DNA from: Candidatus Atribacteria bacterium
GTDB lineage: Bacteria; Atribacterota; Atribacteria; Atribacterales; JASGLU01
Assembly (NCBI GenBank): GCA_030156825.1
Contig: JASGLU010000018.1
Span: forward strand, 1-34,320
Reading direction: 5' to 3'
DNA: 34,320 nt
Positions within the stretch are counted from its first letter, which is position 1. Each line of letters begins with the position of its first letter. The translations under genes were made by a program, and so were the position numbers. Below, in pieces: positions 1 through 34,320 of the stretch. The notes below the pieces were generated by a model. It was not told where the DNA came from and did no database searches. It worked only from the letters and a program-made list of their open reading frames with translations.

Positions 1-18
1 CCGGGAGCATGCTCCCGG
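1..18. repeat. Perfect 18-bp palindrome CCGGGAGCATGCTCCCGG, probable hairpin/terminator 3' of the beta-mannosidase gene
   Basis: Sequence equals its own reverse complement; lies 20 nt beyond the stop of the minus-strand CDS at 39. Confidence 0.6.
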
Positions 19-38
19 CAAGTTGACAGTTTTCTTTG

Positions 39-2420
39 TTAGCGGAAAAGATAATCGTAGGCACTTACCAGCTGAATTTGGTCCCCCACTTTTTTTATCC
101 TTTTGCTGGTGGAAGGAACCAGGGTAAAAAAGTTGTCCTCGGGTGAGCTTTCGGTTTCGATCTTTACCCCCAGTGCCGGTTTTTGACTGGTTATTAGCCA
201 GTGCTCTCCTTCTGTCCGGAAGCTTATTTGGGGATTAGCCGGGGGATTCCACCTTAAGTTGGCTAAAAGTTCGTGGTTTTCTGCTTTGAGTTTTGTTCCC
301 TCTTTCAGTTTTAAATAGGCGATACTTTTTTCCAAAAGAGAGGGAGAAACTTTTAGCCGATCTACCTGAACTACCGAATCTGCCGGCACGGTTAAATTCT
401 GGTAGGTCATTTTCTTCACTTCTTTACCAGCGAGCGTCCAGAGTTCGTATTCCAGGCTAAGTTTGCAGCTTTCTCCATCGTTGATTATGAAAATTACCAG
501 TTCATCGCCTATCCTTTTTGCTATCGGCAAAAGCGGGGCATAGAACCGGCGAGTGTAATAATAGAGAGCCTTTGGTCTTTTGAAGTAATCGATGGCTGAC
601 CAGCTGAAGACTGGCCAGGAATCATTCCATTGCCAGTATAAGGTACCGGCGGTTTGGTATTTTCGGGTTCTCCAGTGTTCAACCCCGGTTTTTATTGCCT
701 CTGCCTGGTTTAGCTGAGATAGGTATGTGATTGAATCAAAATCGCTCACCAAGCCAAAATGCTGGTGGATAAATTTCATAATTCTCTCTGGACCCTCAGT
801 TTGCTTGTTGTGGGTGAGCATAACCGGAGAAAATAGGTTTTTATTCTCCTGCTGAGCAAAAAAGTCTATGGTTTTCGGGTGGGGAGCAGACTGAAATCCG
901 AATTCGCTCACAAATTTAGACTGGTCTTCGGTATAGTGGCTGTAATCTTGCCATTGGGACCACACTCTCCACTCGTGTTTATCCCCGGCTTCTGAAGAAT
1001 TTGCCCGGGAACCACCCCAGGGGCTGGAGGGCCAGTAAGGTCGAGCAGGGTCTTCCTGGGAACATATCTGGAGGAAATCCTCTAAATACAGGCGATTACC
1101 CAAGTGTTTACCTTCTACTTTGGTTTGGTAGTCCCACTCTTCAAACCCCCAGTTATTCTCGTTGTTACCGCACCAAAGGACGATACTGGGGTGGTGTCTT
1201 AATTTTATCAAGTTTTGCCTTACTTCTTCGCCGGCTAATTTTCTGAACCAATCCAAGTGGTCAGGGTATTCGCCACAGGCAAACATAAAATCCTGCCAGA
1301 CCATAATTCCCAGCTCGTCACATCTGGAATAAAAAGCTGGGTCTTCGTATATTCCTCCTCCCCAGACCCGAAGCATGTTCAGTTGGGCATCCTTTGCCAT
1401 TTCCAGTAGTTTTTGGTAATCCTCTTTTTTGAGCCAGCTTAGGATGTTTTCTGCAGGAATCCAGTTTGCTCCTTTGGCAAACACTTTTTTCCGGTTTATC
1501 TCGAAGATAAAACTTTCTCCTGCGCCGTCTGTTTCCCGAAGCAAGCGAACCGTGCGAAAACCGGTTCTTTTTTGCTCTCGCCAGACCTCCGTTTGCTGTT
1601 TTAACAGTCTAAAATCAATCTGGTAGAGAGTGCTTTCTCCCAATCCCCGGGGATACCAGAGGGACAGGTGCTCTATGGTTTTTGTTCCTTCAAACTGGTA
1701 GCCGGTTACTTGCGCTTCGACCGGAAATGTTCCTACCGGCCCCTCGTTGAGCAGAACCTCTACCCGATAAGAGGAAGGATCTTCTCCCGGGGGTAACTCG
1801 ACATATCCGCTAAACTTTACCTTTCCCGTCAAGTCTTCCAGGTAAGCGGTGGAACCAAACAATCGACCATCAGGGTAAACTTCAAGTTGAATTGCCCGCC
1901 AGATGCCCCCGGTTGCTATTCGAGCGCCCCAGTCCCAGCCATAGGAGTACTGAGCTTTTCGCAGGTACACTCGGGCCGGCTCAAAAGCGGCGCGGAGAGA
2001 GCCCGAGTTTCTTTGGTAGGCTTGAGGAAGACTGATGGGAGAAAGGATTTCAACTTTTAGCTGGTTTTCTCCCTGCCGGAGAAAAGGTTTTACTTCAAAT
2101 CGGTATTCCAAAAACATGTTTTCGGTTTTGCCGACGAAATGCTGGTTTAAATAAATCCGGGATAAAGTGTCTACCCCCTTTAGTACCAGCTGGTAGTTAA
2201 GATGCGGCTCCAGCTTTTTTAGGAAAAAAGTTCTCTGATAAACCCAGGATTTGCTCTCCAGTCGCTGAAAAAGCTGTTCGTTGGTTCCTTGATAAGGGTG
2301 AGGCATAAGACCTGAGTTGACCAGGTCTCCGGCCACCGTTCCCGGGACTTCCCCCTCAAAAGCAAATTCTTGTTCGGTATCATGTGCTTTCCATTTTCCA
2401 CCTAAATCTATTGTTTCCAT
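39..2420 (-). CDS. Beta-mannosidase-like glycoside hydrolase family 2
   Basis: GH2 hallmarks: YGWDWGARIATGGIWR, GANWIPAENIL, LWCGNNENNW (acid/base Glu), KFVSEFGFQS (nucleophile Glu). Start placed at METIDLGGKW (2418-2420) with upstream GGAGGGAAGTGGG; the track start at 2534 adds an unlikely N-terminal extension. Confidence 0.9.
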   Translation of the reverse strand: METIDLGGKWKAHDTEQEFAFEGEVPGTVAGDLVNSGLMPHPYQGTNEQLFQRLESKSWVYQRTFFLKKLEPHLNYQLVLKGVDTLSRIYLNQHFVGKTENMFLEYRFEVKPFLRQGENQLKVEILSPISLPQAYQRNSGSLRAAFEPARVYLRKAQYSYGWDWGARIATGGIWRAIQLEVYPDGRLFGSTAYLEDLTGKVKFSGYVELPPGEDPSSYRVEVLLNEGPVGTFPVEAQVTGYQFEGTKTIEHLSLWYPRGLGESTLYQIDFRLLKQQTEVWREQKRTGFRTVRLLRETDGAGESFIFEINRKKVFAKGANWIPAENILSWLKKEDYQKLLEMAKDAQLNMLRVWGGGIYEDPAFYSRCDELGIMVWQDFMFACGEYPDHLDWFRKLAGEEVRQNLIKLRHHPSIVLWCGNNENNWGFEEWDYQTKVEGKHLGNRLYLEDFLQICSQEDPARPYWPSSPWGGSRANSSEAGDKHEWRVWSQWQDYSHYTEDQSKFVSEFGFQSAPHPKTIDFFAQQENKNLFSPVMLTHNKQTEGPERIMKFIHQHFGLVSDFDSITYLSQLNQAEAIKTGVEHWRTRKYQTAGTLYWQWNDSWPVFSWSAIDYFKRPKALYYYTRRFYAPLLPIAKRIGDELVIFIINDGESCKLSLEYELWTLAGKEVKKMTYQNLTVPADSVVQVDRLKVSPSLLEKSIAYLKLKEGTKLKAENHELLANLRWNPPANPQISFRTEGEHWLITSQKPALGVKIETESSPEDNFFTLVPSTSKRIKKVGDQIQLVSAYDYLFR

Positions 2421-2486
2421 CCCACTTCCCTCCCGTTTAATGGGTAAAAATTCTATTCGTCGGCGGGGTAAAACCGGCTGACTGAC

Positions 2487-2583
2487 AAAAAAACCGGAGC
2501 GCGACCTGAATAGGCACGCTGTGTTTGCAGACATAGTTTCTGCAACGGGCGTTCAAAACAGGTGCCCAAGAGGGCGGCTCCGG
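2487..2583 (-). terminator. Structured Rho-independent terminator-like RNA downstream of hemerythrin / upstream of beta-mannosidase
   Basis: Minus strand CCGGAGC (2577-2583) pairs with GCTCCGG (2494-2500), followed by T7 (2487-2493); internal TTGCAG/CTGCAA hairpin (2525-2545). Confidence 0.55.
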
Positions 2584-2657
2584 CTATTGATAACGGTTTA
2601 GCTTTTGCCTATATTTTCTGGTTACTGTTAACCAGCCTCGAGTGGCATAGGCCCTTT

Positions 2658-3071
2658 TCATTCTGGGGATTGTTTGCTCTTTAAAAATGTTCCTAAGGAT
2701 TTGTCCACCCGATTTATATGGTTAATCCACCAGTCGACTAACAGCTTGTTGGTTTGCACTACCAGGTTTAAACTGGAACCGGTGGTATCGAGTTGTTGCT
2801 TGAGGGAGGAGAGGTCATTTACATATTGGGTATGATAACGCTTATGGGCGGGGTATTCAGGATAGTTGTGTTTGAGCATCAGCTCTTCTTCAGTTCCGAA
2901 GTGATTAGTTACGTAGTTTTGCATGAACTGGAAAGTTTCAGCCACTATCTCCCTTCCCTTTCCCTGGTTGCTGGCATCCAACACTTTGTTTATTCGGTCA
3001 AACAATTCTCGGTGTTGACGGTCGATTACCTCGACCCCAGTAGTTAAGTTATCGTTCCAGATTAATGGCAT
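2658..3071 (-). CDS. Bacteriohemerythrin
   Basis: MPLIWNDNLTTGVEVIDRQHRELFDRIN...NHFGTEEELMLKHNYPEYPAHKRYHTQYV: hemerythrin iron-ligand pattern; start at MPLIW with AAGGGGGG upstream. Confidence 0.93.
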   Translation of the reverse strand: MPLIWNDNLTTGVEVIDRQHRELFDRINKVLDASNQGKGREIVAETFQFMQNYVTNHFGTEEELMLKHNYPEYPAHKRYHTQYVNDLSSLKQQLDTTGSSLNLVVQTNKLLVDWWINHINRVDKSLGTFLKSKQSPE

Positions 3072-3120
3072 AAAGACCCCCCTTTGTTCTCTAATTTCTC
3101 TATATTGTAGCACAGAACAA

Positions 3121-3441
3121 GAAGGGGGGCAGCGCCCCCATTACTGAGGAAGTGCTTTCCTTCCTCAGTTAGTATTTATTTTTTTCATGTTTTGTCTTTA
3201 GGTTTTTGCCTTTCAACTATAAGGGGGAGTTCTTTTCCCCCTTATAGTGAGGAAGTGTCCTTCTTCCTCAGTTAGTATTTATTTTTATGTTGTTTTTCTT
3301 TTCCAGGGGGTTTATAAGGGGGAGTTCTTTTCCCCCTTATAGTGAGGAAGTGTCCTTCTTCCTCAGTTAGTATTTATTTTTATGTTGTTTTTCTTTTTCA
3401 GGGGGTTTATAAGGGGGAGTTCTTTTCCCCCTTATAGTTCT
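3121..3441. repeat. Double-hairpin repeat array, locus 1 (four HP1, three HP2; ~95-bp period)
   Basis: HP1 TATAAGGGGG-AGTTCTTTT-CCCCCTTATA starts at 3218, 3313 and 3408 (exact 95-bp spacing), preceded by a GGGGGC/GCCCCC version near 3124; HP2 TGAGGAAG...CTTCCTCA between them. Confidence 0.9.
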
Positions 3442-3657
3442 GTTATATTGAAAAAGCTACATCCATAAATAAGCCAGGGTATTATGTGTCTTTCAGCCGC
3501 TTGCCGGTATTGCAAATAGCGGCAGCAGCAGCGGGCTGGTGGGATTTATCGCAGAAGAAGTAAGTAGAGCAAATCCCAAAGATTAGGCTATGCAACCAAA
3601 CCGCCGGCAACAATTTAGCAGCAAATCCGTAGAGTTTCGGACCCCACAAAAATGTTT

Positions 3658-4116
3658 TTAGGAATTCTGCCAGCGCCTGGCAAAATCTTCTGCTTCTTTT
3701 AGGTCGTGCTCGTTAGGTCTGCCCTTATTTATCCCACCGATCAATTTGAGCAGTCCAAAACTATCAAATCCCCTACAGGAAAATTCCCCCACGATGGTGA
3801 AGCCTTTTTCTATTAGTTTCCCCTTTATTAATTGGTGAGCTTTGTTGCTACCCTTCTCTCCGGCGCCGCTTGTCGAAAAAACAAATGCCTGCTTGTTTGT
3901 CAGGGAAGGTAGACTATCAATGGTGTGCAATAAATCTTTATGAGGTTTCCCCCAGTAAATGCCGGAACCAAAACCCAGCAAATCGTATTCTGCAACCAGG
4001 TTGATATCTAACTCTTTGGCTTTCACTAATTCTGCTTTTAGAACATCTGCCATTACTTTGGCAACTTTCTCGGTATTGCCGTGGTGTATTGACTCATAAA
4101 CCATCAACGTTTTCAC
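3658..4116 (-). CDS. Flavodoxin-domain protein
   Basis: KTLMVYESIHHGNTEKVAKVMADVL (FMN phosphate-binding-like loop), FGSGIYWGKPHKDL; GTG start at 4114-4116 with GGAAG 8 nt upstream; overlaps nagA 3' end. Confidence 0.8.
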   Translation of the reverse strand: MKTLMVYESIHHGNTEKVAKVMADVLKAELVKAKELDINLVAEYDLLGFGSGIYWGKPHKDLLHTIDSLPSLTNKQAFVFSTSGAGEKGSNKAHQLIKGKLIEKGFTIVGEFSCRGFDSFGLLKLIGGINKGRPNEHDLKEAEDFARRWQNS

Positions 4117-5272
4117 TTTTATCACTTCCTTTCATTTCTCCTTCGAGAAAGACCTCTTTGGGCTGAAAGCTTTGGTCGAAAACTACGACATTGGCCATTT
4201 TCCCCCTCTCCAGGCTGCCCAACTTTTTATCCACTCTCAGCAATTTAGCGGGAGACAAACTCCCCAAGTCAGCCAGGCGAGGCAGGGAAAGGTTAAAATG
4301 TTTTTTCAGGTGGGAAAGGGCCTGGTTCAGGGTGATGGTGCTCCCGGCCAAGCTTTGGCTGGGGGTAATTCGGGCAATACCGTCTTTTACCTCCATGGTT
4401 TCGCCGCCAAACTCATAGCTGCCATCTCCCAGGCCGGTAGGCCTCACCGCATCGCTTATCAGAATCATCCGCTCTCCTTTACATTTTAAGGCAATTTTCA
4501 TGATTTCGGGGGCGACGTGGATGGTGTCGGCAATCATTTCTACCCAAACTTGATCGAACCCTAAAGCGAAACTGAGAAGATTGGGCTGGCGGTGGTGGAG
4601 GGGGTCCATCCCGTTGAAAAGGTGGGTGATCAGTTGGGCTCCTTTTTCGAACGCCTGCAGGCTGGTTTGATAGTCGGCCTGGCTGTGTCCCAGGGAGACC
4701 AGTATATCTTGGGTGGCCAGATAAGTGATAAGGTCCATGGCTCCCGGTAGCTCAGGAGCCAGGGTAACTCTTTTTACCCATCCCTGACCGGCAGCCAGTA
4801 ACTCTTCTGTCTCTTCCCGGTCGGGAGAGCGTAAATAGGCTGGGTTGTGGGCCCCTCGCCGTTTGCAGGAAAGATAGGGACCTTCTAAGTGGATGCCCAA
4901 CATTTTGCTTCCTGGAAAACCCTCTTTTGCAAAGGCAACCATAGCGCTTATTGCTTTTTTAATTCTCTCTTTTCCCTCGGTAAGGGTGGTGGCTAAAAAA
5001 CCGGTTACTCCCTGCTCAAGTAAAAAACGGCTGATTTCTCGAGTATCGGCCAGATTGGCGTCCATGAAGTCTTTTCCTCGGGCTCCGTGGATATGGAGAT
5101 CGATCAACCCCGGAAAAATATAAGCCTCGCCAAAGTCAAGCAGGGGCAGCTTCCCCTTTTCCTCATCGGGGGAAAACACTCCCCCGATTTCTTTTCCTTC
5201 GATCAGCAAGGTTCCAGCCGGTATCACCCGAGAAGGGGTAACTATCTGACCTTTTATTCCAAAGCTTTTCAT
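4094..5272 (-). CDS. nagA: N-acetylglucosamine-6-phosphate deacetylase
   Basis: PGLIDLHIHG, GIHLEGPYLS, LGHSQADYQT, THLFNGMDPLHHRQPN, ISDAVRPTG: amidohydrolase NagA family motifs. Confidence 0.93.
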   Translation of the reverse strand: MKSFGIKGQIVTPSRVIPAGTLLIEGKEIGGVFSPDEEKGKLPLLDFGEAYIFPGLIDLHIHGARGKDFMDANLADTREISRFLLEQGVTGFLATTLTEGKERIKKAISAMVAFAKEGFPGSKMLGIHLEGPYLSCKRRGAHNPAYLRSPDREETEELLAAGQGWVKRVTLAPELPGAMDLITYLATQDILVSLGHSQADYQTSLQAFEKGAQLITHLFNGMDPLHHRQPNLLSFALGFDQVWVEMIADTIHVAPEIMKIALKCKGERMILISDAVRPTGLGDGSYEFGGETMEVKDGIARITPSQSLAGSTITLNQALSHLKKHFNLSLPRLADLGSLSPAKLLRVDKKLGSLERGKMANVVVFDQSFQPKEVFLEGEMKGSDKSENVDGL

Positions 5273-6303
5273 AGTTTGACCACTTTGGTTAGATTTTTTG
5301 GTTGGTCTGGGTTCAGCCCTCGGGCCTGGGCTCGGTAGTAACCGAGCAGCTGGAGAAAAGCTACATCTAAAATAGGAAGAGTGTAATCATTTATTCCCTC
5401 TCCGTCTAAGGCTATCTCGAACAATTTGGAGGAAGGAGAAAGGCGGGAAGAGCCGATATGGAATATGGTGGCCCCCAATTCCATCATCTCCAGTAAAACC
5501 GCTTGCTCGGGGGAGAAGGCCTGCTGGGAAGTGAGGGCAATGATTAAAGTGTGGTCGTCCACGATGGACTTTGGGCCATGGCGGAATTCGAGAAAGTGGA
5601 AAGTCTCGGTGGGGGTGAGGCTCATCTCTTTTAGTTTGAGCGAGCCTTCCCAGGCGATGCCATAGTAGGGACCATTTCCCAAAAAGATAAATTTTTGGAA
5701 AGAAAGATTGCGGGCTAATTCTCTAACCATTGGTTCATAAGTTTCCATATTTTGGGATAGTATCTCGGGGAGGAGGGACAATTTTAGCTCTTTTTTGGCT
5801 TGACGTCCAGCCAGGTACAACAGGGAAAGCAGCATGGTGGAAAAAGACTGGGTCATCACCACACTCTCCTCCCGGGCGGAAGCGGTAACGATGACTAAAT
5901 CTCCTGTTTGGGAGAGGGAGGAGCCGGCTTCGCAGGTAAGAGCACACCCCTGGCCGAAATTATTTTTCTTAAAGAAGTTCAGCGCCTGGACAGTTTCTGA
6001 GGTTTCTCCTGAGCGAGAAATGGCAAACAGACGGTATTTACGGCCGGGGACAAACACGGTTTGGGGAAAAAGAAAAACCTGGGAGGCGGGAACTGCCCGG
6101 GCCGGGGTTTGGGCAAGGGTCTGCCAGAGAGCGGCAGCTGAAAGAGAAAGGTTGTAAGAAGTGCCACAACCGGTGAAAATGACTTCCTCCCCTTCTCCTG
6201 CGAGAAAGGACAAAAACTGGCTTGAGTTTGCCTCCAGATAACTTAAAGTTTCTGCCCAAGCTTGGGGTTGGTGATGAATTTCTCGAGCAGTATGGTCTAC
6301 CAT
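5269..6303 (-). CDS. Double SIS-domain sugar isomerase/deaminase (AgaS/GlmS-isomerase-like)
   Basis: TGCGTSYNLSLSAA, AISRSGETSETVQAL, LEFRHGPKSIVDD; ATGA overlap with nagA. Confidence 0.85.
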   Translation of the reverse strand: MVDHTAREIHHQPQAWAETLSYLEANSSQFLSFLAGEGEEVIFTGCGTSYNLSLSAAALWQTLAQTPARAVPASQVFLFPQTVFVPGRKYRLFAISRSGETSETVQALNFFKKNNFGQGCALTCEAGSSLSQTGDLVIVTASAREESVVMTQSFSTMLLSLLYLAGRQAKKELKLSLLPEILSQNMETYEPMVRELARNLSFQKFIFLGNGPYYGIAWEGSLKLKEMSLTPTETFHFLEFRHGPKSIVDDHTLIIALTSQQAFSPEQAVLLEMMELGATIFHIGSSRLSPSSKLFEIALDGEGINDYTLPILDVAFLQLLGYYRAQARGLNPDQPKNLTKVVKL

Positions 6304-6347
6304 TTGGTCATTCCTCCTTATTTTTAGTAGAAGATGGTGCCTCTTTC

Positions 6348-7271
6348 TTAAAGATATCCTTCTTTTTTCAGAAACGGGATAGCGGCTGCTCCCATTACGC
6401 TGGCCTTACTCCGGAAGCGGCCTAAAATTACTTCAGGAATAGCCTGAGAATCCAGAAGGTGTTTTTGATAATTTTCTTTGATTATTTCCAGCCACCAGTT
6501 GCCGGTTTCGGCTATTCCGCCGCCGATTAGGATTGCCTCTGGATCAAATATTTGAGTCAGATTGAAAAGGCCAAGCCCGAGAAAATGAGCAGCTCGGTGC
6601 ACGATTTCCAAATAGGGGGAAACACCTGCGCGGGCGTTTTCAAATACCACCTCTCCTTTTACCGGCTTTCCGGTTAGATGAAAGGCATCTCTTTCGATAG
6701 CCACTCCTGAGGCGAGTGCTTCAAGGCAGCCAGCGTTTCCGCAGCGACAAAGAGGGCCACCCGGAGCCACTATAATATGGCCTACCTCGGCTGAAGTTCC
6801 GTGGGCTCCTCTTATGACCTGTCGCTGCCAGACCAAACTGCCGGCAATCCCGGTTCCCACGCTTATATAGATAAAATCTTGCAGAGAACGACCCTGACCA
6901 AAAAAAACTTCAGCCAAAGTTCCACTTCTCACATCGTGTTCCATAAAAAGAGGGACTGGCAGTTCCTCTTTCAAAAGAGAAATTATCGGCACATTCCGCC
7001 AGTTCAAGTTTTCAGAAAAAATAAGCATTCCTTTTTTTAAGTCAAGGATGCCTGGGATGGCAAGACCCACTCCTGCACACTCTCCCAGGGCTTTCCCTTC
7101 GTCAAGCAGGCCCTGGGAGAGCTCGGCGATGTCGCCCAATACTTTTTCGATTTTTCTTTCCGGGTCTACCGGGATTTTTCTAAAAGCAAGCAGGTTTAAG
7201 TCTTCATCCACTAAAGCGCCGGCGATTTTGGTTCCTCCCAGATCGACCCCTACTGAAAAGGCCACGGCCAA
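6348..7271 (-). CDS. ROK-family sugar kinase/regulator
   Basis: VGVDLGGTKIAGALVD, ISVGTGIAGSLV, GHIIVAPGGPLCRCGNAGCLEALAS (ROK zinc motif). Confidence 0.92.
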   Translation of the reverse strand: MAVAFSVGVDLGGTKIAGALVDEDLNLLAFRKIPVDPERKIEKVLGDIAELSQGLLDEGKALGECAGVGLAIPGILDLKKGMLIFSENLNWRNVPIISLLKEELPVPLFMEHDVRSGTLAEVFFGQGRSLQDFIYISVGTGIAGSLVWQRQVIRGAHGTSAEVGHIIVAPGGPLCRCGNAGCLEALASGVAIERDAFHLTGKPVKGEVVFENARAGVSPYLEIVHRAAHFLGLGLFNLTQIFDPEAILIGGGIAETGNWWLEIIKENYQKHLLDSQAIPEVILGRFRSKASVMGAAAIPFLKKEGYL

Positions 7272-7510
7272 ACCTCCTCCCGTTTTATCTCTTTCTAAGT
7301 GAGAGATTTTCTTGCTGTTTTTGCGTATTTAATCTCCAATTGTTAGGTGGGGAAATTAATTTTTTCCCATTTTCTTCAGCCTTTGCGCAAATTATAGCAT
7401 ATTGCTAACTGCAAAAAGACCTTCTGTCTTTAGCGATTTTACTCCTAAAAATTTTTTGATAGCCCTCTCCTTTCTCATTTTCTCCATAATTTCAGGGATT
7501 ATGCTTTTAG

Positions 7511-7604
7511 CTCAAGTTGCACCATGAGTTCCAGAAATCAGTCTATATCAGGTCTTTTCTTTTGGGGATTCTCATTTTCTGGTAAAAATCCGCAACTTGG
7601 GTTA
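7511..7604 (+). repeat. Dispersed element copy 1 (MITE-like)
   Basis: ctcaagttgcaccatgagttccagaaatcagtctat...cgcaacttgggtt; ends carry CAAGTTGC/GCAACTTG inverted repeats; similar to 20619-20642, 22064-22138, 30806-30890. Confidence 0.7.
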
Positions 7605-7633
7605 AGGAAATAATAAAAATTAGCCAATTTTAT

Positions 7634-7661
7634 TTGATCAGCAGGAAAAAAGGAGTATAAT
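7634..7661 (+). promoter_or_regulatory. Sigma70-type promoter TTGATC-16-TATAAT
   Basis: -35 TTGATC 7634-7639, -10 TATAAT 7656-7661; predicted start ~7668-7670, at the base of the 7670 stem. Confidence 0.7.
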
Positions 7662-7669
7662 TTTAATAG

Positions 7670-7749
7670 AAGCTGGACGCAGGACACTGGTCGTGATGAC
7701 CAAGGAGTGGATACAAATTTTAGGTCCTCACCGTCCAGCTTGTTTTTTT
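7670..7749 (+). ncRNA. Structured leader or small RNA upstream of rubrerythrin with intrinsic terminator
   Basis: 10-bp stem AAGCTGGACG (7670-7679)/CGTCCAGCTT (7732-7741) followed by GTTTTTTT; inner AGGAC (7681-7685)/GTCCT (7724-7728) and TGGTC-GTGAT-GACCA (7688-7702). Confidence 0.6.
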
Positions 7750-7836
7750 GGCCGCTTTTTGTTGATTGCTCTAATTCGGAATAAGGTTGGCGGCAATGGG
7801 TTTTACCTTCTAAATTGATATAGGAGGATGAGGAAA

Positions 7837-8352
7837 ATGGCAGTTAAACATCAAATGACTAAACAAAACTTGGAAGCCGCCTATGCTGGAGAGTCCCAGG
7901 CCCACATGCGTTACCTTATTTTCGCAGATGTAGCCGAAAAAGAAGGAAGGCCCAACCTGGCTCGCTTGTTCCGGGCCATTGCCTATGCCGAACAGGTACA
8001 TGCTACCAACCACTATCGGGCTCTGGGGAACATCAACGACACGGTTAGCAATCTGGATGTGGCTATTGCCGGGGAAAATTTCGAAGTAGAAGAAATGTAC
8101 CCGGTGTATCACGAGGTAGCCAATTTCCAGGAGGAAAAAGAAGCAGCAATAACTACCCACGGGGCGCTGGAAGCAGAAAAAATCCACTACAAGATGTACC
8201 AGGAAGCTAAAAAAACAGCTCAGGCCGGGAAAGACCTCGAGCTGGGGCCGGTTCAAATTTGTTCGGTGTGTGGTTACACGGTGGAGGGTGATGCTCCGGA
8301 TAAATGTCCGATTTGCGGAGCTCCTCGGGATAAATTTAAAACTTTTAGTTGA
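7837..8352 (+). CDS. Rubrerythrin
   Basis: Ferritin-like EAAYAGESQAHMRYLIFADVAEKEG plus C-terminal rubredoxin domain CSVCGYTVEGDAPDKCPICGAPRDKF; TAGGAGG 8 nt before ATG at 7837. Confidence 0.95.
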   Translation: MAVKHQMTKQNLEAAYAGESQAHMRYLIFADVAEKEGRPNLARLFRAIAYAEQVHATNHYRALGNINDTVSNLDVAIAGENFEVEEMYPVYHEVANFQEEKEAAITTHGALEAEKIHYKMYQEAKKTAQAGKDLELGPVQICSVCGYTVEGDAPDKCPICGAPRDKFKTFS

Positions 8353-8382
8353 GACAATAAGCTAAAGCAGGAGGCGATTTTA

Positions 8383-8781
8383 ATGTCTAACTTTGGCGAT
8401 CTTTTTCAGTCGGCCGATTGGAAACAAGAAAAACATGCGCCGGTTATTGAAGGGCCGGATGAAGTTAAAAAGGGAGAAACTTTTCAGTTGCAGGTAAGTG
8501 TGGGAAAAGAAATTCCTCATCCTAATACCACCGAGCACCATATTCGCTGGATTGAGGTTTACTTTTTAGCCGATGGGGAGAAATTCCCGATTGAGTTGGG
8601 AAGAGCTGAGTTTACCGCTCATGGAGAATCTACTGAAGGACCAAACCAGGGTCCTGCTTGCACCGAGCCGGGAGTGGTGCTCCGAGCTCAACTAACCAAA
8701 AGTGGCACTCTGTGTGCCACCTCCTACTGCAACATCCACGGTTTATGGGTAAGTCAAAAGTCAATTAAGGTAAGCGAATAA
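8383..8781 (+). CDS. Class II superoxide reductase (neelaredoxin/desulfoferrodoxin family)
   Basis: KHAPVIEGPDEVKKGE, HPNTTEHHIRWIEVYF, CATSYCNIHGLW: Fe-ligand His/Cys pattern. Confidence 0.93.
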   Translation: MSNFGDLFQSADWKQEKHAPVIEGPDEVKKGETFQLQVSVGKEIPHPNTTEHHIRWIEVYFLADGEKFPIELGRAEFTAHGESTEGPNQGPACTEPGVVLRAQLTKSGTLCATSYCNIHGLWVSQKSIKVSE

Positions 8782-8785
8782 TTCC

Positions 8786-8816
8786 AAAAAAGGGGGACTT
8801 AAATCCCCCTTTTTTT
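8786..8816 (+). terminator. Rho-independent terminator after superoxide reductase
   Basis: AAAAAAGGGGGA-CTTAAA-TCCCCCTTTTTTT. Confidence 0.85.
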
Positions 8817-8829
8817 GCTGGGTAGAGCC

Positions 8830-9720
8830 GTGTCACATCACAATCAGCAGGAGCTTAATCCGCGAAATTTATTGATTGCTATTTTTCTCAATCTCTCGAT
8901 TGTGGTAGTAGAAGTAGTCGGGGGGATCTTGTCGGGTAGCTTAGCCCTGGTGGCCGACGCTCTCCATAATTTGGGAGATACAGCCTCCCTTCTGGTTAGC
9001 CTTTATTCTTTTCGGGTTTCCAACCGACAGAGGGACGAGAAAAAAACCTATGGCTACCGCCGAGCTGAAGTCCTGGGGGCTTTTGTTAATTCGCTTTTGA
9101 TTTTTATCACCGCTGCTTTCATTTTGGTGGGAGCAATTGAGAGGTTGTTTTCTCCCCCACCGATTGCTACCGGGCTTCTCCTTTTAGTGGCAACCGTAGG
9201 CCTTTTAGGTAATTTTTTTTCGGTGCTGCTCCTTTCTCGGGATGCTAAAAAAAGCATCAATTTGGAAGCCTCCTTTTGGCACATTTTAATAGACACCTTT
9301 TCCTCGCTGGTAGTAATTGGTGGGGGACTGATTATGCGTTTCACCGGTTGGTATGTGGTGGACCCCATTTTGAGTATCGGGGTTTTGGTTTTGGCTCTTC
9401 GAGGAGGGGTGAGGATATTTCGCCGGGTAACCCATATCCTTATGCAGGGAGCCCCTCCTCACATTGACTTGCTCCAGCTGAAACAAAGGTTAGAAGAGAT
9501 AAAACAGGTGGAAAATATTCACCATCTTCATGTCTGGTCACTGAATGAACAAGAACATTTAGCCGAGCTGCATGTGGTAGCCAGCTGCCAGAGCGTGTCA
9601 GAGCTGGACGAACTTCGAAAAACCATCCAGTCTGTTTTAGAGCAGGAATTTCATATTTTTCACACCACTATCCAATTTGAAAGTCGAGTTTGCTCCGATT
9701 CGCTGGGGTTTTCCGTTTAA
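8830..9720 (+). CDS. Cation diffusion facilitator (CDF/CzcD family) transporter
   Basis: LVADALHNLGDTASL and FWHILIDTFSSLVVIGG metal-site motifs; likely GTG start at 8830 (track TTG at 8815 lies in the terminator T-tract). Confidence 0.9.
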   Translation: MSHHNQQELNPRNLLIAIFLNLSIVVVEVVGGILSGSLALVADALHNLGDTASLLVSLYSFRVSNRQRDEKKTYGYRRAEVLGAFVNSLLIFITAAFILVGAIERLFSPPPIATGLLLLVATVGLLGNFFSVLLLSRDAKKSINLEASFWHILIDTFSSLVVIGGGLIMRFTGWYVVDPILSIGVLVLALRGGVRIFRRVTHILMQGAPPHIDLLQLKQRLEEIKQVENIHHLHVWSLNEQEHLAELHVVASCQSVSELDELRKTIQSVLEQEFHIFHTTIQFESRVCSDSLGFSV

Positions 9721-9724
9721 GCGG

Positions 9725-11161
9725 TTATTTCCCCAGACAAAACTGGGAGAAAATAGACTCCAGTAGCCTTTTGTCCCAGCTCTCACCGGTAAGACGCATT
9801 AGTGTTTTGAGAGCCTCTTCGATGAGTAAACCTAAAACATCGAGTGTAAGGCCCTCTTTTTGACTTTGCCAGGCCTCTTCAATTAGCCGCAGGGTTTTTT
9901 TAATTTCTGCTTGTTGGCGAAGAGTTAAAAGATAAGCCTCGCCTTCAAAGGAGAAAATATTTCGCACTTTTAAAACAAGCTTATCCAGCAGGGCCTCAAC
10001 CCCTTCCCCCGAGAGGGCAGAAATTCTCTGGAACTCCTCTTCGGGAAAAGTTCGCTTTAGAGATGAAAGCTCAATTTTGGGAGGAAGGTCAATTTTATTT
10101 AAAACCAAAAAATGAGGCCGATTCTGGATGAGCTCTAACAGCTGCCAGTCTTCAGCAGAGAGCGGCTGGCTCTGGTCAAGAAGCGCCAGGATAAAGTCGG
10201 ATTCGTGGATTATTTTTTTAGTTTTTTCGATTCCCAGCCACTCTACTTCCTCCTGAGATTCTCTCAGTCCGGCGGTATCTATCAAGCGCAGAGGTGTGCC
10301 TTGGTAGATCAGACTTTCTTCTATCGCGTCTCGGGTGGTGCCGGGGAAGGAAGTGACGATGGCTTTTTCCCGACCGGCAACCTGGTTGAGGAGGCTCGAT
10401 TTTCCAGTATTGGGCTTACCGACGATGGCTACCGTTGCTCCTTGCTGAAAGGGGCGCAATTTTTCGCTTTTTTTAACTTCGGCTTCCATTTCCCGGTAGA
10501 GGGACTGTAGTTCTGCTAAATAATCGTTGGCCATTTCTTCTGAATGGAGAAAATCACACTGAGCCTGAATGGAGGCTTCTATTGCAAGAAGAGTCTTTTG
10601 CCAACTTTTGATTTTGTCCCGCAGGTTACCTTTGAGATTGCGGTGGGCCAACTCCAGCGCTCGTTGGGAGCGAGCTCCTACTATTTCTGCTACCGCCTCT
10701 GCCTGGGTAAGGTCAATTCTCCCGTTTAGGAAGGCTCTTTGGGTAAATTCACCCGGGTGGGCCAGCCTGGCTCCTTCTCGCAAACACAACTCTACTATTT
10801 TCTGAGCGAGCAGAACTCCCCCATGGAACTGAAACTCGACTACGTCTTCCCGGGTGTAACTTCGAGGCGCGCGCATTACTACTACCAGCGCCTGGTCAAT
10901 CCCTTGCTGAGAGGCTGGGTCTTGGATTTCTCCCAAATAAAGTCGGAAAGAATGAAACTCTTCTGGCGTCCGACCACGGTTAGCCCGGAAGAGTCTTCCG
11001 GCAATAGAAATTGCCTGCGGACCACTCAGCCTGACTATGCCTATTCCGCCCTGTCCTGGGGGCGTACTTATCGCAACAATAGTATCGGTAGAATAGTTAG
11101 ACGTTGTTTCTGGTTTTTTTGGGTCGGGGTTTTTTAGAATAGTTTGCCTTTTTTCTACCAT
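9725..11161 (-). CDS. mnmE: tRNA modification GTPase MnmE (start codon uncertain)
   Basis: DTIVAISTPPGQGGIGIVRLSG, GKPNTGKSSLLN, GTTRDAIEE, DTAGLRE, C-terminal FCLGK. Confidence 0.96.
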   Translation of the reverse strand: MVEKRQTILKNPDPKKPETTSNYSTDTIVAISTPPGQGGIGIVRLSGPQAISIAGRLFRANRGRTPEEFHSFRLYLGEIQDPASQQGIDQALVVVMRAPRSYTREDVVEFQFHGGVLLAQKIVELCLREGARLAHPGEFTQRAFLNGRIDLTQAEAVAEIVGARSQRALELAHRNLKGNLRDKIKSWQKTLLAIEASIQAQCDFLHSEEMANDYLAELQSLYREMEAEVKKSEKLRPFQQGATVAIVGKPNTGKSSLLNQVAGREKAIVTSFPGTTRDAIEESLIYQGTPLRLIDTAGLRESQEEVEWLGIEKTKKIIHESDFILALLDQSQPLSAEDWQLLELIQNRPHFLVLNKIDLPPKIELSSLKRTFPEEEFQRISALSGEGVEALLDKLVLKVRNIFSFEGEAYLLTLRQQAEIKKTLRLIEEAWQSQKEGLTLDVLGLLIEEALKTLMRLTGESWDKRLLESIFSQFCLGK

Positions 11162-11888
11162 TTTTAAGGTCGATTACCACTCGCCTTTGAGGTTCTTGTC
11201 CTATGCTGTAAGTGGTAACCCGGGGATTATCCTTCAAGGCGGTATGTATGATTCTCCGTTCTTTGGCGCTCATCGGTCTTAGTTTTGCCCTTTTCTTATC
11301 CTGCAGTACCTTTTGGGCCGTTTTCTGGGCTAACTGTTTGAGATTTTCCTCCTGCCGCTTTTGGTAGCCAGAGATATCTACCGACAAGCCTACCTGAGAA
11401 AACCCTTTTTTGGCCAGAAGGATTTTAAGGAAAGACTCTATCGCTTCTAAGGTCTCTCCTCGTTTTCCGATTAAGAGACCGGCGTCTTGTCCCTCAATTT
11501 CGACCAGCAGCCTCCCTTCTTTTTCTTGAAAGGAGTAGTTGACCTCTACCTCCATTTTTTTTAGAAAACCCCCCAGAAATTGATCTAACATTTCCCGGGC
11601 GCGGGCTAAATTTTGGCTTTGGTCCTCGTCCGGGGGCTGGTCGGGGGTGGAAGAAGCTTTTACCGGCTGGGACGAAGTCTCCTGTGGGCTTTCCTCTTCC
11701 GTCTTTTCTCCTCCTTCGTCTATCCAGACCCTTACCCGAAGCATTTTGGGGGATAGGATTCCTAAAAAACCTTTATTTTCAGCAATAATTTCATAACCTA
11801 ATTTTTCTTTGGGCACCTCGAAGTAACGAGCTGAGCGCTCTAATACTTCTTCTAAGGTTTTCCCTGAAACCTCAACGCTTCTTTGCAT
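11097..11888 (-). CDS. jag: RNA-binding protein KhpB/Jag (SpoIIIJ-associated)
   Basis: Jag_N region RSVEVSGKTLEEVLERSARYFEVPKEKLGYEII, KH region LLIGKRGETLEAIE, R3H region RRIIHTALKDNPRVTTYSIGQEPQRRVVI; start MQRSVEV at 11886-11888. Confidence 0.92.
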   Translation of the reverse strand: MQRSVEVSGKTLEEVLERSARYFEVPKEKLGYEIIAENKGFLGILSPKMLRVRVWIDEGGEKTEEESPQETSSQPVKASSTPDQPPDEDQSQNLARAREMLDQFLGGFLKKMEVEVNYSFQEKEGRLLVEIEGQDAGLLIGKRGETLEAIESFLKILLAKKGFSQVGLSVDISGYQKRQEENLKQLAQKTAQKVLQDKKRAKLRPMSAKERRIIHTALKDNPRVTTYSIGQEPQRRVVIDLKNGRKKANYSKKPRPKKTRNNV

Positions 11889-12693
11889 GTTTTTTCCCAC
11901 CTTTTTTCCCTTTTTGTTTCTTTTTCCCTTTTTCTTCCTTGTTGTTTGAGGCCGGCAACTGCCGCTGTTCGCTTTGTTCAACCGTGGCTGGGGGAGGATC
12001 GTCGACCGCCGAGGCCTGGACCGCGATGGTTCCCGGTTCTGCTTGGGAAGAAGGAGACTTTGCCTTTTGAACCTGAAGGTTGACCATATATTGTTGAAAA
12101 ATATAAAATAGGTTAGACACAAACCAGTAAAGCAGCACTCCTGCCGGGAGGCTCCAGCTGATGAAAACTAAAAATACCGGCATGATAACCATCATTAACA
12201 TGTTCTGTTGAGCGCCTTCCCCTGAAGCAGGCATGGCCATTTTCTGCTGGAGGAAAGTGGTGAACCCCATGGCTAAAGGTAGTATAAAATAAGGATCGGG
12301 TTGAGAGAGGGTGGGGAGCCAGAGGAAACTTTCTGAACCGTAGTCGTAACTGGCAAATACCCGGTATAAAACAAATAAAAAGGGAAGTTGGATTAAAAGG
12401 GGTAGACAACCACCTAAAGGGTTAACCCCTTTTTCCCGGTATAACTTCATGATTTCTTCGTTTAATTTTTGGGGGTCACCTTTGTGTTTTTCCTGAAGTT
12501 TTTTAACCTCGGGCTGAATTTCTTGCATAGCTCGGGTGGATAAGTTCTGGCGATGAATTAGTGGATAAAGCGCTAATCTGATTACCAACGTAAGAAGGAT
12601 AATAGCTATCCCATAGCTGCCGGTTAGCTGATAAAAAAAGTCTAAGATATAGGCCATCCCTTGGGCTAGCCCATCCCAAATTTGCGACCACAT
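11872..12693 (-). CDS. yidC: Membrane protein insertase YidC/OxaI
   Basis: YGIAIILLTLVIRLALYPL, MQEIQPEVKKLQEKHKGDPQKLNEEIMKLYREKGVNPLGGCLPLLIQLP; Lys-rich tail. Confidence 0.96.
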   Translation of the reverse strand: MWSQIWDGLAQGMAYILDFFYQLTGSYGIAIILLTLVIRLALYPLIHRQNLSTRAMQEIQPEVKKLQEKHKGDPQKLNEEIMKLYREKGVNPLGGCLPLLIQLPFLFVLYRVFASYDYGSESFLWLPTLSQPDPYFILPLAMGFTTFLQQKMAMPASGEGAQQNMLMMVIMPVFLVFISWSLPAGVLLYWFVSNLFYIFQQYMVNLQVQKAKSPSSQAEPGTIAVQASAVDDPPPATVEQSEQRQLPASNNKEEKGKKKQKGKKGGKKHAKKR

Positions 12694-12757
12694 TAGTTAA
12701 TCACCTTTTCCTTTTGATTTTGGTATTTTCCGAGAGCAAGCAAGAGCTTAGGCGACC

Positions 12758-12994
12758 TCAAGGAACCGGATCACACCCGCCTCGAGAGTAAGGGTGGCAA
12801 CGAAGAATCCTCCATAGAGCCATCAACCCTCCGCGAAAGAGGCCGTGTTTTTTCAGAGCTTGCCGGGCATACTCCGAACAAGTGGGCTCAAAACGACAAT
12901 TAGGGGGGAAAAGAGGAGAAATAAATTTTTGATACCAATTTAATAAAATATCAAATCCCGCTATTATTTTGTTTTCCCATAGTCTATTTTCCAT
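12758..12994 (-). CDS. yidD: Membrane protein insertion efficiency factor YidD
   Basis: [59 protein letters not shown]; start MENRLWENK inside rnpA 3' end. Confidence 0.95.
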
Positions 12995-13325
12995 CAATAT
13001 TATTCCCGATGCCAGCCCGATCCAACAGTTTGCCCATTTGAGAAACCAACTGGGTAAAATCCTCTTCCAACAGCCGCTCATCGCTCAGAAAAAAGAGGTC
13101 CCACGGTTTATCCTCCACCGCAAACAGAAAATTAACCCGAAAGGCCTCTCTTAGACGCCTGCGAATCCGATTGCGATAAACCGCTTTTTTGCTCTTGCCA
13201 GCAAAACAAACCCGTAATTTCCCAGCTGTTCTCTTTCGGTACCAAAGACGAATCGCTCCTGCCGAAACCCGCTTCCCATTTCTAAAAAGCTGGGCAAAGT
13301 CCTGCTCTCGGCTAATAGTTTCCAT
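12984..13325 (-). CDS. rnpA: Ribonuclease P protein component
   Basis: [20 protein letters not shown]...[25 protein letters not shown]. Confidence 0.94.
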
Positions 13326-13331
13326 TTAATT

Positions 13332-13466
13332 TTATACAGCCAATCGCTTCCGGCCCTTTTTCCTCCTGCGACGAATAACCTCTTGCCCGCTTTTGGTTCT
13401 CATCCGCACCAAAAAGCCGTGAGTCCGCTTCCTTCTAATTTTATGAGGTTGGTAGGTTCTTTTCAC
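13332..13466 (-). CDS. rpmH: 50S ribosomal protein L34 (absent from ORF track)
   Basis: GTG start; [44 protein letters not shown] (44 aa); AAAGGAG upstream; next to rnpA. Confidence 0.97.
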
Positions 13467-13527
13467 TCAAGCGCGCTCCTTTCTTTGTTCGGTCCGTTCT
13501 TTCTCTGTCCGGAAACACTGTGGGTAA

Positions 13528-13557
13528 ATTATATCGGCAACCGACCCCCCAAGTCAA
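13528..13557 (-). promoter_or_regulatory. Sigma70-type promoter of the rpmH operon, TTGACT-18-TATAAT
   Basis: Minus strand TTGACT (13552-13557), 18-nt spacer, TATAAT (13528-13533). Confidence 0.75.
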
Positions 13558-13578
13558 CTGCTCGAGGAGAGGATTAAT

Positions 13579-13625
13579 GTGAGAGTGAAAATGAACCTCA
13601 AGAACCTCGGATTTTCGCCTTCATC
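13579..13625. repeat. ~47-bp dispersed repeat, inverted relative to 22185-22231
   Basis: Reverse complement gatgaaggcgaaaatccgaggttcttgaggttcattttcactctcac vs ggtgaaggtgaaaacctaaggttcttgaggttcattttcaccctcac. Confidence 0.75.
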
Positions 13626-13649
13626 TGGTGCTACAAGAGGGACGACCGT

Positions 13650-14510
13650 CTACTCTTTTTCCTCATTGTAAAGTCGGTAAATTCTTTTGAACCAGCGATA
13701 GCTCCACTCGTTAGCGACTTTGCGGTTGTCACAAAAAATAATTTGAAATTCGGGAAAGAGGACGTAAAGTTCAGCTAAAACGTCGGCCACGTAAGAAGGT
13801 TTAAAGTAGGGGTTCTTTTTCGGGTTTATCAGGTCAGCATAGGAGCATTCAAGAATCATTGTTCGATAGGGAACGGTTTTGAGCTCATGCAAAGATGCCC
13901 GGAGTAGCTCAAAAGATTGCATGTTATGAAGCAGGTTTTCCCTGGTTTTCCTTTCTACTACGGCAACCACCTGCTCATCAAGCTTTAGGCCGTAATCGCC
14001 CACCGCCAGGTTTTCCCTTATTACCTGGCAATTGGGGAATTTCCAGGGATATCGTTCTCGGGTGTCGATAACCACCGTAAACGACTCGTTTTTCCCTCCC
14101 TGGGGAACATAGGCCTTTCTTCCCCTGGCTCGGGCTGCACTCTGGGTTACCCAAAATATCTGTTCGTAGTATTCGCCCGGACGAGTTTTGTATTCTTTTT
14201 TAAAGATTACGAACCAGCATCGTTTCCGGATTTTCCGGTCTAAAATGATTTCCAGCTTTTTTCCATAATGGGCTAAAGATTTGATGTTAGAACTATCAAT
14301 CAGAGCAAGTTCTTCTAAATCTTCCTCGGTAAAGTAACCTAACCGTTGGCAAAATATCTTTTTATTGCTTGCTGGCCACTTCTCTTGAGTGGCTAAACAG
14401 AGGAAGTGCCCGGCTTTTTCCTCGATTGCTAAGATATAGGGGAACCTTTGGTCTTCATTGGCAAAAACCAGCCATCGACGAGGTGATGAATGGCTACTAG
14501 GTTCATTCAT
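13650..14510 (-). CDS. Stand-alone ERCC4/XPF-type nuclease-domain protein with uncharacterised N-terminus
   Basis: VVIDTRERYPWKF...VGDYGLKLDEQVVAVVERKTRENLLHNM: ERCC4 nuclease core (D-TRE, GDY, ERKT); no helicase motifs. Confidence 0.8.
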   Translation of the reverse strand: MNEPSSHSSPRRWLVFANEDQRFPYILAIEEKAGHFLCLATQEKWPASNKKIFCQRLGYFTEEDLEELALIDSSNIKSLAHYGKKLEIILDRKIRKRCWFVIFKKEYKTRPGEYYEQIFWVTQSAARARGRKAYVPQGGKNESFTVVIDTRERYPWKFPNCQVIRENLAVGDYGLKLDEQVVAVVERKTRENLLHNMQSFELLRASLHELKTVPYRTMILECSYADLINPKKNPYFKPSYVADVLAELYVLFPEFQIIFCDNRKVANEWSYRWFKRIYRLYNEEKE

Positions 14511-14804
14511 CGGTTTATTTTCCCCCTGAGTAGCAAAAATTTTTATTCCGGATTAGCCTTCCCTCCGTTTTGGGAATGTCTCCTTACCCCCCAATTTTTA
14601 CCAAAGATAGTTTTTGGTTATTGTACAATGCTTTTTGGTAAATCACAACCGAGCGCATCAGGGGCTTGGCTGACCGATTCCCCCTTTCTTAACTCCCAGC
14701 GGATTGCAATAAAAGGAGCAATTTTCCTCTCCTTGAGATTGTCGCCCTCGACCAGAATTTTATAAAAAGAAATGATGTCTGCCCTCCCGGATATTAAATT
14801 TTTC

Positions 14805-14833
14805 TCGACTATTGTCCTTTTTTCTTTTATGAT
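14805..14833 (+). promoter_or_regulatory. Candidate promoter of rubredoxin, TCGACT-17-TATGAT
   Basis: Spacing and -10 fit; 34 nt before the ATG. Confidence 0.45.
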
Positions 14834-14866
14834 AAAGGAATCCAAGCCGAGAAAGGGGGAGTGAAA

Positions 14867-15025
14867 ATGGAAAGATATGTTTGTCAAATCTGTGGTTATG
14901 TGTATGATCCGGAAAAAGGAGATCCAGACGGAGGAATAGCTCCGGGAACTCCTTTTACAGAACTACCCGATGACTGGGTCTGCCCGGTGTGTGGGGCTGG
15001 AAAAGACCAATTTGAGGTTGAGTAA
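14867..15025 (+). CDS. Rubredoxin (absent from ORF track)
   Basis: [62 protein letters not shown] upstream. Confidence 0.97.
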
Positions 15026-15058
15026 GGACGCAGGTGTTGGTTGCTTTAAGTTATTCTG

Positions 15059-15091
15059 CTTTAGCCCGAGGAATTTTTCCTCGGGCTAAAG
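15059..15091. terminator. Strong hairpin downstream of rubredoxin
   Basis: 15-bp perfect stem CTTTAGCCCGAGGAA-TTT-TTCCTCGGGCTAAAG; weak T-tract. Confidence 0.6.
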
Positions 15092-15130
15092 ACTTATAAC
15101 CCTTTATAATATCTTGCAAAATTTTGTTTT

Positions 15131-15367
15131 TCTGGGGGGTGTTAGGGGGGGTTTCCCCCCTAATAGTGAGGAAGGTGTTTTTCTTTCCTCACTATTTTTT
15201 CCTTAAAGAATATTACTTGGACATTATATATGGCAATTTAGAGACAGGCAATATCGGTAGCTTTTGGACATCCTGGGTTGGTAGAAACAAGTGTCAGTAT
15301 TTGTCCTTTTTAGTCTTTAAGTTTTTTGTTTTTCTGGGGGGTGTTAGGGGGGTTTCCCCCCCTAATG
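15131..15367. repeat. Double-hairpin repeat array, locus 2
   Basis: TTAGGGGGG-GTTT-CCCCCCTAA (15142-15163), ATAGTGAGGAA...TTCCTCACTAT (15163-15195), second TTAGGGGGG...CCCCCCTAA (15344-15365). Confidence 0.88.
15193..15289 (+). repeat. ~97-bp repeat copy A, inverted relative to 34216-34316
   Basis: tattttttccttaaagaatattacttggacattatatatggcaattta(----)gagacaggcaatatcggtagcttttggacatcctgggttggtagaaaca; identical to the reverse complement of the right-edge copy apart from a 4-nt indel. Confidence 0.93.
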
Positions 15368-15376
15368 ACTTGTCAA

Positions 15377-16282
15377 TTAAGCAAACTGAAGCATCCGCTC
15401 TATACTCTTTTGTGCCCGGCTGATAACCTCTTTTGAGAGTTCCACCTTTGGCGTTTCCGCTTCTAAGGAGAGGAGCACTTTCTCCAGGGTTATTTTTTTC
15501 ATGTCTGGGCAAATAGCTTCCTCGCTGGCAGGGATGAATTGTTTACCGGGATTTTCCCGGATAAGGCGGTGGAGGATTCCCACTTCAGTTCCTACGATAA
15601 ACTCCTGTGCTGGGGAGGCCTTGGCTCGTCGACACATGCCTTCGGTGGACAAAACGTAGTCAGCTAATTCAGCTACTTCTGGCCGGCACTCGGGATGGAC
15701 TAAAATTTCGGCCTGGGGGTGAAGCCGCTTTTTCTCTAAAATGTGCTGGGGCAAAATCCCGGCGTGTACCGGGCAGTATCCTTCCCAGGTGATAAAGTCG
15801 CGGCCGGTTTGGGTGGAGATATAATGGGCCAGATATTTATCGGGAACAAAAATAATGGATTTGGCGTGAGTCAATCCTTTTTGGACTACAGAGAGCGCGT
15901 TGGCTGAAGTGCAGGCAATATCACATTCTGCTTTTACCGCGGCGCTGGTATTAACATAGCACAGGCCGTGAGCTTCCGGGTGCTGTTTTTTTAGCTCCTG
16001 CATTTCGCGGGGGGTGATAGTATCGGCCATGGGGCAGCCGGCTCCGGGTTCGGGAATAATTACCGTTTTTTCAGGAGAGAGGATTTTGGCTGTTTCGGCC
16101 ATAAAGTATACCCCGCAGAAGACGATAAGGTCAGCTTTGGTTTGGGCCGCCTGAAGGGATAACCCTAATGAATCGCCTAAGTAATCAGCTATCGCTTGCA
16201 CCTCGGGCAGCTGATAATTATGAACTAAGATAATGGCATTTTTTTCCTGTTTAAGCTCTTTTATTCTATCCTGAATGGTCAT
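15377..16282 (-). CDS. nadA: Quinolinate synthase A
   Basis: NAIILVHNYQLPEVQAIADYLGDSLGLSLQAAQTKADLIVFCGVYFMAETAKILSP; VHPECRPEV; Cys ligands present. Confidence 0.95.
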   Translation of the reverse strand: MTIQDRIKELKQEKNAIILVHNYQLPEVQAIADYLGDSLGLSLQAAQTKADLIVFCGVYFMAETAKILSPEKTVIIPEPGAGCPMADTITPREMQELKKQHPEAHGLCYVNTSAAVKAECDIACTSANALSVVQKGLTHAKSIIFVPDKYLAHYISTQTGRDFITWEGYCPVHAGILPQHILEKKRLHPQAEILVHPECRPEVAELADYVLSTEGMCRRAKASPAQEFIVGTEVGILHRLIRENPGKQFIPASEEAICPDMKKITLEKVLLSLEAETPKVELSKEVISRAQKSIERMLQFA

Positions 16283-17334
16283 GCTATTACCTCCTCGATA
16301 ATTCCTCCTCCTACCAGATAGTCTTCCTGATAGAACACCACCGATTGCCCCGGGGTTATCATCTCTACCGGATGGTCAAATATTACCTCTACCGATTGAC
16401 TGTGATTCGGGGTTACCCGGCACCTTTCTTCTTTTTGAGTATAGCGCACTTTGGCCTGGACAAGCAAAGGGAAAGAGACATCTAATAACCAATTGAGGTT
16501 GGAAGCTCGTAGCCCTCGGGCTTTCAAGTATTTACGCTCTCCCACGACGATTTGGTTTTTCTCAGGGACAATAGAGAGGATATAAAGTGGTTTTTGAGAA
16601 CTTAATCCCAGCCCTTTTCTTTGACCGATGGTGTAATTGAATATTCCTTGATGTTCTCCCACCACTTTTCCTGCTAAGTCAACAATGGGACCAGAGGTGG
16701 GGGCCTTTACTTCTTCTTGAATGAGAGTTCGATAGTTGGTGTGGGAGATAAAGCAGATATCTTGACTTTCCGGTTTTTGGGATAGTGGCAGCTGGTACTT
16801 TTGGGCTATTGTTCTTACCTCCGATTTTAGTCGGCTCCCCAGTGGGAAAAGCAGAAAAGGCAACCGCTCCCGGGAGACGGCGTATAGAAAATAGGTTTGG
16901 TCTTTCTTTCTATCCCTTGCTCTTTTTAGAAAAAAGGCTCCATTTTTTTCTTCCCGCTGGGCGTAGTGACCGGTAGCTAAGTAATCAAACCCCATTTTTT
17001 GTGCTCGCTCCAAGAGCCAGCCAAATTTTATATACTGGTTGCAACGGATACAGGGGTTGGGGGTTCTCCCTTTGCAATATTGGGAAATAAAAGGGTGAAT
17101 GACGGCAGCAGTAAATTCTTCTGAAAAATCAAATACCTGGTGGGAAATGTTGAGTTTTTCACATATTTTTTGAGCATCCTCGATAGCTTCTGGAGAGGGA
17201 AAACGATGGTCTTTTAGCCGGAAACTCATAGTAGCTCCCGATAACTCAAAGCCTTCTAACTGAAGGAGGAGGGCGGCCACTGCTGAGTCCACTCCCCCGC
17301 TCATTGCTACCAGCACTTTTTTCTTAGTTGTCAT
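16279..17334 (-). CDS. mnmA: tRNA-specific 2-thiouridylase MnmA
   Basis: VAMSGGVDSAVAALLL, GRTPNPCIRCNQYIKFG, ATGHYA, KPESQDICFI, YTIGQRKGLGLS. Confidence 0.95.
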   Translation of the reverse strand: MTTKKKVLVAMSGGVDSAVAALLLQLEGFELSGATMSFRLKDHRFPSPEAIEDAQKICEKLNISHQVFDFSEEFTAAVIHPFISQYCKGRTPNPCIRCNQYIKFGWLLERAQKMGFDYLATGHYAQREEKNGAFFLKRARDRKKDQTYFLYAVSRERLPFLLFPLGSRLKSEVRTIAQKYQLPLSQKPESQDICFISHTNYRTLIQEEVKAPTSGPIVDLAGKVVGEHQGIFNYTIGQRKGLGLSSQKPLYILSIVPEKNQIVVGERKYLKARGLRASNLNWLLDVSFPLLVQAKVRYTQKEERCRVTPNHSQSVEVIFDHPVEMITPGQSVVFYQEDYLVGGGIIEEVIA

Positions 17335-18139
17335 CTGTTTTTTTCTCCGCTTGCTCTTGACTGCTGCCTGGACGATATCCTTCTAAATCCAAAGCAATAA
17401 ACCGGTATCCTATTTTTTTAAGAGGAGGAATTATCTTTTCCCGCCGGGCAAGGACCGAGAGCATATCACTTTCTGGTACCTCTATTCTCGCTATTTGTTG
17501 GTGGTCTCGCACTCTGAACAGTCGCAATCCAGCCTCTCGTAAAACCTCTTCTGCCTGGTCTATTCGGCGTAAGCGGGAGAGGCTAATTTTTTCCCCGGTA
17601 GGTATGCGGGTAGCCAAGCAGGAAACAGAAGGCTTGTTCCAGGTGGGAAGAGCAAACTCCCGGGACAACTGTCGAATTTCCTCCTTTTCCAGTCGGGCCT
17701 CCAGCAGAGGATGGCGCACCCCCAGTTCTTGGGCAGCTTTTAAACCGGGGCGAAATTCATACTGGTCATCCCAGGTGGTACCATCGGCTACCCAGCGGAT
17801 ATTCTGGGAGGAAGCCCGGACTATTATTTCTTTTAGCACCTGCTTTTTGCACCAGTAGCAACGATCTGGCTGGTTTTTGATCATTTCTGGCTCTTTCCAG
17901 TCCTTCTTGTGGATTACTTCAAAAGGGAGGCCAATTTGCCAGGCAATTTCTCGGGCAAACTTTAACTCTGCTCGGGGCACAAAAGGAAACTTTACCAGGA
18001 TAGCTATCGCTTGCTCCGCCAGCACCTCTTTGGCCACCCAGGCTAAAAAGGTAGAATCCACCCCGCCGGAGAAAGCAACCGCTACCGACCCCATATTTTT
18101 CAGTATAGCTTGTAGCTCTTTTAGCTTTTGGTTGGGCAT
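17324..18139 (-). CDS. larE: LarE-like ATP-dependent sulfur transferase (PP-loop)
   Basis: VAVAFSGGVDSTFLAWVA, DRCYWCKKQVL, VADGTTWDDQYEFRPGLKAAQELGVRHPLLEA, NKPSVSCLATRIPTGE. Confidence 0.9.
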   Translation of the reverse strand: MPNQKLKELQAILKNMGSVAVAFSGGVDSTFLAWVAKEVLAEQAIAILVKFPFVPRAELKFAREIAWQIGLPFEVIHKKDWKEPEMIKNQPDRCYWCKKQVLKEIIVRASSQNIRWVADGTTWDDQYEFRPGLKAAQELGVRHPLLEARLEKEEIRQLSREFALPTWNKPSVSCLATRIPTGEKISLSRLRRIDQAEEVLREAGLRLFRVRDHQQIARIEVPESDMLSVLARREKIIPPLKKIGYRFIALDLEGYRPGSSQEQAEKKTDDN

Positions 18140-18148
18140 TTTTATTTT

Positions 18149-19060
18149 TCACCAAACCGAGAGATACCGCTCGCCGGTGTCGGGAATTATTACCACCAGC
18201 AGTTTGTCTCGGTTTTCCTCCCGTTTGGCCAGTTCAAGCGCTCCCCAGGTGGCGGCTCCGGCGGAAATTCCGGCTAAGATTCCTTCTTTTTTAGCCAGTT
18301 TCTCAGCAACCGCAAACGCATCTTCATCATCTACTGTTAGGATTTCGTCCACCAATTCCATCCGCAATACTTGGGGGATAAAGCCAGCGCCGATTCCCTG
18401 GATTTTATGGGGTCCGGGTTTCCCTCCGGATAAAACCGGTGATTTTTGCGGTTCCACTGCTACCGCTTTGAGAGCGGGTTTTTGCTTTTTTAAAGCCTCG
18501 GCTATGCCAGTTATAGTACCGCCAGTTCCCACTCCAGCTACCACTATATCCACTTTTCCCTCGGTATCTTCCCATATTTCTCGGGCGGTAGTTTCCTGGT
18601 GGATTTTAGGGTTGGCCGGATTTTGAAACTGTTGGGGGATAAAAGCCTGAGAGAAAGAGGTAGCTAACTCTTTGGCTTTTTCTATAGCTCCTTTCATTCC
18701 TTTGTCCGCTGGAGTAAGAACGAGTTCAGCTCCAAATCGGGATAAAATTTTTCTCCGCTCCAGCGAAACGCTCTCGGGCATGGTCAAGAGCAGGTGGTAT
18801 CCCCGTTCGGCTGCCACCAAGGCCAAACCGATTCCCGTATTGCCGCTGGTGGGTTCTACGATTACGGTATCCGGGCCGATTAGCCCTTCTTTTTCTGCCC
18901 GTTCAATCATGGCCAGTGCAATGCGGTCTTTTACGCTTCCTCCGGGGTTGAAAAACTCAAGTTTAGCTGCTATTTTACCCGGGAGACCCTGCCCCAGTCG
19001 GTTAAGGTAAACCAGAGGGGTTCGACCAATCAACTGAGTTATGCTCTGGGCAATAGCCAT
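18149..19060 (-). CDS. cysK: Cysteine synthase A (O-acetylserine sulfhydrylase)
   Basis: [58 protein letters not shown]; start MAIAQ at 19058-19060 with AAGGAGG. Confidence 0.95.
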
Positions 19061-19097
19061 ATCGATTCCTCCTTTTGATAAAGTAATAATCTCCCTC

Positions 19098-20114
19098 TCA
19101 AATTCTCCATTTTTCCAGGTCCTCATCTTTCAGCGGTTTTACCTCGAGCAGCTTTTTGTCTTCTTTTGGGTAAACCTTAACTTCTATCCGGGCTTTTTCC
19201 TCCGGAAAACGGCTGTATCGAGCCACAATTTGCGCTGATAGCCTCGCTTCTGTTTCGCTGATGGCTCCCCGCCCCAGGGCCACTGGCCCCTTCCCATTTT
19301 GAGGTAAAAATAAAAAGTCGCCTGGCCGGAGGAGGGATAGAATTTCTTGGTTTTCCTTTTGGTTTCGGCCCACTATTAATTTAAACTCGGGAGTTAGTCG
19401 GAAGTGTCTTCCCCATCGCAGCAGAATTACGTTATCTAAGGAAAGTTGCTGGTGGTCTATTAAGTCTTTGGTCTTATAGGAAAAATGGGCATCGGTTAAA
19501 AGACAGCCCCCGGCAGGAGAAGAAAAGTTTTTAATCCCTAATTGTTCGGCCAGAGCTAATTGCGCTTTGCGGCTTCTACCGGATAAGGCGAGGAGCTGGT
19601 CCCGGTTTATCCAGCCTTCTTGCTCGGGAATGGTAGGAGGAAGGTGCTGCGCTGAGAGGGGTCGCAGCAGTCGTCCGTCAAGACCACTTTCTTTCTCAAT
19701 TACCCGTAGAGACCAGGATAGCTGAGATTTGGGACGTTGGCCTAAAACTTCCCCGGTGAAGACCAGGGAAGCCCCCTCGGCTTCCATTACCTCTTTCGCT
19801 TTTTTAAGCATAAGAATTTTGCAGTCGATGCAGGGGTTGAGATTTTTTCCATAACCATATTTGGGCTTTGCGATAAGAGACAGATACTCTTCGCCCAGGA
19901 AAATTTCCCGCACCGGTATTCCCAGGTCGTTTGCTCCTTGCAAGACCAGCGGGTTTCTCTTCCAAAAAGGACTTAAAAAGTAGAGAGCCACCACCTCAAG
20001 CCCCTGCCTTTTTATCAATGCGTGGGCGATAAAACTGTCTAACCCGCCTGATAGCAAACCAATCGCTTTCCTTTTTGTTTGCCCACCTTCTCCCGGGCAG
20101 AGGTTTACACTCAT
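19098..20114 (-). CDS. PP-loop ATPase (ThiI/MnmA-like) with C-terminal NFACT-R (DUF814)-like domain
   Basis: [19 protein letters not shown]-loop; [11 protein letters not shown] and PAGGCLLTD cysteines; C-term [41 protein letters not shown] resembles NFACT-R. Confidence 0.75.
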
Positions 20115-20527
20115 GCTTGAGTTTGCCCCTCATCGAGTAAACTTTTGAGGGTTTTCTGTGAGAGGACTTTGCGGGTTTCTTCGGAGATTTCTTCCCACAG
20201 TTTACGGGTGGGGCAGGAAGGAGAACGATTGCAGGCACTCGGCTCACCCACACAGTTAACCAGAGTTAGGGGACCCTCCAACACCCGCGCCACTTTTAAC
20301 AGGCCGATTTTCTCTGGTGGTTGGGCTAAAAGATACCCTCCCCGGCTTCCGCGCACGCTTTTTACTAAGCCCTCGTTTTCTAAAGGGATAATAAGCTGCC
20401 GGAGGTAAGGGAGGGGGATTTGCTGGTTAGCCGAGACATCTTTCAGCTTGACTGGTTTTCCCCCCTCATGGCGGGCCAACTCCAACAACAACCTCAACCC
20501 ATAACGCAATCGAGTAGATATTCTCAT
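20111..20527 (-). CDS. Rrf2-family (IscR/CymR-like) regulator, probable Fe-S sensor
   Basis: MRISTRLRYGLRLLLELARHEG, PYLRQLIIPLENEGLVKSVRGSRGGYLLA, C-X6-C-X5-C in NCVGEPSACNRSPSC. Confidence 0.92.
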   Translation of the reverse strand: MRISTRLRYGLRLLLELARHEGGKPVKLKDVSANQQIPLPYLRQLIIPLENEGLVKSVRGSRGGYLLAQPPEKIGLLKVARVLEGPLTLVNCVGEPSACNRSPSCPTRKLWEEISEETRKVLSQKTLKSLLDEGQTQA

Positions 20528-20618
20528 AATTACTCCTGAAATTTTAAAGTATACTAAATTGATATGCTTAATGATAACACTTTTCCCCGAGAAAGCAAGC
20601 AGCCTGAGGTGAACGGTT

Positions 20619-20642
20619 GGAACTTATGGTGCAACTTGGGTT
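20619..20642 (-). repeat. Dispersed element copy 2 (24-bp end fragment)
   Basis: ggaacttatggtgcaacttgggtt is the reverse complement of aacccaagttgcaccataagttcc. Confidence 0.75.
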
Positions 20643-20664
20643 AGTAGGCTAAGCGTATTATAAT
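20636..20664 (+). promoter_or_regulatory. Candidate rseC promoter TTGGGT-17-TATAAT with -35 inside the repeat end
   Basis: TTGGGT 20636-20641, TATAAT 20659-20664. Confidence 0.5.
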
Positions 20665-20699
20665 GTTATTGAAGAAAAGATTTGAGTTAGGAGATTGAC

Positions 20700-21158
20700 A
20701 TGCGTAAACCGGGAGTGATACTTGAAATAAAAGGGAAAGATGCGATAGTACAGATGGAGCGGGGAGGAGCCGAATGTGGTCGAGAGGCTTGCCCCCTGGG
20801 AGAGTCGCCAATGTTTCCTCAGGATAATCGTTTTTTCTCGGTGGAGGCTAAAAATGAGATAGGCGCTTCCCCCGGAGAGAAGGTATTGGTAGAAGCAGAA
20901 GATGGGGTTCTTCTCCAGGGAGCTTTTTTCCTCTATCTTTTTCCTATTTTTTTCTTGCTTGGTCTTTATCTTTTGTTGGACCTTACTTTCTCCTCTTCTT
21001 TTCTAATCTGGCTTCTGTGGGGAGGGGGACTGGTTTTTTGCGGCTTCTTTCTCCGCCGGTTGGACCGCAAATGGAAACCCAGGTACCGGGTGGTAGGTTT
21101 TCTTGATGCCGAAAACTGCGCCAATTGCCCCCTGGTTGCGGATAAGGAGAAAGTTTAA
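20700..21158 (+). CDS. rseC: SoxR-reducing-system RseC-like protein
   Basis: N-terminal GGAECGREACPLG cysteine motif, central two-TM hairpin, PRYRVVGF. Confidence 0.75.
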   Translation: MRKPGVILEIKGKDAIVQMERGGAECGREACPLGESPMFPQDNRFFSVEAKNEIGASPGEKVLVEAEDGVLLQGAFFLYLFPIFFLLGLYLLLDLTFSSSFLIWLLWGGGLVFCGFFLRRLDRKWKPRYRVVGFLDAENCANCPLVADKEKV

Positions 21159-21167
21159 CTCAAATTA

Positions 21168-21189
21168 CCCCGGGCAAACCAACCCGGGG
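21168..21189. terminator. Hairpin between convergent rseC and aldo/keto reductase genes
   Basis: CCCCGGG-CAAACCAA-CCCGGGG; little T-tract. Confidence 0.5.
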
Positions 21190-21198
21190 CATCTTAAG

Positions 21199-22008
21199 TC
21201 AAGGTTGACTGGCCACCCTGAGCCCTCGTTTGAGCTGGTTGATTTCTGCTATTTCTTCGGGAGTGAGCTGGAAATCAAAAACTTCCAGGTTTTCTTTTTG
21301 GTGAGAGGTGGAAGCCGCCTTGGGAATAGCTACTACCAATTCTTGCTCCATCAGCCAACGGAGAGCCACTTGCGCCGAGTTTTTGCCATATTTTTGACCG
21401 ATTTTCTCCAGAACCTTGTCACCGATAACTCTTCCTCTACCTAAAGGGCAATAGGCAGTCAGAATAACCTGGTTTTTCTGGCAGTACTGGAGAAGTTTGC
21501 TTTGTTCGAGATAAGGGTGGTATTCCACCTGGTCGGTTAAGATGGGTAAGGAAGAAATCCGCCGGGCTTTATCCAGAAGCGCTGGTTTAAAATTGCTTAC
21601 CCCGATAAAACGAGTTTTACCTTGATGATGAAGGTCTTCCATAGCCTGGATGGTTTCTTCCAGTGGAACGGTATCGCTCGGCCAGTGAATCAGAAAAAGA
21701 TCGACGTAATCGGTTTTTAGCTTTTGCAGGCTTTGATTTAGGGAGTTTATCACTTGGGAATAGGCCAGGTGAGTGGGCCAAACTTTGGTGGTAAGGAATA
21801 TTTCTGATCGGGCAACAGATGAAGCCAGAATTCCCTCTCCCACCGCCTCTTCGTTGTAGTAAAATTCAGCGGTATCGATATGACGATAGCCTAAGGAAAG
21901 GGCATTTGTTACCGCTGTCTTGCAGTTTTCTCCTTTTAAATCCCAGGTACCAAGACCAATCCGGGGAACTTGAGCCCCGAAAAGCTCGATATATTCCAAC
22001 TGCGCCAC
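21199..22008 (-). CDS. Aldo/keto reductase
   Basis: RIGLGTWDL, YRHIDTAEFYYNEEAVGEGI, VDLFLIHWPSD, FIGVSNFKPALL. Confidence 0.93.
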   Translation of the reverse strand: MAQLEYIELFGAQVPRIGLGTWDLKGENCKTAVTNALSLGYRHIDTAEFYYNEEAVGEGILASSVARSEIFLTTKVWPTHLAYSQVINSLNQSLQKLKTDYVDLFLIHWPSDTVPLEETIQAMEDLHHQGKTRFIGVSNFKPALLDKARRISSLPILTDQVEYHPYLEQSKLLQYCQKNQVILTAYCPLGRGRVIGDKVLEKIGQKYGKNSAQVALRWLMEQELVVAIPKAASTSHQKENLEVFDFQLTPEEIAEINQLKRGLRVASQP

Positions 22009-22063
22009 CTCCTTTGTTGTTTATTATAATAATTACTGATTATGGTCGGCCAGACTGTGTTCT

Positions 22064-22138
22064 AACCCAAGTTATACCATAAGTTCCAGAAATAAGTCTA
22101 TTTCTTTTGGAGATCCTCATTTTTGGGTAATCCAGATT
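22064..22138 (+). repeat. Dispersed element copy 3
   Basis: aacccaagttataccataagttccagaaataagtctatttcttttggagatcctcatttttgggtaatccagatt. Confidence 0.8.
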
Positions 22139-22184
22139 AAAAGATTGGTAAACCAGGATGGGACCTCGTGCTGCTTGATAGCGG

Positions 22185-22231
22185 GTGAAGGTGAAAACCT
22201 AAGGTTCTTGAGGTTCATTTTCACCCTCACC
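22185..22231. repeat. ~47-bp dispersed repeat (partner of 13579-13625) with internal inverted repeat
   Basis: ggtgaaaa...ttttcacc arms; followed by CTCTCCC-CTCAA-GGGAGAG palindrome. Confidence 0.75.
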
Positions 22232-22283
22232 TTAATCCTCTCCCCTCAAGGGAGAGGAGATGATAAAAATTGAGATAACTAAC

Positions 22284-22462
22284 AACTGCAGAAAGCGTTT
22301 TTCTTTCCTCAGTTGTTTTTGTCTTTTTGTATTTGTTTTGCCTTTCAGGGGGGTTTAAGGGGGGCGAAGCCCCCATTATTGAGGAAGGCGCTTCTCCTTC
22401 CTCGGTTGTATTTGTATTTGTTTTGCCTTTCAGGGGGGTTTAAGGGGGGCGAAGCCCCCATT
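22284..22462. repeat. Double-hairpin repeat array, locus 3 (85-bp period)
   Basis: CAACTG..GAAAG/CTTTC..CAGTTG; GGGGGC-GAA-GCCCCC (22360-22374); GAGGAAGG...CCTTCCTC (22381-22403); second GGGGGC-GAA-GCCCCC (22445-22459). Confidence 0.88.
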
Positions 22463-22466
22463 ACTG

Positions 22467-23420
22467 CTATAACTCTTTCAACCAACCCTCAATGGCTTCA
22501 ATGATTTGCGGGGAAAGACTCCAATCCCCGGCCGGGGCAGTTTCTTTAATCTGGTCAGGTCGTCTGGCACCTACAATAGCTGCGGTCACTTCTGGCCGAC
22601 GAAGGACCCAGGCGATAGCCAATTGAGCTACGCTTCTTCCTTCTTTTTCAGCGATGGACCGTAATTTTTCCACCAATTTCAGGTTCGAACTTAGTTGGGG
22701 TTCCTGGAACATAGAGTCATTCCGACGGTGATCGTCGGGGGCAAAATTTTTCACTCTCTCTGGGGTTATTTTGCCGGTTAAAAGTCCTTTTTGCATGGGG
22801 CTATAAACAATAACTCCAATGTGCTGTTCGGCACAGTAAGGGAACAGCTCTTTTTCCGCTTCCCGGCGGAGCATGCTGTAAGGAGGTTGCAGGGAAGCTA
22901 CCGGATGAATTTTTTGAATCCGTTTAAGCTGTTCTACGTTGAAATTAGAAACTCCCCCATAGCGAATTTTTCCTTCTTTGATCAAGTCCGCAATAGTTGC
23001 CCACCCTTCTTCTATTTGGTAGTCAGGGTCAGGCCAGTGGATTTGGAAAAGGTCAATTACCTCTACTCCCAGGCGTCTAAGACTATTTTCTGCTTCTCGC
23101 CGCACACTTTCTCGCGTCAGGTTACCAGTTATCCTTCCTTGGTCATCCCATACCCGGCCGCATTTGGTAGCAATGAAAGGTCTTTCTTTCATCCCTTTAA
23201 TAGCCCGGCCTACAATTTCTTCTGAGTGTCCAAGGCCATACACTGCAGCAGTATCAATCCAGTTTATACCCATATCAAGCGCTTGATGTATGGTTTCAAT
23301 AGATTCCTGGTCATTTTGCGGCCCCCAGGCAAACTCCCAGTTGCCGCCACCGATAGCCCAGGTTCCAAGCCCCACAGTGGTTAGTTTTACTTCAGTCCAA
23401 CCTAAAGTACGGGTTTGCAT
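22467..23420 (-). CDS. Aldo/keto reductase
   Basis: VGLGTWAIGG, MGINWIDTAAVYGLGHSEEIVGRAI, VIDLFQIHWPDPD, RYGGVSNFNVEQL. Confidence 0.93.
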   Translation of the reverse strand: MQTRTLGWTEVKLTTVGLGTWAIGGGNWEFAWGPQNDQESIETIHQALDMGINWIDTAAVYGLGHSEEIVGRAIKGMKERPFIATKCGRVWDDQGRITGNLTRESVRREAENSLRRLGVEVIDLFQIHWPDPDYQIEEGWATIADLIKEGKIRYGGVSNFNVEQLKRIQKIHPVASLQPPYSMLRREAEKELFPYCAEQHIGVIVYSPMQKGLLTGKITPERVKNFAPDDHRRNDSMFQEPQLSSNLKLVEKLRSIAEKEGRSVAQLAIAWVLRRPEVTAAIVGARRPDQIKETAPAGDWSLSPQIIEAIEGWLKEL

Positions 23421-23476
23421 GGCGTCTTTCCTCCTTAAAAAGTGTTTTTTATGATTGTACTATTAATTTTAACACT

Positions 23477-24623
23477 TCATTCCACTTCTGGCGACTCTTC
23501 TGGTTCTTGTGAACTCGGCGATTCCTCCACTGCTTCCTGGGTTTCCTGGCCCCATTTCCCTCTTTCCTCCAAAGTCATGCCCAAAGAAGTGAAAAAGGTG
23601 GCTTGGGCAATCTGATAATCGAAGATTGCCTGTAAATGGGTGGTTTCGGCTTGGTAGGTATTATACTGTTCGTCCAAAAGGTCAATCGCAGTTATGACTC
23701 CTGCATCAAAGCGAGCCTGGGCAACACGTAGTTTTTCCTGAGCAATTTTGGAAGACTGAACTTGTAATGGTACTTGTGCTTCAGCATCTTTCAGGTTGGA
23801 ATACTTTTGACGAACTTCTAAGATGACCGAATTCTGAACGTTCTCCAGGTTTGCTTGCGCTTGAGCCAACTCTACCTTAGATTTTTGGAGAGTAAGAGGA
23901 GGGGTGTAGGGGGTGCTGTTTACCTCTACTTCTTTTTGTTTAAGGATAACATTATCCCGCGCCTGTTCTATTTCCAATCGATGACTCAGAGCATATTCTA
24001 ACCCCTTTTCTAAGTCTATTGCTTGCGGCTCAAAATTCATTTTGGTTGAAAGATTATAAACTTTTTCCTCCTGGTTTCCAATTAATCGGTTAAGCTGAAA
24101 CCAGGCCAGGGATAGCCCTCGCTCGGCGGTTTGAATTTCACTTTGAGCCCGATCTACTTCCAGCGCGGCCGAAAGCAGGTCAATTTCCGCCACCATTCCC
24201 AGAGAATATTTAGTTTCGATGTTTTGGTATTGGTTGTTCACCCTTTCCAGGTTATTGTGGGCCAACTCTAACCCTTGTTGGGCTCTAAGCACATTATAGT
24301 AGGCTTCTTCGATTGATAGTGCCAGTTCGCTCTGGGACATCCGGTAGTTTATTTGAGCCAATTTCCAGGAATTTTGCAGAGCAAGCTCTTGAATAACCGA
24401 AGGTTGAAGAAGCAAGTTGGCCTGCCCTTCTTCGAAAGCTATTCGGGCGCTTTCCAATTCTTGTCGCGCCACTTGGGCCTGGCTGCTGCGTTCGAGCCCC
24501 ATTTCTACCGCTTCTTCCAGGGATAAATTGCTTAACTCTTGTGCCCCGGCGGCTAAAGTAATAGCTAAAATTAAAAACCCAACCATCGTTACTAAGAGCA
24601 AAGCAGGTTTCGATAATTTCATT
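23477..24623 (-). CDS. TolC-family (OEP) protein lacking recognisable beta-barrel segments
   Basis: Two OEP helical halves (LSLEEAVEMGLERSSQAQVARQELESARIA...; LEYALSHRLEIEQARDNVILKQKEVE...) with the inter-helix strand regions reduced to ~10-12 aa; start at MKLSKP (24621-24623) with AGGAGGT. Confidence 0.8.
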
Positions 24624-24642
24624 CTTTTTACCTCCTCCTTTA

Positions 24643-26085
24643 TTAATTTTGTCTTGAGTAGAGGAACGAGGGGACAACTGCTTCGTTTCCTTCTACTTTT
24701 ATTTCTTCTCCTAAGGTTTGAAGTAAAGAGATAAAAGCTCCCCAAAGTTCGTTTTCTGTTTTTTGGCGATTGGTTAACGCTTCTAAGTATTGGAGTTCGC
24801 TTTGCATTACCTCCCGGTTAGTAATAATACCTCGCTCAGCTTGTTGCTCTGCGATTCGCAGGCTGGCTTCGGCACTTTTTAGGATTAGGGCGGATAAGTC
24901 TCGATTACTCTGGGCTTGCGTAACTTGCTGTAGTGCTTCTTCCACTTCGACCTCAATTGTTTGAGGTAGGATCTCCATTTCTCTCTCAATTTGCTCAAGC
25001 TCTATTTCAGCTTTTTTTACTTGATTGCTGGTGGTCTTCCCGTCCCATATTTTCCAGCTGATTTCCAGCCCTACTCCCCAACCTCCTCCATCGGGGGCAA
25101 AAGAACTCGAACTCGAACTTAAAGCTGTTTCCCCGCCGTCAATCTGGTAAGAGAATACTCCGTCTGTTACTTCAAGCGCAAGTGAAGTTTTGATATCTTC
25201 CGTTTGGTACTGTCCTACCAAGTTTACTTGGGGTCGGGTAGCTTTTTGGATTTCCTTTTTTTCTATTTCTTTTCTTTCTCGCTCTCGCTCAAGACTTTCA
25301 CTCTCACTCCGACTCTCTTTTGCTCTTTGCACGAGGGCCGGTTGATTCCACTCTTGCGGAAGCGATACCGGAGAAGGTGAAGCAAGGGTAGGAGAAGCAT
25401 CAAAAGGCAGGCCGATGAGTTGATTGAGTTTTTTTCGGGAGGTAATCAAACCCTCCTCTTTTTGTTCGAGCACGGCCTGGGCACTCGCCAGATTTTCCTG
25501 GGCGCCTAATAGGTCTATTTCCGAAGCGTTACCTTGTTCCCATTTCATTTTTTGGTCTTGGAAGTTAACTTTGGTTACCTCCAGCGTTTTTTGTGCTACC
25601 TGGTAATCTTTTTCCTGGTTTAAAATGTTTAAATAGAGCGAGACCACCTGAGCTTTAACTGCTTCTTCGGTAAGAAAAAGCTGGTTTTTTGCTTCTTCTA
25701 ACAATAATTCGGCACTTTTTTCTGAAGGGGATTTTTTGAAAAGATAAAAGGTGTCCTGGATGGTTACTCCTATTCCCTGAGAAAAGTCCTGGTAGCTGTT
25801 CTCCCAGCTTTCCCAGAGAGGCCAGTTACCAGAAAGAGTAACGTTGGGAGACAAATCCTGGGAATCAGCAATAGACAAATCTAATTCAGCCATTTCTACC
25901 GCATCCCGGGCAGCCAGAACTTCTTGGGAGTGAGTTAGAGCTCTTTCTATTGCCTGGGAGAGGGTTAAAGTCTCGTCGGTATTAGCAGCGGAGGCCAATT
26001 TTTCCGATAAGCCCGGGCTAATCAACCAAACAAAAAGGATTAAAATTACCCCTTTTCTGAAGTAGTTTCTTTTTAAAATTTCCAT
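24643..26085 (-). CDS. TolC-family outer membrane efflux protein
   Basis: LTLSQAIERALTHSQEVLAARDAVEMAELDLSIADSQDLSPNVTLSGNWPLWES; QVNLVGQYQTED...WGVGLEISWKIWDG strand segments. Confidence 0.88.
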   Translation of the reverse strand: MEILKRNYFRKGVILILFVWLISPGLSEKLASAANTDETLTLSQAIERALTHSQEVLAARDAVEMAELDLSIADSQDLSPNVTLSGNWPLWESWENSYQDFSQGIGVTIQDTFYLFKKSPSEKSAELLLEEAKNQLFLTEEAVKAQVVSLYLNILNQEKDYQVAQKTLEVTKVNFQDQKMKWEQGNASEIDLLGAQENLASAQAVLEQKEEGLITSRKKLNQLIGLPFDASPTLASPSPVSLPQEWNQPALVQRAKESRSESESLERERERKEIEKKEIQKATRPQVNLVGQYQTEDIKTSLALEVTDGVFSYQIDGGETALSSSSSSFAPDGGGWGVGLEISWKIWDGKTTSNQVKKAEIELEQIEREMEILPQTIEVEVEEALQQVTQAQSNRDLSALILKSAEASLRIAEQQAERGIITNREVMQSELQYLEALTNRQKTENELWGAFISLLQTLGEEIKVEGNEAVVPSFLYSRQN

Positions 26086-26122
26086 GTTGTCTGTTACCTC
26101 CCGTTTTTTCGAAGAAAACTTT

Positions 26123-27334
26123 TTATTCGTAACGAAGAGCGGTGATGGGGTCTAATTGGCTGGCTCTTCGGGCCGGGTAAATGCCAAAGAAAAGACCTAC
26201 TCCCACCGAAATAGAAAAAGCAATAATGGCCGCCTCCGGGGAAATAATAGTTTGGTAAGGGGAGAGGCGGGCAACCAATTGCGAACCGATGATTCCGAGA
26301 ACAATCCCGATTAATCCTCCCAACGCACTCAAAAGAGAAGACTCAATTACAAACTGGAGTAGGATATCAAATGGACGAGCCCCGATGGCTTTGCGTAGTC
26401 CGATTTCCCGGGTACGTTCGGTCACCGAGACCAACATGATATTCATAATGCCAATTCCTCCTACTAAAAGGGAGATACCGGTGATAGCCGCCAGAAAAAG
26501 AGTCATGGTTCCAGTAACTTGATTTATGGTGTCAAGCACATCTTGCTGGTTAAAGATGGAAAATTTATCCGGGTCCCCCAGGCGGTTAGTAAAAAAAACT
26601 TCTAAAAACTTGGCAACTAAGTCCAGCTCTTCTTCCTTTTGTGTCTGAACGGTTATGGTTTGGAGGTATTCGCTACCGGTTAACCTTTTTTGCATGGTGG
26701 TAATGGGAATGAGTATCTGTTCTCCCAAATCTTGAAAGCCAGTGCTTTTTTCTTCCATTACCCCGACCACGGTGGCGGTTATTCCCCCTATCCGAATTTT
26801 CTTGCCCAAAGCGGCTTGTGGAGAAAGGAAAAGGTCTTGGGCAATAGTCTTTCCTAAAACCGCTACCCGCTCTGCCTGTTCTAAATCCCTTTGGGTAAAA
26901 AAGTGGCCAACTTCAACCTGGAAGTTGCGAACCTCCGGATACGCAGGAGTGGTTCCTACTACCCGGGTGATAACGCTCTCCCGGCCATAAGTTGCCACGG
27001 CCGATACCGTGTTCTCGGCTATTACATTTTTAATTGCTGGAAATGAAACCTGTTCAAGGTCGAGATAGTGGTCCCACTCTAATATATCTCCTCCTCCCCG
27101 GCGGGCAACCGGTGCCCCGGGAACACCCCGACTTCTGCCGGGAAGAATCGTGATTTGGTTAGAACCCAGGCTGCCGATTTGCCCTACAATTTCTTCGGTA
27201 ACACCTTCTCCCAGGCTGACCATGGCCACTACTGCGGCTACACCGATTATGATTCCCAGCATGGTGAGAAAAGAGCGTAGTTTGTTACCGGAAATGCTTA
27301 AAATAGCGCTGTGGAGACTTTCAGACAGGTTCAA
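26123..27334 (-). CDS. MacB/FtsX-type ABC transporter permease
   Basis: LRSFLTMLGIIIGVAAVVAMVSLGEG, IGIMNIMLVSVTERTREIGLRKAIGA; likely TTG start at 27332-27334 9 nt after AGGAGG (track uses GTG at 27361). Confidence 0.92.
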   Translation of the reverse strand: MNLSESLHSAILSISGNKLRSFLTMLGIIIGVAAVVAMVSLGEGVTEEIVGQIGSLGSNQITILPGRSRGVPGAPVARRGGGDILEWDHYLDLEQVSFPAIKNVIAENTVSAVATYGRESVITRVVGTTPAYPEVRNFQVEVGHFFTQRDLEQAERVAVLGKTIAQDLFLSPQAALGKKIRIGGITATVVGVMEEKSTGFQDLGEQILIPITTMQKRLTGSEYLQTITVQTQKEEELDLVAKFLEVFFTNRLGDPDKFSIFNQQDVLDTINQVTGTMTLFLAAITGISLLVGGIGIMNIMLVSVTERTREIGLRKAIGARPFDILLQFVIESSLLSALGGLIGIVLGIIGSQLVARLSPYQTIISPEAAIIAFSISVGVGLFFGIYPARRASQLDPITALRYE

Positions 27335-28079
27335 CTGCTTCTTCCTCCTGTAAAAGTTCACTCAAGATTATTTCGGCCTTAATCGGTTGTTCGACGGTTT
27401 CATTATCTACTATTTGCCCGTCCCGGAAGTGGAGTACTCGCCGGCAATGTTCGGCAATATCCCGCTCGTGGGTGATTAGAATTATAGTTTTTCCTTGCTG
27501 GTTGAGTTTTTGCAGGATTTGCATTATCTCTTCGCTGGAGTGAGTGTCCAAATTGCCGGTGGGCTCATCGGCTAAAATCAAAGGCGGGTCGTTAACCAGA
27601 GCTCGGGCAATGGCCACCCGTTGTTGCTGTCCACCTGAGAGCTGGTTGGGATAGTGGTGGGCTCGCTCTGCCAGGTTTACTGAGCGCAGGACCTCTTCTG
27701 CCCGTTCTTTCCTTTTTTGGGGAGGTAAGTCGGCGTAGATTAAAGGAAGTTCGACGTTTTGCAGGGCAGTCAGCCGAGGTAACAGATTGAAGTTCTGAAA
27801 CACAAACCCAATCTTTTTATTTCGGACATGAGCCAGCTCGTTTTGGCTGAGCTTTGATACTTCTTGGCCATCAAGAAAATAGTGGCCTTGGGTGGGACGG
27901 TCCAAACATCCCAAAATGTTCATTAAGGTGGTTTTACCTGAACCAGAAGGTCCCATGACAGCTATGAATTCTCCCGCTGTTACTTCAAAAGAAATGCCCC
28001 GCAGAGCTTCTACTTTTACCTCTCCCAAGTTGTAAATTTTCCAGAGATTCTCCACTTTTATAACTGGATGTTGACCCAT
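27321..28079 (-). CDS. MacB/LolD-type ABC transporter ATP-binding protein
   Basis: [47 protein letters not shown]. Confidence 0.96.
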
Positions 28080-28100
28080 TTTTAAACTCCTTTTCTGTTT

Positions 28101-29369
28101 TTACCTCATTCCCGGAGGACCAAAACCTGGCTGGTTAGAGGTAGCAGCAACCTCAGCGGGAGTTACCAGAAAAACCTCTTCCCCGGATTCTAATCCTGTT
28201 TCTATTTCTACCTGAGTATCGCTTCTTAAACCCACTTTTACCTCTCGCCGAACAGGTTGCCCTTCGGAGTCCTTGACAAATAGCCAGGTTTCTCCCCCTT
28301 GCTCGCGCAGAGCCTCAATCGGCACTACTAAGGCATCTTCTTTGGCTTCAATGATAATTTCTGCCTCAGCTGTCATGCCAGAGCGCAGGCTGTCGTCCGG
28401 GTTGGGGAGTTCAATGGTGGTTTCAAAAACCACCACGTTTTCTACAATTTGCCCCTCAGGGGCAATATTGGTAACTGTTCCTGCAAACTCTTTATCGGGA
28501 AAAGCATCGAGAACAATCAGTGCTCGCTGGCCAGGATTAACCTGGGGAATATCGATTTCGTTAATTAAAATTACCACTTTCATGATAGACAGGTCGCCAA
28601 TAGCGACCACCCTTTCTTCTGAGAGAACCGAATCTCCTTCTTCTGGATCTACTACCAAAAGAGTCCCGTCGATGGGGGATTTAAAAGTACATTTTTCTAA
28701 ATTATTTTCAATAGATTCTATGTCGGCCTCTATTTGCTCGATTTGAGCTTGTAGCTTTTCTATGTCTTCCGGTGCAGCTCCATCTTTGACATCTTCGAAA
28801 TAGGCTTGTGCAGAGAGATAAAGCGCCTCCTTCAATATTACTTGGTCTTCGCTATCCTCCAGAGTTTCTTGGGGAATAGCGCCGCTTCTAAACAGTTCTT
28901 GATTTTTGACTAAAGTTTTTTGGGCTGATTGATAGGCGATTTGTGCTTCTTTTAACTGAGCCTCAGCTTGTCTGAGTTCCACTTCTGTGGGTTGAGTCAA
29001 GAGCTTTTTAAGGTCGGCCTGGGCACTTCTTAGTTGTGCTTTCGCTTTGCGGAGAGAAATTTCCAGATCAGTAGTATCTAATTGAACCAATGGCTGGTCT
29101 TTTTCCACTTTTTCCCCTGCCTGGGCAAAAATATTGGTTACTTCTCCTCTTAGATCTGCCTTTAACTCTACCCTGTTTTTCGGTTCCAACATTCCCAATT
29201 CGGACACCGTTTGTTGGATTGTACCTATTTCTGCTTTAACGACTGGCAAATTGGCGGTTTGGACGGTCTGCCCGGAGGAGGAAGAGCGGGATAAAAAGGA
29301 AAAACCAACTATTAAAGCTACCGCTACTATGGCCAAAGGTAAGGCGATCTTTCTCATTTCTAACTTCAT
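28101..29369 (-). CDS. HlyD/MacA-like periplasmic adaptor (membrane fusion protein)
   Basis: LPVVKAEIGTIQQTVSELGMLEPKNRVELKADLRGEVTNIFAQAGEKVEKDQPL, coiled coil, barrel domain. Confidence 0.92.
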   Translation of the reverse strand: MKLEMRKIALPLAIVAVALIVGFSFLSRSSSSGQTVQTANLPVVKAEIGTIQQTVSELGMLEPKNRVELKADLRGEVTNIFAQAGEKVEKDQPLVQLDTTDLEISLRKAKAQLRSAQADLKKLLTQPTEVELRQAEAQLKEAQIAYQSAQKTLVKNQELFRSGAIPQETLEDSEDQVILKEALYLSAQAYFEDVKDGAAPEDIEKLQAQIEQIEADIESIENNLEKCTFKSPIDGTLLVVDPEEGDSVLSEERVVAIGDLSIMKVVILINEIDIPQVNPGQRALIVLDAFPDKEFAGTVTNIAPEGQIVENVVVFETTIELPNPDDSLRSGMTAEAEIIIEAKEDALVVPIEALREQGGETWLFVKDSEGQPVRREVKVGLRSDTQVEIETGLESGEEVFLVTPAEVAATSNQPGFGPPGMR

Positions 29370-29403
29370 TAACTTTCCTACCTCTCTTTCAACTTGCTTT
29401 TTA

Positions 29404-29419
29404 ATTATACCAAGGTATA
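29404..29419 (-). promoter_or_regulatory. -10-like TATAAT overlapped by TATACC-AA-GGTATA inverted repeat upstream of efflux operon
   Basis: attata 29404-29409 (minus TATAAT) overlapping arms 29406-29411 and 29414-29419; no clear -35. Confidence 0.4.
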
Positions 29420-29769
29420 GATAACTATTTTTTATATTTATCTATTCCCCTAAGGTTCCCTTTTGGGTAAAACAGCTTTTTTTAACCTCCTTTACCTCGA
29501 TTAGTTTAAATCTGAATTTTGGTTTTTTAATAGCTAATTTGTGAACAAATTTTGAACTTTTAGCACTGATTGATTGGAGGAATGAGAGAGGGGGCCTTGG
29601 CTGGGAACAGGCCTCATTTTCTGAACGGGGCAACAGGGGTTTTCTGCCCATAGTTTTTTCTGTTGTTTTCAAAGTAATTGGGAATCTAAGCGTTTTTTTG
29701 GGCCGACAGGTCTCCACATAGTTCTAATATTGCTGAGGTAACAATGTGAAGGCGTTGCTAAAGGCTTCC

Positions 29770-29847
29770 TGGGGTGGATGAGGGGATTTGAACCCCCAGC
29801 CCCTGGAGCCACAGTCCAGTGCTCTGACCAGTTGAGCTACATCCACC
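29770..29847 (-). tRNA. tRNA-His (anticodon GTG)
   Basis: Minus strand G(-1)GTGGATGTAGCTCAACTGGTCAGAGCACTGGACTGTGGCTCCAGGGGCTGGGGGTTCAAATCCCCTCATCCACC-CCA; loop CTGTGGC; G-1/C73 and encoded CCA. Confidence 0.95.
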
Positions 29848-30169
29848 ACGTATCTTATATTATATTAGTTTCAACCGAGTTTAGCAATACCTTTTTGGCC
29901 GAGCCGGGGTTTACTGGGTTTATGGTTAAATCGCATAATTTCATATAAACCCCTTTGCCTTTCTCTTACCAGGGAACTTCTTGGTTTTGGGTTATTCAGT
30001 GGAGACTCTCCTCTTTAATTGTCAGCGGGTTCGAGTTACAATTTGATAAAATTTTATTTGTTCGAATAACTTGTGCTATGATGGGTGAGGGGTTGAGCAG
30101 GATTATTTTGTTGTTAGTCGTGATGTTGCAAGCCCCTAATTTTTGTTAATAAGGGAGGATTTAGAAAAA

Positions 30170-30706
30170 ATGGAACAAAATTTTGATCTCCCGCTGCGTA
30201 GTGATCTTAAAGTTGGTAATGTTTTTCCTAACTTTGAATTACCCGACCATACCGGTAAACCTACCAAGCTTTCCCAGATAGTGCGCGGATTTCCTACCGT
30301 TTTGATATTTGGCCGGGGGTATTATTGTCCCAAGGATCGCCGCCAACTGACCAATTATGTAACCTATTTTCAGCCTGAACTTCGGGTTAACTATTGCCAC
30401 CTGGTCTATGTTTCGGTAGACGACCAGATGACTTCGAACGAAGTGCGCGACTCAATTGGCGCCGATTTCGCTTTCTTGAGCGACCCCGACCGCAAGTTGC
30501 TTCACGAACTGGAGATGGTAGATAGCACTGACCGCGTTCATGGTGAGGTCTATATCCCTTACACTTTCGTGCTTGACAGGGACCTTACAATTTATAAAAT
30601 TTACAATGGATGGTGGTTTGCCGGTCGTCCGACAGTTGAAGAACTACGCATGGATTTGCGCGCCCTCTTGAGCCGTCGACCCGACTGGGTTTACGGTCGC
30701 CATTAA
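30170..30706 (+). CDS. AhpC/TSA-like redoxin-domain protein
   Basis: LKVGNVFPNFELPDHTGKPTKLSQI, FGRGYYCPKDRRQL (single peroxidatic-type Cys), DPDRKLLHEL; GGGAGG before ATG at 30170. Confidence 0.82.
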   Translation: MEQNFDLPLRSDLKVGNVFPNFELPDHTGKPTKLSQIVRGFPTVLIFGRGYYCPKDRRQLTNYVTYFQPELRVNYCHLVYVSVDDQMTSNEVRDSIGADFAFLSDPDRKLLHELEMVDSTDRVHGEVYIPYTFVLDRDLTIYKIYNGWWFAGRPTVEELRMDLRALLSRRPDWVYGRH

Positions 30707-30805
30707 GCAATTAAGCAAGGGGTAGGGTGTGGTGTCTGAAAACGGGCATAAACTGCTAACGAGTGGGGGGTTCTACCTTTTGTCGGAAATGTTGGCCGGG
30801 TTTTT

Positions 30806-30890
30806 AACCCAAGTTGCACCGTAAGTTTCAGAAATAAGCCTATGTCGGGCCCTTCATTTTGAAGATTTTCATTTTTGGATAACCCAGATT
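30806..30890 (+). repeat. Dispersed element copy 4
   Basis: aacccaagttgcaccgtaagtttcagaaataagcctatgtcgggcccttcattttgaagattttcatttttggataacccagatt. Confidence 0.8.
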
Positions 30891-31202
30891 GTTTTTTGTC
30901 TTTTAGTTTGCGTCATAGATAGTCTCAGATGCCCGATTAGTAATTTCGGGCATGACATAAAAACTGAGAGAGTAAGCCCTTCGAGCTTTCATTGTCATCT
31001 GCTACCCCGAGCGGCATGAGGGTTTATCCTGAAAAAGGGGTTGGTCTCCTTGTCGATTGACACTTTATCCTCCGGGCAACGTATCTAAAAATAGTCAAAG
31101 ATAGGAGCTGGCCAGATGTTCAATCACCAACCTGGCTTTGGAGTGGGAGAAAATGGGAATGGCAATGCTTAATAAACAATTAAAATATCTATCCGGCTTG
31201 CG

Positions 31203-32465
31203 ATGAGCGTTGAAATGAAGGATCGGTTTCGACTTTCTTTTATTTCCGGTCACAGGTGGCTATCTCGCCCTTTTACTATTTTTTTGTTAGCTCTGTTAGT
31301 ACGCTTGCTTCTTGCTCCTTTCATTCCAGGCTATCCGGCCGATATTGGCTGCTTTAAAGGATGGGCCGACCAGGCGGCCAAAGTAGGACTTTCCCAATTT
31401 TACTCCAGCGATATGTTTGTCGATTATCCACCGGGTTACATCTTGGTGTTATACCTTATCGGGAAAATCAGATTTCTTTTCCAAATTGACTTTAACTCCC
31501 CCTTCTTTCTCCTTTTAATTAAGTTGCCGGCCTTAATTGCCGACATACTTATTGGCTACCTGCTTTTTTCTACTGCCAAAAAAGAGAAGATCGCCTTTTC
31601 TCCTTTGCTCCTTTTAGGTTTGTACCTTTTTAACCCGGCCATTCTTCTTAATTCCACTGCCTGGGGACAGATTGATTCCTTTTTCACTTTTTTTGTGCTT
31701 CTTTCTCTGTGGTTTATAGTAGAGCAACGTTTTGCTGCTGCTTCAGCCAGTATGGTATATGCCCTTCTGGTAAAACCGCAGGCCCTCATTTTTTTCCCAA
31801 TTTTACTCTTGGCTCTTATTGAACATAGAAATTTCAAGGTCTTTATCCTTAGCCTGGTTTCAGGGCTATCGGTCTTTTTCCTGGTGATTCTTCCTTTTTC
31901 TCTGGGAAACGGAATCTCCTGGCTTATCCAGAAGTACCAGGGAACCCTTGCTTCTTATCCTTATGCCTCGCTTAACGCTTTTAACTTTTTTGCCCTAACC
32001 GGTGGCAACTGGGTGAAGGAAACTCAACCTTTTCTTTTTCTCACTTATCGGGCCTGGGGATATATCTTTTTAGTGATTATATTTGTTAGCTTAATATTTT
32101 TATTTTTCCGCTGGCAGAATCCTTATAAAGTTTATCCTTTGAGTTTCTTCCTTATCAGTTCCTTTTTCATGTTCAGCTCCAAAATGCATGAACGCTACTT
32201 CTACCCGGCACTGATTTTTGCTCTCTTCACTTTTATTTACTTTGCCCATCGGCGGGTCCTTATCACCTACCTGGGGTTTAGCATAACCCACTTCTTAAAC
32301 GTGGGCCTGGTTCTTCTATACAGCTGGTATAATGTTTTCCACCTGGCAAGCAATCATCCCCTGGTTTTAATTATTTCTTTTGCCAACCTGCTTTTATATA
32401 TTTATGCGCTTTATACCGGGTCCAAATTGCTATCAGAAGGCGAGAAAAAACCGGCCCCTGCCTAA
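31203..32465 (+). CDS. Polytopic GT-C/GT87-like glycosyltransferase-type membrane protein
   Basis: Multiple TM segments; PADIGCFKGWADQAAKVG, VDYPPGYIL, NSTAWGQIDSFF, HERYFYPAL motifs typical of GT-C families. Confidence 0.75.
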   Translation: MSVEMKDRFRLSFISGHRWLSRPFTIFLLALLVRLLLAPFIPGYPADIGCFKGWADQAAKVGLSQFYSSDMFVDYPPGYILVLYLIGKIRFLFQIDFNSPFFLLLIKLPALIADILIGYLLFSTAKKEKIAFSPLLLLGLYLFNPAILLNSTAWGQIDSFFTFFVLLSLWFIVEQRFAAASASMVYALLVKPQALIFFPILLLALIEHRNFKVFILSLVSGLSVFFLVILPFSLGNGISWLIQKYQGTLASYPYASLNAFNFFALTGGNWVKETQPFLFLTYRAWGYIFLVIIFVSLIFLFFRWQNPYKVYPLSFFLISSFFMFSSKMHERYFYPALIFALFTFIYFAHRRVLITYLGFSITHFLNVGLVLLYSWYNVFHLASNHPLVLIISFANLLLYIYALYTGSKLLSEGEKKPAPA

Positions 32466-32475
32466 GGAAAGACCT

Positions 32476-33561
32476 TTATTTTTCAAAAAGTTTTAAATAT
32501 TTGCCGTATCCTTCTTTTTCCAGCTCCTCTTTGGGGATAAAGCGTAAGGAAGCAGAGTTAATACAGTAGCGCTTACCTGTAGGTGGTGGCCCATCGTCGA
32601 AAACGTGGCCAAGATGAGAATTGGTGTGTTTGCTGCGTACCTCGGTGCGCACCATCCCCTGACTGTGGTCGGCCCGCTCAAGAATATTTTCTGGCTCTAA
32701 AGGTTTGGTAAAGCTTGGCCAACCGGTTCCCGAGTTGTATTTATCAAGAGAGCTGAAAAGGGGCTCTCCAGACACTATATCTACGTAGATGCCTTCCCGC
32801 TTTTCGTTCCAATATTCATTGTGAAAAGGAGGTTCGGTGTCGTTCTCTTGGGTTACGGCATACTGGAGAGGAGTGAGTTTTTTACGTAGTTCTTCCTCAG
32901 AGGGTGTTTGAAATGGAAGGGACTTTGATTTGGAAGATGGGTTGTCCTCTTCTTCCCAATATTTTTTCTGAAATTCGTTACGTCCAGAACCAGCGCTGTA
33001 AATTTCATAACGCAGTGGGCAGGTTTTATAGTAATTCTGGTGATACTCTTCTGCCGGGTAGAAAGTGGAAGCGGGGCGAATTTCAGTGACAATGGGTTTT
33101 GAAAACTTTCCCAATTCCTCCAGCTTTCTTTTGGATTCCTCAGCAAGCTTCTTTTGTTCTTCGTTGTGGTAAAAAATGGCGGTTCGATACTGGGAACCTC
33201 GGTCTACAAATTGACCTTCTGGGTCGGTAGGGTCGATGTTTTTCCAGAATACTTCCAGGAGCTCTTGATAGGAAATTTTCTGGGGGTCATAGGTAACTTT
33301 TACTGCTTCAAGGTGTCCGGTGGTTCCCGAACATACTTCCTCATAAGTAGGATTTTCTTTATGCCCTCCGGTGTAGCCAGAGACTGCCTCAATAACTCCG
33401 GGTAGTTCTTCAAACGCACTTTCCATACACCAAAAACATCCCCCGGCAAAGGTGGCATTTTCATAACTTGTGCGTGAACACCAGCCCTGTGCCGAAGCAT
33501 GTCTTACCACAAAAAGCGATAACAGAAGAACAATGGTTGTTAGGCCCTTCAAATTAATCAC
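32476..33561 (-). CDS. msrAB: Exported MsrA-MsrB fusion, peptide methionine sulfoxide reductase
   Basis: Signal peptide [26 protein letters not shown]; Msr[18 protein letters not shown]; Msr[13 protein letters not shown]...[37 protein letters not shown]. Confidence 0.94.
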
Positions 33562-33869
33562 CTCAGGATTTTTTACCTTGTAAGAAATTTTTTCGTTTTT
33601 TATTCCCTGAGGATTTATACAGGAGTCAGAAGTGGTTTGGTGGTAAGTTTGGATTTTCGATTTTGGCGATCAACTCGGAGCCATGCGACAACAACGTGCT
33701 TTTCAAGTTATTACGACTGCTTTATAGCAGCTGAAAGCACAAATAATGGGGGAAATAGCCCCAGCAACGAAGTAGCCTTATTTTTCCCTGGCGACCGATA
33801 AACTACGAAATTGTCAAATAGGGATATTACCCTCTATAAATCGTTTTTTTAGCAATTGGTTACTTTGCG

Positions 33870-34058
33870 TCATTCTTTTTTTAGCTCTTTAAGAACTTCT
33901 TCTTTGACTTGCTGTTTTACTTCCGCTACGATGTCTCTTACTAACGAGGTATAGAGTGGAGAGAGGTAAGACGCTGCTCGATCTGGAGCCCCTGCCATTT
34001 TTTTAGTTCGCTCGATCTCAGCTAAAGTTTTTCCGATTCGTTCAGCAAAATCAGCCAT
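33870..34058 (-). CDS. Small hypothetical, predicted largely helical
   Basis: MADFAERIGKTLAEIERTKKMAGAPDRAASYLSPLYTSLVRDIVAEVKQQVKEEVLKELKKE; GGGGTG 6 nt before ATG. Confidence 0.6.
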   Translation of the reverse strand: MADFAERIGKTLAEIERTKKMAGAPDRAASYLSPLYTSLVRDIVAEVKQQVKEEVLKELKKE

Positions 34059-34215
34059 ACAATTCACCCCTTTAAAAAGTCAGGATATTGTTATTTTACC
34101 CTTTTTTATGGCAGTGGCAATATTAAACCTTTTTTAATCTGTGCTCTAATTTATCTATCTTTCTTCCTTAGCAAGTATTTAATCTTTTAAATCTTTGGTT
34201 TTAAGCCTGCCGCAG

Positions 34216-34316
34216 TGTTTCTACCAACCCAGGATGTCCAAAAGCTACCGATATTGCCTGTCTCTAAATAAATTGCCATATATAATGTCCAAGTAATATT
34301 CTTTAAGGAAAAAATA
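34216..34316 (-). repeat. ~101-bp repeat copy B, inverted relative to 15193-15289; may continue past the window edge
   Basis: Reverse complement matches 15193-15289 apart from a TTTA insertion (caatttaTTTAgagac). Confidence 0.93.
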
Positions 34317-34320
34317 CTGA

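Follow-up and report, generated by a model that had tools for sequence, protein, structure and literature searches.

The three hairpin clusters of the window (the whole 34,320-nt stretch that was analysed, contig C29 of a 1.98-Mb Candidatus Atribacteria MAG of 98 contigs and 93% completeness, designated G000) are members of a large family of short hairpin-forming intergenic repeats found in G000 and in some other Atribacterota. The family is apparently so far undescribed, and our literature searches found no earlier description of these repeats in Atribacterota. In appearance the repeats are closer to small REP/BOX-type mobile DNA than to a host RNA, and we hold it to be fairly probable that the arrays are accretions of small non-autonomous, hairpin-ended mobile repeats. 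In the best reading the family works like REP/REPIN or BOX sequences; membership in either is not claimed.

The arrays span positions 3122-3438, 15134-15365 and 22281-22463 and consist of two kinds of hairpins, HP1 and HP2, with T-rich spacers between them, all on the forward (+) strand. HP1 obeys the grammar GGGG(G)TT-n-nAAGGGG..CCCCTTn, that is, a G-run, TT and a stem such as TATAAGGGGG/CCCCCTTATA, while HP2 is of the type ACTGAGGAAG..CTTCCTCAGT. Array 1 has the order HP1-HP2-HP1-HP2-HP1-HP2-HP1. It opens with an HP1 of type C seen in the fold (GGGGGC-AGC-GCCCCC, 3125..3139) and continues with HP2 ACTGAGGAAG-tgctttc-CTTCCTCAGT (3143..3169; R1 match 3104-3187, 56 bits) and its T-rich spacer extending to about 3215, the type A HP1 ACTATAAGGGGGA-gttcttt-TCCCCCTTATAGT (3216..3248; R1 match 3203-3290, 70.9 bits), HP2 TGAGGAAG-tgtcctt-CTTCCTCA with a T-rich spacer after it (3248..3270), the G-run GGGGGTT with the type A HP1 TATAAGGGGGA-gttcttt-TCCCCCTTATA (3306..3341; R1 match 3298-3385, 86.4 bits), a further HP2 TGAGGAAG-tgtcctt-CTTCCTCA, also followed by a T-rich spacer (3343..3365), and a G-run with the final HP1 of type A (3401..3436; R1 match 3393-3497, 38.4 bits). 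Two 95-nt unit copies within this array are 99% identical. Array 2 begins with a G-run and the type B HP1 TTAGGGGGGG-ttt-CCCCCCTAA (15134..15163; R1 match 15125-15208, 69.4 bits), followed by HP2 AATAGTGAGGAAGG-tgttttt-CTTTCCTCACTATT (15162..15196), some 140 nt devoid of units and a G-run with the final HP1 TTAGGGGGG-tttc-CCCCCCTAA (15335..15365; R1 match 15327-15413, 26.7 bits). Array 3, of the order HP2-HP1-HP2-HP1, starts with the HP2 variant AACAACTGCAGAAAG-cgttttt-CTTTCCTCAGTTGTT, which has two internal mismatches (22281..22317), and proceeds through a G-run with the type C HP1 AAGGGGGGC-gaa-GCCCCCATTA (22346..22378; R1 match 22341-22424, 57.5 bits) and HP2 TTGAGGAAGG-cgcttct-CCTTCCTCGG with its T-rich spacer (22380..22406) to a G-run and the final HP1 of type C (22431..22463). 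HP1 closes all three arrays. The earlier note had described alternating HP1 and HP2 hairpins at three loci, the first two beginning and ending with HP1. The hairpins are indeed found at these places and both outer HP1s of arrays 1 and 2 are confirmed, but array 2 is an interrupted array and not a regular alternation. Its statement that no encoded protein explains the arrays also holds, as no ORF accounts for them.

Other repetitive sequences were seen in and near the arrays. The T-rich array spacers of L037, L038 and L097 and of the G000 loci L015 and L021 contain a third mini-hairpin, TACGCCGTAGGCTG or TACGTCGTAGACTG, whose stems GCC/GGC and GTC/GAC make a compensatory pair. A second dispersed repeat, AAGTTGCACCATGAGTTCCAGAAATCAGTCTAT-like and separate from the arrays, occurs in the window at 7505-7549, 22060-22104 and 30802-30846 with 82% identity, and sequence related to it adjoins the arrays in L014 and L049. 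Left of several G000 arrays (L007, L012, L016, L039, L044 and L047) lies GGTCTATCCT, in some cases accompanied by AGGATAGACC on the right; these are the halves of another palindromic repeat, so that hairpin loops of other repeats may serve the arrays as targets.

The distribution of the family is patchy. The HP1 pattern was found in 63 matching stretches among 85,000 species genomes, most of them in four Candidatus Atribacteria MAGs, and BLAST gave 63 matches in G000. The covariance-model search of the genome and its relatives that the earlier note had proposed was carried out: a model of the HP1-HP2 unit built from 80 sequences detected 144 intergenic units in G000 at E <= 0.001, among 150 scored candidates, and, within the order, 48, 68, 61 and at least 73 matches in the four genomes of genus g10 (G015, G019, G021 and G024), with no match in the other searched genomes of this order. 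The remaining genomes gave at most one match each, with the exception of the genus g16 (family f5, same phylum), and BLAST with a single unit agreed with this pattern. The weak g16 matches are real arrays in which the unit plan is kept and the sequence of HP2 is completely different: CTTTCA-GGGGTT-nTCAAGGGG..CCCCTTGA is directly followed by ATATCTTGTT..AACAAGATAT or other long stems and then by an AT-rich spacer, the CTTTCA-GGGG(G)TT lead being common to g16 units and many units of G000. The short grammar GGGGTTN{1,3}AAGGGGN{3,12}CCCC, in which one site may count more than once, occurs 181 times in G000. The counts are 23-62 in g10 and 102-126 in g16, several genera of f5 and f7 have 1-11, and the rest of the phylum has almost none; the reversed form matches 0-1 times. 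Of a stricter HP1 motif (two mismatches at most) one of the two g16 genomes has 197 copies and the other 166. About 29 of the 98 G000 contigs start within 400 nt of a repeat unit, as counted from covariance-model matches, which indicates that the repeats probably break the assembly. The gene start adjoining the array is near-identical in L047 (G000, contig C33) and L032 (G021, contig C91), genomes that are labelled as different families, which may reflect either a recent transfer or binning contamination.

Array 1 folds far beyond its shuffled versions (z -9.4 as RNA and -11.4 as DNA), array 2 moderately so (z -3.9) and array 3 modestly (z -2.7, 3 of 200 shuffles being as good). For the rest of the window, 125 hairpins compare with 94-117 expected under a second-order Markov model, and this small excess means that the clusters are special while the window as a whole is not. 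The compensatory changes in the stems, which the earlier note had inferred from the persistence of pairing, are real. Double-sided changes affect 10 of 18 pairs in the 80 units, with 71 cells against 20.2 +/- 3.4 in shuffled controls, which ignore relatedness, and 11-22 in slid controls, which correct for it; the HP2 register of RNAalifold had slipped, and the pairs were counted on a structure anchored on the outer base pairs. This maintenance holds genome-wide and in the relatives. The loop and HP2 sequences are not conserved.

In other genera, single-copy forms of the unit are discrete elements of 130-160 nt. In G030 the element is a block of 157-161 nt that begins with the hairpin TTTAAGGTATAGGAAT..ATTCCTATACCTTAAA and ends with HP1 and ATATCTTG; several copies, 94-100% identical and possessing both the left and the right hairpins, are surrounded by unrelated flanks. 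G032 (genus g14) has one copy with 94% identity to the G030 element and a shortened left end, located between a stop codon and the terminator-like hairpin of the upstream gene. The orthologous interval of its congener G031 is without the element, both flanks being aligned at about 78%, and in G028, where only the left flank of the site is present before the contig end, the element is absent from the part seen. At an orthologous array site of G019 and G015 the flanks are 87% identical and the units differ in number and sequence, G019 having four and G015, whose interval is partly unread, different and apparently fewer ones. A further site has different arrays beside the same gene in G000 and two g10 genomes, beside which a third g10 genome, with a different gene order, has none. 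Among the alignment units the median identity is 65% within an array and 68% between arrays, and since it is no higher within arrays, these appear to grow usually by accretion of units from elsewhere. Local tandem duplication is rejected as the general origin of arrays on the same ground, the exception being array 1, whose 99% identical pair of units is a local duplication.

The mobile-repeat reading rests on the high copy number, the intergenic dispersal, the discrete ends where the copies are single, the one presence/absence difference at an orthologous site, the tandem growth mostly from elsewhere and the stems kept through double-sided change. Counted against it are the local duplication in array 1, the fragmented and incomplete state of the MAGs of G000 and its relatives, and the fact that no transposase is assignable to the family.

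The stems also carry information on polarity. On the G-run strand a hairpin search penalising both mismatches equally found 54 G.T and 24 A.C pairs; 15 G.T cells in HP1 of G000 are of one kind and in part go back to a single inherited type, which reduces the independent excess. The loops keep their strand, as none of the 76 loops in G000 has a reverse-complement counterpart anywhere in the set, and isolated inverted loop copies are rare in g10 and g16. The strand bias together with the loop polarity suggests that one strand folds, as single-stranded DNA or as RNA. The strand of the element is also that of the local GC skew at 23 of 24 sites in g16 and in ratios of 31:10 in g10 and 26:15 in G000, which counts in favour of the mobile-repeat reading, with the limitation that this agreement is inseparable from that with gene direction; the single discordant g16 site follows the direction of its genes. 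If taken at face value, the g16 agreement would make the folding strand the lagging-strand template.

Under the mobile-repeat reading, one unit measures about 85-160 nt. Its left hairpin, HP2, is variable, the right end, GGGG(G)TT with HP1, is conserved, and a spacer rich in AT or T lies between the two. An enzyme provided in trans would recognise the hairpins in single-stranded DNA of one strand, the lagging-strand template being the most likely. The right end of an old unit would attract new units through its resemblance to the start of the next left hairpin, and the arrays would be built in this way. The pairing of the stems would be maintained by selection for the element to move, perhaps with a contribution from replication template switching, and influences on genes nearby, such as termination or mRNA ends, would be side effects.

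The strongest competing explanation is that of a host cis-acting RNA or promoter-proximal element, in which transcribed leaders, terminators or mRNA-stabilising ends are kept folded by host selection. The compensatory changes and the excess of G.T over A.C within the stems would fit it, as would the 12 terminator-like sites over array 1 (1.1 expected) and the similar hairpin lying 5' of IS200 tnpA. In g16 and the low-copy genera the element is moreover co-oriented with both neighbours at 26 sites against 2 (gene calls in these context counts are plain ORFs), usually nearer the downstream start, and in the low-copy genera it stands upstream of metK, lspA, rpoN and the SRP RNA (names read from sequence); such co-orientation upstream of genes would also be expected from a host function and is to be counted against a mobile repeat. 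In G000, however, the orientation to co-directional neighbours is random (7:6; 13:5 in g10) and the arrays are found between convergent, divergent and co-directional genes. The terminator-like matches are enriched and orientation to the upstream gene is random in G000; the idea of terminators of upstream genes was set aside for this genome because of the unbiased orientation. The unconserved loops and HP2 sequences, the absence from the other searched genomes of the order, the presence/absence difference at an orthologous site and the Rfam results (a tRNA as the sole match in the window, none in the relatives' array loci) also speak against host RNA, which we consider unlikely as the general explanation. 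Of the selection for structure proposed in the earlier note, the maintenance of stems genome-wide and in relatives therefore stands; selection on a host structure is unsupported in view of the 7:6 orientation, the absence from same-order relatives, the within-array identity and the discrete insertions elsewhere. As a component of a mobile element the hairpin can itself be under selection, and replication template switching is also able to create compensatory changes (PMC8794818).

A role as a chromosome-architecture signal, in which an oriented motif with T-rich bent spacers would mark one replichore strand in the manner of KOPS, Chi or gyrase-binding BIMEs, seems to us very unlikely. It agrees with the spacing of HP1 motifs in g16, about one every 9-12 kb, and with the strand agreement with GC skew in g16 (23 of 24 sites) and g10 (31:10). 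This agreement is nevertheless weak in G000 (26:15, p 0.12), most relatives are without the element, and up to six units in one place would be unexpected for such a signal. A role as host RNA or in chromosome structure is possible chiefly for those genera in which orientation is strict.

Equally little can be expected, in our opinion, from mutational maintenance alone, the chance of which appears slim. Here functionless repeats would have their arms copied onto each other by replication template switching, which is able to generate and preserve perfectly paired stems that carry double changes (PMC8794818), and the strong divergence of hairpins between the 87% identical flanks of the orthologous site is in line with this. 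Inverted loops, which would be the strongest footprint of interstrand switching, are nonetheless absent in G000 and rare in g10 and g16, for which reason such switching was rejected as the main cause of covariation; G.T and A.C intermediates exist, and dispersal and discrete ends are left unexplained.

The search for a mobiliser bears on the weakest of the alternatives. A family search of 61 genomes with the Pfam Y1 model left most carriers without an intact gene: G000 has only a Y1 transposase fragment below the Pfam cut-off, and G015, G019, G024 and G034, all incomplete MAGs, have none. The Y1/RAYT-type genes sampled in the rest of the phylum have palindromes of the GGTGCCAGGCACC type or of other types at their flanks, and not HP1 or HP2; a RAYT/Y1 enzyme acting in trans was rejected on these grounds. 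IS200 tnpA (Pfam Y1_Tnp) of other phyla has an HP1-like hairpin on its 5' side, but both end hairpins of these IS200 copies are CCCCGCGGCttGCCGCGGGG-like and the HP1-like hairpin is within the tnpA leader. On the anatomy of five IS200 copies HP1 was rejected as the IS200 recognition hairpin, and since the hairpins common to both IS ends differ from the HP1-like one, the resemblance does not point to the mobiliser. Among the copies of the Atribacterota element that were seen, none carried tnpA. In several phyla (L059, L086, L090, L106 and L119) we observed an IS200 type with similar end hairpins and a conserved GGGGGTTnATAAGGGGG leader hairpin before tnpA. That the repeats are REP/REPIN elements of a RAYT or IS200/IS605 ends is most improbable on this evidence, despite their high copy number, intergenic location, paired hairpins, tandem clusters and compensatory changes (compare PMC3116915). 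Viral origin was also rejected, as viral contigs gave two weak single-hairpin matches and did not match either the g16 motif or the CRISPR spacer. One viral contig with structural genes (L122, 3579-3637) carries a single HP1-like hairpin between genes (R1, 30.9 bits), and an apparent CRISPR spacer of G009, a genome of the same order (L155, reverse strand, approximately 1535-1501), CCTCTCTCAGTTTGGGGTTTAAGGGGCGAAGCCCC, contains an HP1-like hairpin and has no match in viral contigs.

Among known systems, the BOX elements of Streptococcus pneumoniae (125 elements of 67-637 bp; PMC3049150) are similar in size and copy number and likewise show modular stem-loops with a variable number of inner units, intergenic dispersal and a patchy presence among relatives that is read as parasitic; the likeness noted is one of architecture. 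The number of HP1/HP2 units in the Atribacterota arrays does vary, as the modular BOX plan requires. Unlike BOX, however, the units consist of two alternating hairpins with a G-run before one of them, and while BOX has terminal inverted repeats and target duplications, the single empty site in Atribacterota gave no readable target duplication. REP, BIME and REPIN sequences (PMC3116915, PMC6006769) are similarly dispersed, high-copy extragenic hairpin doublets, as are the 144 units of G000, which has no RAYT/Y1 partner for them; inspection of the aligned units revealed no consistent GT[AG]G at the 5' foot of the hairpins, HP2 being preceded by ACTGAG or AGTGAG. The terminator-like SPRITE repeat of S. 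pneumoniae (PMC3049150) resembles HP2 and its spacer in having a long stem and then a T-rich tract, but is a single hairpin where our arrays alternate two. The IS200 leader hairpin of Aminicenantes, Deltaproteobacteria, Nitrospirae and other MAGs shares the GGGGGTT-n-ATAAGGGGG..CCCCCTTAT grammar and the location 5' of a gene. It is, however, a leader of tnpA and not a mobile end, and it lacks HP2, arrays and CTTTCA before the G-run. True IS200/IS605 ends, which TnpA (Y1) recognises, carry one and the same hairpin on either side of a copy with tnpA, a position in which HP1 was not found.

A more far-reaching form of the mobile-repeat reading, which we advance only tentatively and regard as doubtful, is that of a class of miniature mobile elements spread over several Atribacterota families, with a constant right end (G-run and HP1) and a left hairpin wholly replaced between genera, copied via one folded DNA strand at replication forks by a non-Y1 enzyme. 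A mobiliser other than a Y1 enzyme would be a new one. For the carrier genomes, the family represents a large part of their structured intergenic repeats and is probably responsible for much of the fragmentation of their assemblies. With many copies per genome and two hairpins, the system makes it possible to separate stem maintenance, strand choice and replication direction, and the orientation, which is strict in one genus and looser in another, offers a useful contrast.
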